Origin: Pseudomonas laurentiana
Lineage (GTDB): Bacteria; Pseudomonadota; Gammaproteobacteria; Pseudomonadales; Pseudomonadaceae
DNA length: 64,000 bases
Assembly: GCF_014648275.1 (NCBI RefSeq)
Contig: NZ_BMQU01000020.1
Span: 17,153 to 81,152 of the forward strand
Direction of reading: 5' to 3'
The first letter of the stretch is position 1. Each line of letters opens with the position of its first letter. This document shows positions 1-64,000 of this stretch, piece after piece. The notes under the pieces were generated by a model, which searched no databases, was not told where the DNA came from, and saw only the letters and a program-made list of their open reading frames with translations. The position numbers were made by a program, and so were the translations under genes.

Positions 1-673
1 GCACGGCCAGCAGGGTTTGCGAGAAGATGTCTGGCGGGGTCAGGATCATGCCGACGATGAAACAACCGATGATCACGTAAGGACGAATCTTCTTCAGGTA
101 CTTGACGTCGACGATACCAATCCAGACCAGCAGCACCACCGCCACTGGAATTTCAAAGGCTACGCCGAAGGCGAAGAACAGGGTCATGACGAAGTCCAGG
201 TAACTGGCGATGTCCGTCATCATCGAGACGCCTTCCGGTGTTGCACTGGCAAAGAAGCCGAAAATCAGTGGGAACACCAGAAAGTAGGCGAAGGCCATGC
301 CTGCATAGAACAGCAGGATGCTCGATATCAGCAGGGGCACGGCGATACGTTTTTCGTGGCGATACAGGCCGGGCGCGATAAACCCCCAGATCTGATGCAG
401 GATCAGCGGGATCGCCAGAAACAGCGAGACGATCATGGTCAGCTTGAACGGCGTCAGGAACGGGGAGGCCACATCGGTGGCGATCATCGTCGCGTTGGCC
501 GGAAGGTGTGCGCGCAACGGCGCCGACACCAGGGTGTAGATCTGCTGCGCGAAGGAGAACAGCCCGGCGAAGATCAGGAAGATGGCAGCAACACAACGCA
601 ACAGGCGTGTGCGCAGTTCGGTGAGGTGTGAAACCAGCGGCATTGGCTGGTCGTTTTCCGGGATATCGCTCAT
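1..673 (-). CDS. tatC: Sec-independent protein translocase TatC (3' part beyond window)
   Basis: Core integral-membrane receptor of the twin-arginine translocation system, which with TatB recognises RR signal peptides and exports folded proteins. The frame opens with ATG at 671-673 and stays open to the window edge, giving 224 codons of a protein usually about 260 residues long, so the last segments are missing. The N-terminus shows the family motif [10 protein letters not shown] at about residues 14-23, followed by several hydrophobic spans, as expected for the six-helix fold. The start overlaps the tatB stop by 4 bp, indicating a translationally coupled tatABC operon downstream of hisI-hisE. 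Confidence 0.96.
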
Positions 674-1056
674 GGGGCTCGCGGCGGTTGTGGCGAATCG
701 TTAAGAGGCGCAGGCGCAGCAGGTGCGTCTGGTGCAGCAGGCGTCTGGCTCGGCGCTGGCTGTGCGGCGCTGTTTTCAGCCGGCGGCTGGAAAGGCTGTG
801 GCGCTACGCTCTGTGGATTGAGGATCTTGCGCGCTTCCTGCTCCATCGAGAGGATGTGCTCGTTGTGCAACTGGCGACGAATTTCATCGGCACCGATTTC
901 ACGTTCCACTTCCTGCTTGATGGAATTGAAGCTGCGCTTGAGCCGACCAATCCACAAGCCGGCGGTACGCGCTGCGCCGGGCAGGCGTTCTGGGCCAAGT
1001 ACCAGCAAGGCTACCAGGCCGACGAGCAGCAGCTCAGAGAAGCTGATCCCGAACAT
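670..1056 (-). CDS. tatB: Sec-independent protein translocase TatB
   Basis: TatB pairs with TatC to bind twin-arginine signal peptides. The 128-residue protein begins with [20 protein letters not shown], a single N-terminal membrane helix, then the conserved LGPERLPG turn and an amphipathic helix. The remainder is a charged segment and a Pro/Ala-rich tail (about residues 90-128), which is typically variable in pseudomonads. It lies 3 bp after tatA and overlaps tatC by 4 bp. The LGPERLP motif separates it clearly from TatA. Confidence 0.97.
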
Positions 1057-1059
1057 GGG

Positions 1060-1317
1060 TTAGTCCTTCCGGACCGGTTCTTGCCGGACGCTTTCTTCGA
1101 CCTTGTGTGCCTGGCCGTCGATGGTTTGCGATGAGTGTGCCTGGGTAGGTTGGACAGGCGCTGCGTCGGCCGGCTTGTCTTCCTCGTTCATGGCCTTGCG
1201 AAAGCCCTTGATCGATTCGCCCAGGTCGCTGCCGAAGTTCTTCAGCTTCTTGGTGCCGAACACCAGCACCACGACGACCAACAGTACGATCCAGTGTTTC
1301 CAGTCAAAAATACCCAT
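1060..1317 (-). CDS. tatA: Sec-independent protein translocase TatA
   Basis: TatA oligomerises to form the conducting part of the twin-arginine translocase. The 85-residue product has a short periplasmic N-terminus, one membrane helix at about residues 8-21, the FGTKKL hinge and an amphipathic helix ([13 protein letters not shown]), followed by an acidic, disordered tail. It is first of the three tat genes and starts 17 bp after the hisE stop, so it probably shares a transcript with hisI-hisE, an arrangement common in pseudomonads. Confidence 0.97.
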
Positions 1318-1334
1318 GGTGCACTCCTTCGGAT

Positions 1335-1676
1335 TTATTCAGTCAGGTCTGGCTTGCGCGCAGCTTTTTCGGCGTGCCCGGACAGGCCAAAGCGACGGTC
1401 CAGTTCGTCCAGTACCGCTTGGGGGTGTTGTCCCAACGAAGCCAGCATTACCAGGCTATGGAACCACAGATCGGCGGTTTCGTAGATGACATCGCTGTAA
1501 TCGCCACTGACGGCGGCATCCTTGGCAGCAATGATAGTCTCGATCGATTCTTCGCCGACCTTTTCCAGGATTTTGTTCAGGCCCTTGTGGTACAGGCTGG
1601 CGACGTAGGAACTGTCGGGTGCCGCGCCTTTGCGCGCTTCCAGCACTTCGGCCAGACGGGTCAGGGTGTCGCTCAT
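1335..1676 (-). CDS. hisE: phosphoribosyl-ATP pyrophosphatase HisE
   Basis: Catalyses step 2 of histidine synthesis, hydrolysing phosphoribosyl-ATP to phosphoribosyl-AMP and pyrophosphate in the cytoplasm. The 113-residue all-alpha protein carries the metal-binding glutamates of the MazG-like fold in [13 protein letters not shown] (about residues 41-53) and in [14 protein letters not shown]. It follows hisI with a 1-bp gap. As usual in pseudomonads, hisI and hisE are separate genes rather than the enterobacterial fusion, and they sit next to tatABC rather than with the other his genes. Confidence 0.96.
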
Positions 1677-1677
1677 G

Positions 1678-2070
1678 TCAGTGTCCTGCGCTGTAGATGG
1701 CTTGTGGATCCTTCAGAACCGGGTCGACGGTTTTCCATTCGCCGTTCTCGAAGACACGATAGAAGCAGCTTTCACGGCCTGTATGGCAGGCGATATGACC
1801 CAACTGCTCGACCATCAGGATGATCACGTCGGCGTCGCAGTCCAGGCGCATTTCGTGCAGTTTTTGCACGTGCCCCGACTCCTCGCCCTTACGCCACAGT
1901 TTGCCACGTGAACGCGACCAGTAGATGGCACGCTGCTCAGCGGCAGTCAGGGTCAGTGCTTCGCGGTTCATCCAGGCCATCATCAGTACGCGCCCGGTCT
2001 TGTAGTCCTGGGCGATCGCCGGCACCAAACCGTCGCTGTTCCAGTTGATCTCGTCCAGCCAGTCTTTCAT
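1678..2070 (-). CDS. hisI: phosphoribosyl-AMP cyclohydrolase HisI
   Basis: Opens the adenine ring of phosphoribosyl-AMP, step 3 of histidine synthesis. The zinc-binding signature is intact: the CDAD motif, then CHTGRESCF about 15 residues later. The ATG at 2070 ([10 protein letters not shown]) gives 130 residues, the normal length. An in-frame start 18 bp upstream would only add MVLEFF and was not chosen. It is the first gene of the hisI-hisE-tatABC run, 72 bp from ubiB. Confidence 0.95.
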
Positions 2071-2121
2071 GAAAAACTCCAAAACCACACTCGATCTTAT
2101 GTCGAATGTTTTCGCTAGTTT

Positions 2122-2143
2122 GCCAGCCAGGTGCCTGGCTGGC
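2122..2143 (-). other. 10-bp perfect hairpin at the ubiB stop codon
   Basis: GCCAGCCAGG at 2122-2131 and its complement at 2134-2143 are separated by 2 bp. The hairpin abuts the ubiB stop. No U-run follows on the minus strand, so it is a weak terminator candidate. It could instead protect the ubiB 3' end. Confidence 0.45.
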
Positions 2144-3750
2144 TATCGACGCACGATCAGGTAGAGCCCTGCGGCAAGCATCAGCCAGGCCGGCCAGGCT
2201 GCGGGAGCACTGAGGCTGATGGCGCCAGCGGCGAGGGTTGCGCCACCGGCGAGCAGGCCAGCACCCAACAGACGCAGGGCCCAGCCGTCGGTGTTCTGGC
2301 GCCGGGCCGGTGATTGCTCGTTGGCATGGGGTTGCGACAGGCGCTCGAGCAGGTCGCGGGCCATACCGGCCAGATGGGGTACCTGTTCAACCTGATTGTG
2401 CAGGTTCTGCAGTAACGATTTCGGGCTGACGCGATCGCGCATCCAGCGCTCAAGAAACGGCTGGGCGGTGCTCCACAGGTCGAGCTCGGGGTAGAGCTGA
2501 CGGCCCAGGCCCTCGATGTTCAGCAGGGTTTTTTGCAGCAGCACAAGCTGAGGCTGGACTTCCATGTTGAAGCGCCGGGCCGTCTGGAACAAGCGCATCA
2601 GTACCTGGCCGAAGGAGATGTCTTTCAGCGGTTTCTCGAAAATCGGTTCGCATACGGTGCGGATCGCCGCCTCGAATTCGTTCAGCTTGGTGTGTGCCGG
2701 CACCCAGCCCGAGTCGATATGCAACTGCGCGACGCGACGGTAATCACGCTTGAAGAACGCGAACAGGTTGCGCGCCAGGTAGTCCTGGTCCTCGGGGGTC
2801 AGGCTGCCGACGATGCCACAGTCGATGGCGATGTACTTCGGGCTCCACGGCTTCACGGTGCTGACGAAGATGTTGCCGGGGTGCATGTCTGCGTGGAAGA
2901 AACTGTCGCGGAATACCTGGGTAAAGAAAATCTCGACGCCGCGCTCGGCGAGCATTTTCATGTCGGTACGCTGATCGGCCAGGGTCGCCAGGTCGGTGAC
3001 CTGAATACCGTAGATGCGCTCCATGACCAGCACTTTTGGCCGGCACCAGTCCCAGTACACCTGCGGTACGTACATCATCTCCGAGCCTTCGAAGTTGCGC
3101 TTGAGCTGGCTGGCGTTAGCGGCCTCGCGCAACAGGTCGAGTTCGTCGTAGATGGTCTTCTCGTAGTCGCTGACCACCTCTACCGGGTGCAGCAGGCGTG
3201 CGTCGGATGAGAGCCGCTCGGCCGCGCGGGCAATCAGGAACAGCCAGGCCAGGTCCTGGGCAATGATGGGCTTGAGGCCAGGGCGCACAACCTTGACCAC
3301 CACTTCTTCGCCAGTTTTCAGCTGTGCCGCATGGACCTGGGCCACAGAGGCTGAAGCCAAGGGCTCGACGTCGAAGCGCCTGAACACTTCGCTGATTTTC
3401 GCCCCGAGTTGCTCCTCGATCATGGCGATGGCTTTTTGCGGATCGAACGGCGGTACGCGGTCCTGAAGCAGCATCAGCTCATCGGCAATGTCTTCGGGCA
3501 GCAGGTCGCGGCGGGTCGACAATAACTGACCGAACTTGATGAAGATCGGCCCCAGGTCCTGCAATGCCAGGCGCAGGCGGGCGCCACGGCTCAGCGCCAC
3601 GGGCTTGCGAGGCAGCCAGCGCCAAGGCATGACGAAGCGCAGCGCCATCAGCCACCAGGGCAGTGGCAGGGCGAACAGCAGGTCATCGAGGCGGTAGCGG
3701 ATTACGACGCGCTGGATGCGCAACAGACGGCGGACGGCAAGCAGCTTCAT
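2143..3750 (-). CDS. ubiB: ubiquinone biosynthesis kinase-like ATPase UbiB
   Basis: Atypical ABC1/ADCK-family protein needed for coenzyme Q synthesis, thought to act as an ATPase helping lipid intermediates reach the Ubi enzymes at the membrane. The 535-residue protein has the family KxGQ motif in [16 protein letters not shown] (about residues 70-85), an Ala-rich nucleotide loop ([11 protein letters not shown]), the catalytic-loop motif HADMHPGN near 288, and two C-terminal hydrophobic helices (about 495-535) that anchor it. It overlaps ubiJ by 4 bp, forming ubiE-ubiJ-ubiB. Confidence 0.97.
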
Positions 3751-4370
3751 GCGTTATCGCTGGAATCAAGGGATCGGGCAAGGCGCTCAATACGCGCCTC
3801 GAGGCGTTCAATATCGACTTTGAGTGTGTCTAGCTCGCTGAAACGAACTTCCGCTTCGCGCAATCCAACCAGTGTCCGGGCTTCTTCGGCCAGGTACTCG
3901 GCAATGTTCTGGTTGAGGCTGGAGAGGCCTTGGCGGGTCCACTGGGCGCGGCTGCGCAGGTGACCGCTGATCAATTGCGTGGCCACCGGACCGAGCCAGT
4001 GGGAGACTTCATACTCCCAGTCCAGCTCCAGGTCCTGTAACACCGCGACCAGGTCCAGCAGTGCTCCACTGTCACCGTCGAGCTCGACCTCGGGACTGTG
4101 CAGCACGGCGGTCTTGTCCTGGCTCAAGGCCAGGCGCAGCAGGCTCGAGGCCGGCGCACGCAGGGTGCAGTCGGCGTCATTGGCCCAGTGCGCAGCGAAC
4201 AGCAGGCCTTCATCGCTGGGCAGGATGAACAGTTGCAACGCCGGTTGGCGGCAGTCGATGGCAATCACCTTGCCCTCAAGCCGTGCCAGGCGCGGCAGCG
4301 CAGTGCTGTCCAGGCGTAGAACACGGTTGACCCCGTGTTCTACGCTGGCGAGAAGGCCAGTCAGCAGCAT
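3747..4370 (-). CDS. ubiJ: ubiquinone biosynthesis accessory factor UbiJ (SCP2 domain)
   Basis: Lipid-binding accessory protein of the soluble Ubi complex that holds ubiquinone intermediates with UbiK. The 207-residue sequence has an SCP2-type lipid-binding domain in the N-terminal half (about residues 15-120) and a C-terminal heptad-rich helix ([13 protein letters not shown], about 185-200) likely to mediate assembly. Its start overlaps the ubiE stop by 1 bp and its end overlaps ubiB by 4 bp, so the three genes are translationally coupled. Confidence 0.93.
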
Positions 4371-5140
4371 CAGGGTTTGATGCCGCGGTGCAGGGCAACG
4401 ATGCCGCTGGTCATGTTGTGATAGGTCACGCGGTCGAAACCGGCTTCAACCATCATCGCCTTGAGGGTTTCCTGATCCGGGTGCATACGGATCGATTCGG
4501 CCAGGTAGCGGTAGCTCTCGGAGTCGTTGGTGATCAACTTGCCCATCAATGGCATGAAGGCGAACGAATAGGCATCGTAGACCTTGGACATCACTTTGTT
4601 GGTCGGCTTGGAGAACTCCAGCACCAACAGACGGCCACCAGGCTTGAGTACACGCAGCATGGAGCGCAGGGCGTCTTCCTTGTGGGTGACGTTGCGCAGG
4701 CCGAAGGCGATGGTGACGCAGTCGAAGTGGTTGTCCGGGAAAGGCAGTTTCTCGGCATCGGCCTGGACGAACTCGACGTTGCCAGCCACACCAAGGTCGA
4801 GCAGACGATCACGCCCGACCTTGAGCATCGAGGCGTTGATGTCGGCCAGCACGACCTGACCGGTCGGGCCGACCAGATGAGAAAACTTGCGTGTCAGGTC
4901 GCCAGTACCGCCGGCGATGTCGAGGACGCGGTTACCGCTGCGCACGCCCGACAGTTCGATGGTGAAGCGCTTCCACAGGCGGTGCATGCCGCCGGAAAGC
5001 ACATCGTTCATCAAGTCATACTTGCCCGCCACCGAGTGGAAAACCTCAGCGACCTTTTCCGCCTTCTGGCTTTCCGGCACGCTCTGGTAGCCGAAGTGAG
5101 TGGTGGTTTCGGCGTTTTCGCCTTTGCGCTGATCGTTCAT
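4370..5140 (-). CDS. ubiE: demethylmenaquinone/2-methoxy-benzoquinol C-methyltransferase UbiE
   Basis: SAM-dependent C-methylation in ubiquinone synthesis. From ATG 5140 ([13 protein letters not shown]) the protein is 256 residues, the family length. The frame runs open for a further 390 bp upstream but that part lacks family features and lies opposite the next gene. Motif [13 protein letters not shown] and the signature [15 protein letters not shown] are intact. It is the first gene of ubiE-ubiJ-ubiB and diverges from the PHA granule-region gene across a 130-bp gap. Confidence 0.97.
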
Positions 5141-5270
5141 ATCGCTGTCACCGGAAAAAATTACGGCCATTCTAGGGCGTGCGGCGTGATTTGTCTTGGC
5201 GGGCTGTGTCGCAGGGAGGGTGCGGGCTAATATAGGCCACCAGTATGCCTTCTTAGCCAGGATTGTTTGA

Positions 5271-5546
5271 ATGACCCAGATCAGCGTTGAACGTAAACAC
5301 AGCCTAGGCCGCGAGGCGGCCCGGCAGAAGGCCGAAGCGCTTGTGGAACGCCTGGCCCGCGAGTATGACCTCAAGGCCCAATGGGAGGGCGACACTGTCC
5401 AGGTCAAGCGCAGTGGCGCCAATGGCAGCATCCGGATCGGCGACGACAGCATTCGCGTCGAATTGAAACTGGGAATGATGCTGTCGATGATGGGTGGGAC
5501 CATCAAGGCTGAAATCGAGCGCGCACTGGACAAGGCCCTGGCCTGA
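5271..5546 (+). CDS. polyhydroxyalkanoic acid system family protein
   Basis: A 91-residue protein of the family found in PHA gene regions of pseudomonads (PHA granule-region proteins). The sequence is mostly charged with an amphipathic N-terminal helix ([19 protein letters not shown], about residues 14-32) and a small beta-rich core. The precise function is not established. It stands between the divergent ubiE and the phasin genes, with 187 bp to phaI, and is probably transcribed from its own promoter in the 5141-5270 gap. Confidence 0.85.
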
Positions 5547-5733
5547 CGTCTTCGTGCTCATCGTCCGCAAGACCGGTGTTTGCCATCTATGGATACACCG
5601 GCTTTGCGGTGCTGAGCATGGCGTGGTTGTCTCGCCTTAGGGTGAGCATTCTAATTTTTCCCCCTACCTTGTGCACAAGCCCCGACCTCGTGGGCAGTTT
5701 CTCCATTTCCGCGATCAACGTGAGGTGCAGAGC

Positions 5734-6156
5734 ATGGCCAAGGTTTCCCTGAAGCGAAAAGAGCACGCCCAGAGCAGTACGCTGGGTGAGGTGCGCGGCT
5801 ACGCGCGCAAGATCTGGTTGGCAGGTCTGGGTGCCTATGCCCGGGTCGGGCAAGAAGGCGCCGACTATTTGAAAGAGCTGGTCAAGGCTGGCGAAGGCAT
5901 CGAAAAACGCGGCAAAAAGCGTATCGACCATGAGCTCGATGCAGCCAACAGCCAGATCGATTCGGTCAAGGATGAGATCAGTGGCGTGAAGGGCAAAGTC
6001 GAAGTGCAGCTCGATAAAATCGAAAAGGCATTCGACACGCGGGTCGCCAGCGCCTTGAATCGTATCGGCATTCCGTCTAAACATGACGTGGAGACACTTT
6101 CTGCCAAGCTCAATGAGCTGACAGCATTGCTCGAACACGTTGCACGTAAACACTAA
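5734..6156 (+). CDS. phaI: PHA granule-associated phasin PhaI
   Basis: Phasin that coats medium-chain-length PHA granules. The start at 5734 (MAKVSLKRKEHAQ) gives 140 residues, matching the family; the frame upstream is open by chance. The phasin core includes KIWLAGLGAYARVG (about 33-46), a long amphipathic helix with heptads and a C-terminal leucine-rich stretch. The core is clearly paralogous to the first 140 residues of PhaF, which follows 10 bp later. An imperfect inverted repeat (5631-5646) lies about 90 bp upstream and may be regulatory. Confidence 0.95.
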   Translation: MAKVSLKRKEHAQSSTLGEVRGYARKIWLAGLGAYARVGQEGADYLKELVKAGEGIEKRGKKRIDHELDAANSQIDSVKDEISGVKGKVEVQLDKIEKAFDTRVASALNRIGIPSKHDVETLSAKLNELTALLEHVARKH

Positions 6157-6166
6157 GGAGAGCGGG

Positions 6167-6904
6167 ATGGCTGGCAAGAAGAAAGTAGAAAAAGAAGGCA
6201 GCTCCTGGGTCGGTGAGGTCGAGAAGTACTCCCGTCAAATCTGGCTGGCTGGCTTGGGCGCTTACTCAAAAATCAGCAACGATGGCAGTAAGTTGTTCGA
6301 AACCCTGGTCAAGGATGGCGAGAAAGCCGAGAAGCAGGCCAAGACCCGGGTCGATGAGCAGGTCGATGCAGCGAAGAGCTCGGCAAAGTCTGCCAAATCG
6401 CGGGTTGGCGATGTGAAGGAGCGTGCACTGGGCAAGTGGAGCGAACTCGAAGAAGCCTTCGACAAGCGCCTGAACAGCGCTATTTCACGCCTGGGCGTGC
6501 CAAGCCGCAACGAGGTCAAGGCCCTGCATCAGCAGGTCGATACCCTCACCAAGCAGATCGAGAAGCTCACCGGCGCCTCGGTTAAATCGGTGTCGGCCAA
6601 GCCAGCGGCGGCCAAACCTGCTGCCAAGCCACTGGCCAAAGCCGCACCGAAAGCTGCCGCCAAACCTGCGGCCAAGACTGCAGCGGCTAAACCGGCTGCC
6701 AAGCCTGCTGCTGCGAAAGCTGCGGCCAAGCCCGCTGCCGCCAAGCCGCCCGTGGCAAGAAAACCTGCCGTGAAAAAGGCACCGGCAGCCAAGCCTGCTG
6801 CAACCGTGAACGCCTCACCGGCCGCCACGCCGGCAGCGAGCACGGCGCCAAGCCCGGTCAGCAGTACGCCGTCGGCAACCCCGGCACCTACCAGTCAGGC
6901 CTGA
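6167..6904 (+). CDS. phaF: PHA granule-associated phasin / histone H1-like protein PhaF
   Basis: Bifunctional phasin. The N-terminal domain binds PHA granules and the C-terminal domain binds DNA non-specifically, which in the studied P. putida protein helps distribute granules to daughter cells. From ATG 6167 it has 245 residues: phasin domain about 1-140 (QIWLAGLGAYSKI), then about 60 residues of AAKPA-type repeats rich in Lys, Ala and Pro like eukaryotic H1, ending in a Ser/Thr/Pro tail. It is co-transcribed with phaI and followed directly by a strong terminator. Confidence 0.96.
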   Translation: MAGKKKVEKEGSSWVGEVEKYSRQIWLAGLGAYSKISNDGSKLFETLVKDGEKAEKQAKTRVDEQVDAAKSSAKSAKSRVGDVKERALGKWSELEEAFDKRLNSAISRLGVPSRNEVKALHQQVDTLTKQIEKLTGASVKSVSAKPAAAKPAAKPLAKAAPKAAAKPAAKTAAAKPAAKPAAAKAAAKPAAAKPPVARKPAVKKAPAAKPAATVNASPAATPAASTAPSPVSSTPSATPAPTSQA

Positions 6905-6924
6905 TCGAGGCCGCTGTCGACAAG

Positions 6925-6950
6925 CGCCCGGCCAGTGTGCCGGGCGTTTT
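6925..6950 (+). terminator. intrinsic terminator after phaF
   Basis: An 8-bp GC stem (CGCCCGGC at 6925-6932, complement at 6939-6946) with a 6-nt loop is followed by TTTT, 20 bp after the phaF stop. It separates the plus-strand phaIF unit from the minus-strand phaD end. Confidence 0.85.
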
Positions 6951-6971
6951 CAATTCCGGCTGGTGATGCGG

Positions 6972-7586
6972 TCAGTCTTCCAGATAACGCATGGCGAGCT
7001 GTTCGGCTGCATGCCGGGGCACCGGCTCCAGGTGCGGCGCGACCAGCATCATCACCTGATAGACGACAATACCCACCTGGCTGTCGCGGGCCAGAATGCG
7101 CTGGTAGTCCATGGAGAACAGCAGGGTCAGGGTGATCTGTTCGACCAACTGACCGAGGGTGCGGGTGTCGCCCTGGATCTGGCCTTGTGACTTGAGGCTG
7201 GACAGCAAGGCGGCGAGGGTGCGCTTGAGTGCATTGAGCAGGTTGCGGATACCGCGCGCCAGGCGTGGCAGGCGTCCGGCCAGGTTCGACAAGTCCTGGA
7301 ACAGGAAACGGTACTGGGCCATACGCTCAACGATCAGATGCAGAAACAACCAGTAATCCTCTGCATCCAGACGCAGGTCGACCGGCGGATCGAGCAGCGG
7401 CGTCAGTTCCTCTTCGAAGCGCTCGAACAACCCCAGCACCAAGGGTTCCTTGCCATGGAAGTGGTAGTAGAGGTTGCCTGGGCTGATGCCCATTTCATTG
7501 GCAATCTCCAGAGTCGAGACATTGGGTTCGCCCTGTTGGTTAAACAGTTGCAGGGCACACTCAAGGATACGGTCGCGGGTTTTCAT
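6972..7586 (-). CDS. phaD: TetR-family regulator PhaD
   Basis: TetR-like regulator of the PHA locus. In P. putida it acts as an activator of the phaC1 and phaI promoters and responds to a fatty-acid-derived signal. The 204-residue protein has an N-terminal helix-turn-helix (about residues 22-45; STLEIANEMGISPGNLYYHF) and an alpha-helical ligand-binding domain. It is the last gene of the phaC1-Z-C2-D unit, 13 bp after phaC2, and is convergent with phaF. Confidence 0.94.
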   Translation of the reverse strand: MKTRDRILECALQLFNQQGEPNVSTLEIANEMGISPGNLYYHFHGKEPLVLGLFERFEEELTPLLDPPVDLRLDAEDYWLFLHLIVERMAQYRFLFQDLSNLAGRLPRLARGIRNLLNALKRTLAALLSSLKSQGQIQGDTRTLGQLVEQITLTLLFSMDYQRILARDSQVGIVVYQVMMLVAPHLEPVPRHAAEQLAMRYLED

Positions 7587-7599
7587 CCGTTCTTCTTGT

Positions 7600-9282
7600 T
7601 CAGCGCACCAGCACGTAGGTACCGGGTGCAGGGTCCATGGGGGGGTAGTTTGGCGTGCCGAGTGTGCTCAGGGTTTCGCGCTGAGCCCCCGAGCGTTTCT
7701 GTATCCACTCCAGCCATGTCGGCCACCAGCTGCCGTCGACCTGCTGGGCGTCATAGAACCAGGCACGTGGGTCACTGCTCAGTTTCGGGTTTTCCATGAA
7801 CCAGGCTTTTGGGTTGCCCGGCGGGTTGATGATGCTCTGAATGTGTCCGCTGTTGGCCAGCAGGAAGCGCCGCTCGCCCCCGAGCAGCAGGGTTGAACGG
7901 TATACGGCATCCCATGGGGTGATATGGTCGTTTTCACCGCCTACGGTGAAGCTGTCGAGCGTAACCTTCTGCAGGTCTATGGGGGTGCCGCAGACTTCCA
8001 GGCCTGCAGCGTGAGCCAGTGGGTTGTGTTTGTAGAAGTCCAGGAGATCGCCATGAAGTGCCGCGGGCAGGCGGGTGCTGTCATTGTTCCAGTAGAGGAT
8101 GTCGAACGCCGGTGGCGATTTGCCTAGCAGGTAATTGTTGATCCAGTAGTTCCAGACCAGATCGTTGGGGCGCATCCAGGCAAACACACGGGCCATTTCG
8201 CGCCCGTCGAGCACGCCGTGCTGGTAGGAACGTCGTTTGGCGGCTTCCAGGGTCTGCTCGTCGATGAACAGGCTGGCCGGGCTGTCGAACTGGCTGTCGA
8301 GCAGGCTCACCAGGTAGGTGGCGCAATGCACGCGACGCAGTTGACGCTTGGCGTGTAAATGCCCCTGTAGCGCCGCCATGGTCAGGCCGCCTGCACAGGC
8401 CCCCATGAGGTTCACATCGCGGCTGCCGCTGATGGCCCGGCAGGCATTGGTGGCCTCTTCCAGGGCTTGTACGTAGCTGGACAGGCCCCACTCCCGGTGG
8501 CGCGGGTCCGGGTTGCGCCAACTGATCATGAACACCTGCAAACCGTTCTTGAGCATGTACTGGACGAAGCTGTTGTGCGGGCTGAGGTCGAAGATGTAGA
8601 ACTTGTTGATCTGTGGTGGCACCACCAGCAGAGGGCGGGCGTACTGTTTCTCGCTCATCGGCTTGTACTGGATCAATTCCAGCAATTCGTTGCGAAACAC
8701 CACTGCGCCAGGGGTGGTGGCCAGTGTCTTGCCGACTTCAAAGGCCTCCCGGTTGACCTGCCGCGGCATCCCATCATTGTGCCGAAGGTCGTCAAGCAGG
8801 TGGTTCAGGCCACGCAGCAGGCTCAGGCCTCCGGTGTTGAACAGTTCCTTCACCGCGAGCGGGTTGAGCAGTGAGTTGCTCGGGGCCAGGGCATCGTTGA
8901 TCAGTGAGAACAGGAAGTGCGCACGGGCACGGTCGTCATGGCTCAGTTGGCTGCCGTCGATCCACTGGCGGGTTTGCTTCTGCCAGCTCAGGTAGGCCTG
9001 CAGACCACGCCGATAAAAAGGGTTCTGGCTCCAGGTCGGGTCGTTGAAGCGCTCGTCGCGAGGGCCGGGGTGGTGAGGTGTGTCGCCCAGCAGCACCCGA
9101 CCCAACTGTCCGCCCAGCGCCAGCATGTGTTTGGCGGTGTACAGCGGGTGACGCAAGCCATGGCGACTGACACTGCGCAAGGTCGAAATCAGGTCGCGGC
9201 CGCGCAATCCGGTGATCGCGTTCTGCGCGTTGATATAGGTGGCGGGGGGCGGTGGCACGCCCTTCGCGGGTCTGTCTTTCAT
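7600..9282 (-). CDS. phaC2: class II PHA synthase PhaC2
   Basis: Polymerises (R)-3-hydroxyacyl-CoA of medium chain length on the granule surface. The ATG at 9282 (MKDRPAKG) gives 560 residues. An earlier in-frame ATG at 9411 would overlap the phaZ end and was rejected. The lipase-like box is GACAGG with the nucleophile Cys at residue 296. The C-terminal GGENDHITPW and SGHIQSIINPPGNP segments carry the expected catalytic Asp and His. It is clearly paralogous to PhaC1 upstream, from which it is separated by phaZ. Confidence 0.97.
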   Translation of the reverse strand: MKDRPAKGVPPPPATYINAQNAITGLRGRDLISTLRSVSRHGLRHPLYTAKHMLALGGQLGRVLLGDTPHHPGPRDERFNDPTWSQNPFYRRGLQAYLSWQKQTRQWIDGSQLSHDDRARAHFLFSLINDALAPSNSLLNPLAVKELFNTGGLSLLRGLNHLLDDLRHNDGMPRQVNREAFEVGKTLATTPGAVVFRNELLELIQYKPMSEKQYARPLLVVPPQINKFYIFDLSPHNSFVQYMLKNGLQVFMISWRNPDPRHREWGLSSYVQALEEATNACRAISGSRDVNLMGACAGGLTMAALQGHLHAKRQLRRVHCATYLVSLLDSQFDSPASLFIDEQTLEAAKRRSYQHGVLDGREMARVFAWMRPNDLVWNYWINNYLLGKSPPAFDILYWNNDSTRLPAALHGDLLDFYKHNPLAHAAGLEVCGTPIDLQKVTLDSFTVGGENDHITPWDAVYRSTLLLGGERRFLLANSGHIQSIINPPGNPKAWFMENPKLSSDPRAWFYDAQQVDGSWWPTWLEWIQKRSGAQRETLSTLGTPNYPPMDPAPGTYVLVR

Positions 9283-9403
9283 CAGGCAACACTCCGTCGT
9301 CAAGCCATCAACACACCCATCCATGCAAGTGCGGCACCAACCCTGCTCCGCTGTTTTTGCGTAGCGTTCTGCTGCGTGCACAAGCGACAGGCCAAGGCAC
9401 CAC

Positions 9404-10255
9404 TCAACCACCAGGTGCAGGCCGTGGATGCATTACGGCCCGCTGACGTTCCTGCTGGAGGAAATTCATGATGATCGGTGCGACGGCCTCGGCTCGGGTG
9501 ACAAGGAACAGATGGCCGTCGTCGATTATGTGTAGCTGGGCATTGGGAATCCGCCAGGCCAGCAGGCGCATATTGATCAGTGGGATCAAGGGGTCATCGT
9601 CACCGGCCAGTACCAAGGTTGGCTGCTGGATCTTGTGCAGCCAGTGGATGCTGGTCCAGCCAAGGCCGGCGAACAGTTGCCAGTAGTAGCCCAGCTTGCC
9701 CGAGGAGCGCACCTTGGCCGCGTGTGACAAGGCCAGGTCCGGATCGCGACGAAACGCACCACCATAAATGTCCGGGGCAATGCGGATGACATGGGAGGGC
9801 TGTATATAGCGCCTCGGACTGGCCATCAACCAGAGTACCTTGGGCTTGCCCGGAACCATGACCGCACCTGCAGCGGTCGCAGCCAGTACCAGTTTCTTGC
9901 AGCGCTCCGGGTAGTCATGGGCGAACTGTTGCGCCAAGGCACCGCCCCAGGAAACCCCGATGACATTGACCTGGCCATAGTCCAGGTAATCGAGCATGCG
10001 CGCGGTGAGTTTGGCCAGCCCGGGGAAACGGTACGGGCGGCGTGGCGTGGAGGAACCGCCAACGCCCGGCACGTCGAAGGCGATCACTTCCAGGTCCGGG
10101 TCCAGCGCCTGGATGAACGGAAACACCAATTCCAGGTTGGCGCCAATGCCGTTGAAAATCAGCAAGGGTGTCAGGTGCGGCTTGCCGGGGCGAACTGCCG
10201 TCCGGATGGATTGGCCATCCAGGTCGACAGTTCTGAAAATGTACGGTTGCGGCAT
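9404..10255 (-). CDS. phaZ: intracellular PHA depolymerase PhaZ
   Basis: Alpha/beta-hydrolase that degrades stored medium-chain-length PHA. The ATG at 10255 (MPQPYIFRTV) gives 283 residues; upstream in-frame codons belong to the phaC1-phaZ gap. The nucleophile elbow GVSWGG places Ser at residue 102. DDDPLIPL near 220 and a late DDGHLF segment near 247 supply Asp and His, matching the triad reported for the P. putida enzyme. It lies between the two synthase genes, 61 bp after phaC1. Confidence 0.96.
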   Translation of the reverse strand: MPQPYIFRTVDLDGQSIRTAVRPGKPHLTPLLIFNGIGANLELVFPFIQALDPDLEVIAFDVPGVGGSSTPRRPYRFPGLAKLTARMLDYLDYGQVNVIGVSWGGALAQQFAHDYPERCKKLVLAATAAGAVMVPGKPKVLWLMASPRRYIQPSHVIRIAPDIYGGAFRRDPDLALSHAAKVRSSGKLGYYWQLFAGLGWTSIHWLHKIQQPTLVLAGDDDPLIPLINMRLLAWRIPNAQLHIIDDGHLFLVTRAEAVAPIIMNFLQQERQRAVMHPRPAPGG

Positions 10256-10316
10256 GCGCGAGCCCCTGTGATGGATGAAGCGCCGTGTCCCTCGGCAGGC
10301 CACGGCGGTTGGTGTA

Positions 10317-11996
10317 TCAACGCTCGTGAACGTAGGTCCCCGGTGCGGCCTCGCCTGCGCTGTAGGCCTTGTTGCCAAGGCGCGTCGGTGCTTTTTTCAG
10401 CTCCCCCGAGCGCTCTGTCAGCCAGTTTTGCCAATGCAGCCACCAGGAGTCTGGGTGCTTGATGGCGTTTTCTTGCCACTCGCTGGCCTGCTCCAGCAGT
10501 TCACCACCGGTCATGTAGCGTGCCTTGGGGTTGCCCGGTGGGTTGAGGATGCTCTGGATATGGCCGCTATTGGACAGCACGAACTCAACGTTGCCGCCGA
10601 ACAGCTGTGCGGATTTGTAGCAGGACTGCCATGGCGTGATGTGGTCGGAAGTGCCGGCGACGTTGTAGATGTCACTGGTGACTTTCTTCAGATCGATGGG
10701 GGTGCCGCACACTTCCAGTGCATCGGCACGGGTCAATGGGTTGTTCTTGAACATTTCGATCAGGTCGCCGTGAAAGGCGGCCGGCAGGCGGGTGGTGTCG
10801 TTGTTCCAGAACAGGATGTCGAACACGGGAGGCTCATTGCCCAGCAGGTAGTTGTTGACCCAGTAGTTCCAGATCAGATCGTTGGGCCGCATCCAGGCAA
10901 ACACCTTGGCCATGTCGCGGCCTTCCAGCACACCGGCCTGGTAGGAGTGGCGCTTGGCAGCCTCCAGGGTCTGCTCGTCGACGAACAGCGCGACCTGGTT
11001 ATCGAGGGTGGTATCGAGCACGCTGACCAGCAGGGTCAGGGCGTTGACCTTGTTCTCGCCCAGTGCGGCGTAATGGCCGAGCAGCGCCGTGCAGGTGATC
11101 CCGCCGGAGCAGGCACCGAGTATGTTCAAGTCTTTGCTGCCGGTAATCGCCAGTACCGCATCGACGGCTTCTTTCAGCGCATCAATGTAGGTCGAAAGGC
11201 CCCATTCACGTTGAGTCTTGGTCGGGTTGCGCCAGCTGACAATAAAGGTCTGCACGTTGGAGCGCAGGCAGAAACGCGCCAGGCTTTTTTCCGGGCTCAG
11301 GTCAAAGATGTAGAACTTGTTGATCTGTGGCGGTACCACCAGCAGCGGGCGTTCAAGCACCTGTTCGGTGGTTGGCTGGTACTGGATCAGTTCGAGCACT
11401 TCGTTGCGGAACACCACGGCGCCTTCAGTGGTGCCCAGGTTCTTGCCGACTTCGAAGGCATCCATGTTGACCTGGCTGGGCATGCCGCCGTTGTTCACCA
11501 GGTCCTTGGCCAGGTGGGACAAGCCATCCAGCAGGCTTTTGCCGCCGGTCTCGAAGAAACGCTTCACCGCAGCCGGGTTGGCAGCAGTATTGGTCGGCGC
11601 CATGGCTTCGGTCATCAGGTTTATGACGAAGTGGCCGCGGCTGATGTCCTGGTCCGACAGATTGCTGTCACCGATCCAGTCGTGCAGTTCCTTGCGCCAG
11701 GCCAGGTAGGTCTGCAGGTAGCGGCGATACAGCGGGTTCTGGCTCCAGGCCGGGTCGTTGAAGCGACGATCATCGCTCTCCGGTTGCAAGCTGGATTTAC
11801 CGAAGATGACATCCTTGAGTTCCATGCCGAAGTGCGCGACATGCTTGGCACTGTGCAGTGGCTGGCGGATGGCCTGGCGCAGCACCATGCGTGCAGACGT
11901 CAGCAAATCCTTACGGCGCAAGCCCACTACAGGGTTCAGCCCCAGGGTGTTTTCCGAGGCTTGGCGCTGCAGGTCATCGTTGTTCTTGTTGCTCAT
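10317..11996 (-). CDS. phaC1: class II PHA synthase PhaC1
   Basis: Main medium-chain-length PHA synthase and first gene of phaC1-phaZ-phaC2-phaD. The protein has 559 residues starting MSNKNNDDLQRQ. The catalytic box LGACSGG puts the nucleophile Cys at residue 296, the position also found in PhaC2. The C-terminal GTSDHITPW and SGHIQSILNPPGNPK segments hold the catalytic Asp and His. The 345-bp region upstream contains a candidate -24/-12 promoter (12211-12226). Confidence 0.98.
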   Translation of the reverse strand: MSNKNNDDLQRQASENTLGLNPVVGLRRKDLLTSARMVLRQAIRQPLHSAKHVAHFGMELKDVIFGKSSLQPESDDRRFNDPAWSQNPLYRRYLQTYLAWRKELHDWIGDSNLSDQDISRGHFVINLMTEAMAPTNTAANPAAVKRFFETGGKSLLDGLSHLAKDLVNNGGMPSQVNMDAFEVGKNLGTTEGAVVFRNEVLELIQYQPTTEQVLERPLLVVPPQINKFYIFDLSPEKSLARFCLRSNVQTFIVSWRNPTKTQREWGLSTYIDALKEAVDAVLAITGSKDLNILGACSGGITCTALLGHYAALGENKVNALTLLVSVLDTTLDNQVALFVDEQTLEAAKRHSYQAGVLEGRDMAKVFAWMRPNDLIWNYWVNNYLLGNEPPVFDILFWNNDTTRLPAAFHGDLIEMFKNNPLTRADALEVCGTPIDLKKVTSDIYNVAGTSDHITPWQSCYKSAQLFGGNVEFVLSNSGHIQSILNPPGNPKARYMTGGELLEQASEWQENAIKHPDSWWLHWQNWLTERSGELKKAPTRLGNKAYSAGEAAPGTYVHER

Positions 11997-12341
11997 CTAC
12001 GACGCTCCGTTGTCCTGAGACGAGTACCGGTTTTGGCTGTGGCGGTGGCACAGGAGAGGCCGGTACTACTGCTCGGGTGACCAGTGATAACGAACTGCGT
12101 ACAGCGTGTCCGGATGAAAACGAAGGTGCGTCGTGCGGGCAGTCTTTGCGTTGGAAGACAGCCTGCCGCTCGCGACCTTGGCATCCCGACCTGAGCCTGC
12201 ATGAAACCGATGCAGGGAACTTGCCAGATCCATTGGTAACCCGATGTTAAGGTGTTGCGCAAGCCAGCCATCCATTGGCTGTGCAGAGGCATTCAAGCAG
12301 ATCAAATTAGAAAATGCGCTCTAAAACACAAGAGTGCCTGA
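11997..12341 (-). other. phaC1 upstream region without a gene
   Basis: No convincing coding frame lies in these 345 bp. It holds the promoter and 5' leader of phaC1. One -24/-12-like element is annotated separately. The 3' end of the DUF971 gene adjoins it without an obvious U-tailed terminator. Confidence 0.6.
12211..12226 (-). promoter_or_regulatory. candidate sigma-54 (-24/-12) promoter for phaC1
   Basis: Read on the minus strand the element is TGGCAAGTTCCCTGCA, with GG and GC exactly 10 nt apart. The consensus is TGGCACG-N4-TTGCA. Transcription would start near 12199, about 200 nt before the phaC1 ATG. A sigma-54 promoter has been described before phaC1 of P. aeruginosa. Here it rests on one sequence match only. 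Confidence 0.4.
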
Positions 12342-12719
12342 TTAGAGCATCAGTTTGATGACAGACTCGGACGGGTCGCGGGATTTGCCGGCTTTTGCCA
12401 GTTCTTCCAGGTAGTCGGCCCAGAGTTGTTCCTGACGCAGGCACAGCTGCTCCAGGTATTCCCAGGTGAACAGACCGCTGTCATGGCCATCATCGAAGGT
12501 CAGTTTCAGTGCGTACTGGCCAGCCGGTTCGATTGCGCTCAGGCCGACACCAAGCTTGCCGAACTGCAGGATGGGGGTGCCGTGGCCCTGGACCTCGGCG
12601 GAGGGGGAGTGCACGCGCAAGAACTCGGCGGGCAGGTGGTAGACCTCGTCGGGGCCATAGCTGAGGCTGAGGGTCTTGGAGGCTTTGTGCAGGTTGATTG
12701 CGGTGGGGAGTCGAGTCAT
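12342..12719 (-). CDS. DUF971 protein (gamma-butyrobetaine hydroxylase N-terminal-like)
   Basis: A 125-residue protein matching the DUF971 / GBBH-like N-terminal domain, a small beta-fold seen as a stand-alone protein in many proteobacteria. Recognisable parts are LHKASKTLSLSYGPDEVYHL at the N-terminus and the central GLFTWEYLEQLC (about 82-93). The biochemical role is unknown; stand-alone versions are often near hslVU or Fe-S genes. It lies 45 bp after hslU, with a hairpin in between, so it may be partly read through from hslVU. Confidence 0.85.
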   Translation of the reverse strand: MTRLPTAINLHKASKTLSLSYGPDEVYHLPAEFLRVHSPSAEVQGHGTPILQFGKLGVGLSAIEPAGQYALKLTFDDGHDSGLFTWEYLEQLCLRQEQLWADYLEELAKAGKSRDPSESVIKLML

Positions 12720-12726
12720 AAGCGAT

Positions 12727-12746
12727 CAGGGCCGCGAACGGCCCTG
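12727..12746 (-). other. 8-bp hairpin between hslU and the DUF971 gene
   Basis: CAGGGCCG at 12727-12734 pairs with 12739-12746 across a CGAA loop. No U-run follows on the minus strand, so it is more likely an RNA-stabilising or attenuating hairpin than a full terminator. Confidence 0.5.
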
Positions 12747-12764
12747 CCTGTAAGAGGGTGAGGC

Positions 12765-14102
12765 TTACAGAATATAACGAGACAGGTCTTCGTTCTGCGC
12801 CAATTCGCCCAAGTGGCTGTTGACGTAGTCGGCGTCGATCTGGATTGGCGCTTCGCTGTGGGCACTGGCCAAGTCGCCAGCGCTGAACGATACCTCTTCC
12901 AGCAGGCGCTCAAGCAGCGTGTGCAGGCGACGGGCACCGATGTTCTCGGTCTTCTCGTTGACCTGCCAGGCGATCTCGGCCAGGCGCTTGATACCTTCCG
13001 GGGTGAACTCGATGTTCAGGCCTTCGGTTTTCAGCAGCTCGCGGTACTGCTCGGTCAGCGATGCGTGCGGCTCACTGAGGATACGCTCGAAGTCTTGCGG
13101 GCTCAGGGCCTTGAGCTCGACGCGGATCGGCAGGCGGCCTTGCAGTTCAGGGACCAGGTCGCTTGGCTTGCTCAGGTGGAACGCACCCGAGGCGATGAAC
13201 AGGATGTGGTCAGTCTTGACCATGCCCAGCTTGGTGTTCACCGTGCAGCCTTCGATCAGTGGCAGCAGGTCACGCTGTACGCCTTCACGGGATACATCGG
13301 CACCGCCGACGTTGCCACGCTTGGCGACTTTGTCGATTTCGTCGATGAACACGATGCCGTGCTGCTCAACGGCTTCCAGGGCCTTGGCCTTGAGTTCCTC
13401 TTCGTTGACCAGACGCCCGGCCTCTTCGTCGCGCACCAGCTTCAGTGCTTCCTTGACCTTGAGCTTGCGGCTCTTGCGCTTGCCCTTGCCCATGTTGGCG
13501 AACAGGTTCTGCAACTGGTTGGTCATCTCTTCCATGCCCGGTGGCGCGGAAATGTCGACACCCATCGCTTCGGCGACTTCGATCTCGATTTCCTTGTCGT
13601 CCAGTTGGCCTTCACGCAGGCGCTTGCGGAACAGCTGACGGGTGTTGGAGTCCTGGCTCGGGGCGGAGTCTTCGTTGAAACCCGTACGGGCCGGTGGCAG
13701 CAGGGCGTCGAGGATACGTTCTTCGGCGGCGTCCTCGGCACGGTGGCGCACGCGCACCATTTCCTGTTCGCGCAGCAGCTTGATGGCGGCATCCGCCAGG
13801 TCGCGGATGATCGACTCGACGTCACGGCCAACGTAGCCGACTTCAGTGAACTTGGTTGCTTCGACCTTGATGAACGGTGCATTGGCCAGCTTGGCCAGGC
13901 GCCGGGCGATTTCGGTTTTACCGACGCCGGTCGGGCCGATCATCAGGATGTTTTTCGGGGTGACTTCGACGCGCAGCTCTGCTGGCAGCTGCATCCGGCG
14001 CCAGCGGTTGCGCAGGGCAATGGCGACGGCGCGCTTGGCATCGTCCTGGCCGATGATATGGCGGTTGAGTTCGTGGACGATTTCGCGGGGGGTCATGGAC
14101 AT
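12765..14102 (-). CDS. hslU: ATP-dependent protease ATPase subunit HslU
   Basis: AAA+ unfoldase that feeds substrates into the HslV peptidase. The 445-residue protein shows Walker [15 protein letters not shown] (about 56-69), the pore loop [11 protein letters not shown], a long charged I-domain (about 110-235), Walker [11 protein letters not shown], and the [13 protein letters not shown] sensor region. The C-terminal end (DLSRYIL) ends in the short tail that docks into HslV. A second in-frame ATG 6 bp downstream is possible. The gene follows hslV by 77 bp with a hairpin between. Confidence 0.97.
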
Positions 14103-14139
14103 GGTGATAGGTGGTCCTTTAACGATGAGTTCAGCGTGG

Positions 14140-14165
14140 AAAAGCCCGGCGATGCAATGCCGGGC
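14140..14165 (-). terminator. terminator-like hairpin inside the hslVU operon
   Basis: A 7-bp stem (14144-14150 with 14159-14165) and 8-nt loop are followed on the minus strand by UUUU. It lies between the hslV stop and the hslU start and may reduce hslU expression relative to hslV. Confidence 0.5.
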
Positions 14166-14179
14166 GCCAGAACAGCTGG

Positions 14180-14710
14180 TTACTCCGCCAGGTCCTCTTC
14201 CTCGATGGTCAGGTTGTGGTTGGTGAATACGCAGATATCGCCGGCGATACCCAGGGCCGTCTCGGTGATTTCCCGGGCCGAGAGGTCGGTCTTCATCAGC
14301 AGTGCGCGGGCAGCAGCCTGGGCAAAGTTGCCGCCGGAGCCCATGGCGATCAGGCCATCTTCCGGCTCCACCACGTCACCGTTGCCGGTGATGATCAGCG
14401 AGGCATCTTTGTTGGCGACTGCGAGCATGGCTTCCAGGCGGCTCAGGGAGCGGTCGGTACGCCACTCCTTGGCCAGTTCGACGGCAGCGCGGATCAAGTG
14501 GCCCTGGTGCTTTTCCAGCTGGCCTTCAAAACGTTCGAACAGGGTGAACGCATCGGCGGTGGCACCGGCGAAGCCAGCGAGCACCTGGCCGTGGTACAGG
14601 CGACGGACTTTCTTCGCGTTGCCTTTCATCACGGTATTGCCGAGGGAAACCTGGCCGTCGCCGCCCATGACGACTTTGCCGTGGCGACGTACTGAAACGA
14701 TGGTGGTCAA
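14180..14710 (-). CDS. hslV: ATP-dependent protease peptidase subunit HslV (TTG start)
   Basis: N-terminal-threonine peptidase of the HslUV complex. The start is taken as TTG at 14710, giving [19 protein letters not shown] and 176 residues, the family length. Removal of the initiator exposes the catalytic Thr, which an upstream ATG at 14758 (MSLHQAF) could not do. A GGAGA ribosome-binding site lies about 8 nt upstream of the [18 protein letters not shown] and the C-terminal ICVFTNHN segment are conserved. A heat-shock-type promoter lies about 50 bp upstream. Confidence 0.95.
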
Positions 14711-14756
14711 GGGGAGAGTCTCCACGCAGCGGGGCGAAAATGCCTGATGCAGACTC

Positions 14757-14784
14757 ATATGGGGGTGATGACGGGTATTTCAAC
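14757..14784 (-). promoter_or_regulatory. sigma-32-type heat-shock promoter of hslVU
   Basis: On the minus strand GTTGAAA (-35) is followed after 13 nt by CCCCATAT (-10), close to the sigma-32 consensus CTTGAAA-N13-17-CCCCATnT. It lies about 45-75 bp before the TTG start of hslV. hslVU is a known heat-shock operon. Confidence 0.75.
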
Positions 14785-14950
14785 TGCTACGGATGAGCGG
14801 TTGTTTTGGTGGTGGGGCTGGCCCGTTTCTCATGCGTCCTTTCCGATGAGTCGCTCAGGTGAGTAGGCGGCGCTGTTATCGCGGGTAATCCCGCTTCCCA
14901 GCGTGTCCCTCTGAACCTTGTGAGAGCGACGGCCTTTCACTGACGTTGGC

Positions 14951-14986
14951 TTTAAAAAACGCCCCCCGCTAAAAAGCGGGGGGCGT
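14951..14986 (-). terminator. strong intrinsic terminator after pyrC'
   Basis: A perfect 12-bp stem (14959-14970 with 14975-14986) and a 4-nt loop are followed on the minus strand by a U-rich run. It ends the pyrR-pyrB-pyrC' transcript 24 bp past the pyrC' stop. Confidence 0.9.
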
Positions 14987-15010
14987 TAGCAGCCTGAGAC
15001 ATCGGCAGGA

Positions 15011-16282
15011 TCAGGCTTCGTGGCTGATATGCCCGTCGACCAAGGTGTACCGTACGGCGCCTGGCAGGCAATGGCCGATGAACGGGCAGTTTTCGCCCTT
15101 GGAGCGCCATTGCTCGCCCGCCACGGTCGAGGCCTGTGGATCGAACACCACCAGGTCGGCGGCAGCGCCCACCTTCAGTTCGCCAACCGGCAGGCGCAGG
15201 GCATGTGCCGGGCCGCTGGACAGGCGCTTGAGCAGGGTTGGCAGGTCAAGCAGGCCGTCGTCGACCAGCGTCAGGGCCAGCGGCAGCAGCAGTTCGACAC
15301 TGCTGATACCCGGCTCGGTGGCGCCGAATGGTGCCAGCTTGGCGTCACGCTCGTGAGGCTGGTGATGGCTGGAAATGGCCTGGATCACACCCGCCTTCAC
15401 CGCCTCACGCAGGCCGTCACGGTCTGTACGGGTGCGCAGTGGTGGTTGGACGTGGTACAGGCTGGAAAAGTCCACCAGTGCTTCATCGGTGAGGATCAAC
15501 TGGTACAGGGCGACATCGGCGGTCACGGGCAGGCCGCGTGCCTGGGCCTGGGCAATCAGTTCGACACCACGGGCGCTGGTGAGTTGGCTGAAGTGCGCAC
15601 GCACGCCGGTTTGTTCAACCAGCAGCAGATCACGGGCCAGCGCCACGGTCTCGGCGGTTTCTGGAATGCCCGGCAGGCCCAGGAAACTGGCCATTGCGCC
15701 TTCATGGGCAAGGCCGCCGTGGGCCAGGTCGCGGTCCTGCGAGTGGAACATTACCGTCAGGTCGAAGGTGGCGGCGTACTCCAGTGCGCGGCACAGGGTG
15801 CGTGTGTTGGAGAAACCGCTCAGGCCATTGCCGAAGGCCACACAGCCAGCGTCTCGCAGGGCAATCAGTTCGGCCAGTTGCTCGCCTTCCAGGCCTTTGC
15901 TCAGCGCGCCGATCGGGAACACTTTGGCATGCCCGGCTTCACGGGCGCGGTCGAGGATCAGTTCGGCAACCGCCGAGGTATCCAGTATCGGCTTGGTCCG
16001 TGGCGGGCAGCACAGGCTGGTGACGCCACCGGCTGCGGCGGCACGGGTTTCACTGGCGATGGTGCCTTTTCGGCTGTAACCCGGTTCGCGCAGGGCGACG
16101 CTAAGGTCAACCAGGCCCGGAGCGGCTACCAGGCCTTCGGCGTTCAGGCTGCGCGCAGCGTGAAAGCCGGCTGGGGCTGCGCCGATGGCGACGATCTTGC
16201 CGGCGTCGATGTGCAGGTCGCTGACCTGATCCAGGCCACTGGCCGGGTCGATGATCCGGGCGCCGAGAATGCTGAGGGTCAC
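15011..16282 (-). CDS. pyrC': inactive dihydroorotase-like subunit PyrC' (PyrX)
   Basis: Dihydroorotase homologue of 423 residues that forms the structural partner of aspartate transcarbamoylase in pseudomonads and is not itself a dihydroorotase. The fold is complete, but the zinc-binding HxH motif is lost: the usual DxHxHLREPG reads [10 protein letters not shown] near residue 60. Other metal ligands are also altered, although an [10 protein letters not shown] segment remains near 301. It overlaps pyrB by 4 bp, consistent with stoichiometric synthesis. A separate active pyrC must exist elsewhere. Confidence 0.94.
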
Positions 16283-17283
16283 TGGGCGTTCTCCTGCTCG
16301 AATTGACGTTGTGCGGTCTGGCCGCTCATGGCCATGGACAGTACGGCCATGCGCACGGCAATGCCGTAGGTGACCTGATTGAGAATGACCGAGTGGGCAC
16401 CGTCGGCCACTGCCGATTCGATCTCGACCCCACGGTTGATCGGCCCCGGGTGCATGACGATAGCGTCTGGCTTGGCGCCGGCCAGGCGCGCGGTGGTCAG
16501 GCCGAACAGGCGGTAGAACTCGCCCTCGCTCGGCAACAGGCCACCCTGCATGCGCTCACGTTGCAGGCGCAGCATGATCACCACGTCGACGTCTTTCAGG
16601 CCTTGTTCCAGGTCGGTGTAGACCTTCACGCCGTACTGCTCGATACCGACTGGCAGGAGGGTTTTCGGGCCGATTACACGGATGTCCGGGCAGCCGAGGG
16701 TTTTCAGCGCGAGCATGTTCGAGCGGGCGACCCGCGAGTGCAGGATGTCGCCAACAATTGCCACCGAGAGGTTCTCGAAGCTGCCCTTGTGCCGCCGGAT
16801 GGTCAGCATGTCGAGCATACCCTGGGTCGGGTGCGCATGACGGCCATCGCCGCCGTTGATGATCGCTACTTCCGGGCATACGTGCTCGGCAATGAAGTGC
16901 GCAGCACCGGAGTCGGCATGGCGAACCACGAACATGTCGGCGGCCATGGCTTCGAGATTGCGCAAGGTGTCGAACAGCGTCTCGCCCTTGCTGGTCGAGG
17001 ACGTCGACACGTTCAGGGTGATCACGTCGGCCGAGAGTCGTTGTGCGGCCAGCTCAAAGGTGGTGCGGGTACGGGTGGAGTTCTCGAAGAACACGTTGCA
17101 CACGGTTTTGCCGCGCAGCAACGGGACCTTTTTCACGGCCCGGGCACCGACTTCCAGGAAGGAGTCGGCGGTATCGAGGATTTCGGTCAGCAGTTCGCGG
17201 GGCAAACCGTCGAGCGAGAGAAAGTGGCGCAGCTGGCCCTGATCATTGAGCTGCAGCGGGCGCTTGGCGTCGATTGGCGTCAT
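16279..17283 (-). CDS. pyrB: aspartate carbamoyltransferase catalytic subunit PyrB
   Basis: Condenses carbamoyl phosphate and aspartate, the first committed step of pyrimidine synthesis. The 334-residue protein has the carbamoyl-phosphate motif [10 protein letters not shown] (about 70-79) and the aspartate-domain segment [12 protein letters not shown]. The N-terminus is longer than in the E. coli chain, a feature of pseudomonad ATCases in which this extension is linked to nucleotide regulation. No pyrI is present; the partner is PyrC', coded immediately downstream with a 4-bp overlap. Confidence 0.97.
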
Positions 17284-17295
17284 CGCGGGGGACTC

Positions 17296-17817
17296 TTAAA
17301 GTGCGGAAACGGTGGCGAGGTCCTGGCGCTCTAGGGCGAGCGGTGCGGGGCCGAGCAATTTTACCCGTTCATGGGCAGCCAGGGACAGGGTTGCACCGAC
17401 CACATTCGGACGGATCGGCAGTTCGCCAGCGTCCAGGTCGAGCAGGCAGACCAGCGTGACACTGGCTGGACGGCCGTAGTCGAACAGTTCGTTGAGGGCG
17501 GCACGAATGGTGCGACCGCTCATCAGCACGTCGTCCACCAGCACCAAGTGCTGGCCTTCAATCTCGAAAGGCAGCTCCGAAGGGCGCACTTGCGGGTGCA
17601 GGCCGTTCTGGCTGAAGTCGTCACGGTAGAACGATACATCCAGTGTGCCGAGCGCGGCGTCCTGTTGGCCAAGGGCTTCAAGCAGGGCCTGGGCAACCCA
17701 TACACCGCCCGTACGGATGCCGATGTAGCGCGGCTCGGTGATGTTACGGCGGGCCAGGTGCGCCTGCAGGTCGCTGGCCATCTGCCGAATCAGTTCGGCG
17801 GGATTGGGTAGGCTCAT
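17296..17817 (-). CDS. pyrR: pyrimidine operon regulator / uracil phosphoribosyltransferase PyrR
   Basis: PyrR-family protein of 173 residues with the phosphoribosyltransferase PRPP loop [18 protein letters not shown] (about 91-108). In Gram-positives PyrR controls pyr mRNA attenuation; in pseudomonads a gene-regulatory role has been reported but the mechanism is less clear. It is first in the pyrR-pyrB-pyrC' unit with a 12-bp gap to pyrB. I saw no convincing PyrR-type anti-terminator structure in the 51-bp gap to ruvX. Confidence 0.93.
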
Positions 17818-17868
17818 GCTTGCTCCTCAAGAGGCCGGACGCGAATACGGTCCGGCTTGAATCTGTGA

Positions 17869-18309
17869 TCAGGGTTGCATCAGCCCGGCGTTTGCTTCCA
17901 GCCAGCCTTGCAGCAGCAGGGCGGCGGCGATGGCGTCGACCGGGTTGTCGCGGTAGCTGCCGCGCTGACCACCGCGGGCCATGCGCTCGCCCTTGGCTTC
18001 GAAGGTGGTCAGGCGTTCATCGTGGGTGTGTACGGGCAGGTTGAAGCGGCCATTCAGGCGACGGGCGAATTTCTCGGCGCGGGCGCTCATTTCGCTGGGG
18101 GTGCCGTCCATGTTCAACGGCAAGCCGACGACTATTGCATCGGGCTGCCATTCCTTGATCAGTTTTTCGACCTGAGCCCAGTCCGGCACACCGTTCTGCG
18201 CTTTAAGCGTGCAGAGTTCGCGGGCTTGCCCGGTGATCATCTGGCCGACGGCCACACCAATCTGTTTGCTGCCATAGTCAAAACCCAGCAGGAGCCTTGG
18301 TGCACTCAT
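17869..18309 (-). CDS. ruvX: Holliday-junction resolvase-like nuclease RuvX (YqgF)
   Basis: RNase-H-fold protein implicated in 16S rRNA 5' processing and possibly recombination. The 146-residue protein begins with the catalytic strand GFDYGSKQIGVAVG (about 9-22) and has the middle motif IVVGLPLNMDG and a late DERLTT segment with acidic residues, as in active members. Its start overlaps the algH stop by 1 bp, so it is translated with algH. Confidence 0.94.
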   Translation of the reverse strand: MSAPRLLLGFDYGSKQIGVAVGQMITGQARELCTLKAQNGVPDWAQVEKLIKEWQPDAIVVGLPLNMDGTPSEMSARAEKFARRLNGRFNLPVHTHDERLTTFEAKGERMARGGQRGSYRDNPVDAIAAALLLQGWLEANAGLMQP

Positions 18310-18878
18310 CAGGCGTGCCCCGCCTGGCTGGTCAACAGGCTGAGGTTGATCCCCAGGCTGGCTGCTGCCGCTTCAAGGCGCAGGTCGCTGGTCAGGCCAA
18401 AGATGATCTCGGGGTCGAACGGGCAGTTGAGCCAGGCGTTATCCGCGAGTTCGGCTTCAAGCTGCCCGGCTTCCCAGCCAGCATAGCCAAGGGTAATCAG
18501 GCTGTTTTCCGGGCCCGTGCCATCGGCGATGGCGAACAATACGTCCTGCGACGTGGACAGCGACAAGCCTTCAAGCTCGATGGTTGCCTGATAGGTCGGG
18601 CCACGGCTGTGGAGTACGAAACCACGGTCGGTCTGTACCGGGCCGCCCATGTAGATCGGTATCTGCAAACAGCGCGCATGCGGCTCGGCGTCCGGTCGCA
18701 GTTGCTCGAGGATATCGGCCAGGTTCAGCTCTTGTGGCCGGTTGACCACCAGTCCCATGGCGCCGCTCTCGTTGTGTTCGACGATGTAGGTCAAGGTCTG
18801 GGCAAAGTTCGGATCGGCCATGTGTGGCATGGCGATCAGAAACTGGTGCTTGAGGTAGCTCGGGGCGATGTTCTTCAT
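18309..18878 (-). CDS. algH: UPF0301 family protein AlgH (YqgE)
   Basis: Conserved UPF0301/YqgE-type protein, named AlgH from an alginate-regulation phenotype in P. aeruginosa; its molecular function is unsettled. The ATG at 18878 (MKNIAPSYLKHQFLIAMP) gives 189 residues, matching the family. The frame is open for 76 codons further upstream but that part overlaps the tonB end and lacks homology. Conserved parts include GAMGLVVNRP and YAGWEAGQLE. It is coupled to ruvX by a 1-bp overlap. Confidence 0.93.
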   Translation of the reverse strand: MKNIAPSYLKHQFLIAMPHMADPNFAQTLTYIVEHNESGAMGLVVNRPQELNLADILEQLRPDAEPHARCLQIPIYMGGPVQTDRGFVLHSRGPTYQATIELEGLSLSTSQDVLFAIADGTGPENSLITLGYAGWEAGQLEAELADNAWLNCPFDPEIIFGLTSDLRLEAAAASLGINLSLLTSQAGHA

Positions 18879-18930
18879 GACCCTTAGTGTGGCGTTGAGG
18901 CGCCCTACTGACAAGCCTGAGGCACGCCCT

Positions 18931-19836
18931 TTAATTGCTCGAAAGTCGGTCGCCGCGAGCGAAGCGCCAGGTGCGGATGATCTCCAGCCGGTCGATGTCG
19001 GCAAGATCCCCGGTGAAAGGCGCAAATGGCGCCGCCAGGCGCACGATACGCTGTGCCGCCTGATCGAGCAGCGGTTGCCCGGACGACTCCAGCACCAACA
19101 CCTCATAGAGCGAGCCGTCGCGGTTTATCGATACCATCAGGCGCAGGTTGCCGTAGATCTGCTGGCGGCGCGCTTCGTCGGGGTAATTGAGGTTACCGAT
19201 ACGTTCGACCTTCTTGCGCCATTCCTCTTTGTACCAGGCACCCTTGTCACGCATGGTCGAGGCCGCGTTGAGCCGATGGATGCGTGGGCGTTTGGCGTAG
19301 GCCTGCTGTTCATGGGCCAGTTCGGCCTCAAGGCTGGCGATCTGGCTGGACAGTTCCGAACTGTCGAATTCCGGAGCCGCGACCTTCGGTTTTGGTTGCG
19401 GTTTGACTTCCTTGGGCCGGGTTTCGACTTTGTGCGGTTTGGCGGCCTGGGTGGTCAGCACGGCCTTGGGCGGAGTCGGCTGCGCTGGCACTTCCTGTCG
19501 TGCGGCAGGCGGTGGCGTTACCTTGTTTATCTTGCTGTCCTGGAAGGGCGCCAGTTCAGTGGTCTTGGGCACCGCTTTCTTGTCCAGGGTGCCGCTGCCT
19601 TTCTGGTTATCCTGAGCCAGGAAGTCCGCTTTCTTCGGCGGTGCTTCGCTCTTGAATGTGGCGAGGGTAATTTCCAGGGTCCGACGAATTTCCTCAGGCT
19701 TGGCAAAGGTAAAACTCAGGCCCAGGATCAGCGCCAAGTGCAGCAGCGCCGCCAGAAACAGGGTAAAGCCAAGCCGGTCCGCCGGGCGAACGCGGGGCGG
19801 GGCAAGGTCGGCGGGAATGTCGGCGGGAAGCGTCAT
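18931..19836 (-). CDS. energy transducer TonB family protein (TonB3-like)
   Basis: TonB-type protein linking the ExbBD proton-motor to outer-membrane receptors. The 301 residues contain a membrane helix at about 22-42 (LGFTLFLAALLHLALILGLS), a Pro/Lys-rich periplasmic spacer (about 60-165), a predicted helix rich in Glu/Gln, and a C-terminal TonB fold with the motif YPDEARRQQIYG. Its place between algH and gshB-pilG matches tonB3 of P. aeruginosa, which affects twitching motility. That functional link is inferred from position. Confidence 0.9.
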   Translation of the reverse strand: MTLPADIPADLAPPRVRPADRLGFTLFLAALLHLALILGLSFTFAKPEEIRRTLEITLATFKSEAPPKKADFLAQDNQKGSGTLDKKAVPKTTELAPFQDSKINKVTPPPAARQEVPAQPTPPKAVLTTQAAKPHKVETRPKEVKPQPKPKVAAPEFDSSELSSQIASLEAELAHEQQAYAKRPRIHRLNAASTMRDKGAWYKEEWRKKVERIGNLNYPDEARRQQIYGNLRLMVSINRDGSLYEVLVLESSGQPLLDQAAQRIVRLAAPFAPFTGDLADIDRLEIIRTWRFARGDRLSSN

Positions 19837-19936
19837 GGGTTATCCAGCAGCCGGGGTGAAACCGGCACAGCGGGCGGCCAGGTCAAAAAAGGACCGGCAT
19901 CATAACCCACTCTGCGCAGTTTCCCTGCCTCGACTG

Positions 19937-20890
19937 TCAGCGTGCCTTGAGCTTGCGATCAATGGCGTCCATCAACTGCACAGCAATACGGGTACCGAAG
20001 GCGTTGTCGATTTCACGGATGCAGGTCGGGCTGGTCACGTTGATTTCGGTCAGGTGCTCACCGATCACGTCCAGGCCGACGAACAGCAGGCCCTTTTCCC
20101 GCAGGGTTGGGCCGACCTGTTCGGCGATCCAGCGGTCACGCTCGGTCAACTCACGGGCTTCGCCACGTCCGCCGGCAGCCAGGTTGCCACGGGTTTCACC
20201 GCTGGCCGGGATCCGGGCCAGGCAGTAGGGCACAGGCTCGCCGTCGATCATCAGGATACGTTTGTCGCCATCCTTGATGGCCGGCAGGTAGGCTTGTGCC
20301 ATGATCTGCTGGGTGCCATGGGCCGTCAGCGTTTCAAGGATCACCGACAGGTTGGGGTCGCCTACGCGGTGGCGGAAGATTGATGCGCCGCCCATGCCGT
20401 CCAGCGGCTTGAGGATGACATCGCCGTGCTCGGTGGCGAACTCGCGCAGGATATCCGGACGACGGCTGACCACGGTCGCAGGCGTGCAGTGCGGGAACAG
20501 GGTGGCGAACAGCTTTTCATTGCAGTCACGCAGGCTCTGCGGACGGTTGACCACCAGTACGCCAGCGGCTTCGGCCTGTTCCAGCAGGTAGGTGCTGTAG
20601 ACGAACTCCATGTCGAAGGGCGGATCCTTGCGCATCAGGATGACGTCCAGGTCGCTCAGGGCGCCGTCGGTTTCCGCCTCCAGGTCGAACCAATGCTCGG
20701 GGTCGGCAACTACGCGCAGCGGCCGCATCCGGGCCCGGGCCTGGCCCTCGCGTTGATAAAGATCCTGCTGCTCCATGTAGAACAGCGACCAGCCGCGTTC
20801 CTGAGCGGCCAGCAGCATGGCCAGCGAGCTGTCCTTCTTGTAGGAGATGCGCGCAATGGGGTCCATGACAATCCCGAGGCGAACGCTCAT
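19937..20890 (-). CDS. gshB: glutathione synthetase GshB
   Basis: ATP-grasp enzyme joining gamma-glutamylcysteine and glycine to make glutathione. The protein has 317 residues. It begins MSVRLGIVMDPIARISYKKD and carries LKPLDGMGGASIFR and the C-terminal INVTSPTCIREID with ATP/Mg ligands. It is divergent from pilG across a 201-bp gap that must hold both promoters. No unusual features. Confidence 0.97.
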   Translation of the reverse strand: MSVRLGIVMDPIARISYKKDSSLAMLLAAQERGWSLFYMEQQDLYQREGQARARMRPLRVVADPEHWFDLEAETDGALSDLDVILMRKDPPFDMEFVYSTYLLEQAEAAGVLVVNRPQSLRDCNEKLFATLFPHCTPATVVSRRPDILREFATEHGDVILKPLDGMGGASIFRHRVGDPNLSVILETLTAHGTQQIMAQAYLPAIKDGDKRILMIDGEPVPYCLARIPASGETRGNLAAGGRGEARELTERDRWIAEQVGPTLREKGLLFVGLDVIGEHLTEINVTSPTCIREIDNAFGTRIAVQLMDAIDRKLKAR

Positions 20891-21091
20891 GGGGTATATC
20901 CTCTCGGCGGCAAGAGGCCGCAGTGGCTCAAATGAAAAGTGGCGTCAGGGTGGCGCCGGCGGCGCTGGCGGTCAAGCAGAAAACGCAACGCGGGCGGCCC
21001 CGGCGCAGGCTGATGGAATGCACCTTGAGAGTGTGCTAAAAAGGCCTGGCATGTGGCCTGCACGGCCCTTCCAGGCGATGGTAGAGCAATT

Positions 21092-21502
21092 ATGGGACAG
21101 CCCGAAGCGGCATTGAAGGTGATGGTCATCGACGACTCGAAGACGATTCGTCGTACCGCGCAGATGCTGCTCGGCGAAGCCGGTTGCACCGTTATTACCG
21201 CCACAGACGGTTTTGATGCCTTGGCCAAGATCGTCGACCACCGTCCCGACATCATTTTTGTCGATGTGTTGATGCCGCGCCTGGACGGTTACCAGACCTG
21301 CGCAGTGATCAAGCACAACAGTATCTTCAAGGACACGCCGGTGGTCATGCTGTCATCCCGTGACGGGCTGTTCGACAAGGCCCGTGGCCGGGCTGTCGGG
21401 TCTGATCAATTTTTGACCAAGCCTTTCAGCAAGGAAGAACTGCTGGAGGCGATCAAGGCGCATGTGCCGGGTTTCGCCGCAGAAGCACAACACGCACCCT
21501 GA
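21092..21502 (+). CDS. pilG: twitching motility response regulator PilG
   Basis: Single-domain CheY-like receiver of the Pil-Chp pathway, needed for type IV pilus extension and cAMP signalling in P. aeruginosa. The start at 21092 (MGQPEAALKVMVIDDSK) gives 136 residues, close to the 135 of the P. aeruginosa protein; an upstream in-frame ATG at 21053 only adds unmatched residues. The acidic pair is in VIDDSK, the phospho-acceptor Asp in FVDVLMPRLDG, and the late Lys in TKPFSKEEL. It is the first gene of the cluster. Confidence 0.95.
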   Translation: MGQPEAALKVMVIDDSKTIRRTAQMLLGEAGCTVITATDGFDALAKIVDHRPDIIFVDVLMPRLDGYQTCAVIKHNSIFKDTPVVMLSSRDGLFDKARGRAVGSDQFLTKPFSKEELLEAIKAHVPGFAAEAQHAP

Positions 21503-21547
21503 TGCTGCGCGCGTGGCGCGGCATCCTTTCCTTCGATGGGGAATAGC

Positions 21548-21913
21548 ATGGCCCGAGTTCTGATCGTCGATGATTCGCCGACTGAAATGTACAAACTGAC
21601 CGGAATGCTCGAAAAACACGGGCATCAGGTGCTCAAGGCTGAAAACGGCGCCGATGGTGTGGCACTGGCGCGCCAGGAAAAACCCGATGCGGTATTGATG
21701 GACATCGTCATGCCTGGCATGAACGGCTTCCAGGCCACCCGCCAACTGAGCAAGGACCCTGAGACCAGTGGTATCCCGGTGATCATCGTCACCACCAAGG
21801 ATCAGGAAACCGACAAGGTCTGGGGCACGCGTCAGGGCGCCCGCGATTACCTGACCAAGCCGGTTGATGAGCAAACCCTGATCAAGACCCTCGACGGCGT
21901 ACTCAAGGGTTGA
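21548..21913 (+). CDS. pilH: twitching motility response regulator PilH
   Basis: Second CheY-like receiver of the Pil-Chp system, linked to pilus retraction and to phosphate-sink behaviour. The ATG at 21548 (MARVLIVDDSPTEMYKL) gives 121 residues, the length of PilH in P. aeruginosa; a start 12 bp upstream is less likely. Phospho-acceptor Asp is in VLMDIVMPGMNG and the conserved Lys in YLTKPVDEQTL. It follows pilG by 45 bp and adjoins pilI. Confidence 0.95.
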   Translation: MARVLIVDDSPTEMYKLTGMLEKHGHQVLKAENGADGVALARQEKPDAVLMDIVMPGMNGFQATRQLSKDPETSGIPVIIVTTKDQETDKVWGTRQGARDYLTKPVDEQTLIKTLDGVLKG

Positions 21914-21924
21914 CCACCAGGCCC

Positions 21925-22464
21925 ATGGGCGAGTCGCTGACAGCATTTGAACTGCTGTTGGATATCGACCGTCGTTGCCGCCTGTTGGCGGCGGACCTGC
22001 CGTTGCAGGAAACTCGCCTGCAGAGCTGGAGCGGTATCGGCTTTCGCATTGCTGAGCAGTGGTTTGTCGCACCGATGCAGGAAGTCGCCGAGGTGCTTCA
22101 GGAACCTCGACTCAGCCGTATCCCCGGGGTCAAGCCATGGGTGCTTGGTGTAGCCAACCTGCGCGGTCGGCTGTTGCCGGTGATGGACCTGTGTGGGTAC
22201 TTCGGCCTTGCCCAGAGCGGTTTGCGCAAACAGCGTCGGGTACTGGTGCTGGATCACCAGGAGGTGTTCGCCGGACTGCTGGTCGACGAAGTCGCCGGTC
22301 TGCAGCATTTTCCCCTGCGCAGCCTGGACCTCTCGGTGCCATCGCCCCTGCTTGCCGGGGCCGGGCCCTTTGTTCAGGGGCACTTTCAACGTGAGCGTTG
22401 CTGGGGAATCTTCAGTCCGTTTGCCCTGGCGCAGGCTGCGGGCTTTCTCGATGTGGCGCTGTAA
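21925..22464 (+). CDS. pilI: CheW-like coupling protein PilI
   Basis: CheW-domain adaptor coupling PilJ to the kinase ChpA. The ATG at 21925 (MGESLTAFELLLDIDRRC) gives 179 residues and aligns in length with P. aeruginosa PilI; a TTG at 21910 overlapping the pilH stop is the alternative. Core motifs are GVANLRGRLLPVMDL and VFAGLLVDEVAG. It is tightly packed in the operon, with pilH ending 11 bp before this start. Confidence 0.92.
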   Translation: MGESLTAFELLLDIDRRCRLLAADLPLQETRLQSWSGIGFRIAEQWFVAPMQEVAEVLQEPRLSRIPGVKPWVLGVANLRGRLLPVMDLCGYFGLAQSGLRKQRRVLVLDHQEVFAGLLVDEVAGLQHFPLRSLDLSVPSPLLAGAGPFVQGHFQRERCWGIFSPFALAQAAGFLDVAL

Positions 22465-22479
22465 AGGAATGCCGAACCC

Positions 22480-24513
22480 GTGACCAAGACCTTTCCCTCG
22501 GTACAAGGCTCTCGCAGCAGCGCGCAGATTGCCGTGCTGTTCATCGTGCTGATCCTGTCGATCATCCTGTTGTTCGCCAATTTCGCCTACCTCAATACCC
22601 AGGCCAATTACGACAAGCAGTACATCGGGCATGCCGGCGAGTTGCGTGTGCTCTCCCAGCGCATTGCCAAAAACGCTACCGAAGCTGCTGCGGGCAAGGC
22701 CCGGGCCTTCAAGTTATTGAGTGATGCGCGCAATGACTTTGAGCAGCGTTGGGGCTACTTGAAGAAAGGCGACCGCTCCACGGGGCTGCCCTCGGCTCCA
22801 CCTGCCGTGCGCAGCGAAATGGACGCGGTGTTGAGCGATTGGGAAAACCTGCGCAAGAGCACCGACACGATCCTGGCCAGCGAGCAGACCGTATTGTCGC
22901 TGCATCAGGTGGCGGCGACCCTGTCCGAGACCGTGCCGCAGTTGCAGGTCGAATACGAGAAGGTGGTGGAGATCCTTCTCAAGAATGGCGCACCGGCCAG
23001 CCAGGTTGCGGTGGCCCAGCGCCAGGCGCTGTTGGCTGAGCGTATTCTGGGCTCGGTCAACACAGTGCTGGCAGGCGATGACACCTCCGTGCAGGCGGCC
23101 GATGCCTTTGGACGTGATGCAACGCGTTTTGGCCAGGTGCTGGAGGGCATGCTGGCGGGCAATCCGTCGATCCAACTGACTCGCGTTCAGGACCCCGATG
23201 CCCGCGCTCGCTTGAGTGAAATCGCCGAACTGTTCCAGTTTGTCGCCGGGTCCGTGGACGAAATTCTCGAAACCTCGCCGGAACTGTTCCGGGTGCGTGA
23301 AGCGGCCAGCAATATTTTCAACCTGTCGCAGACGTTGCTTGATGAAGCATCGCGTCTGGCCAATGGCTTTGAAAATCTGGCGGCTGGGCGCACCCTGGAT
23401 ACGGTTGGTGGTTATGCCCTGGGGCTGTTGGCACTGGCGTCGATCATCTTGATCGGCCTGGTGATGGTGCGTGAAACCCACCGCCAACTGCATGAGACGG
23501 CGGAAAAAAATGAACGCAACCAGCAGGCGATCATGCGCCTGCTGGATGAAATCGAGGACCTCGCCGATGGCGATCTGACTGTCACGGCGTCGGTCACCGA
23601 GGACTTTACCGGCGCGATTGCCGACTCGATCAATTACTCGATCGATCAGCTTCGCGACCTGGTCGCGACCATTAACCAAAGTGCCGAGGAAGTTGCCAGC
23701 GCCGTGCAGGATACCCAGACCACGGCCCGTCAGTTGGCCAAGGCCTCCGAGCATCAGGCTCAGCAGATCAGTGATGCGTCGATGGCGGTCGGTGACATGG
23801 CCGAATCGATCGACCGGGTTTCGACCCATGCCTATGAGTCGGCCAAAGTGGCTGAGCGGGCGGTGGCGATTGCCAACAAGGGCAACGAGGTGGTTCACAA
23901 CACCATCCACGGCATGGACAACATTCGCGAGCAGATTCAGGACACCGCCAAGCGCATCAAGCGTCTTGGTGAGTCCTCTCAGGAAATCGGCGACATTGTC
24001 AGCCTGATCGATGACATTGCCGATCAGACCAACATTCTCGCGCTCAATGCTGCCATTCAGGCGTCGATGGCCGGTGAGGCGGGACGTGGCTTTGCAGTGG
24101 TCGCCGATGAAGTACAACGTTTGGCCGAGCGCTCGTCTTCGGCAACGCGGCAAATCGAGGCGCTGGTGCGAGCGATTCAGGCCGATACCAACGAAGCCGT
24201 GATCTCCATGGAACAGACCACCGCCGAAGTCGTCCGTGGTGCACACCTGGCTCAGGATGCCGGGGTAGCGCTGGCGGAAATCGAAGGTGTGTCGCAGACC
24301 CTGGCCGAACTGATCCACAGCATCTCGGATGCCGCTCAGCTGCAGACTTCATCGGCGGGCCAGATCTCTCATACCATGGCGGTGATCCAACAGATTACCT
24401 CGCAAACCTCGTCCGGCTCGACTGCGACTGCCGACAGCATTGGCAATCTGGCCCGTATGGCCAGTGAAATGCGTCGTTCGGTGTCGGGCTTCACCTTGCC
24501 GCCGGCGCGCTGA
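22480..24513 (+). CDS. pilJ: type IV pilus methyl-accepting chemosensor PilJ (GTG start)
   Basis: Transmembrane receptor of the Pil-Chp pathway. The 677-residue protein starts at GTG with AAAGGA 11-12 nt upstream. It has an N-terminal membrane helix (about 22-40), a periplasmic helical sensor region, a second membrane helix at about 308-328, a HAMP-type linker and a cytoplasmic signalling hairpin with [20 protein letters not shown]. No pilK methyltransferase follows, although the coiled coil contains several Gln/Glu pairs of the type used for methylation. Confidence 0.95.
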
Positions 24514-24533
24514 CCCTGGCTACTGGAGGGCTT

Positions 24534-27500
24534 ATGGCTGATCGTCACGCTACTGTCGCCCTGGTCTGGGTCAATGCCGCCATTGCCGAGTGTCTGGGTT
24601 CTGCACGCAAGGCGTTGGAGCATTTCGCCGCGGAACCGGGGGATATCGAGGTTCTGGCCGATGTCATTGAGCCGCTGCATCAGGTCGTCGGTTGTTTGCA
24701 GATGCTTGAGCTGCAGGGTGCTGTGCTGTTGGCCGAGGAAGTGGAACAACTGGCCCTGGCGTTGCAGCAGCGACGTGTGGCCGCGCGTGGTGAAGCGCTC
24801 GGAGCGTTGTTTCGGGGCCTGGACCAGCTTCCGCTGTATCTGGAACGCTTGCGCAATGCCCGGCGGGACCTTCCGCTGGTACTCCTGCCGCTGCTCAACC
24901 CCTTGCGTACGGTTCGCGGTGCCGAGCCGTTGGTGCAAACCCCGTTGATCGATGTGTCGCCTGGCGAGCCTGAAGCCTCGGAGGGGCGCGGCAATCTGGA
25001 GTTGTCCCTGAGCGGGTTGCGCGACCGCTTGCAGGTCGGTTCGGACCGTGATGCCTTGCGCTCGGTGGTCGCCGCCGTCTGTGAGGACCTGCGATGGGCC
25101 AAGGAGCGCCTGGACCTTTTCGTGCGGGGCGACCGTCAACAGGTCGAAGAGCTAGAGGCGTTGCTGGCGCCCTTGCGGCAGACCGCCGATACCCTCGCGG
25201 TGCTCGGTTTTGGTCAGCCGCGGCGGGTCATCATCGATCAGGTGTCGGTCTTGCAGGGGCTGGCACGCGGGCAGCGCGCCCCGGACGATGCCGTGTTGAT
25301 GGACGTGGCAGGTGCATTGCTCTATGTCGAGGCAACGCTGGCCGGCATGGTCGGCTCGGTCGATTCGCCCGGCCAGGCCCAACCGCCGGGTGCTGATCTG
25401 GCCGAGGTGCATCAAGTCGTCTTCGATCAGTCGCATGGGGTGTTGCAGCAGGCCAAGGAGCTGATCGCCGATGCCCTGGAGGGCGGTTGGGAGCGTCAGC
25501 GACTGGAACCACTGCCGGCGTTGTTCACGCAGATTCGTGGCGCCCTGGCGATGCTTATGCTGCCACGTGCCGCGCGCTTGTTGCGCTACTGCAGCGACTA
25601 TGTCGAAACGCATCTGCTCGGTAGCGAACAGGTGCCGGCTGCCAGTGCCCTGGAGCCCTTTGCCGATGCGATCTGCAACCTTGAATGCTACCTGCAGTAC
25701 CTGAGCGCCGATCCTCAGGCGCAGGTGGAAACTTTTCTTGAACAGGCCGAGCGCAGCTTTGCAGCGCTGGGGTATGCGGCTGAGGCGTTGCGTGTTGAGG
25801 CTTCGGCGCCTGTCGAACCGGACGTCGTGGCGGTCGATGCCGAACTTCGCGAGGTGTTTCTCGAGGAGGCTGAGGAGGTTCTTCAGCAATTGCACGAACA
25901 TTGGGCTCAATGGCGCAGTGATACTCGCTTGCGCCCGGTGTTGGTCGAACTGCGGCGAGGCTTTCATACCCTCAAGGGCAGTGGGCGGATGGTGCATGCC
26001 CTGGTCGTGGCTGAACTGGCGTGGTCGGCAGAGCACCTGCTTAACCGCATGCTGGAAGGCCGGGTGGTTCCAAGCGAGCCTCTATTGGCCAGCCTGGAGC
26101 AGGCGCTGGCTTTGTTTCCAGCGTTGCTGGCCGAGTATGCGGAAGGCCGGCCACGGATGAACGAGGCGGTGGAGCAGTTGTCGCTGCGTTTGCATGCCTT
26201 GGCCATGAACGATGTACCGCAGGCCGAGAGTGCCGAAGTTATTGACCCGCAGTTGCTGGAGATTTTCCGCAATGAAGCGCAGGCCCATTTGGCCAGCCTT
26301 GATGCTTTTTTGCACAGCGCGGATGAGCAACTGCCGTTGTTGGTCAGCGACGACCTGCAGCGGGCCCTGCATACCCTCAAGGGCAGTGCGGCGATGGCGG
26401 GTGTTGTGCCAATCGCTGAGTTGGCGGCGGCCCTCGACCTGCTCGCTCGGGAGTACAAGGCCCATCAATTGGGCTTCGACCTGGACGAAATCTACCTGCT
26501 GCAAACCGCTGAACCCTTGTTGCACCGTGGCCTGGAACAGCTCGACAGCACGCCGTTGGCACCGATCACGGGAGCTGAATTGCTGATTGAACAGATCGAT
26601 CAGGTCGTGAAGGCCCGTCTGCATGCCTTGCTGGAAGCGCCCGATGCAGGCCAGCGAATCAAGCGTGCCCCGCAATTGATTGCCAGCTTCCTGGCGCAGG
26701 GCATGGACATATTGCTCGACGCTGAGTCGTTATTGCTGCGCTGGCGGGAACACCCCGAGCAGCGCCAGGAGCTGAGTGCCCTGCTCGATGAGTTGACGAC
26801 GCTGGGGCAGAGCGCACATCTGGCGGACCTGTGGCAGGTGGATGAACTCTGCGAAGCCTTGCTTGATCTCTACGGAGCTGTTGAGGAAAGCAGTGTTGTT
26901 GTCAGTCCACGCTTTTTCGAAGAGGCCCAGCATGCCCACGAGGCGTTGATTGGCATGCTCGACCAGATCGCGGCTGGCCAGGAAGTCCAGGCCAGCCCCG
27001 AGCGTCTGCACGCCCTGCGCGAACTGTTGGAAGATGGCCTGGATCCCGCCGCCATGGGCTTGGTTCGTACGAGCGGTGGGCAGTTGCAGGTACACGAGCT
27101 GGGCGAGGCTACTGCTGCGTTGGCCGAGCAATTGCCCGACGAAACGCTGGCGCAACTGTTCCTTGAAGAAGCCGAGGATATTCTGGAAGGGGCTGATAAG
27201 ACCCTCGCACGATGGACCCACGAGCCAGAGAACGGCGCCGCGTTGTCATCGCTGCAGCGCGACTTGCATACCCTTAAGGGCGGCGCCCAAATGGCAGCTG
27301 TCCCGGCGGTAGAGGAACTGGCCCAGGCCCTCGAAAGCTTCTATGAAGGGCTGGTGGATCGCCGCGTCAATGCATCGCCAGCGCTGTTTGAACTGCTGCG
27401 CAGCAGTCACACCGTACTGGCGCGGATGCTCGACCAGTTGCGACAGGGCAGGATGCCGGTATCGGTGGCCACAGCGCTCAGCGCGTTGCGCGAGTTCCGC

Positions 27501-29846
27501 CAAGAGGATGCCGGGCCTGTGCCGGCCCAGCCCGTGACCCAAAAGCCAGCAGAGGAGGGTGACAAGGAGCTGCTGGACATTTTTCTGGAAGAAGGTTTCG
27601 ACATTGTCGAAAGCTCCGGGGCAGCCTTGCTGCGTTGGCAGGCTGACCCGCGCAATACGTTGGAAGTGGAAAACCTGTTACGCGATCTGCATACCCTGAA
27701 AGGGGGCGCGCGGATGGTCGAGATCGCGCCGATTGGCGACCTCGCCCATGAACTGGAGTTTCTTTTTGAGCATTTGGCTGCCGGGCAGCTACAGCCCAGC
27801 GCAGCGCTGTTCAGCCTGCTGCAAAACTGCCACGACCGCCTGGCGCACATGCTTGATGCTGTGCGTCTGCAGCAACCGCTGCCTGCACCCACTGCACTGA
27901 TCGATTACATCCGCAATTTCACCAATGCAGCCGTCAGTGAAAGCCAGCCACAGGGCGACAGCGTGGCGGCCGAAACACCGGCCCCGACACCGGAGCGACC
28001 GGCGGCCGATCAGGTGAAGGTGGCCGCTGAATTGCTCGACGATCTGGGCAACCTCGCGGGTGAAAACTCGATCATTCGTGGGCGCATCGAGCAGCAAGTG
28101 AATGATGCGCAAACGGCCTTGAGCGAAATGGAAACCACGCTGGAGCGGATGCGTGACCTGTTGCGTCGGCTCGACAGTGAAACCCAAGGGCGAGTGCTTG
28201 GCGCCCAACCGAGCGAAGGTGAGCCGCTGGGCTATGAAGAGTTCGATCCACTGGAAATGGACCGTCACTCACAATTGCAGCAGTTGTCTCGCGCCTTGTT
28301 TGAGTCGGCCTCGGACCTGCTCGATCTGAAGGAAACCCTCAGCGTACGCGCGCACGAAGCGCAAGCCCTGTTGCAGCAGCAGGCACGGGTAAATACCGAC
28401 CTGCAGGAAGGCCTGATGAGTACTCGCATGGTGCCTTTCGAGCGCATGGTGCCGCGCTTGCAGCGGGTGGTTCGCCAGGTTGCCAGTGAATTGGGTAAGC
28501 AGGTCGAACTGGTGGTTGGCAATGCCGAAGGCGAGCTGGACCGCAGTGTTCTTGAACGCATGGTCGCCCCGCTGGAGCACATGCTGCGCAATGCGGTCGA
28601 CCATGGCCTTGAGCCCCGAGAAGTACGCCTCGCCGCCGGCAAGCCGGAGCAGGGGCTGATTGCCCTGAACTTGTTGCATGAAGGGGCCGATATCGTCATT
28701 GAAATGTCGGATGACGGTGCTGGCGTCTCCTTGGAGGCCGTGCGCCGCAAAGCCATCAAGCGCGGGCTCCTGGACCCGGCTGCCGAAATCAGTGATCACG
28801 AGGTCATGCAGTTCATTTTGCAGCCAGGGTTCTCCACCGCTGAAAAAATCACCCAGATTTCTGGTCGCGGCCTGGGGATGGACGTGGTGCATGAGGAGGT
28901 CAAGCAACTGGGCGGCTCGATGATCATTGACTCGATACCGGGCAAAGGCGCGCGCTTTCTGATTCGCCTGCCGTTCACCGTGTCGGTCAATCGGGCCTTG
29001 ATGGTGCACAGTAGCGATGAGCAGTACGCGATTCCGCTGAATACCATCGAAGGCATCGTGCGGGTGCCGCCTGCCGAGCTTGAGGCCTGTTACCAACTGG
29101 ACCCGCCACGCTATGAGTATGCGGGCCACCGTTATGAGCTGCATTACCTGGGCGGCCTCCTGCAGGACCTGCCGCAACCGCGCCTGCTGGGCCAGACCCT
29201 GCCGTTGCCGGTGCTGCTGGTGCATTCTCAAGAGCAGCAGTTTGCGGTTCAGGTCGATGCCCTGTCGGCCAGCCGCGAGATTGTGGTCAAGAGCCTGGGG
29301 CCGCAGTTCGCTTCGGTTCAGGGGCTATCCGGGGCAACCATACTGGGAGATGGGCGGGTGGTGTTGATTCTCGACCTGTTGGCCCAACTGCGCGCCCAGC
29401 AACTACGGTTCGCCCAGCACTCGGGTGCCGAGCGGGGCCCGCAGCATACGCTGGTTGAGCGCAGCCTCATGCGTCCACCACTGGTGCTGGTGGTGGATGA
29501 TTCGGTGACGGTGCGCAAGGTTACTGGGCGCCTGCTTGAGCGCCACGGCATGAACGTGTTGACCGCCAAGGACGGTGTCGACGCCATGGCCTTGTTGCAG
29601 GAGCATCGCCCGGACGTGGTCCTGCTCGATATTGAAATGCCGCGTATGGATGGTTTCGAGGTTGCGACCCGGGTTCGTCAGGATCCGCGGCTCAAGGACT
29701 TGCCGATCATCATGATCACGTCGCGTACCGGGCAGAAGCACCGTGACCGGGCAATGGCCATCGGCGTGAATGAATACATGGGCAAGCCGTATCAAGAGTC
29801 GGCGCTGTTGCAGAGTATTGCCCAGTGGAGTGCGCACGATGCTTGA
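24534..29846 (+). CDS. chpA: chemotaxis-type hybrid histidine kinase ChpA (PilL)
   Basis: CheA-like kinase of the Pil-Chp system, 1770 residues against about 2470 in P. aeruginosa, so it has lost phosphotransfer modules. After two degenerate N-terminal repeats there are four phosphotransfer domains with intact HTLKG: His478, His613, His912 and His1053. A fifth repeat has Thr755 in the His position (ELTTLGQSA). These are followed by dimerisation, an ATPase domain with NAVDHGLEP (about 1353), DDGAG and GRGLGMD boxes, a CheW domain, and a receiver with Asp in LLDIEMPRMDG near 1698. Confidence 0.95.
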   Translation: MADRHATVALVWVNAAIAECLGSARKALEHFAAEPGDIEVLADVIEPLHQVVGCLQMLELQGAVLLAEEVEQLALALQQRRVAARGEALGALFRGLDQLPLYLERLRNARRDLPLVLLPLLNPLRTVRGAEPLVQTPLIDVSPGEPEASEGRGNLELSLSGLRDRLQVGSDRDALRSVVAAVCEDLRWAKERLDLFVRGDRQQVEELEALLAPLRQTADTLAVLGFGQPRRVIIDQVSVLQGLARGQRAPDDAVLMDVAGALLYVEATLAGMVGSVDSPGQAQPPGADLAEVHQVVFDQSHGVLQQAKELIADALEGGWERQRLEPLPALFTQIRGALAMLMLPRAARLLRYCSDYVETHLLGSEQVPAASALEPFADAICNLECYLQYLSADPQAQVETFLEQAERSFAALGYAAEALRVEASAPVEPDVVAVDAELREVFLEEAEEVLQQLHEHWAQWRSDTRLRPVLVELRRGFHTLKGSGRMVHALVVAELAWSAEHLLNRMLEGRVVPSEPLLASLEQALALFPALLAEYAEGRPRMNEAVEQLSLRLHALAMNDVPQAESAEVIDPQLLEIFRNEAQAHLASLDAFLHSADEQLPLLVSDDLQRALHTLKGSAAMAGVVPIAELAAALDLLAREYKAHQLGFDLDEIYLLQTAEPLLHRGLEQLDSTPLAPITGAELLIEQIDQVVKARLHALLEAPDAGQRIKRAPQLIASFLAQGMDILLDAESLLLRWREHPEQRQELSALLDELTTLGQSAHLADLWQVDELCEALLDLYGAVEESSVVVSPRFFEEAQHAHEALIGMLDQIAAGQEVQASPERLHALRELLEDGLDPAAMGLVRTSGGQLQVHELGEATAALAEQLPDETLAQLFLEEAEDILEGADKTLARWTHEPENGAALSSLQRDLHTLKGGAQMAAVPAVEELAQALESFYEGLVDRRVNASPALFELLRSSHTVLARMLDQLRQGRMPVSVATALSALREFRQEDAGPVPAQPVTQKPAEEGDKELLDIFLEEGFDIVESSGAALLRWQADPRNTLEVENLLRDLHTLKGGARMVEIAPIGDLAHELEFLFEHLAAGQLQPSAALFSLLQNCHDRLAHMLDAVRLQQPLPAPTALIDYIRNFTNAAVSESQPQGDSVAAETPAPTPERPAADQVKVAAELLDDLGNLAGENSIIRGRIEQQVNDAQTALSEMETTLERMRDLLRRLDSETQGRVLGAQPSEGEPLGYEEFDPLEMDRHSQLQQLSRALFESASDLLDLKETLSVRAHEAQALLQQQARVNTDLQEGLMSTRMVPFERMVPRLQRVVRQVASELGKQVELVVGNAEGELDRSVLERMVAPLEHMLRNAVDHGLEPREVRLAAGKPEQGLIALNLLHEGADIVIEMSDDGAGVSLEAVRRKAIKRGLLDPAAEISDHEVMQFILQPGFSTAEKITQISGRGLGMDVVHEEVKQLGGSMIIDSIPGKGARFLIRLPFTVSVNRALMVHSSDEQYAIPLNTIEGIVRVPPAELEACYQLDPPRYEYAGHRYELHYLGGLLQDLPQPRLLGQTLPLPVLLVHSQEQQFAVQVDALSASREIVVKSLGPQFASVQGLSGATILGDGRVVLILDLLAQLRAQQLRFAQHSGAERGPQHTLVERSLMRPPLVLVVDDSVTVRKVTGRLLERHGMNVLTAKDGVDAMALLQEHRPDVVLLDIEMPRMDGFEVATRVRQDPRLKDLPIIMITSRTGQKHRDRAMAIGVNEYMGKPYQESALLQSIAQWSAHDA

Positions 29847-30306
29847 ACAACCCGTCCGCAATAGTGGACGCAGCAGCCTGACAGGCCTGCTATTGCCACT
29901 GTGCGATCGCAGCCTGGTGTTGCCGAATGTCGCGGTGGCCGAGCTGATTGGCTATCGGCCAGGCATGCAGGCGTTGGAGGGCTTCGACTGGCACCTGGGC
30001 TGGATAGACTGGCGCAATCAGCGCTTGCCCCTGATCAGTTTCGAGGCCGCGTGTGGCGGGCCAACACAGGTGGGTGAGCGGGCACGGATCGTCGTGCTCA
30101 ACTCACTGGGCGAGAGCCGCCTGCGATTCATGGCGCTACTGGTGCAGGGGATCCCACGCTCCTGCAAGCTGGACAGCCAGCTCAACTACGTTGACGTGCC
30201 CTTGGCCCCATTAGAACTGGCGGCCGTCCAGGTGGGTGAGTTGGTGGCACGAGTGCCGGATCTGGTGGCCTTGGAGCGTCTACTACTAGAGGCGGGGGTG
30301 GTTTGA
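29839..30306 (+). CDS. chpC: CheW-like chemotaxis protein ChpC
   Basis: Second CheW-domain adaptor of the Pil-Chp cluster, thought to bring additional inputs to ChpA. The ATG at 29839 (MLEQPVRNSGRSS) gives 155 residues and overlaps the chpA stop by 8 bp, a translational-coupling arrangement. The CheW core is GWIDWRNQRLPLISFE. In P. aeruginosa chpB lies between chpA and chpC; here it is missing, so ChpC directly follows ChpA. Confidence 0.9.
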   Translation: MLEQPVRNSGRSSLTGLLLPLCDRSLVLPNVAVAELIGYRPGMQALEGFDWHLGWIDWRNQRLPLISFEAACGGPTQVGERARIVVLNSLGESRLRFMALLVQGIPRSCKLDSQLNYVDVPLAPLELAAVQVGELVARVPDLVALERLLLEAGVV

Positions 30307-30360
30307 GGCGAATGCCTGTGTAGCATGGGACTGCACGAGGACCTTGGAGGGCCGCACCAC

Positions 30361-30978
30361 ATGTACCACGGTGAACGCTTCAATGCATGGACCCATCTCG
30401 TCGGCGCGCTACTGGCTGCTGTCGGCGCTACGTGGCTGATAGGGGTTGCCGTACTGCAAGGCGACCCCTGGAAGATTGTCAGCCTGACGATCTACGGCTT
30501 CACCTTGCTGTTGCTGTACAGCATCTCCACGCTCTATCACAGTGTGCGCGGCAAGGCCAAAACGGTCATGCGCAAGCTTGATCATTTATCGATCTATCTG
30601 CTGATCGCCGGCAGCTACACGCCGTTTTGCCTGGTCAGTTTGCGTGGCCCCTGGGGGTGGAGCCTGTTTGGCATCGTCTGGGGGTTGGCAGTGATCGGTA
30701 TGCTGCAGGAAATCAAACCGCGCTCCGAGGCGCGGGTAATGTCGATCGTAATCTACGCGGTGATGGGGTGGATCGTGCTGGTTGCGGTCAAGCCGCTGCT
30801 GGCCAGCCTGGGCACTGCGGGGTTTGCCTGGCTGGCCGGTGGTGGGGCGTTCTACACCATCGGGATCATCTTCTTTGCCTATGACAGTCGCTTTCGTCAC
30901 TGGCACGGGATTTGGCATCTGTTCGTGATCGCCGGCAGCCTGATGCACTTCATTGCCGTGTTTTTCTACGTGCTTTAG
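30361..30978 (+). CDS. trhA: hemolysin III / TrhA family membrane protein
   Basis: Seven-helix membrane protein of the PAQR / hemolysin III family. Bacterial members such as TrhA influence membrane-energetics homeostasis, and the hemolysin label is historical. The ATG at 30361 (MYHGERFNAWTHLVGA) yields 205 residues, with GGAGG 10 nt upstream. Family motifs are ERFNAWTHLVG, STLYHS, LDHLSIYLLIAGSYTP and the C-terminal HGIWHLFVIAGSLMHF with the metal-binding histidines. It is convergent with rsmE and overlaps its end by 4 bp. Confidence 0.93.
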   Translation: MYHGERFNAWTHLVGALLAAVGATWLIGVAVLQGDPWKIVSLTIYGFTLLLLYSISTLYHSVRGKAKTVMRKLDHLSIYLLIAGSYTPFCLVSLRGPWGWSLFGIVWGLAVIGMLQEIKPRSEARVMSIVIYAVMGWIVLVAVKPLLASLGTAGFAWLAGGGAFYTIGIIFFAYDSRFRHWHGIWHLFVIAGSLMHFIAVFFYVL

Positions 30979-31694
30979 AAATCGCCCCACAGTTGCTGGG
31001 CTACTGCCAGTGCTACCACGGGTGCGGTTTCTGTGCGCAGTACCCGTGGGCCCAGGCGTGCGGCGTGGAAGCCGGTGCCCTTGGCCTGCTCCACTTCTGC
31101 TTCCGAGAGACCGCCTTCTGGGCCAATAAGGAAGGCCAGGCGCTCAGGTTTGGCGTGGCTGACCATCGGCTCGGCGACCGGGTGCAGTACCAGCTTTAGC
31201 GCTTCGTCGCGCTGCTTGAGCCAGTCGGCCAGCAGCATGGGGGCATGAATGACCGGCAGGCGCGAGCGACCACACTGTTCGCAGGCGCTGATCGCTACCT
31301 GGCGCCAATGGGCCAGGCGCTTGTCCGCACGCTCGTCCTTGAGGCGTACCTCGCAGCGCTCGCTGACAATCGGGGTGATTTCGTTGGCACCCAGCTCGGT
31401 GGCTTTCTGGATTGCCCAGTCCATGCGTTCACCGCGTGACAGGCCTTGACCCAGATGGACATGCAGCAGCGACTCAGCTTGGCCCGGCAGGGTTTCGCTG
31501 AGCGTTACGCGCACGTTTTTCTTGCCGACTTCCAGCAGCGCTCCGAGGTACTCCTGGCCGCTGCCGTCAAACAGCTGCACCGCGTCGCCAGCGGACATGC
31601 GCAGTACACGGCCGATGTAATGGGCCTGGGCTTCAGGCAGATCATGCTCGCCAAGGCTCAGCGGGGCATCAATGAAAAAACGGGACAGTCTCAT
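30975..31694 (-). CDS. rsmE: 16S rRNA (uracil-1498-N3)-methyltransferase RsmE
   Basis: SPOUT-family methyltransferase that modifies U1498 of 16S rRNA using SAM. The ATG at 31694 (MRLSRFFIDAPLSL) gives 239 residues, the family length. The deep-knot motifs FLIGPEGGLSEAEVE and LGPRVLRTETAPV are intact. It lies 79 bp downstream of bioA on the same strand and converges on trhA. Confidence 0.96.
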   Translation of the reverse strand: MRLSRFFIDAPLSLGEHDLPEAQAHYIGRVLRMSAGDAVQLFDGSGQEYLGALLEVGKKNVRVTLSETLPGQAESLLHVHLGQGLSRGERMDWAIQKATELGANEITPIVSERCEVRLKDERADKRLAHWRQVAISACEQCGRSRLPVIHAPMLLADWLKQRDEALKLVLHPVAEPMVSHAKPERLAFLIGPEGGLSEAEVEQAKGTGFHAARLGPRVLRTETAPVVALAVAQQLWGDF

Positions 31695-31773
31695 GTGGTT
31701 CTCTGAATCAAAGCGGGCGATTGGTGCATTGCTCATCCCTGGACGCCGGTAGGGCCGGCCCCCAGGGTATGGA

Positions 31774-33180
31774 CTAGCCCGGATCGCGGAAGTCAGGGTG
31801 GAAGTTACTGGGCACTGCAACGCTCAGGCTGTCACGCGTGGCGAGGTCGATCCCTTCACTGGCGACCTCGGCAAGGAAGTCGATCTGCTCCGGCGTAATG
31901 ACATACGGCGGCAGGAAGTACACCACACTGCCCAGAGGGCGCAGCAGTGCGCCGCGGCTCAGTGCGTGCTCGAAGACTTTCAGGCCGCGCCGCTCCTGCC
32001 AGGGATAGGCGGTCTTGCTGGCCTTGTCCTGGACCATCTCGATCGCCAGGGTCATGCCTGTCTGACGCACTTCGGCCACATGCGGGTGGTCGGCCAGGTG
32101 CGCTGTCGCGCTGGCCATGCGCTGGGCCAGGGCCTTGTTGTTTTCGATGACGTTGTCCTGCTCGAAGATGTCCAGGGTCGCCAACGCCGCCGCGCATGCC
32201 AGCGGGTTACCGGTGTAGCTGTGCGAATGCAGAAATGCGCGCAGGGTTGGGTAGTCGTCGTAGAACGCGTTGTACACCTGGTCGGTGGTCAGGCAGGCAG
32301 CCAGTGGCAGGTAACCGCCGGTCAGCGCCTTGGACAGGCAGAGGAAATCCGGTCGAATGCCGGCCTGCTCGCAGGCGAACATCGTCCCGGTGCGGCCAAA
32401 GCCAACAGCAATCTCGTCATGGATCAGGTGAACCCCATAGCGGTCACAGGCTTCGCGTAACAGCTTGAGGTACACCGGGTGGTACATGCGCATGCCACCA
32501 GCACCCTGAATCAGGGGTTCGACGATGACCGCCGCGAGGGTCGCATGGTGCTCGGCCAGGGTCTGCTCCATGGCCGCGAACATCGTGCGCGAATGCGCCT
32601 CCCAACTGACCCCTTCAGGGCGCAGGTAGCAGTCGGGGCTGGGCACCTTGATGGTGTCGAGCAGCAGCGCCTTGTAGGTCTCAGTGAACAGCGGCACATC
32701 ACCGACCGACATCGCGGCGATGGTTTCGCCGTGGTAGCTGTTGCTCAGGGTGACAAAACGCTTTTTCTCCGGCTGACCCTGGTTGAGCCAGTAGTGGAAG
32801 CTCATTTTCAGTGCAACTTCGATGCAAGATGAACCATTATCGGCGTAGAAACACCGATTAAGCCCTTCAGGCGTGAGCTTGACCAAGCGTTCCGAGAGTT
32901 CGATGACCGGCTGGTGGCTGAAGCCGGCCAGGATCACGTGCTCCAGTTGATCGACCTGATCCTTGATGCGCTGGTTGATGCGTGGGTTGGCATGACCGAA
33001 CACGTTCACCCACCAGGAGCTGACCGCATCCAGATAACGCTTGCCCTCAAAATCCTCAAGCCAGACGCCTTCGCCGCGCTTGATCGGGATCAGCGGCAGT
33101 TGCTCGTGGTCTTTCATCTGGGTGCAGGGGTGCCACAGGACCTTGAGGTCACGTTGCATCCACTGTTGATTCAGGCCCAT
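31774..33180 (-). CDS. bioA: adenosylmethionine-8-amino-7-oxononanoate aminotransferase BioA
   Basis: PLP-dependent aminotransferase of biotin synthesis that uses SAM as the amino donor. The 468-residue protein has the N-terminal LWHPCTQM signature, [14 protein letters not shown], the D-E pair in [14 protein letters not shown], and the PLP lysine in [14 protein letters not shown]. No other bio genes are near, as is common in pseudomonads, where bioA is often outside the bioBFHCD cluster. It is divergent from the FAD oxidase gene across 188 bp. Confidence 0.96.
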
Positions 33181-33368
33181 CGGCTCTCTCCTGGCGACGC
33201 GGATTCGGGTATCCGCGCAAGCCTATGCAAAGCGTCGAAGGAGAACAACCCATAGTGTGTGATCCTGCCCGGCTCGCTGGCGAGGCTGACAATGCTGGCG
33301 TATCCTTCACGCAGCTTTCTTGGGGTGTTCGCCCCACTTTTATCTGCCTTTGATCCGGAGTTCGCCAA

Positions 33369-35135
33369 ATGTCTGCTGGTTGGCTGCGCGCGTGCGCGTT
33401 AGTAATGATTGGACTGTTCAGTGCGGGGGCGCTGGCGGCCGCCAAGCAGCCGACGGCGATTGTCGTCGGCGGTGGTCTGGCGGGCCTGACCGCTGCCTAT
33501 GAATTGCAAAGCAAGGGGTGGCAGGTGACCTTGCTGGAAGCCAAGCCCAGCATGGGTGGGCGTTCGGGCCTGGCCACCAGCGAGTGGATCGGCAACAGCA
33601 AGGCACAGCCGATCCTCAACAAGTACCTGGAGACCTTCAAGCTCAGCACCCTGCCGGCGCCTGAGTTTGTTCGTACGCCAGGCTACCTGATCGATGGCGA
33701 GTATTTCAGTGCTGCCGACCTTGCGACCAAGCAGCCGGCGACCGCCGAGGCGATCAAGCGTTACGAGAAAACCCTCGACGACCTGGCCCGTTCGATCAAC
33801 GACCCGGAAAATCCGGCAGGCAACAGCACCCTGTTCGCCCTGGATCAGATGAACGTCGCCACTTGGCTGGACAAGCTGCAACTGCCTGCCACCGCTCGGC
33901 AGCTGGTCAACCAGCAGATCCGTACCCGTTATGACGAGCCATCGCGGCTGTCGCTGTTGTACTTCGCTCAGCAGAGTCGCGTGTACCGTGGCGTCAACGA
34001 CCGTGACCTGCGTGCCGCTCGCCTGCCTGGCGGTAGCCCGGTACTGGCCCAGGCATTCGTCAAACAGCTGAAAACCATCAAGACCAGCTCGCCGGTCACG
34101 GCCATCAACCAAGACAAGGACGGTGTCACCGTCAAGGTTGGCAGTGTCGGTTACCAGGCCGATTACGTGGTCTTGGCTGTACCATTGCGGGCGTTGGCCA
34201 AGATCCAGTTGACGCCGGGCCTGGACAACCTGCACCTGGCCGCGATCAAGGGCACCAACTACGGCTGGCGCGATCAACTGATGCTGAAGTTCAAGACCCC
34301 GGTCTGGGAAAGCCGCGCGCGGATGTCGGGCGAAATCTACAGCAACACCGGCCTCGGCATGCTCTGGATCGAGCCTGCACTGAAGGGCGGTGCCAACGTG
34401 GTGATCAACCTGTCCGGTGACAATGCCCGCTTGTTGCAGGCATTCGGTGACAAGCAGATGGTCGATCAGGTATTGATCCGCCTGCACGCTTTTTATCCAC
34501 AGGCGCGAGGTGCGTTTACCGGCTATGAGGTGCGTCGTTACAGCACCGATGCTGGCACTGGTGGTTCCTACCTGGCATTTGGCCCTGGGCAGATCAGCAA
34601 GTTCTGGCGCCTGTGGGAGCGTCCGATGCAGCGTATAGCCTTTGCGGGCGAGCACACCGACGCCTTGTATCCAGGTACCTTGGAGGGTGCCCTGCGCAGC
34701 GGTCAGCGTGCGGCCAACCAGGTGCAGGACCTGGCTGCCGGTAAAACCGTCGATCCGCTCAAGGCCGCCGCCGTTGGCGCTGCAGCTGCAACGGCTGGCG
34801 CGGTTGCCGCCAAAGAGAGCAAGCCAGGTTTCTTCTCGCGCCTGTTCGGTGGTGCTGATAAACCGGCAGCGCAACCGGTGAAGGCTGTGGAAGCCGCGCC
34901 GGCACCAGCTCCAGTGGCTGCACCTGCCCCAGTGGCGCCACCTGTAGCACCTGCTGTGGCGAAAGAGGAGCCGGTCAAGGCTGCTCCGGCCAAGGTTGCC
35001 CCAGCCAAGGCTTCGCCGGCGAAGAAACCGGTAGCCAAGAAGACCGCAGCCAAACCCGCAGCAGTGAAAAAGGCGGCTGCCAAGGCTGAGCCCGTCAAGA
35101 AGAAGGTTGCCAACAGTCAGGCCAGCGCCCAGTAG
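33369..35135 (+). CDS. FAD-dependent amine oxidase-like protein with signal peptide and Lys/Ala/Pro tail
   Basis: Flavin amine-oxidase family protein of 588 residues with unknown substrate. The N-terminus is a secretion signal or membrane anchor (VMIGLFSAGALAAA) without a twin-arginine motif. The FAD-binding GGGLAGLTAAYELQ starts near residue 33, and the C-terminal family motif FAGEHTDALYPGTLEGALRS lies near 425-445. From about residue 480 the protein becomes a low-complexity tail rich in Ala, Pro and Lys, similar in composition to the PhaF tail. A weak terminator follows. Confidence 0.85.
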   Translation: MSAGWLRACALVMIGLFSAGALAAAKQPTAIVVGGGLAGLTAAYELQSKGWQVTLLEAKPSMGGRSGLATSEWIGNSKAQPILNKYLETFKLSTLPAPEFVRTPGYLIDGEYFSAADLATKQPATAEAIKRYEKTLDDLARSINDPENPAGNSTLFALDQMNVATWLDKLQLPATARQLVNQQIRTRYDEPSRLSLLYFAQQSRVYRGVNDRDLRAARLPGGSPVLAQAFVKQLKTIKTSSPVTAINQDKDGVTVKVGSVGYQADYVVLAVPLRALAKIQLTPGLDNLHLAAIKGTNYGWRDQLMLKFKTPVWESRARMSGEIYSNTGLGMLWIEPALKGGANVVINLSGDNARLLQAFGDKQMVDQVLIRLHAFYPQARGAFTGYEVRRYSTDAGTGGSYLAFGPGQISKFWRLWERPMQRIAFAGEHTDALYPGTLEGALRSGQRAANQVQDLAAGKTVDPLKAAAVGAAAATAGAVAAKESKPGFFSRLFGGADKPAAQPVKAVEAAPAPAPVAAPAPVAPPVAPAVAKEEPVKAAPAKVAPAKASPAKKPVAKKTAAKPAAVKKAAAKAEPVKKKVANSQASAQ

Positions 35136-35152
35136 CCTGTTACCGATACAGC

Positions 35153-35176
35153 AGCCGGCTCGTTCAAGAGCCGGCT
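35153..35176 (+). terminator. weak hairpin terminator after the FAD oxidase gene
   Basis: A 9-bp stem (35153-35161 with 35168-35176) and 6-nt loop start 17 bp after the stop codon; only TT follows, so efficiency is doubtful. Confidence 0.5.
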
Positions 35177-35245
35177 TTGCTGGCAAGTCCTATGCTGGCA
35201 ACCACGATGCCGGTCATGCCGAAATGCCCCTCCAGAACCGCCGCC

Positions 35246-35270
35246 ATTAACGCTAGCGCCTAGCGTTAAT
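35246..35270. promoter_or_regulatory. perfect 10-bp inverted repeat upstream of cytochrome b561 gene
   Basis: ATTAACGCTA and its complement TAGCGTTAAT are separated by GCGCC, about 127 bp before the ATG at 35397. It could be an operator for the cytochrome b-yceI unit or, with the following CTTTCCTT, a poor terminator. I cannot name the regulator. Confidence 0.45.
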
Positions 35271-35396
35271 CTTTCCTTAATACCACCGTTCCAGTCTAAC
35301 AATCGTTTTTCTCGATATTTCAAAGCGAAATTTTCGGCTTTAATTCGATAGATAACTCGTTAGTCTTGGCAACAGTTCTTACAGGGAAATTCGGCA

Positions 35397-35948
35397 ATGC
35401 AGTTGCGAAACTCATCTTCTCGCTATGGCTGGGTCAGTATTGTCATGCACTGGGGCGTGGCATTGGCGGTGTTCAGCCTGTTCGGGTTGGGCCTGTGGAT
35501 GGTTGACCTTGATTACTACAGTGCCTGGCGTCATACCGCCCCCGATCTGCACAAGAGCATCGGTCTGACCGTGTTCGCAATCATGCTGCTGCGGGTGATC
35601 TGGCGCTTTGTCAGTCCGCCCCCGCCAACGTTGGACAGCTACAGCACCCTGACCCGGGTTGCTGCCACGGCGGGCCACAGCCTGCTCTATCTGGGCTTGT
35701 TCGCGGTGCTGATCAGTGGCTACCTGATTTCCACCGCCGATGGTGTCGGCATTCCGGTGTTTGGCCTGTTTGAGGTCCCGGCATTGCTCAGCAATTTGCC
35801 TGATCAGGCCGATCTTGCTGGCGAAATCCACTTTTACCTGGCGTGGGGCGTGGTGATCTTTGCCGGCCTGCATGCCCTGGCAGCCCTGAAACACCACTTT
35901 ATAGACCGTGACGCGACCCTTGCCCGCATGCTGGGTCGCAAAGCTTGA
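35397..35948 (+). CDS. cytochrome b561 family protein
   Basis: Four-helix di-haem membrane cytochrome b (CybB/YceJ type) that probably passes electrons between quinol and a periplasmic partner. The 183-residue protein has the expected haem-ligand histidines in [34 protein letters not shown] and [11 protein letters not shown]. It is directly followed by a yceI gene (34 bp), the yceJ-yceI pairing seen in E. coli. Substrate and partner are not evident. Confidence 0.93.
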
Positions 35949-35982
35949 TGTTCAACCTAACCTGCAAAAAGGATACAGACGC

Positions 35983-36561
35983 ATGTTGAAAAAGACTTTT
36001 GCCGCGCTGGCGCTTGGTACTGCACTGCTGTCGGCTGGTCAGGCCATGGCTGCTGATTACAAAATCGACAAGGAAGGCCAGCACGCTTTCGTCGATTGGA
36101 AAATCAGCCACCTTGGCTACAGTTTCATCCATGGCACCTTCAAGGACTTTGACGGTACCTTCAGCTGGGATAGCGCCAAGCCAGAAGCCAGCAAAATTGC
36201 TGTTGACCTGAAGACCGCCAGCCTCGACAGCAACCATGCCGAGCGTGACAAACACATCCGCAGCAAGGACTTCCTCGACGTCAGCAAATTCCCTGATGCC
36301 AAGTTCGTCTCCACCAGCGTCAAGTCGACCGGTGAGAAAACGGCTGATGTGGCGGGTGACCTGACCCTGCACGGTGTTACCAAACCGGTCGTGTTCAAGG
36401 CGACTTTCAACGGTGAAGGCAAAGACCCATGGGGCGGCGAGCGTGCTGGCTTCAATGCCACCACTACGCTGAACCTGAACGATTTCGGCATCAAGGGCCC
36501 GGGCCCAGCTTCGCAGACCCTGGACCTGGACATCTCGCTGGAAGGCGTGAAACAGAAGTAA
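35983..36561 (+). CDS. yceI: YceI family periplasmic lipocalin-like protein
   Basis: Periplasmic beta-barrel protein of the YceI family, members of which bind isoprenoid-type lipids. The ATG at 35983 ([20 protein letters not shown]) gives 192 residues with a Sec signal peptide cleaved after QAMA. Family features are [21 protein letters not shown] and the C-terminal [20 protein letters not shown] ribosome-binding AAGGA precedes the start by about 11 nt. It pairs with the upstream cytochrome b561 gene and ends at a bidirectional terminator. Confidence 0.95.
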
Positions 36562-36575
36562 TCCAGCGGCTGCAC

Positions 36576-36613
36576 CAACAAAAACGCCGCCCCATGGGGC
36601 GGCGTTTTTGTTG
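36576..36613. terminator. bidirectional terminator between yceI and rhlE
   Basis: A perfect 38-bp palindrome (arms 36576-36594 and 36595-36613) with a GC core (GCCGCCCC/GGGGCGGC) flanked by A5 and T5, giving U-tailed hairpins on both strands between the convergent genes. Confidence 0.95.
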
Positions 36614-36622
36614 GCGTCTGAA

Positions 36623-38524
36623 TCAGCGATTACGCGTCAGCAGCGCCGGTTTCTCGCCACGTGGACGGCTTGGCAGTTGTTCCAGCTGCTCGGCGGTCGG
36701 GAAGCGATCCACTTTGGATTCCTTGTGGATGATCTTCGGTTGTGGCTGGCCTTCGCGAGGGTTGCGTACGGCCGGTTCCTGACGCGAAGACTCCTCGCGT
36801 GCAGGACGACGGTTGCGGTTCGCCCCTTCGCGGCGCTGTTGGCCATCACGACCACCGGTGCCTGAGCCTGAACCATTACGTGCACCGCCGCGCTTTTCGC
36901 CGCTGGCGCCTGCGTTGGCTGCACCACCGCTGCGAGGGTTGTTGCTACGACCCTGGCCACCGCGTGGCTGGGCAGCCCCGCCGTTGCTGCTGGCCGGCGC
37001 GCCTGGACGGCGATTGCGGCCCTGGCCACCCTTGTTCTGGTACGGGCTGACATAGTCGGCACGGTTGCCAAAATTGTCGACTTCGTCGTCCAGGAACTCT
37101 TCGGGGTCACGATTGGCCGGCACCGGAGGGATAGCCGATTGGCCGCCTGCTGGCGCTGGACGGGGTTTCTTGTCACGCGGCTTGCGTTCCTGGCGTCCAC
37201 CAGCGGCCTTTTCAGCGGACTTCTCGCCGGCCTTGTCCTTTTCCTTGCCTTTATCCTTGCCCTTGTCCTTGCGGCCACCGCTGCCGGTGTTGGTGCCGTC
37301 GGCGCGCTGGCCACGGCCTGTGCGCGGAGGGTTTTGGGGACGCTCGCGTGTCTCGGGTTTCTCGGCTTCAATGGCCGAAGCATCGAAGCCCATCAGGTCG
37401 CCGTCGGCGATTTTCTGGCGGGTGACGCGTTCGATGCTCTTGAGCAGCTTCTCTTCGTCTGGCGCGACCAGCGAGATGGCTTCGCCTGAGCGGCCGGCAC
37501 GGCCGGTACGACCAATGCGGTGGACGTAGTCCTCTTCAACGTTCGGCAGTTCGAAGTTGACCACATGAGGCAGTTGATCGATATCCAGACCGCGTGCAGC
37601 GATGTCGGTGGCGACCATGACCCGTACGGTGCCGGCCTTGAAGTCGGCCAAGGCTTTGGTGCGGGCATTCTGGCTCTTGTTGCCATGGATGGCTGCGGCG
37701 GTCAGGCCGTGCTTTTCCAGGTATTCGGCCAGGCGGTTGGCGCCATGCTTGGTACGGGTGAAAACCAGTACCTGTTCCCAGGCACCGACCGTAATCAAGT
37801 GGGCCAGCAGTGCACGTTTATGGCCCGCAGGCAGGCGATAGACACGCTGCTCGATCCGCTCGACGGTGGTGTTCGGCGGGGTGACCTCGATACGCTCCGG
37901 GTTGTGCAGGAGCTTATCGGCGAGGTCAGTGATGTCTTTGGAGAAGGTGGCCGAGAACAGCAGGTTCTGGCGCTTGGCTGGCAAACGGGCCAGGACCTTC
38001 TTCACATCGTGGATGAAACCCATGTCGAGCATGCGGTCGGCTTCGTCCAGCACCAGGGTCTCGACGTGCGACAGGTCGACGCTGCCTTGACCGGCGAGGT
38101 CCAGCAGGCGGCCAGGGCAGGCCACCAGCACATCGACACCGCGTGCCATGGCTTGCACCTGCGGGTTCATGCCAACGCCGCCAAAGATGCATGCGCTGAC
38201 GAAGTTCAGGTCGCGGGCATAGGTTTTGAAGCTGTCATGCACCTGAGCAGCCAGCTCACGAGTGGGTGTCAGTACCAGGACACGTGGTTGGCGCGGGCCG
38301 TGACGCTGAGATTTGTCGGGGTGGCCGCCGGGAAACAGGCGTTCGAGGATGGGCAGCGCAAAACCGCCGGTTTTGCCAGTACCTGTCTGCGCCGCCACCA
38401 TCAGGTCGCGACCTTGCAACACGGCGGGAATCGCCCGCTGTTGCACCGGGGTGGGCTGGGTATAGCCCGCAGCCTCGATAGCGCGGACTAGAGCCTCGGA
38501 GAGACCGAGGGAAGCAAAGGACAT
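36623..38524 (-). CDS. rhlE: ATP-dependent RNA helicase RhlE (DEAD-box) with long basic tail
   Basis: DEAD-box RNA helicase. The ATG at 38524 ([20 protein letters not shown]) gives 633 residues; an upstream in-frame ATG at 38587 is unlikely. The Q motif, [27 protein letters not shown] and [13 protein letters not shown] are intact. The last 250 residues or so are a low-complexity Arg/Gly/Lys/Asn-rich extension, which in pseudomonad RhlE proteins binds RNA and affects condensate formation. Ends 10 bp from the bidirectional terminator. Confidence 0.95.
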
Positions 38525-38746
38525 GAGAAATCCTGTTCTAGTGGGGGCTGAGCCCATTGGGATGATCTTGCCTGGCGCGACGGGCATCTGCAGATGCTAT
38601 CGCGTCCGGTCCTGCTGGGCTTTCAATGTGCATCCGGGAGCGGCGGGCGGGTGTCTAAACTCGCGGTTTTGCCGGTCAGGATGTCTGTTTCAAAGCCGAG
38701 CGTCCGGGCGTAAGCCTGGCGGGAATGCCCGAGTATAACAGAGCAT

Positions 38747-39532
38747 TCAGCGTGTGCTGTGTTCCTGCTGCTCAACGGCGGGCTGATTTTTTGTCGTGGC
38801 ACTCTCATAACGGGCTTCTAGTGCCGCATAGGCGGGCTCCTGCTTGAAGCGTCGCAGTTCAGCGGCAAAGCGTTGTGCCAACAGGTCCATGCCGACATTG
38901 CGGCGTACGGCGAGGTACTGATGCTGCTGGCTGACGATCAGTGGCAGCTCACCGATCTCCTGCGCCAGGCCCAGGGTGGCAATCAGATAGCGACCGACCC
39001 GACGATCAGTGATCAGCAGGTCAATACGGCCATGTTGCAGCTTGCCGAAGTTGGCTTCGTGGCTGGGGGCGGGTTCGCGGTTGAACGCGGTCGATTCACT
39101 GAAGGCAGGGTCGTAGGTGTAGCCGGGTGAAGTGCCGACGGTTAGCCCCTTGAGGTCATCCAGGCTGTTCACCGTGTGCGGGCGGGCCTTGGCATAGAAC
39201 AGCGCGAATTCGACCGTCGACAGGGGTTCGCTGGGGTAAAACAACAGGCTGTCACGCTGACTGGTCTGGAAAATATCCAGCACGCCGTCCGCCTGCCCTT
39301 GTTCCAGCATGTTCAGGCAGCGCTTCCACGGCAGGAACTGCCAGTCCACCTCAACGCCCAGGCGCCTGAAGACTTCGGCTGTCACCTCGTAGTCGATACC
39401 TTTGACCACGTCGCCCTCCTGGTAGGCGTAGGGTGGCCAAGGGTCAGTGACAATACGAAGCCGTTCGCCCAGGGCAAAGCTGCTCAGGCAAGCAAGAAAC
39501 AGCGCTGTCAGTAGACGGGCGAAATCGAACAT
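38747..39532 (-). CDS. periplasmic substrate-binding protein (SBP_bac_3 type)
   Basis: Periplasmic solute-binding protein of the amino-acid (family 3) type, 261 residues, with a signal peptide ending near SSFALG. The fold is recognisable from LRIVTDPWPPYAYQEGD, the middle LPWKRCLNMLEQGQADG and DLKGLTVGTSPGYTYD. No permease or ATPase gene is adjacent, so it is an orphan and might act as a sensor-type or stand-alone binding protein. The ligand is not predictable from sequence. Confidence 0.85.
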   Translation of the reverse strand: MFDFARLLTALFLACLSSFALGERLRIVTDPWPPYAYQEGDVVKGIDYEVTAEVFRRLGVEVDWQFLPWKRCLNMLEQGQADGVLDIFQTSQRDSLLFYPSEPLSTVEFALFYAKARPHTVNSLDDLKGLTVGTSPGYTYDPAFSESTAFNREPAPSHEANFGKLQHGRIDLLITDRRVGRYLIATLGLAQEIGELPLIVSQQHQYLAVRRNVGMDLLAQRFAAELRRFKQEPAYAALEARYESATTKNQPAVEQQEHSTR

Positions 39533-39622
39533 GAGGGGGAGAGTACGACGCCCATCGTGAGATGGCTAGGGGGGCGCTGATAGTGGCGGCGCTCTATGTG
39601 GGGCAGAGCACCGCCGTTTTCA

Positions 39623-40468
39623 TCAGCGTGGCAGCTTGAGGTTGTTCCAGATTGCCAGGCTTGGTTCGGCTTGGTTCAGGGTGTAGAAGTGCAGTCCCGG
39701 TGCGCCGCCTTGCAGCAGTTGTTCGCACATGCGGGTAATCACGTCCTCGCCGAAGGCCTGGATGCTTTTCGCATCGTCGCCATAGGCTTCCAGTTGCTTG
39801 CGGATCCAGCGTGGAATCTCTGCGCCGCAGGCATCGGAGAAACGTGCCAGTTTGCTGTAGTTGGTGATAGGCATGATGCCCGGCACTACAGGGATATCGA
39901 CGCCCAGTTGCTGCACGCGCTCGACGAAGTAGAAGTAGCTGTCGGCGTTGAAGAAGTACTGGGTGATGGCGCTGTTGGCGCCTGCCTTGACCTTGCGGGC
40001 AAAGTTTGCGAGATCGTCTTCGAAATTGCGCGCTTGCGGGTGCATTTCTGGATAAGCAGCGACTTCGATGTGGAAGTGATCGCCGCTTTCCTTGCGGATG
40101 AACTCGACCAGGTCATTGGCGTGGCGAAGCTCGCCGCTGGCCATACCCATGCCGGACGGCAGGTCGCCGCGCAAGGCAACGATGCGCTTGATGCCGGCGG
40201 CCTTGTACTGGGCGAGCAGGGTGCGCAGGTCGTTTGTGCTGTCACCAACGCACGACAAGTGCGGGGCGGCAGGGACTTTCACTTCGCTTTCCAGCTGCAG
40301 CACGGTATTGAGCGTGCGGTCGCGGGTCGAGCCACCGGCACCGTAAGTGCAGGAGAAAAAGTCGGGGTTGTAGGCGGCCAACTGACGGGCAGTGGCGAGC
40401 AGTTTTTCATGTCCAGCATCGGTCTTGGTCGGGAAGAACTCGAAGCTGTAGCGACGTTCCTGAGACAT
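39623..40468 (-). CDS. metF: 5,10-methylenetetrahydrofolate reductase MetF
   Basis: FAD enzyme reducing methylene-THF to methyl-THF, the methyl donor for methionine. The 281-residue TIM-barrel protein has YSFEFFPTKTDAG at the N-terminus, FSCTYGAGGSTRD and ALRGDLPSGMG. It follows ahcY by 95 bp, in which there is a terminator-like hairpin, so expression may depend on read-through from the SAH riboswitch-controlled ahcY transcript. Confidence 0.96.
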   Translation of the reverse strand: MSQERRYSFEFFPTKTDAGHEKLLATARQLAAYNPDFFSCTYGAGGSTRDRTLNTVLQLESEVKVPAAPHLSCVGDSTNDLRTLLAQYKAAGIKRIVALRGDLPSGMGMASGELRHANDLVEFIRKESGDHFHIEVAAYPEMHPQARNFEDDLANFARKVKAGANSAITQYFFNADSYFYFVERVQQLGVDIPVVPGIMPITNYSKLARFSDACGAEIPRWIRKQLEAYGDDAKSIQAFGEDVITRMCEQLLQGGAPGLHFYTLNQAEPSLAIWNNLKLPR

Positions 40469-40523
40469 GGCAAAATCCTGGTAAACCGATCAAGCAAGCC
40501 GCCCAAGCGGTACGGCTCAAGAA

Positions 40524-40557
40524 AAAGCCGGTGACGCTGAAGAGCGGCACCGGCTTT
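40524..40557 (-). terminator. hairpin terminator/attenuator between ahcY and metF
   Basis: A 10-bp stem (40524-40533 with 40548-40557) and a 14-nt loop are followed on the minus strand by a short U-rich run after the ahcY stop. It may limit read-through into metF. Confidence 0.7.
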
Positions 40558-40563
40558 GGCCCA

Positions 40564-42100
<1,537 letters not shown>

Positions 42101-42283
42101 GTGGCGGGAACGGTATCAAGTGCAGATGACCGTTGTGAAACGATGGCGATTATAGCCATGCCGAGGCTCCTGCCCAAGGCTTTCTGTCGATTAATCGAGA
42201 CCATAGTCGAGGTTAAATGGAGCCAGTGCCCAGGCTCTGCCATGATTAGCGGCATCGATTGGTAAGCAAGGTCAGGAGTACAG

Positions 42284-42682
42284 ATGAATTTCCACACTCG
42301 CAAATGGGTAAAGCCAGAAGATCTCAACCCTAACGGCACCCTGTTCGGCGGCAGCCTGCTGCGCTGGATCGACGAGGAAGCGGCGATCTACGCTATCGTC
42401 CAGTTGGGCAACCAGCGCGTGGTGACCAAGTACATGTCGGAGATCAACTTCGTCAGTGCTTCGCGCCAGGGGGACATCATCGAACTGGGGATCACGGCGA
42501 CCGAGTTTGGCCGTACGTCCATTACCCTCAAGTGTGAAGTGCGCAACAAGATCACCCGCAAGAGCATCCTCACCGTCGACAAGATGGTCTTCGTCAACCT
42601 TGGTGAGGACGGCTTGCCGGCACCGCACGGGCGCACCGAGATCAAGTACATGAAGGATCAGTTCGACACCGAGGTCAAATAA
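42284..42682 (+). CDS. acyl-CoA thioesterase (hotdog fold, YciA-like)
   Basis: Hotdog-fold acyl-CoA hydrolase of 132 residues. Features are the N-terminal strand-helix LNPNGTLFGGSLLRWIDE, in which Asp/Asn residues make up the active-site region, and the central YMSEINFVSASRQGDIIELG. Substrate is likely an acyl-CoA but chain length is not predictable. It is a single gene with its own promoter in the gap after the ahcY riboswitch (42101-42283). Confidence 0.9.
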   Translation: MNFHTRKWVKPEDLNPNGTLFGGSLLRWIDEEAAIYAIVQLGNQRVVTKYMSEINFVSASRQGDIIELGITATEFGRTSITLKCEVRNKITRKSILTVDKMVFVNLGEDGLPAPHGRTEIKYMKDQFDTEVK

Positions 42683-42712
42683 GCCCCGTCCTGGTGCCAG
42701 CCAGCAAAGGCT

Positions 42713-43021
42713 TCAGGATGGCGGGGTGTATCGACTTTCCAGGCTGTCGAGCAGCGAATCGATGATGCCTTTGGCCATCTCCACCGAATGCAGGGTCGAT
42801 TGGGCAAAGCCACGGCCCGGCTCCTGGCAGTATTCAACCATGAGCGGGCCGGTCTGGCTGGCGCACTTCAGGTACAACGAGGCATGCACCAGTGCATCCT
42901 CGACACTGATGCCCGGCCGCACCGCAAAGAGCTGAGGGTGCCCGGCATCGCACAGGCCGAATGGTTTCTCGGTGGTTTTGAGTTCGTGGAATTCAGGTGG
43001 ATCGGGAACGATTTTTTTCAT
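42713..43021 (-). CDS. small DUF3077/DUF6124-type protein
   Basis: 102-residue protein of a Pseudomonas-specific family, starting MKKIVPDPPEFHELKTTEKP with ATG at 43021. It has a conserved VRPGISVEDALVHASLYLKC core and a C-terminal helix (LLDSLESRY). Function is unknown. A structured 118-bp region bounded by 11-bp direct repeats lies just upstream. From memory, similar leader sequences precede paralogues in other pseudomonads. Confidence 0.75.
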   Translation of the reverse strand: MKKIVPDPPEFHELKTTEKPFGLCDAGHPQLFAVRPGISVEDALVHASLYLKCASQTGPLMVEYCQEPGRGFAQSTLHSVEMAKGIIDSLLDSLESRYTPPS

Positions 43022-43057
43022 TACGTAGCTCCGTGATGAATGAAGCCGCCACGTAAT

Positions 43058-43197
43058 GGTCGCCAAACGCATAGGGTGGCAGCTGTACGCAGGTTGGCGA
43101 ACCGGAACACGGAGCAACCCGGCAGGGCCTAAGCCCTCCCGCGCACAGCTGCCATAACGATGAGGCAGAATTGCTCCACGATGCCGGGTCGCCAAAC
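43058..43197 (-). repeat. structured leader element bounded by 11-bp direct repeats
   Basis: Direct repeats GGTCGCCAAAC at 43058-43068 and 43187-43197 flank a segment with a 10-bp perfect inverted repeat (43077-43086 with 43145-43154) that encloses smaller hairpins such as AGGGC/GCCCT (43124-43137). Read on the minus strand it lies in the leader of the DUF3077 gene. Confidence 0.55.
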
Positions 43198-43365
43198 CCG
43201 ATCACTGATGTGTCAGCGACCTACCGAGCCTAGTGGCGTGCTTCCCGGGGAGCAATCATCCCTGAAACGACAGAATTCGTAGGATATGTCCTAGGATCTC
43301 TTGGCGGCCAGAGTGCCCTGTCCCTGCAGCACATTTTCGGCACTTTCCTACAATGAAATGAGCAG
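43198..43365. other. intergenic stretch without recognised gene
   Basis: No supported gene. It contains a short inverted repeat TAGGA-TATG-TCCTA near 43280 and degenerate sequence resembling the last part of the repeat unit that starts at 43366. Confidence 0.4.
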
Positions 43366-43645
43366 CAGCCCCGTGGAACCATGCTTGCCTGCGATACAAG
43401 CAGCGTGAACTTACTGGCACCGCACCGATGCCATCGCGGGCAAGCCCAGCTCCCACAAGATGAACAGCATCGTTTCCTGAAAATGAACCGCAGCCCCGTG
43501 GGAGCAGGCTTGCCTGCGATGCAAGCACTGCGAACTTACTGGCACCGCACCGATGTCATCGCGGGCAAGCCCAGCTCCCACAGGATGAACAGCATCACTC
43601 TCTGAAAATGAACCGCAGCCCTGTGGGGGCAGGCTTGCCTGCGAT
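43366..43645. repeat. tandem REPIN array, 125-bp period, 2.2 copies
   Basis: Units begin at 43366, 43491 and 43616, exactly 125 bp apart; the third is cut after about 30 bp. Each full unit has a REP head (GTGGGAGCAGGCTTGCCTGC type) and an inverted REP tail (ATCGCGGGCAAGCCCAGCTC), with about 40 bp between. The two full units are nearly identical. Confidence 0.9.
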
Positions 43646-43755
43646 CGTTTCAGTTCGCGCCGTGGCTTGCACATTGGTACGAGCCAAGAAGCGGTTAGTA
43701 TGGTGGGCAGTTGGCCAGCGATGGCCGGTCCACGACCTTGCCAAGGAACTGATAC

Positions 43756-44589
43756 GTGCTGGCGACGACTCTGGTACTGCTTGCCGCGGTGCTCCATGCA
43801 ACCTGGAATACCCTGATCAAGTTCAGCGGCGAACGCCTGTTGGTGATCGCCAGTATGGATGCTGTGGCATTGTTGTTTGCGCTGGTCATGGTGGCCTTCG
43901 TGCAGGTTCCGCCGGCTGAGGTCTGGCCATGGATGTTGGCCTCGGCTCTGTTCGAGTTGCTTTACCGTTTTCTGTTGATTCAGGCCTACCGGGTGGGCGA
44001 CCTTGGCCTGGTCTATCCGTTGATGCGTGGTTTGTCGCCATTGGTGGTACTGGCGCTGACCCTGACATTTGCTGGCGAATCGCTGAGCACTCAGCAGATC
44101 ATCGGCATCCTGCTGATCCCGTGTGGCATGGCGTGCCTGCTATGGCAGGGCGGTGGTGGTGATCGTCTGCCGTGGTCGATGCTGCCAGTGGTTGCCTTGA
44201 TCGGCGTGTGCATTGGTTGCTACACCTGGCTGGACGGTACGGCGATCAAGTTGTGGTCGCAGCCGTTGGACTACCTGGTCTGGTTGACCCTGATCAGCGC
44301 CTGGCCATTTCCAGTGTTGGCCGCAGTAGCGCGACGCGCGCCCTATGCCTTGTTCTGGCGGGAGCAATGGCGGCTTGGCCTGGCGGTAGGGTTCTGTGTG
44401 CTGTTCAGCTATGCCTTGGTGCTTTGGGCGATGCAGTTGGGTTCGGTGGCGGAAGCGGCGGCCTTGCGCGAGGTCAGTGTGATTCTGGTGGTGCTGTTTG
44501 GCATGCGCTACCTGAAAGAACCTTTTGGCGGGCCTAGGCTCTTAGCCTGTGCGCTGGTGTTGATCGGCATGCTGATCATGAAACTCTGA
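43756..44589 (+). CDS. EamA/DMT-family transporter (GTG start)
   Basis: Drug/metabolite-transporter superfamily protein of 277 residues with about ten hydrophobic helices and two EamA repeats. The GTG at 43756 is favoured by AAGGA about 8 nt upstream. The C-terminal REVSVILVVLFGMRYLKEPF is typical of the second repeat. Substrate unknown. It is followed after 28 bp by a MAPEG-family gene on the same strand and preceded by the REPIN array. Confidence 0.88.
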   Translation: MLATTLVLLAAVLHATWNTLIKFSGERLLVIASMDAVALLFALVMVAFVQVPPAEVWPWMLASALFELLYRFLLIQAYRVGDLGLVYPLMRGLSPLVVLALTLTFAGESLSTQQIIGILLIPCGMACLLWQGGGGDRLPWSMLPVVALIGVCIGCYTWLDGTAIKLWSQPLDYLVWLTLISAWPFPVLAAVARRAPYALFWREQWRLGLAVGFCVLFSYALVLWAMQLGSVAEAAALREVSVILVVLFGMRYLKEPFGGPRLLACALVLIGMLIMKL

Positions 44590-44617
44590 CCCGAGAAACC
44601 AATAAAAGGATCCTGCC

Positions 44618-45004
44618 ATGACCGTAGCTTTCTGGTGTGTACTGTTCGCGCTATTCCTGCCTTATTTGTGTACCAGTGTGGCGAAGTTCGGCAGTGGTCG
44701 TTTCGGCTTGCGCGAGAATCACGACCCGCGCGCGTTTCTCGATAGCCTCGAAGGGTTCGCCCGGCGTGCCCATGCCGCGCAGTTGAACAGCTTTGAAGTG
44801 ACACCGGCTTTCGCCGCGGCAGTGATCATTGCCGATGTCGTCGGCAACGCAGAGCAGGTAACGCAGGACGTGCTGGCGGTGTTGTTCATCACCAGCCGTC
44901 TGCTCTACATCATCTGCTACCTGGCGGACTGGGCACTGTTGCGCTCGTTGGTCTGGGCGCTTGGCATGGGTGTGATTGCCGCATTTTTCGTCGTGTCAGC
45001 CTGA
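44618..45004 (+). CDS. MAPEG family membrane protein
   Basis: 128-residue four-helix membrane protein of the MAPEG (membrane-associated eicosanoid/glutathione metabolism) family. The conserved N-R motif appears as GLRENHDPRAFLDSLEG (about 31-47), followed by FARRAHAAQLNSFE. Bacterial members are uncharacterised, and a glutathione-dependent function is only a family guess. It ends 7 bp before the convergent mltA stop. Confidence 0.85.
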   Translation: MTVAFWCVLFALFLPYLCTSVAKFGSGRFGLRENHDPRAFLDSLEGFARRAHAAQLNSFEVTPAFAAAVIIADVVGNAEQVTQDVLAVLFITSRLLYIICYLADWALLRSLVWALGMGVIAAFFVVSA

Positions 45005-45011
45005 ACGACAA

Positions 45012-46154
45012 TCAGGCTTGGGGCACGGTTGGCAATGCGGCACCCTTGGGCCAGAGCAGCCAGATTTGGCCTTGCTGCTTCATGTCGCCCGCCAGCTTGC
45101 CGGCTTCGCTGCCGGTACCCCAGAACAGGTCTGCACGTACCTCGCCGGTGATCGCGCCGCCGGTATCTTGCGCAGCAACCGGGCGCACGACGGGTGCTCC
45201 GTCCGGCCGCGTAGTTGACAGCCACAGCAGGCTGCCCAGTGGGATCACCTTGCGGTCAATGGCCACGCTGTAGCCAGCAGTCAACGGCACGTTTAGCGAG
45301 CCGCGCGGGCCTTCATTGCTGTCCGGGCGGGCACTGAAGAACACATAGCTTGGGTTGCTCGCGAGCAGTTCCGGTACCCGTGCCGGGTTCGCCACTGCCC
45401 AGGTGTGAATGCTGCCCATGGTCACGTCTTCTTTCTTCAATTGTCCCTGTTCTACCAGCCAGCGGCCCACTGGGCGATAGGGGTGGCCGTTCTGGTCGGC
45501 GTAGCCAATGCGCAACTGGCGCCCATCGTCCAACTGAATGCGGCCTGAGCCTTGAATTTGCAGGAATTGAAGATCCATCGGATCGGTCAGCCATGCCAGC
45601 ACGGGGGCGTTCACGCCCTGACGGCGGATGGTGTCAGCGGTGTCATAGGGTTTGAGGGTGCGGCCTTCCAGGCGTCCGCGCAGGCGTTTGCCCTTGAGTT
45701 CCGGGTAGACGCTGTCGAGGGCGACCACCACCAGATCATCGGGTACGCCGTAGACTGGCACACCGGCCTGGTCGGTACGCGTCAGGCTGCCGGGGTAGAC
45801 CGGTTCGTAGTAACCGGTGATCAGGCCGTTGGCGCTGTTTTCGGCTGAGCGCAGGCTGAATACGTCCAGGCGGGTCTGGAGAAAGGTACGAACCGCGCCG
45901 GGTTCTGCCGCGATGTTTGCGGCAGCGTCGCAGGTGCCGGCCCAGGTTGCATCGCTCTTGAGTCGTTCGCAGGCGCTACGCCAGGCGTTGAAGCCGGCCA
46001 GCAGGTCGTTGTCGCTGACTTGGGGAAGGTCTTTCCAGGTGGCGCTGGTGTAGGTGGCGATGGCATGTGGCTTTTCCGGGGTGCCGCCATTGCAGCCGGC
46101 CAGCAGGGCCAGAGCGGGTAGCAGCCAGTTCAGTCGGCTGAATGTAATTTTCAT
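45012..46154 (-). CDS. mltA: membrane-bound lytic murein transglycosylase A
   Basis: Outer-membrane lipoprotein that cleaves peptidoglycan glycan strands with formation of 1,6-anhydro ends. The 380-residue protein begins MKITFSRLNWLLPALALLAG with lipobox LLAGC, followed by the MltA domain (GYYEPVYPGS) and a C-terminal 3D domain with the DTGGAITG-type conserved Asp. It is monocistronic as seen here, convergent with MAPEG and divergent from the cytochrome gene. Confidence 0.95.
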   Translation of the reverse strand: MKITFSRLNWLLPALALLAGCNGGTPEKPHAIATYTSATWKDLPQVSDNDLLAGFNAWRSACERLKSDATWAGTCDAAANIAAEPGAVRTFLQTRLDVFSLRSAENSANGLITGYYEPVYPGSLTRTDQAGVPVYGVPDDLVVVALDSVYPELKGKRLRGRLEGRTLKPYDTADTIRRQGVNAPVLAWLTDPMDLQFLQIQGSGRIQLDDGRQLRIGYADQNGHPYRPVGRWLVEQGQLKKEDVTMGSIHTWAVANPARVPELLASNPSYVFFSARPDSNEGPRGSLNVPLTAGYSVAIDRKVIPLGSLLWLSTTRPDGAPVVRPVAAQDTGGAITGEVRADLFWGTGSEAGKLAGDMKQQGQIWLLWPKGAALPTVPQA

Positions 46155-46279
46155 GAGTCTCGATTTCCTGAGGTTGCCGCGTGCTGGGTGGCGCGTGCAG
46201 CCCCTAGTGTTGATAAGGGTATTGGTCTTTGGCGGCCGGGCGAGGATACTGGCAGCCTTTTTTGTGAGCCGAAGCGATC

Positions 46280-46729
46280 ATGATGTTCAAACGTCTCTGC
46301 GTTGTACTGCTGGCCAGCCTGACCCTGACTGCTTGTGGTGGTGTCGATCCGAATTCGCCGCTGGGTCAGCGCAAGGCGATCTTCAAACAGATGCTCAAGA
46401 CCAGTGAAGATCTGGGCGGCATGTTGCGTGGGCGACTGGCGTTCGACAGCCAGAAATTTGCAGATGGCGCGCTGAAGCTTGATGGCTTGACGCATGAGCC
46501 GTGGAAGCACTTTCCTCAGGTGCGCGAGGAGCAGAATTCCAGCGCGCGTGAAGACGTTTGGCAAAAGCAGGCGCGTTTCCAGGACCTTGCCCGGCAGATG
46601 GAGGCAGCCACCGGCGAACTGGTTGCGGTTACTCGTCATCAGCCACTGACAGCTGCGGAGCTGGCAGCGCCGATGCAGAAGGTTGAACAGGCTTGCAAGG
46701 CTTGCCATACCGAGTTTCGCAATCACTGA
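46280..46729 (+). CDS. cytochrome c'-like lipoprotein
   Basis: 149-residue c-type cytochrome. The N-terminus is a lipoprotein signal with lipobox LTAC near residue 19. A four-helix-type body leads to a C-terminal haem-binding CKACH (about 140-144), the order seen in class II cytochromes c. Function is unknown; many such proteins are electron carriers or gas-binding. It stands alone between divergent mltA and the convergent DUF1090 gene. Confidence 0.85.
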   Translation: MMFKRLCVVLLASLTLTACGGVDPNSPLGQRKAIFKQMLKTSEDLGGMLRGRLAFDSQKFADGALKLDGLTHEPWKHFPQVREEQNSSAREDVWQKQARFQDLARQMEAATGELVAVTRHQPLTAAELAAPMQKVEQACKACHTEFRNH

Positions 46730-46796
46730 TCAGTTGAACGCAAGCACTGCATCGCTGACCTGTCAGCGATGCAGGTGACATCCGCCAGCAGGGCGG

Positions 46797-47192
46797 TCAC
46801 TTTTCCAGTTCATCCAGCGCTCGCTGCAACTCCTTGCGCGATTCTGCCAGTTTGTCCTTGCGCTTGTTGATGCGCTCCGCGTCGCCTTTTTTCATGGCCT
46901 TTTCAAGGTCGTTCTGACGCTGGGCAACTTCGTGTCGCGCGTCCAGGACCTTTTTCTCCCGTTCCTTGCGCAGGCTGGTGTCGGTGCAGTTGGCCGTCAC
47001 TTCACTCAGGGCCTTTTCCAGGCCGGCCTGTTGTTCGCTGTTGCCGTGGGCGCGAGCCTGCTCGATCTGTTCGCTGATCGCCTGGCGTTTGGCTGCGCAA
47101 CCTGTCAGACCGGGTTGCTCTTCAGCGGCCAGCAGCGGTGCGGCCAAGAGGCTGCAGGCCGCGAACAGGGCAAGAGGTGAAAGCAGTTTCAT
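46797..47192 (-). CDS. DUF1090 periplasmic protein
   Basis: 131-residue exported protein of the DUF1090 (YqjC) family. The ATG at 47192 (MKLLSPLALFAACSLLAAPL) gives a signal peptide cleaved after LLA-A. The mature part has two Cys (TGCAAKRQAIS and TANCTDTS) and a long charged coiled-coil of KERE/ERINKRKDKLAESR type. Function unknown. It lies 58 bp after ligB on the minus strand and converges on the cytochrome gene. Confidence 0.88.
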   Translation of the reverse strand: MKLLSPLALFAACSLLAAPLLAAEEQPGLTGCAAKRQAISEQIEQARAHGNSEQQAGLEKALSEVTANCTDTSLRKEREKKVLDARHEVAQRQNDLEKAMKKGDAERINKRKDKLAESRKELQRALDELEK

Positions 47193-47250
47193 AGGGGCTC
47201 CATAGGGGGCGGGACAGCAGAAGCGTTGATGCTGCCCTGAACCGAGAAAT

Positions 47251-48963
<1,713 letters not shown>

Positions 48964-49025
48964 CTAGAAAAGTTGCAGCGGCTGATGCCGTTTAAGTTGT
49001 CAGTACATGTGTATCTGGGGCGCAC

Positions 49026-49059
49026 AAAAAAGCCCCTGCCGGTTACCCGGCAGGGGCTT
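49026..49059 (-). terminator. strong intrinsic terminator after metK
   Basis: A 13-bp stem (49030-49042 with 49047-49059), 4-nt loop TTAC, and a U-run on the minus strand about 20 bp after the metK stop. Confidence 0.93.
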
Positions 49060-49077
49060 TGGGGTGACGCAGGGGTC

Positions 49078-50268
49078 TTACAGACCTGCAGCGGCGCGCA
49101 GGGCGTCGGCGCGGTCGGTGCGTTCCCAGGTGAAGGTGGTGAAGGTGTCGTCGCCGACAGTCTTCAACTGCGGCGTGCGACCGAAGTGGCCGTAGGCTGC
49201 GGTTTCCTGGTACATCGGGTGCAGCAGGTCGAGCATGGTGGTGATTGCGTAAGGACGCAGGTCGAAATGCTCGCGAACCAGCTGGATGATCTTGTCATCG
49301 CTGATTTTGCCGGTGCCGAAGGTATTCAGCGAGATCGAAGTCGGCTGGGCGACACCGATCGCGTAGGACACCTGGATCTCGCAGCGGTCAGCCAGACCGG
49401 CGGCGACGATGTTCTTGGCCACGTAGCGGCCGGCGTAGGCGGCGGAACGGTCAACCTTGGATGGGTCTTTACCGGAGAATGCGCCACCACCGTGACGGGC
49501 CATGCCGCCGTAGGTGTCGACGATGATCTTGCGACCGGTCAGGCCGCAGTCACCCACCGGGCCACCGATGATGAAGCTACCGGTCGGGTTGATGTGGTAC
49601 TGGGTGCCTTTGTGCAGCAGTTCGGCAGGCAGGGAGTGCTTGACGATCAGCTCCATCACAGCTTCCTGCAGGTCCTTGTGGGAGACTTCAGGGTTGTGCT
49701 GGGTGGACAGGACGACAGCGTCGATACCGACGACCTTGCCGTCTTCGTAACGGCAGGTGACCTGGGACTTGGCGTCTGGACGCAGCCATGGCAGCAGGCC
49801 GGATTTACGGGCTTCGGCCTGGCGCTGGACCAGACGGTGAGAGAAGCAGATCGGTGCTGGCATCAGCACGTCGGTTTCGTTGCTGGCATAGCCGAACATC
49901 AGGCCCTGGTCGCCTGCGCCCTGGTCTTCCGGCTTGCTGCGGTCAACGCCTTGGGCGATGTCCACGGACTGTTTGCCGATGATGTTCATCACGGCGCAGG
50001 TGGCACCGTCGAAGCCGACGTCGGAGCTGTTGTAGCCGATGTCGATGATGACTTTACGAACGATTTCTTCGAGGTCGACCCAGGCCGATGTGGTGACTTC
50101 GCCAGCAATGATCGCTACGCCGGTTTTCACCATGGTTTCACAAGCGACACGGGCGTATTTGTCCTGGGCGATGATTGCGTCCAGTACGGCGTCCGAAATC
50201 TGGTCGGCGATTTTGTCCGGATGCCCTTCAGACACAGACTCGGACGTGAAAAGGGAGTATTCGCTCAT
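49078..50268 (-). CDS. metK: S-adenosylmethionine synthetase MetK
   Basis: Makes SAM from methionine and ATP. The 396-residue enzyme starts [20 protein letters not shown] with the GHPDK motif, and has [12 protein letters not shown] and [16 protein letters not shown]. It lies 20 bp after the ArsR-methyltransferase gene on the same strand, so the two are one operon, and metK expression probably depends on that regulator's promoter. Confidence 0.98.
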
Positions 50269-50288
50269 CTCGACGGGTTCCTAAATAT

Positions 50289-51284
50289 TTACCGATGGTG
50301 AGTGTTGCCAGTCGGTCGCTGAAAATGGCGGACCTGAATCTGGAAACCATTACGTAAGCCCACATAGAGGCTGTCCCCGGGAGCCAGTCCCGCAGCATTG
50401 GCCCAGCGGGCCAGGTCGTCCTGCTCAAAGCCCAGCCAGAGATCGCCGCAGGCCTCTCTGGCCCAACTCTGGTCGTGGCTGCACAACTCTGTAACCAACA
50501 GGCTGCCGCCTGGTTTGACACGGGTGGCCAGTTGCCGCAGGGCATCGGCCGGGGCACTGAAGTGGTGCAAGACCATATTCAGTACCACGCAGTCGGCGTC
50601 GACATCCGTTGCACTGAGTGCATCGGCCAACTGCAGGTTTACGTTAGCCAGACGTTCACGCTGGCAAACCTGGCGCGCCAGTTCAAGCATGGTCGGGCTG
50701 TTGTCCAAGGCGGTTACCCGCTCGAAACGCTTGGCCAGTTCGGGTAGGAACTCGCCGTCGCCCGGGCCGACTTCCAGCGCGCTGGCGCCGGGTTCGAAGC
50801 TTAGCTTGTCGAGCAGGGTCAGCAGGCTTTCGCGGTACTGTGCGAGGCCGGCAATAAGGTCCTGCTGGGCACGAAACTTTTCTTCTACGCGCTGGAAAAA
50901 ATCCTGGCTGGTGGCGGCGCGGCGTTGCTGCACTTGCGCCATCCGTGCCTGCACCTCGGCCGGCAAGGACAGGCTGTCCACTTCCTCCAGCAACGCAACA
51001 TGCAGTTTGCCCCCCAAGTGAAGGCTGTCGGGCAGGGCTCGGCGGTAGAAAATGGCGTTGCCTTCACGGCGCGTGGCGACCAGAGCAGCTTGGGCCAATA
51101 CCTTCAAGTGATGGCTCATGCCGGACTGACCGATCGCGAAGATCTGTGCCAGTTCCAGTACGCCAAATGAATCGTTGGCCAGCGCACGCAACACATTCAG
51201 TCGCAGCGGGTCGCCGCCGGCCTTGCACAGGGCCGCCAGTTCGTCGCTTTGCTCATGGCGGATTGACGGCACGCGTAGGTTCAT
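50289..51284 (-). CDS. ArsR-family regulator fused to SAM-dependent methyltransferase
   Basis: 331-residue fusion. The N-terminal ArsR-type winged helix (about 10-95; FAIGQSGMSHHLKVLAQA as recognition region) lacks an obvious Cys metal site. The C-terminal class I methyltransferase domain has motif I LEVGPGDGEFLPEL (about 171-184) and LNMVLHHFSAP. In proteobacteria the ArsR-type SahR regulators control SAM-cycle genes and sense SAH. This fusion is upstream of metK and has a 14-bp perfect palindrome 37 bp before its start, so such a role is plausible. Confidence 0.88.
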   Translation of the reverse strand: MNLRVPSIRHEQSDELAALCKAGGDPLRLNVLRALANDSFGVLELAQIFAIGQSGMSHHLKVLAQAALVATRREGNAIFYRRALPDSLHLGGKLHVALLEEVDSLSLPAEVQARMAQVQQRRAATSQDFFQRVEEKFRAQQDLIAGLAQYRESLLTLLDKLSFEPGASALEVGPGDGEFLPELAKRFERVTALDNSPTMLELARQVCQRERLANVNLQLADALSATDVDADCVVLNMVLHHFSAPADALRQLATRVKPGGSLLVTELCSHDQSWAREACGDLWLGFEQDDLARWANAAGLAPGDSLYVGLRNGFQIQVRHFQRPTGNTHHR

Positions 51285-51321
51285 GGGGCGGCAGTCTAGT
51301 CAGCGACCTCACTCGTCGCAA

Positions 51322-51351
51322 GTGCAATATCAAAAAGTTTTGATATTGCAC
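51322..51351. promoter_or_regulatory. 14-bp perfect inverted repeat, likely ArsR-type operator
   Basis: GTGCAATATCAAAA (51322-51335) and its complement (51338-51351) are separated by AG. It lies 37 bp before the ArsR-methyltransferase ATG and 193 bp before tkt, in the divergent region. AT-rich palindromes of this type are usual for ArsR-family dimers. Confidence 0.75.
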
Positions 51352-51543
51352 GATGAGTGGGCTGTGCAAAGGCGTGTCTCGCGACAAATCCGGCTGTTTT
51401 GTCGGGCGATTCGCCAAAACCTGCCCCAATCACAGGAAAATCACCCGACAGCGACCATCCGTCATTGCCCCCGAGCCTGTGACTGGGCGAAAATGGCCGC
51501 CTTTTTCTGTCCCGTTACTTATTCAAGCCCCAGGAGATAAGCG

Positions 51544-53541
51544 ATGCCCAGCCGTCGTGAGCGTGCCAACGCCATTCGTGCCCTCAGCATGGATGCCGTG
51601 CAAAAGGCCAACAGCGGCCACCCAGGTGCCCCTATGGGCATGGCGGATATCGCCGAAGTTCTTTGGCGTGACTACCTGAAGCACAACCCGAGCAACCCTG
51701 CGTTTGCCGACCGTGACCGCTTCGTGCTGTCCAACGGCCACGGTTCGATGCTGATTTACTCGCTGCTGCACCTGACCGGCTACGACCTGTCGATCGACGA
51801 CCTGAAGAACTTCCGTCAGCTGCACAGCCGTACCCCGGGCCACCCGGAGTATGGGTATACCCCAGGTGTCGAGACCACCACTGGCCCGCTCGGTCAGGGC
51901 CTGGCCAACGCCGTGGGCTTTGCCATCGCCGAGAAGGTGCTGGGCGCCCAGTTCAACCGTGAAGGCCATAACGTCGTTGACCACCACACCTATGTGTTCC
52001 TGGGTGATGGCTGCATGATGGAAGGCATTTCCCATGAAGTCGCCTCCCTGGCCGGCACTCTGGGCTTGGGTAAGCTGATTGCCTTCTACGATGACAACGG
52101 TATCTCCATCGACGGTGAAGTCGAGGGCTGGTTCACCGACGACACGCCAAAGCGTTTCGAAGCCTACAACTGGCAGGTGATCCGCAACGTCAACGGTCAC
52201 GATGCCGACGAGATTAAGACCGCCATCGAGACCGCTCGCAAGAGCGAGCAGCCAACCCTGATCTGCTGCAAGACCATCATTGGTTTCGGTTCGCCGAACA
52301 AGCAGGGCAAGGAAGACTGCCATGGTGCTCCACTGGGTAACGACGAAATCGCCCTGGCGCGCAAAGCGCTGAACTGGAACCACGGTCCGTTCGAGATCCC
52401 GGCCGACATCTATGCCGAGTGGGACGCCAAGGAAGCTGGCAAGGCCGTTGAGGCACAGTGGAACGCACGCTTTGACGCCTACGCCGCAGCCTTCCCTGAG
52501 CTGGCCAGCGAACTGAAGCGTCGCCTGAGCGGTGAGCTGCCTGCCGATTTCTCGGAAAAGGCCGCTGCCTACATCGCCGACGTTGCGGCAAAGGGCGAAA
52601 CCATCGCCAGCCGCAAGGCCAGCCAGAACGCACTGAATGCCTTCGGCCCGTTGCTGCCTGAGTTCCTTGGCGGTTCGGCTGACCTGGCCGGCTCCAACCT
52701 GACCCTGTGGAAAGGCTGCAAGGGTGTCAGCGCTGAAGACGCCAGTGGCAACTACATGTTCTACGGCGTACGTGAGTTCGGCATGAGCGCCATCATGAAC
52801 GGCGTGGCCCTGCACGGTGGTTTCGTACCGTACGGCGCAACCTTCCTGATCTTCATGGAATACGCCCGCAATGCCGTTCGCATGTCGGCGTTGATGAAGA
52901 AGCGTGTGCTGTATGTGTTCACCCACGACTCCATCGGTCTGGGCGAAGACGGCCCGACTCACCAGCCGATCGAGCAACTGGCCAGCCTGCGCTGCACACC
53001 GAACCTGGACACCTGGCGTCCGGCCGATGCGGTCGAGTCGGCGGTGGCCTGGAAGTTCGCCATTGAGCGTAATGACGGCCCGTCGGCACTGATCTTCTCG
53101 CGTCAGAACCTGCCGCACCAGGCTCGTGATACGGCTCAAGTGGCTGACATCGCGCGTGGTGGTTATGTCCTCAAGGACAGCGTTGGCGAGCCAGAGCTGA
53201 TCCTGATCGCCACCGGTTCGGAAGTGGGTCTGGCTGTTCAGGCCTATGACAAACTGACTGAGCAGGGCCGCAAGGTCCGTGTGGTATCGATGCCTTGCAC
53301 CACCGTGTTCGATGCCCAGGACGCTGGCTACAAGCAAGCCGTACTGCCGGTCGAAGTCGGTGCACGTATCGCCATCGAAGCTGCTCACGCGGACTTCTGG
53401 TACAAGTACGTGGGTCTGGAAGGTCGCATCATCGGCATGACCACCTTCGGCGAGTCGGCGCCTGCGCCAGCCCTGTTCGAAGAGTTCGGTTTCACCCTGG
53501 AGAACATCCTGGGCACCGCCGAAGAGCTGCTGGAAGACTGA
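51544..53541 (+). CDS. tkt: transketolase
   Basis: Thiamine-diphosphate enzyme transferring two-carbon units in the pentose phosphate and related pathways. The 665-residue protein has the N-terminal [20 protein letters not shown], the TPP motif [12 protein letters not shown] (about 154-165), and the central [19 protein letters not shown]. It has AGGAGA 6-11 nt upstream of the ATG. It is the first gene of the tkt-epd-pgk block and is divergent from the ArsR-methyltransferase gene. Confidence 0.97.
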
Positions 53542-53697
53542 TCTCGCTGAGCAGTGGGGGCTGGTGTTGGCGTCATTGCTGGCAACCAGCACCCACAGGC
53601 TACCGCGCAGATTCCTGTGGGCGGTGGCGTGCCAGTGACTGAGCGCGCCTCACTCTCCACAGGCTGCAGAATAACGCTTCTGTTCCGTGAGCATTCT

Positions 53698-54765
53698 ATG
53701 TCCCAACCGCGCCCTTATAGAGTTGCACTCAACGGCTATGGCCGTATCGGTCGTTGTGTCTTGCGTGCTTTGTTCGAGCGCGGGTCGAAGGCCGGTTTCG
53801 AGATTGTTGCCTTGAACGACCTGGCCGATCAGGCCAGCCTCGAATACCTGACACGCTTTGACTCCACCCACGGGCGTTTCCCCGGTGAGGTGAAGGTCGA
53901 CGGCGATTGCCTGCATATCAACGGCGACTGCGTGAAAGTGCTACGCAGTGCGACCCCGGAAGGTATCGACTGGGCGGCACTGGATATCGATCTGGTGCTG
54001 GAGTGTTCCGGTGCCTATAACACCCGCGCCGATGGCCAACGGTTTCTTGATGCCGGTGCGCCACGTGTGCTGTTTTCCCAGCCGATGGCGAGCGAGTCGG
54101 ATGTCGACGCCACCATCGTCTATGGCATCAACCAGGACTGCCTGACCGGGCATGAGCGTCTGGTATCGAACGCATCCTGTACCACCAACTGCGGTGTACC
54201 GTTGTTGCGGGTACTGGATGAGGCCTTTGGCCTTGAGTATGTGTCGATCACGACCATTCACTCAGCGATGAACGATCAGCCGGTCATTGACGCCTATCAC
54301 CATGAAGACCTGCGCCGCACGCGTTCGGCGTTCCAGTCCGTGATTCCGGTTTCCACTGGCCTGGCGCGAGGTATCGAGCGCCTGTTGCCGGAACTTGCCG
54401 GTAGAATCCAGGCCAAAGCGGTACGGGTACCGACGGTGAACGTTTCGTGCCTGGATATTACCCTGCAGACCTCTCGCGACACTGATGCCGCGCAGGTCAA
54501 CCAGGTGCTCCGTGAAGCGGCCCTGAGTGGCCCGCTGCACGGTCTGCTGGCCTACACTGAATTGCCGCATGCCAGCTGCGACTTTAACCATGACCCGCAT
54601 TCGGCCATTGTCGATGCCAGCCAGACCCGCGTTTCCGGCCCCCGGCTGGTGAACCTGCTGGCCTGGTTCGACAACGAATGGGGGTTCGCTAACCGCATGC
54701 TCGACGTCGCCGGTCATTACCTGCGTGTCGCCGACCCTACTTGCACCACTCGTAAACAGCCCTGA
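53698..54765 (+). CDS. epd: erythrose-4-phosphate dehydrogenase Epd
   Basis: GAPDH-like enzyme oxidising erythrose-4-phosphate to 4-phosphoerythronate, the first step of pyridoxal phosphate synthesis. The ATG at 53698 (MSQPRPYRVALNGYGRIGRC) gives 355 residues. The Rossmann GYGRIGR and the catalytic ASCTTNC are intact; HSAMNDQPVIDAYH is characteristic of Epd rather than glycolytic GAPDH. It precedes pgk by 12 bp, as in the E. coli epd-pgk-fba order. Confidence 0.95.
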   Translation: MSQPRPYRVALNGYGRIGRCVLRALFERGSKAGFEIVALNDLADQASLEYLTRFDSTHGRFPGEVKVDGDCLHINGDCVKVLRSATPEGIDWAALDIDLVLECSGAYNTRADGQRFLDAGAPRVLFSQPMASESDVDATIVYGINQDCLTGHERLVSNASCTTNCGVPLLRVLDEAFGLEYVSITTIHSAMNDQPVIDAYHHEDLRRTRSAFQSVIPVSTGLARGIERLLPELAGRIQAKAVRVPTVNVSCLDITLQTSRDTDAAQVNQVLREAALSGPLHGLLAYTELPHASCDFNHDPHSAIVDASQTRVSGPRLVNLLAWFDNEWGFANRMLDVAGHYLRVADPTCTTRKQP

Positions 54766-54777
54766 AGGACTGCATTC

Positions 54778-55941
54778 ATGACCGTTTTGAAGATGACCGA
54801 CCTCGATCTGCACGGTAAGCGCGTACTGATCCGCGAAGACCTCAACGTTCCTGTCAAGGACGGTGTGGTTGCCAGCGATGCGCGTATCCTTGCTTCGCTG
54901 CCGACCATCAAGCTGGCCTTGGAAAAGGGTGCGGCCGTGATGGTTTGCTCTCACCTTGGCCGTCCGAGCGAGGGTGAGTTCTCCGCTGAGAACAGCCTCA
55001 AGCCGGTTGCCGACTACTTGAGCAGGGCGCTGGGTCGTGATGTGCCGCTGATTGCCGATTACCTCGACGGCGTTGAGGTCAAGGCCGGTGATGTCGTGCT
55101 GTTCGAGAACGTGCGCTTCAACAAAGGCGAGAAAAAGAACGCCGATGAGCTGGCCCAGAAGTACGCCGCCCTGTGCGACGTCTTCGTCATGGATGCCTTC
55201 GGTACCGCCCACCGCGCCGAGGGTTCGACCCACGGCGTTGCCAAGTTCGCCAAGGTCGCTGCGGCGGGCCCCTTGCTGGCTGCTGAGCTGGATGCGCTGG
55301 GCAAGGCACTGGGTGCCCCGGCCAAGCCAATGGCGGCCATCGTTGCCGGCTCCAAGGTCTCCACCAAGCTGGACGTATTGAACAGCCTGAGCCAGATCTG
55401 TGACCAACTGATCGTCGGTGGCGGCATCGCCAATACCTTCCTGGCGGCAGCAGGCTACAACGTCGGCAAGTCGCTGTACGAGCCTGATCTGGTTGAAACC
55501 GCCAAAGCCATTGCTGCCAAGGTGAGCGTACCGCTGCCGGTGGATGTGGTGGTGGCCAAGGCGTTCGCGGAAAGTGCCGCTGCAACCGTCAAGGCTGTTG
55601 CTGACGTTGCCGATGACGACATGATCCTCGACATCGGGCCGAAGACCGCCGAGCACTTCGCCGAGCTGCTGAAGTCGTCCAAGACCATTCTCTGGAACGG
55701 TCCGGTGGGTGTCTTCGAGTTCGACCAGTTCGGTAACGGTACCAAGGTGCTGGCGCACGCCATTGCGCAGAGCGCAGCATTCTCCATCGCCGGTGGTGGC
55801 GACACCCTGGCAGCGATCGACAAGTATGGCGTCGGTGCCGATATCTCCTACATTTCTACCGGTGGTGGTGCCTTCCTCGAGTTCGTCGAGGGTAAAGTCC
55901 TGCCGGCGGTCGATATGCTGGAACAGCGGGCCAAGGCCTGA
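54778..55941 (+). CDS. pgk: phosphoglycerate kinase
   Basis: Glycolytic/gluconeogenic enzyme interconverting 1,3-bisphosphoglycerate and 3-phosphoglycerate. The 387-residue protein has [16 protein letters not shown] at about 14-29, [12 protein letters not shown], and the C-terminal nucleotide motif [11 protein letters not shown]. It follows epd by 12 bp with its own ribosome-binding site. Confidence 0.98.
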
Positions 55942-55973
55942 ATCGCGCAGTGCCTGGCAAAGGGAGCAACCTG

Positions 55974-56192
55974 ATGGTCAAGCTATTGCCTGTGATGACC
56001 CTCGCTGCTGTGCTGAGCGGATGCTCCAGTACCGCAGCGCCTGAGGCGGATCAGGCCAGTGCTTTGAAGGGCGGGTGCTACCAGTCTGAATGGCAGGCCG
56101 AAACCGCGCCGGTCATCAGCAAGCGGCTTGGCCCGGATGGCCTGGAAAAATATGACGACGAGCATCAGCGTCAGGCGCGCGGTTGCCCTTGA
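55974..56192 (+). CDS. small lipoprotein
   Basis: 72-residue product from ATG 55974 (MVKLLPVMTLAAVLSGCSST) with lipobox LSGC. A GGGAG ribosome-binding site lies about 8 nt upstream. The mature part is 55 or so residues with two Cys (GGCYQSEW and RGCP at the end), suggesting a possible disulfide. Function unknown; similar small genes lie between pgk and fba in other pseudomonads. Confidence 0.75.
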   Translation: MVKLLPVMTLAAVLSGCSSTAAPEADQASALKGGCYQSEWQAETAPVISKRLGPDGLEKYDDEHQRQARGCP

Positions 56193-56241
56193 GCGATTCA
56201 ATGCAACCTGCTGAGCGTATTGTGGTCTTAGAGGACATTTG

Positions 56242-56562
56242 ATGAAAGGCGTTCTGGCCCTGATGGGCCTGGCGACACTGGCAGGCTGCGTGAGTCATCC
56301 GCAGCCTGTTGCGGGTAACTGGACGCGCTGGGTGTGCGACAGTCAGGCGGAAGTGTTCTGGCGCTTTGCCGATAGCCACCAGCAGTCCATGGATGTTCGA
56401 TTGGGCGGCGGTGACCGTGTCTATCGGCTCAAGCCTGAGCCGGGGGCTTCCGGAGCGTTGTACAGCGATGGTGTATTGGCCTTCCACACCCAGGGTAACG
56501 AAGGCCTGGTGTACTGGGTTGCAACCAACGATTTGATAGGGCGGGGCTGTAAGGCACCGTGA
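56242..56562 (+). CDS. mliC: MliC-like lysozyme-inhibitor lipoprotein
   Basis: 106-residue lipoprotein with lipobox LAGC (MKGVLALMGLATLAGCVSHP). The body matches the MliC family (membrane-bound inhibitor of c-type lysozyme) in RWVCDSQAEVFWRF and the C-terminal GRGCKAP, with the two Cys typical of the fold. The start is the ATG at 56242 with GAGG upstream, rather than the TTG 3 bp before. It stands between pgk and fba. Confidence 0.7.
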   Translation: MKGVLALMGLATLAGCVSHPQPVAGNWTRWVCDSQAEVFWRFADSHQQSMDVRLGGGDRVYRLKPEPGASGALYSDGVLAFHTQGNEGLVYWVATNDLIGRGCKAP

Positions 56563-56662
56563 CTGGCCGGGCCAGCTTGCGCTGGTCCACACTACTTGAA
56601 TAGCGGCCGCCGCTACGGCAGGCTTGCACGATTAACGACCCTCGTCGGGAGAGACACATAAC

Positions 56663-57727
56663 ATGGCACTCATTAGCATGCGCCAGATGCTGGACCACGC
56701 CGCTGAATTTGGCTACGGCGTTCCAGCTTTCAACGTCAACAACCTTGAGCAAATGCGCGCCATCATGGAAGCGGCCGACAAGACCGACTCCCCGGTGATC
56801 GTCCAGGCTTCGGCCGGTGCCCGTAAGTACGCTGGTGCTCCGTTCCTGCGTCACCTGATCCTGGCCGCGATCGAAGAATTCCCGCACATTCCGGTGTGCA
56901 TGCACCAGGACCACGGCACCAGCCCGGATGTCTGCCAGCGTTCGATTCAGCTGGGTTTCAGTTCGGTCATGATGGACGGCTCGCTGGGTGAAGACGGCAA
57001 GACGCCAACCGACTACGAGTACAACGTTCGCGTTACCCAGCAGACCGTGGCCTTGGCTCACGCCTGTGGCGTTTCCGTGGAAGGTGAGTTGGGCTGCCTC
57101 GGCTCGCTGGAAACCGGTATGGCCGGTGAAGAAGACGGCGTCGGTGCAGAAGGCGTGCTGGATCACAGCCAGATGCTGACCGATCCGGAAGAAGCGGCCG
57201 ATTTCGTCAAGAAGACGCAGGTCGATGCACTGGCCATTGCTATTGGCACCAGCCACGGCGCCTACAAGTTCACCAAGCCACCCACCGGTGACATCCTGGC
57301 AATCGAGCGCATCAAGGAAATCCACAAGCGTATTCCTAACACTCACCTGGTGATGCACGGTTCCTCTTCGGTTCCGCAAGAGTGGCTGGCGATCATCAAC
57401 CAGTACGGCGGCGAGATCAAAGAGACCTACGGCGTGCCGGTTGAAGAAATCGTCGAAGGCATCAAGTACGGCGTGCGCAAGGTCAACATCGATACCGACT
57501 TGCGTCTGGCTTCCACCGGTGCCATGCGCCGTCACATGGCGATGAACCCAAGCGAGTTCGACCCTCGCAAGTTCTTCGCTGAAACCGTCAAGGCCATGCG
57601 TGATGTCTGCATCGCCCGTTACGAAGCCTTCGGTACCGCCGGCAATGCCTCGAAGATCAAGCCGATCTCCCTGGAAGGCATGTACCAGCGTTACGCCAAA
57701 GGTGAGCTGGCCGCCAAGGTCAACTAA
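56663..57727 (+). CDS. fba: class II fructose-1,6-bisphosphate aldolase
   Basis: Zinc-dependent aldolase of glycolysis and gluconeogenesis, 354 residues. Zinc-ligand region [10 protein letters not shown] near 80-89, [20 protein letters not shown], and [12 protein letters not shown] are family signatures. A ribosome-binding GGGAGAG precedes the ATG. It completes the tkt-epd-pgk-fba block and is followed by a terminator. Confidence 0.97.
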
Positions 57728-57742
57728 GCCTGGTAACCCGGA

Positions 57743-57766
57743 AAACCCGCAGCGATGCGGGTTTTT
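57743..57766 (+). terminator. intrinsic terminator after fba
   Basis: AAACCCGC and GCGGGTTT pair across a 6-nt loop and are followed by TTT, 16 bp past the fba stop. Confidence 0.9.
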
Positions 57767-57941
57767 CGTTTTTGCGAGCCAAGCACAGGAGCGTGTTGGC
57801 CCGTTCGGACAGACCGTTAGTCGGTGAGCGCCCGTTTCATTACGTGATAACAAGGTGCCGGCTTCAGATTTGTTGCTGCCACGACTAGAGTTAGGTTCAG
57901 ATTTCAGCCGAAGTAGAGTTCGGTCTCATAAGAGAAGCAGC

Positions 57942-60062
57942 ATGGATTGCGCGCATACTCAGCATCAGAACGGCAACTCGGTGTTGCTGGTCGTTGATGA
58001 TTACCCTGAAAACCTGATCAGCATGCGGGCGCTGTTGGCTCGGCAAGACTGGCAGGTACTGACGGCAAGCTCCGGGAGAGAAGCGCTGAGCGCGCTGCTC
58101 GAGCATGAAGTGGACCTCGTACTGCTTGATGTGCAAATGCCGGAGATGGATGGATTCGAAGTGGCTCGCCTGATGCGTGGCAGCCAGCGTACACGCATGA
58201 CCCCGATTATATTCCTGACGGCCAACGAGCAGTCCCAGGCGGCTGTGCTCAAGGGCTATGCCAACGGGGCGGTCGATTACCTGTTCAAGCCTTTTGACCC
58301 GCAAATACTCAAGCCCAAGGTGCAGGCCCTGCTTGAGCAGCAGCGCAATCGCCGTGAGCTGCAACGCCTGAGTCGTGATCTGGAAGCGGCACGTGCCTTC
58401 AATGCTTCGGTGCTTGAAAATGCCGCTGAAGGCATTTTGGTGGTGGCCGAAAATGGCGTCATCGAGTTTGCCAATCCGGCGATTTCGCGCTTGCTTGAAA
58501 CACCGGTTGAGCGCTTGCAGGGTGCGGGTTTGCTGACGTTTCTACAGGCACCAGAGGTGCCGGCCTGGCGCGACTCCGCGTTCTATCAGGCTTACCTGAG
58601 CCGTGAAATCTACCGACTGCATGATGCCGTGCTACGTACCGAGCGCGGTCAGTTGCTGCCAGCGGCATTGTCCTGTGCCCCACTGCCCGGCGAGCAGCAG
58701 GCGATGGTTGTTACGGTGCTGGACATGTCGGTGGTGCGCAGCCTGCACCAGCAGCTTGAGTATCAGGCGATTACTGATCCGCTGACCGGCCTGCTTAACC
58801 GCCGCGGGTTCTGTCAGGCAGCAGAAAGCGTGTTGCTGCGCAGTGAGCATTCCCAAAAAGCTCAGGCCTTGATGTACCTGGATCTGGATGGCTTCAAACG
58901 TGTCAACGATACGCTAGGGCATGACGCCGGCGACCGAGTGTTGCACTGGGTGGCCGAGCAATTGAAGGATTGCCTGGGGGCGCATGCGATCCTGGGGCGC
59001 ATGGGGGGCGATGAATTTACAGCCCTGCTGGATGCGTTGGAGTACCCGGAGCAGGCCGCTCGCTTTGCCGAAAAACTGATCGAGCGGATGTCGATCTGCC
59101 AGCTGATCGATGGCATGGAAGTCACCTTGGGTGTCAGCATCGGCATTGCAACGTGTCCCGACTGTGATGCCAGCCTTTCCGAGTTGCTGCGTGCTGCTGA
59201 CGCTGCAATGTACGCTGCCAAGCAGGCAGGTCGTCAGCAGTACCGCTATTACGACCAGGAGCTCAATGGCCGCGCACGTTCACGCCTGATGCTCGAAGAC
59301 AGCGTGCGTGACGCCATCGAGAACCGAGACTTCACGCTGGTCTATCAACCACAGGTTGCATTTGCCGACGGTCGCCTGCGCGGTTTTGAGGCATTGCTGC
59401 GTTGGCAGCATCCAAGTGTGGGTGATGTGCCGCCCGGGTTGTTCATTCCCTTGCTGGAGGAGGCGCGGCTGATTACCCGGCTGGCCAGTTGGATCTATCA
59501 GCAGGGTGCTGCGCAACGAAAGGCCTGGGGGGATATTTTTGCGCCTGAGGTCGTGTTGAGTATCAGCCTGAGTCGTGCCCAGTTTTCGATGCCGAACCTG
59601 GCCGACGAGCTTGGGCGGGTCATTCAGGGCCATGGGCTGATCCCCGCGCAGTTGGAGGTAGAGGTCGCTGAAACCTCACTGAACTTCAGTAACGATATCG
59701 CGCTCAAGCAGTTGCACCGCTTGCGGCATTTAGGTGTGCGGGTAGCGCTGGACGACTTTGGCGCTGGCGACTGTTCGTTGCGCATGCTGCGCGATTTACC
59801 GATAGATACCCTTAAACTCGATCGTCATCTGGTCGCCAGGTTGCCTGAGTCGACGATGGATGCAGGACTGGTTCGCACGGTCATCGAGTTGTGTCGGCAG
59901 TATGGAATCAGCGTGATTGCCGAGGGTGTCGAGTCCCGCGCTCAGGCTGATTGGCTGCAGGCCAATGGTTGTGAGTACGTGCAGGGTTTCTTGGTGGCGC
60001 GACCTCTGATGACCGAAGATGCGGGGGCTTTCCCGGCGTTTTTTGACTGGAAACGCCTGTAG
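57942..60062 (+). CDS. response regulator with PAS, GGDEF and EAL domains
   Basis: 706-residue c-di-GMP signalling protein. Receiver at about 15-130 (Asp in LLDVQMPEMDGF), PAS-like sensor at about 155-265, GGDEF domain with an intact GGDEF near 355, EAL domain with GFEALLRWQHP near 482 and AEGVESR. The RxxD inhibitory site five residues before GGDEF is missing. EAL metal ligands look mostly preserved (ETSLNFSND, LDDFGAGD). No kinase gene is adjacent. The ATG at 57942 is chosen over an in-frame ATG at 57855, where only unmatched residues would be added. Confidence 0.93.
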   Translation: MDCAHTQHQNGNSVLLVVDDYPENLISMRALLARQDWQVLTASSGREALSALLEHEVDLVLLDVQMPEMDGFEVARLMRGSQRTRMTPIIFLTANEQSQAAVLKGYANGAVDYLFKPFDPQILKPKVQALLEQQRNRRELQRLSRDLEAARAFNASVLENAAEGILVVAENGVIEFANPAISRLLETPVERLQGAGLLTFLQAPEVPAWRDSAFYQAYLSREIYRLHDAVLRTERGQLLPAALSCAPLPGEQQAMVVTVLDMSVVRSLHQQLEYQAITDPLTGLLNRRGFCQAAESVLLRSEHSQKAQALMYLDLDGFKRVNDTLGHDAGDRVLHWVAEQLKDCLGAHAILGRMGGDEFTALLDALEYPEQAARFAEKLIERMSICQLIDGMEVTLGVSIGIATCPDCDASLSELLRAADAAMYAAKQAGRQQYRYYDQELNGRARSRLMLEDSVRDAIENRDFTLVYQPQVAFADGRLRGFEALLRWQHPSVGDVPPGLFIPLLEEARLITRLASWIYQQGAAQRKAWGDIFAPEVVLSISLSRAQFSMPNLADELGRVIQGHGLIPAQLEVEVAETSLNFSNDIALKQLHRLRHLGVRVALDDFGAGDCSLRMLRDLPIDTLKLDRHLVARLPESTMDAGLVRTVIELCRQYGISVIAEGVESRAQADWLQANGCEYVQGFLVARPLMTEDAGAFPAFFDWKRL

Positions 60063-60100
60063 TTGGTTACACTGCGTCTTTATCTATCCAGCTGTTTGCC

Positions 60101-60601
60101 ATGACTGTTCTCAAGTACCTGCAAGCCTACCCAGCCAACCTGCAAGATCAGGTGCGCCAGATGATCGCCAGCAACCGCCTGGGTGATTATCTGGCGCAGC
60201 GGTATAGCGAACGGCATCAGGTGCAGAGTGATAAGGCGTTGTATGCCTATACCCAGGCCATCAGGCAGGAGTACCTGCGCAATGCGCCGAACCTGGACAA
60301 GGTTCTGTTCGATAACCGGCTGGACCTGACCCACCGGGCGCTGGGTCTGCATACGGCGGTGTCGCGGGTGCAAGGTGGCAAGCTCAAGGCAAAGAAAGAG
60401 ATACGTATTGCCTCGTTGTTCAAGGAGGCGGCTCCGCAGTTTCTGCGCATGATCGTGGTGCATGAACTGGCGCACTTCAAGGAGGCCGAGCACAACAAGG
60501 CCTTCTATCAGCTCTGTGAGTACATGCAGCCGGGCTACCATCAGTTGGAGTTCGACTTGCGTGTTTACCTGACCTGGCGGGAGTTGCCTGCCCAGGACTG
60601 A
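60101..60601 (+). CDS. YgjP-like metallopeptidase-domain protein
   Basis: 166-residue protein of the YgjP/WLM (M48-like) family, with HExxH as HELAHFKEAEH from residue 121. The N-terminal half is helical. The presence of the zinc motif suggests a protease or a zinc-binding role; the family is barely characterised. It lies 38 bp after the GGDEF-EAL gene and 17 bp before a winged-helix gene. Confidence 0.88.
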   Translation: MTVLKYLQAYPANLQDQVRQMIASNRLGDYLAQRYSERHQVQSDKALYAYTQAIRQEYLRNAPNLDKVLFDNRLDLTHRALGLHTAVSRVQGGKLKAKKEIRIASLFKEAAPQFLRMIVVHELAHFKEAEHNKAFYQLCEYMQPGYHQLEFDLRVYLTWRELPAQD

Positions 60602-60618
60602 TCGACAAGGATTTGCCA

Positions 60619-60915
60619 ATGGATGTGAGCAAGACCAAGACCAGCTTTTACCGCCGCCTTTACGTTGCCTGGCTGATCGACAGCCAGACCGCCAGTAGCG
60701 TTCCCGCGCTGATGGAGGCTACCGGCATGCCGCGGCGTACAGCCCAGGACACGATTGCCGCTTTGGCCGACCTGGACATTCTCTGCGAGTTCGAGCAACA
60801 AGCCGGAGCACGTAATCACGCAGGGCATTACCGGATTCGCGACTGGGGGGCGATTGACCCACAGTGGGTGCTTCAGCACCTGGGGCACATCCGCGAGGTG
60901 TTGGGTTACCCCTGA
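60619..60915 (+). CDS. winged helix-turn-helix protein
   Basis: 98-residue protein, from ATG 60619 (MDVSKTKTSFYRRLYVAWL) with AAGGA about 8 nt upstream. A predicted helix-turn-helix is centred on VPALMEATGMPRRTAQDTIA (about residues 29-48), followed by a beta wing around 70. Likely a small DNA-binding protein, target unknown. It is the last intact gene before the elaA remnant. Confidence 0.75.
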   Translation: MDVSKTKTSFYRRLYVAWLIDSQTASSVPALMEATGMPRRTAQDTIAALADLDILCEFEQQAGARNHAGHYRIRDWGAIDPQWVLQHLGHIREVLGYP

Positions 60916-60960
60916 TGCTGTTGCGTGAACGACGGTGTCATAGGCCATTGTGGTCAGTTG

Positions 60961-61122
60961 CTAACGGCGCATGCCGATATGCGCAATACCGTCTTCCAGA
61001 TAGGCTTCACCTGCGACCTTGAAGCCATGGCGAGCGTAGTAATCCTGCAGATGCGCTTGCGCTGACAGGTACACCGGGACTTCGGGCCAGAGCTGCTCGG
61101 CGTGCTTCAGGCCTTGCTCCAT
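60961..61122 (-). pseudogene. elaA: elaA-type GNAT acetyltransferase, C-terminal remnant
   Basis: The 53 C-terminal residues of an ElaA-like acetyltransferase remain, from MEQGLKHAEQLWPE to the terminal AHIGMRR. The rest of the GNAT domain (about 95 residues with the acetyl-CoA site) is absent. The homology stops exactly at 61122, where foreign sequence starts with TGT. An ATG at 61179 inside the foreign DNA makes a 72-residue chimeric frame that could be translated but would not be a functional acetyltransferase. Confidence 0.85.
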
Positions 61123-61129
61123 TGTAGGT

Positions 61130-61258
61130 TCACAAAATAGGTGATAGGCCAGACCCCGTGAAATTGGAATCTTCGCCATTTTTTTTGTGAAATGAAGGGG
61201 TGCTTTTCACAGAAAAGCCGAGAAATCCCTACTCACCAATCACAAAAGTTGATTGGCC
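61130..61258 (+). repeat. iterated terminal sites resembling TnsB-binding repeats
   Basis: TCACAAAATAGGTGATAGGC (61130-61149) and TCACAAAAGTTGATTGGCC (61240-61258) agree at nearly all positions apart from a 2-nt gap. A weaker TTCACAGAAAAG lies at 61206-61217, and an inverted TTCACAAAAA near 61187-61196. Iterated sites at an element end are typical for transposases of the Tn7/Tn5053 type. Confidence 0.55.
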
Positions 61259-61796
61259 TGGAAAGGGCCGTTTACGACCGACGCGTGACTTTTCGGTAAG
61301 GGATGAGGAGTAGTCGCAGCGATCCTTTAGCTCCTAGTCTGGCGACCTTGGGTTCAGAATCCGACTGGCAATGCCCGCCGTCACTACTTCAGAGGAACCA
61401 GCTTCCTCTGCTGCCAAAATTGCGGGGGGCTCATGCTGGTACCCAGGCCCGACAAATGCGCAGTTGCAGCCCTCAATTGCAAGGCTATCCAAAGCGGCAC
61501 GCGTGTCAATCAAGATCTGATGCATGACGATGGCCGGCCTCACGGAGGTGAAACCGGAGATTCAGATTGACTAAACCGACCCCGTAGACACCAACCTCCA
61601 CGAAGGCCGCTATCGACCCAAAGCTGTCCTTCAAGAAAGGCAGCTAACGGCGAGAAGCGGTCATTTTGTATCTACAGGTTTCGGGGCGATTCACTCGTCT
61701 GATGCTCAGGAGCACCAGGATGGGCGTCAAGGAGGTGGTCATCTTGAGGTGGACTATGCTGACCAGTTGCTCTCAAATCTAATCGTGAGGTCCTCC
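61259..61796. other. noncoding stretch near the island end
   Basis: No well-supported gene in these 538 bp. A minus-strand frame of 63 codons (61334-61525, MHQILIDTRAALDSLAIEG) has protein-like composition but no good ribosome-binding site. It may be a remnant. The stretch probably holds the promoter for the cargo genes that follow. Confidence 0.4.
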
Positions 61797-62198
61797 ATGG
61801 CAAACCCCAATCTGCTGGCTCTATTCAGAGATGAAGTCCTTCTGACCGGGCCTGAAAGCTCCCTTCCAAGCAACCTATCTCAGTTCTGGCTTGAGGAGCT
61901 CCAGAGTCATCTGGAGAGGTATTTCGACGGTTTGAACTCGGATTCAGATGCAGAAGAGAAGGATCTCGACATCTCTCTCCCACTCGCAGCGATCATCCAC
62001 ATCTTGTTCGCGAAGAATGGTGGGGAGGAGATATCCGAGAGCTCTGAAAAGCTGTACGAGTATTTCCAAGACTACCGGCTCGAACTGGCCCTTGAAGAGA
62101 TCACGCGAAAGACTCATGTGGCTGCCGAGGCTGCAACCATTGAGACCATCTTCACCAACCGAGATGTCCTGGTGGAACAAGGCCCCCTTCTTCAATAG
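61797..62198 (+). CDS. hypothetical cargo protein
   Basis: 133-residue protein from ATG 61797 (MANPNLLALFRDEVLLTG), with GAGG six nt upstream; a GTG at 61749 is the alternative. It is acidic, with a DSDAEEKDLD patch near 47-56, and seems entirely helical. No membrane helix or signal is seen and I do not recognise the family. It lies 12 bp before the next gene, so both are probably one transcriptional unit. Confidence 0.6.
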   Translation: MANPNLLALFRDEVLLTGPESSLPSNLSQFWLEELQSHLERYFDGLNSDSDAEEKDLDISLPLAAIIHILFAKNGGEEISESSEKLYEYFQDYRLELALEEITRKTHVAAEAATIETIFTNRDVLVEQGPLLQ

Positions 62199-62210
62199 GT
62201 ACCTCCACCG

Positions 62211-63677
62211 ATGCCATCGCCGGCGGGCACGCTCCGAGGCATTGATGGAATGCATTTTGACGGCTGCCGAGATCAGCGAATGAAAGAAATTGCTGCGCCG
62301 ATGTTCGATCTAATCGCTTTGTCGCTTCCACGAGGGTTGGGGTTTGGGGACAGCCCGCCAGTAGGGGCATGGCTTAGTGAGGACGGAATTTCTTGTGCCG
62401 CTCTAACCCGAAATATCCATTCCGGCAGCTTCGGAATTGTCACCTTGCGGCGTCGTGTCGATAGCGTGTGGGTGCTCCTCAGCCATAGTGAGCGCACCAC
62501 TGGCGAGTCTGAAGCCCGCGCCTCAATCAGCCATTTTCTCTATACCCAAGCCCATCCGCTTCCACTCCCTTCAGGTGAACGACGACGTGCTCCTCTAAGC
62601 AGAATGGGTAAGCGCACACCAAGCGTGGTGTTCAAATCACTATTTGATCCAAGCCGCCGTATTGGGGCGTGGGCGCTGAATCAACTGTATCTCGCACTGC
62701 CATCCCCAGACAGAAATTGGGTTCCCGATTGCCAGACTGAGAATTTTCACACTCGCCTCTGGGAAGCCCACCTATTAGCGATTTTTCGTGAACAGGGACT
62801 CTTGGTCACCCAGCCTAAAGAATCACCCGATTTTCACATCGAGAATAGGCTGGGAGATGAGGCCTGGGTTGAAGCAGTGACAGCCAACCCGGAAGAGCGG
62901 TATGAGCATTTTGGCGCCTCGCCGGTCCCCCCACCCGCTGACCGACATGAGCGTTTCTTAGGAGCGGCTGCAGAAAGGTTTGCGAGGACCATCCAAAACA
63001 AATTGGACAAGCGTTACGAATCCCTACCGCACGTGGAGGGTAAGCCGCTCATTCTGGCCTTAGCCGATTTCCATGCGCCCAGTTCAATGCTGTGGAGCAG
63101 GGAGTCGCTCATCAGCTATCTCTATGGCTTTGCAGTTCACTCATCTGCGCATCGTGGTACGCACCTGATAACTGTGGAGGAAGAGACATCTCTGCTATCA
63201 GGGCGCCCCAACGGCCTATTTACGCTAATGGAAAATGCCCATCTTTCAGCGGTCATTTTCACCAATGCCTGCACAGTGCCAAAGCTCAGCCGAGTGCCGA
63301 TCTCAGGTGGAGCTCATCTAGACGGGTACCGATACTTGCGGTTTGGTGAGTTTTTCGACCGTTCTCCGGGAGCATCACGAGGTATCCCATTTCTGTTGGA
63401 TGTAGCGTCCAGCGACTACGGTCAGCTCTGGCCGCAATATGGCTACGAGCCGTGGTCTGCTGAAGTGGAGGTATTCCATAACCCTATGGCACTATACCCG
63501 GTGCCTAATGAGTTGATACCAGAAGTCACCCACTGGAGAGAAGTAAACGGAAGAGTCGAGTGCGAATCTTTCTTTGATGTATCCATACTCCGATCCAGAA
63601 CACTCGTCCTCAGTGCAAACGCTAAGGTTCCGTCACTCGATGAGTTGCTGACAGCAGCCAGTCCTCCAGAGCTCTGA
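62211..63677 (+). CDS. uncharacterised protein with PD-(D/E)XK-like core
   Basis: 488 residues from ATG 62211 (or 465 from ATG 62280). The region FHTRLWEAHLLAIF, then ESPDFHIENR and DEAWVEAVTANP, resembles the nuclease-fold order E...PD...E (Glu185, Asp207, Glu221). The Lys expected two residues after the second Glu is replaced (EAV). From memory, similar proteins in pseudomonads carry the misleading label 'glycosaminoglycan attachment site'. An N-terminal domain of about 120 residues and a C-terminal region of about 200 are unassigned. Function unknown. Confidence 0.65.
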   Translation: MPSPAGTLRGIDGMHFDGCRDQRMKEIAAPMFDLIALSLPRGLGFGDSPPVGAWLSEDGISCAALTRNIHSGSFGIVTLRRRVDSVWVLLSHSERTTGESEARASISHFLYTQAHPLPLPSGERRRAPLSRMGKRTPSVVFKSLFDPSRRIGAWALNQLYLALPSPDRNWVPDCQTENFHTRLWEAHLLAIFREQGLLVTQPKESPDFHIENRLGDEAWVEAVTANPEERYEHFGASPVPPPADRHERFLGAAAERFARTIQNKLDKRYESLPHVEGKPLILALADFHAPSSMLWSRESLISYLYGFAVHSSAHRGTHLITVEEETSLLSGRPNGLFTLMENAHLSAVIFTNACTVPKLSRVPISGGAHLDGYRYLRFGEFFDRSPGASRGIPFLLDVASSDYGQLWPQYGYEPWSAEVEVFHNPMALYPVPNELIPEVTHWREVNGRVECESFFDVSILRSRTLVLSANAKVPSLDELLTAASPPEL

Positions 63678-63812
63678 CGGCGGCGGGGTGGCCGCATCGT
63701 TGCCACGCAGGTAGATGAGAATTTCTCAGCAAGCTACCCAGCCAGGGGAAGGACATGAGATCCCCTGCGCAATTCAGGACCGTTGAAGCGTCACCTCTCT
63801 TCGGGTAAAAGC

Positions 63813-64000
63813 ATGACCGTCATACAACGCTACAACAGCGTCATACCCGAGAGCATAGGAAGAAAAATGTCGATCCAAGGACTAAAACGATACTTTGGAA
63901 ACAAGATTCACGCAGTGATAATGATGGCCCCGCTTAAGGAAACTCTGAAAAAGGCTTCGAGATTTGGTGAAATACCCGCCTCACAGGAATCGAACGGTTG
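63813..64000 (+). CDS. start of an unidentified gene, open to window end
   Basis: A frame beginning ATG 63813 (MTVIQRYNSVIPE) or, with a better ribosome-binding site (AGGAAG), ATG 63867 (MSIQGLKRYFGNKIHAVI) stays open to the last base. It is 62 or 44 codons long as seen. The protein is basic. I do not recognise it. Confidence 0.4.
   Translation, partial: MTVIQRYNSVIPESIGRKMSIQGLKRYFGNKIHAVIMMAPLKETLKKASRFGEIPASQESNG

Follow-up and report, generated by a model that had tools for sequence, protein, structure and literature searches.

Here, we showed that elaA of Pseudomonas laurentiana is interrupted by a Tn7-like transposon whose family has its home just downstream of gyrB. The window, meaning the whole stretch of DNA that was analysed, comprises 64,000 nt of assembly GCF_014648275.1 (contig NZ_BMQU01000020.1, positions 17,153-81,152, forward strand; contig C20 of genome G000 hereafter). 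Its position 61123 is one end of the transposon, and both ends show elaA as the landing place. Taken together, and leaving aside the reason for which elaA was entered, we give the Tn7-like nature of the element, its place in elaA and the gyrB home of its family a probability of roughly 0.93. The element is a further Tn7-like transposon, of a sort already described, and the unusual part is its place in elaA.

Table 1. Coordinates of the elaA remnant and of the Tn7-like element in the window and on contig C6 of the same genome.
Feature	Position	Strand	Basis
elaA C-terminal remnant (GNAT acetyltransferase)	60961..61122	-	Pfam Acetyltransf_10, E 2e-5; intact homologue in G096
Target-site duplication TCCAT (ATGGA on the other strand), 5 bp	61118..61122	.	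matched by ATGGA at G000:C6:203987-203991
Left part of the Tn7-like element	61123..64000	.	boundary comparison; runs past the contig end
Terminal TnsB-like site TTCACAAAATAGGTGA	61129..61144	+	matrix scan
Inverted TnsB-like site	61176..61191	-	matrix scan
TnsB-like site TTCACAGAAAAGCCGA	61206..61221	+	matrix scan
Weaker TnsB-like site ATCACAAAAGTTGATT	61239..61254	+	matrix scan
149-aa ORF	61749..62198	+	no match in Pfam, NCBIfam or PADLOC
488-aa PD-T7-1/PD-T7-5-like protein	62211..63677	+	PADLOC E 8.9e-61 and 1.3e-28
Edge of a multicopy repeat	63938..64000	.	63 bp exact with the C6 end, almost exact with three further contig ends
tnsA, first from the C6 end inward	C6:204778-205461		PF08722, 29.1 bits (cut-off 26.5)
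tnsB, 677-aa ORF between tnsA and tnsC	C6:205367-207400		position and sub-cut-off matches
tnsC	C6:207397-208356		PF05621 TniB, 121.3 bits (cut-off 22.4)
tniQ	C6:208432-210348		PF06527, 60.8 bits (cut-off 27), plus HTH_17

In the window, the elaA homology ends sharply and a TGT terminus follows, just as a preliminary description of this DNA had claimed: positions 61118-61141 read TCCAT followed by TGTAGGTTCACAAAATAGG, with TGT beginning at 61123. A search of the 5,209,936-base genome found the 19-mer of this end at one place only and its reversed control nowhere. The other end was found on contig C6 of the same genome, at C6:203992, by a search with up to 3 mismatches. As the reversed control also gave one match in the genome at this tolerance, the pattern alone does not prove the C6 end, which is identified by its elaA flank and by the duplication. 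Indeed, ahead of it stands the coding sequence for the N-terminal part of ElaA, as far as ...GHELM, and the junction reads GAGCTGATGGA followed by TGTAGGTTCACAG, that is the N-terminal part of elaA, ATGGA and then the element end. On the opposite strand, the window flank starts with ATGGAGCAAGGC and encodes MEQGLKHAEQLWPEV... through to the end of the protein. Comparison with a relative in which elaA is uninterrupted (G096), a check that had been proposed, gave an intact ElaA across the site (GHELMEQGLKYAEEFWPEV); with respect to this protein of 150 residues, the break in elaA falls just behind the codon corresponding to residue 97. Since ATGGA flanks both ends and elaA is continuous in G096, the duplication is a perfect one of 5 bp, and TCCAT is thus the target duplication it had been taken for. 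An ATG provided by the left end is in the reading frame of the elaA remnant and gives a 72-aa ORF (window 60961-61179), so that a short ElaA fusion could be made.

Position 61123 is also a boundary in other genomes. The window stretch 60956-61320 was matched in 79 of 149 same-genus genomes (P. laurentiana included), mostly over the elaA part only. In G045, G072 and G077, a 100% match to the element part sets in at query base 166 or 168, base 168 being window 61123, with other DNA ahead of it; as these matches begin sharply there, 61123 is the true boundary of the element. A scan of 84,980 species genomes for the end 19-mer returned 12 records, all from Pseudomonas, and in all 12 the flank before the end differs from the elaA flank of P. 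laurentiana. Ten of these records are identical over the 150 bp compared; L039 and L045 differ. An assembly error, or a later recombination mimicking a transposon end, might be suspected from the location of the two ends on separate contigs. However, on both contigs the same 5 bp mark the passage from the appropriate half of elaA to the element, and other genomes have this end too, with a sharp limit; we therefore hold such an artefact to be highly improbable.

The left end carries four TnsB-like sites (Table 1). Those at 61129, 61206 and 61239, all on the forward strand, correspond to the repeats that had been pointed out at the terminus, near 61208 and at 61240-61258. All five seeds of the matrix were sites of this element, three of them from the window, which makes the site scores circular there; in the first 60 kb of the window, one TnsB-like match has equal strength. 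For such predicted sites, their spacing is better evidence than their scores. Of the 13 sequences that show the left-end pattern, six (P. laurentiana included) have all four sites, near bases 7, 54, 84 and 115; four sequences have three of these sites and one has two, and the spacing is another in two. The latter, L079 and L083, lie 5-6 bp after gyrB and, from their sequence, look like right ends. The element thus has the inverted TGT...ACA ends of Tn7-like transposons, with repeated TnsB-like sites that are assigned by likeness and predicted to be bound.

No transposase gene is visible in the window, as had been remarked, but this does not hold for the element: a tnsA-tnsB-tnsC-tniQ operon adjoins the C6 end, on the far side where such genes were to be looked for. 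Together with the inverted TGT end and the duplication, it bears out the earlier view of a Tn7-like terminus in elaA. Pfam recognised a TnsA-like endonuclease, a TnsC-type AAA ATPase and a TniQ/TnsD-type selector of 638 aa. The tnsB ORF matched rve (20.9 bits), rve_3 (21.6 bits) and Mu-transpos_C (20.5 bits), each under its cut-off, and was also under the NCBIfam cut-offs; its name relies on these matches, on its position and on a Pseudomonas plasmid operon of the same order that is annotated TnsA, DDE transposase, TniB and TniQ. A genomic island moved by a tyrosine integrase seems unlikely, tnsABC-tniQ adjoining the C6 end and the duplication being only 5 bp long.

The element measures at least 37.3 kb: 34,415 bp lie on C6 and 2,878 bp in the window, and a gap in the assembly separates the two parts. 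Contig C20 ends at window position 64000. Because C20 and C6 end in the same multicopy repeat, the assembly breaks there and the two contigs cannot be joined across the gap. About 63-70 bp are common to five contig ends, namely the window end and those of C6, C8, C19 and C33, and the shared repeat is probably an insertion sequence. Since the Tn7 convention places tnsA at the right end, the C6 end with its tnsA is the right end and the window end the left one. The same definition of the right end as the tnsA side is given in the available part of PMC12452197.

The element carries copper-resistance cargo and phage-defence-like genes. On C6, the cargo ORFs resemble what we take to be a multicopper oxidase and a CopB-like protein, together with a two-component pair and an efflux set of the CusCBA type that has a CusF domain, followed presumably by a metal P-type ATPase and then a Sir2 protein; part of these ORFs were scanned with Pfam, and names without a family match are putative. 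Near the contig break lies a second AAA ATPase of 410 aa (AAA_22; L050:9013-10242, equal to G000:C6:237010-238242).

At the left end, the 488-aa protein resembles, on its sequence, the anti-phage defence proteins PD-T7-1 and PD-T7-5. It aligns with their PADLOC models over 313 and 275 residues, respectively, and differs from them by its first 155 residues, which are uncovered. With this protein, a scan of viral contigs returned no relative, and among solved structures there were only two matches, both weak (E 0.25). The gene had been a candidate TnsE by its position, a candidacy rejected on account of the PD-T7-1-like match. The block 61123-63938 is full-length, at 99.3-99.9% identity, in eight of the 12 records with the 19-mer (L036, L038, L040, L041, L043, L044, L046 and L047); L042 and L037 are truncated where the available sequence stops, and L039 and L045 are without the block or have it in pieces. 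In G323, whose element lies at gyrB, likeness is confined to the first 504 bp of the 1,519 bp compared, a stretch in which the PD-T7-1-like gene was not seen.

The right end reveals the home site of the family. Its 19-mer, with at most 1 mismatch, was found in 16 of 399 same-genus genomes (G000 included), at 17 places. In 14 of these 16 genomes, this tnsA-side end follows the gyrB stop codon at a distance of 4-7 bp. The gene before it ends in ...GDAVEPRR[DE]FIESNAL[AS]V[AS]NLDF in all 14, and the one copy scanned, from G072, is GyrB (TIGR01059, 1003.8 bits for a cut-off of 882.4). Given these 14 of 16 right ends, we consider gyrB as the home site of the family and elaA as an off-site, which fits the earlier remark that elaA is not known as a Tn7-family site. 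The two genomes with a right end outside gyrB are G000 (elaA) and G227, in which the two ends are on separate contigs with flanks also present on plasmids. Matching 5-bp duplications were found in nine of the ten genomes with both ends, eight at gyrB and G000 in elaA; those of G227 are mismatched. The left-end pattern occurs in 22 of the 399 genomes, with varying flanks. We had also considered glmS (attTn7) as the target behind terminator-like flanks, a candidate rejected once the right-end flanks showed gyrB.

Tn7 itself has TGT ends, repeated TnsB sites, a 5-bp duplication, a characteristic gene order and an attachment site at glmS. The element described here shares with the E. coli transposon the TGT ends, the repeated TnsB-type sites at both ends, the 5-bp duplication and the tnsA-tnsB-tnsC-target selector order, as well as, in its family, a right end placed beside the 3′ end of a housekeeping gene. 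It differs in its home site, which is gyrB and not glmS (14 of 16 genomes), and in the elaA location of the P. laurentiana copy. As for tnsE, PF18623 (TnsE_C) had no match in the G000 genome, control genomes being equally silent. A copper Tn7-like element of P. syringae was reportedly described by Aprile et al. in 2021. In the parts of the sources available, tnsABCD genes are described with metal-resistance genes in P. putida W619 and KT2440 (PMC3056050), and cluster I of P. putida HB3267 is described as a Tn7-like transposon (PMC4731212). Compared by description only, these heavy-metal islands are like our element in their Tn7-type genes and, for W619 and KT2440, in metal resistance, and the same partial descriptions name no gyrB target. 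A literature word search, mostly of journals readable without subscription, found gyrB unnamed as a Tn7-like home site in the titles and abstract beginnings among the matches listed. Two surveys, PMC8649781 and PMC10293859, do not use the word gyrB in their main text; in the available part of PMC5385486 on the GInt island, gyrB appears only as a control and marker gene.

By analogy with the enzymology of the Tn7 family, TnsA and TnsB would have moved the element into elaA by cut-and-paste, 5 bp being duplicated. The target would be chosen by TnsC and the 638-aa TniQ/TnsD-type protein, and TniQ may recognise the 3′ end of gyrB, just after which comparison shows the usual insertion to lie. Altered proteins do not explain the choice of elaA, because G077, homed at gyrB, has TnsABC and TniQ identical to those of G000. 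Indeed, the right-end 6,870 bp of G000 differ at 2 bases from those of G072, at 1 from G077 and at 6 from G045, all three copies being at gyrB; TnsA, TnsC and TniQ are identical in the three, and TnsB differs by one residue in each of G072 and G045. A gyrB-like pseudo-site in elaA was also tried as a candidate and rejected, the best of 40 offset-and-length combinations being reached by 1.2-4.1% of background positions. Local alignments of the elaA flanks with the gyrB end were unconvincing, with scores matched by 3.6% and 45% of random pieces.

The gyrB locus of G000 offers one possible reason. On contig C1, gyrB is directly followed by TTCACAAAAAAGCTGCGTGTTTTCACACATAAGTGACCGGCC. This is a decayed right end that has lost its first six bases (L103; z 23 against shuffles) and in which two TnsB-like sites are kept as judged by eye. 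Target immunity is known in Tn7, and by such immunity the decayed end may have discouraged insertion at the home site, the element then landing off-site in elaA. We regard as plausible, though less likely than not, that the TnsB sites of the relic immunise gyrB and that a gyrB-homing element with unchanged proteins was thereby diverted into a coding gene; this blocking would be the case of one genome, G000. Right-end-like DNA (z above 10) was detected in 8 of 28 scored gyrB-downstream regions, G000 included (two of the 30 fetched were unscored), a sample biased by the ranking of the regions on similarity to the G000 gyrB site. In G285 (L106), two right ends stand in tandem at gyrB, 1,277 bp apart (G285:C4:120304 and 121581), with TCAGAGA before each; occupancy of gyrB is thus not an absolute block.

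Alternatively, the elaA copy could be due to a TnsE-like replication- or plasmid-directed pathway or to low-level random insertion, which is compatible with the transposon reading and to which we give a little less than an even chance. We rate such leakiness or other pathway somewhat above blocking by the relic as the reason for elaA. The elaA flank is not convincingly gyrB-like, and the same route may have put relatives into conjugative plasmids: plasmid pBYT5-1 has a relative with ends 2.4 kb apart and a CTTGC/GCAAG duplication at a place other than gyrB, pBYT1-1 carries the same insertion, and other plasmid copies exist. As relatives occupy such non-gyrB places in plasmids, off-site insertion does happen. 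However, two plasmid elements with both ends present (L109 and L111) have duplications that do not match, and the left-end gene, a possible TnsE by position, is PD-T7-1-like. TnsE_C was silent in this genome but equally so in the control genomes, so that its silence does not establish the absence of a tnsE. Besides its two ends, the 2.4-kb element of the two conjugative plasmids (L108, L113) comprises tnsA and one hypothetical gene; it is perhaps an internal deletion form. We find it unlikely that elaA is a second genuine attachment site, picked by another selector whose gene would lie in the unassembled middle. The assembly does indeed lack part of the element, and many Tn7-like elements have more than one selector according to the available part of PMC10293859, but in the other 15 genomes with a right end that end is never in elaA (it is at gyrB in 14 and elsewhere in G227), and the C6 proteins scanned, which represent part of the C6 ORFs, include a single TniQ.

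Our results suggest that, in Pseudomonas, Tn7-like elements often insert at the 3′ end of gyrB. They also show, from both ends of the P. laurentiana copy, that a homing Tn7-like element, with operon DNA almost identical to that of gyrB-homed copies, can enter an ordinary chromosomal gene. The elaA and gyrB copies therefore constitute a clean comparison for studying how strict homing is and whether a home site is protected by leftover ends.
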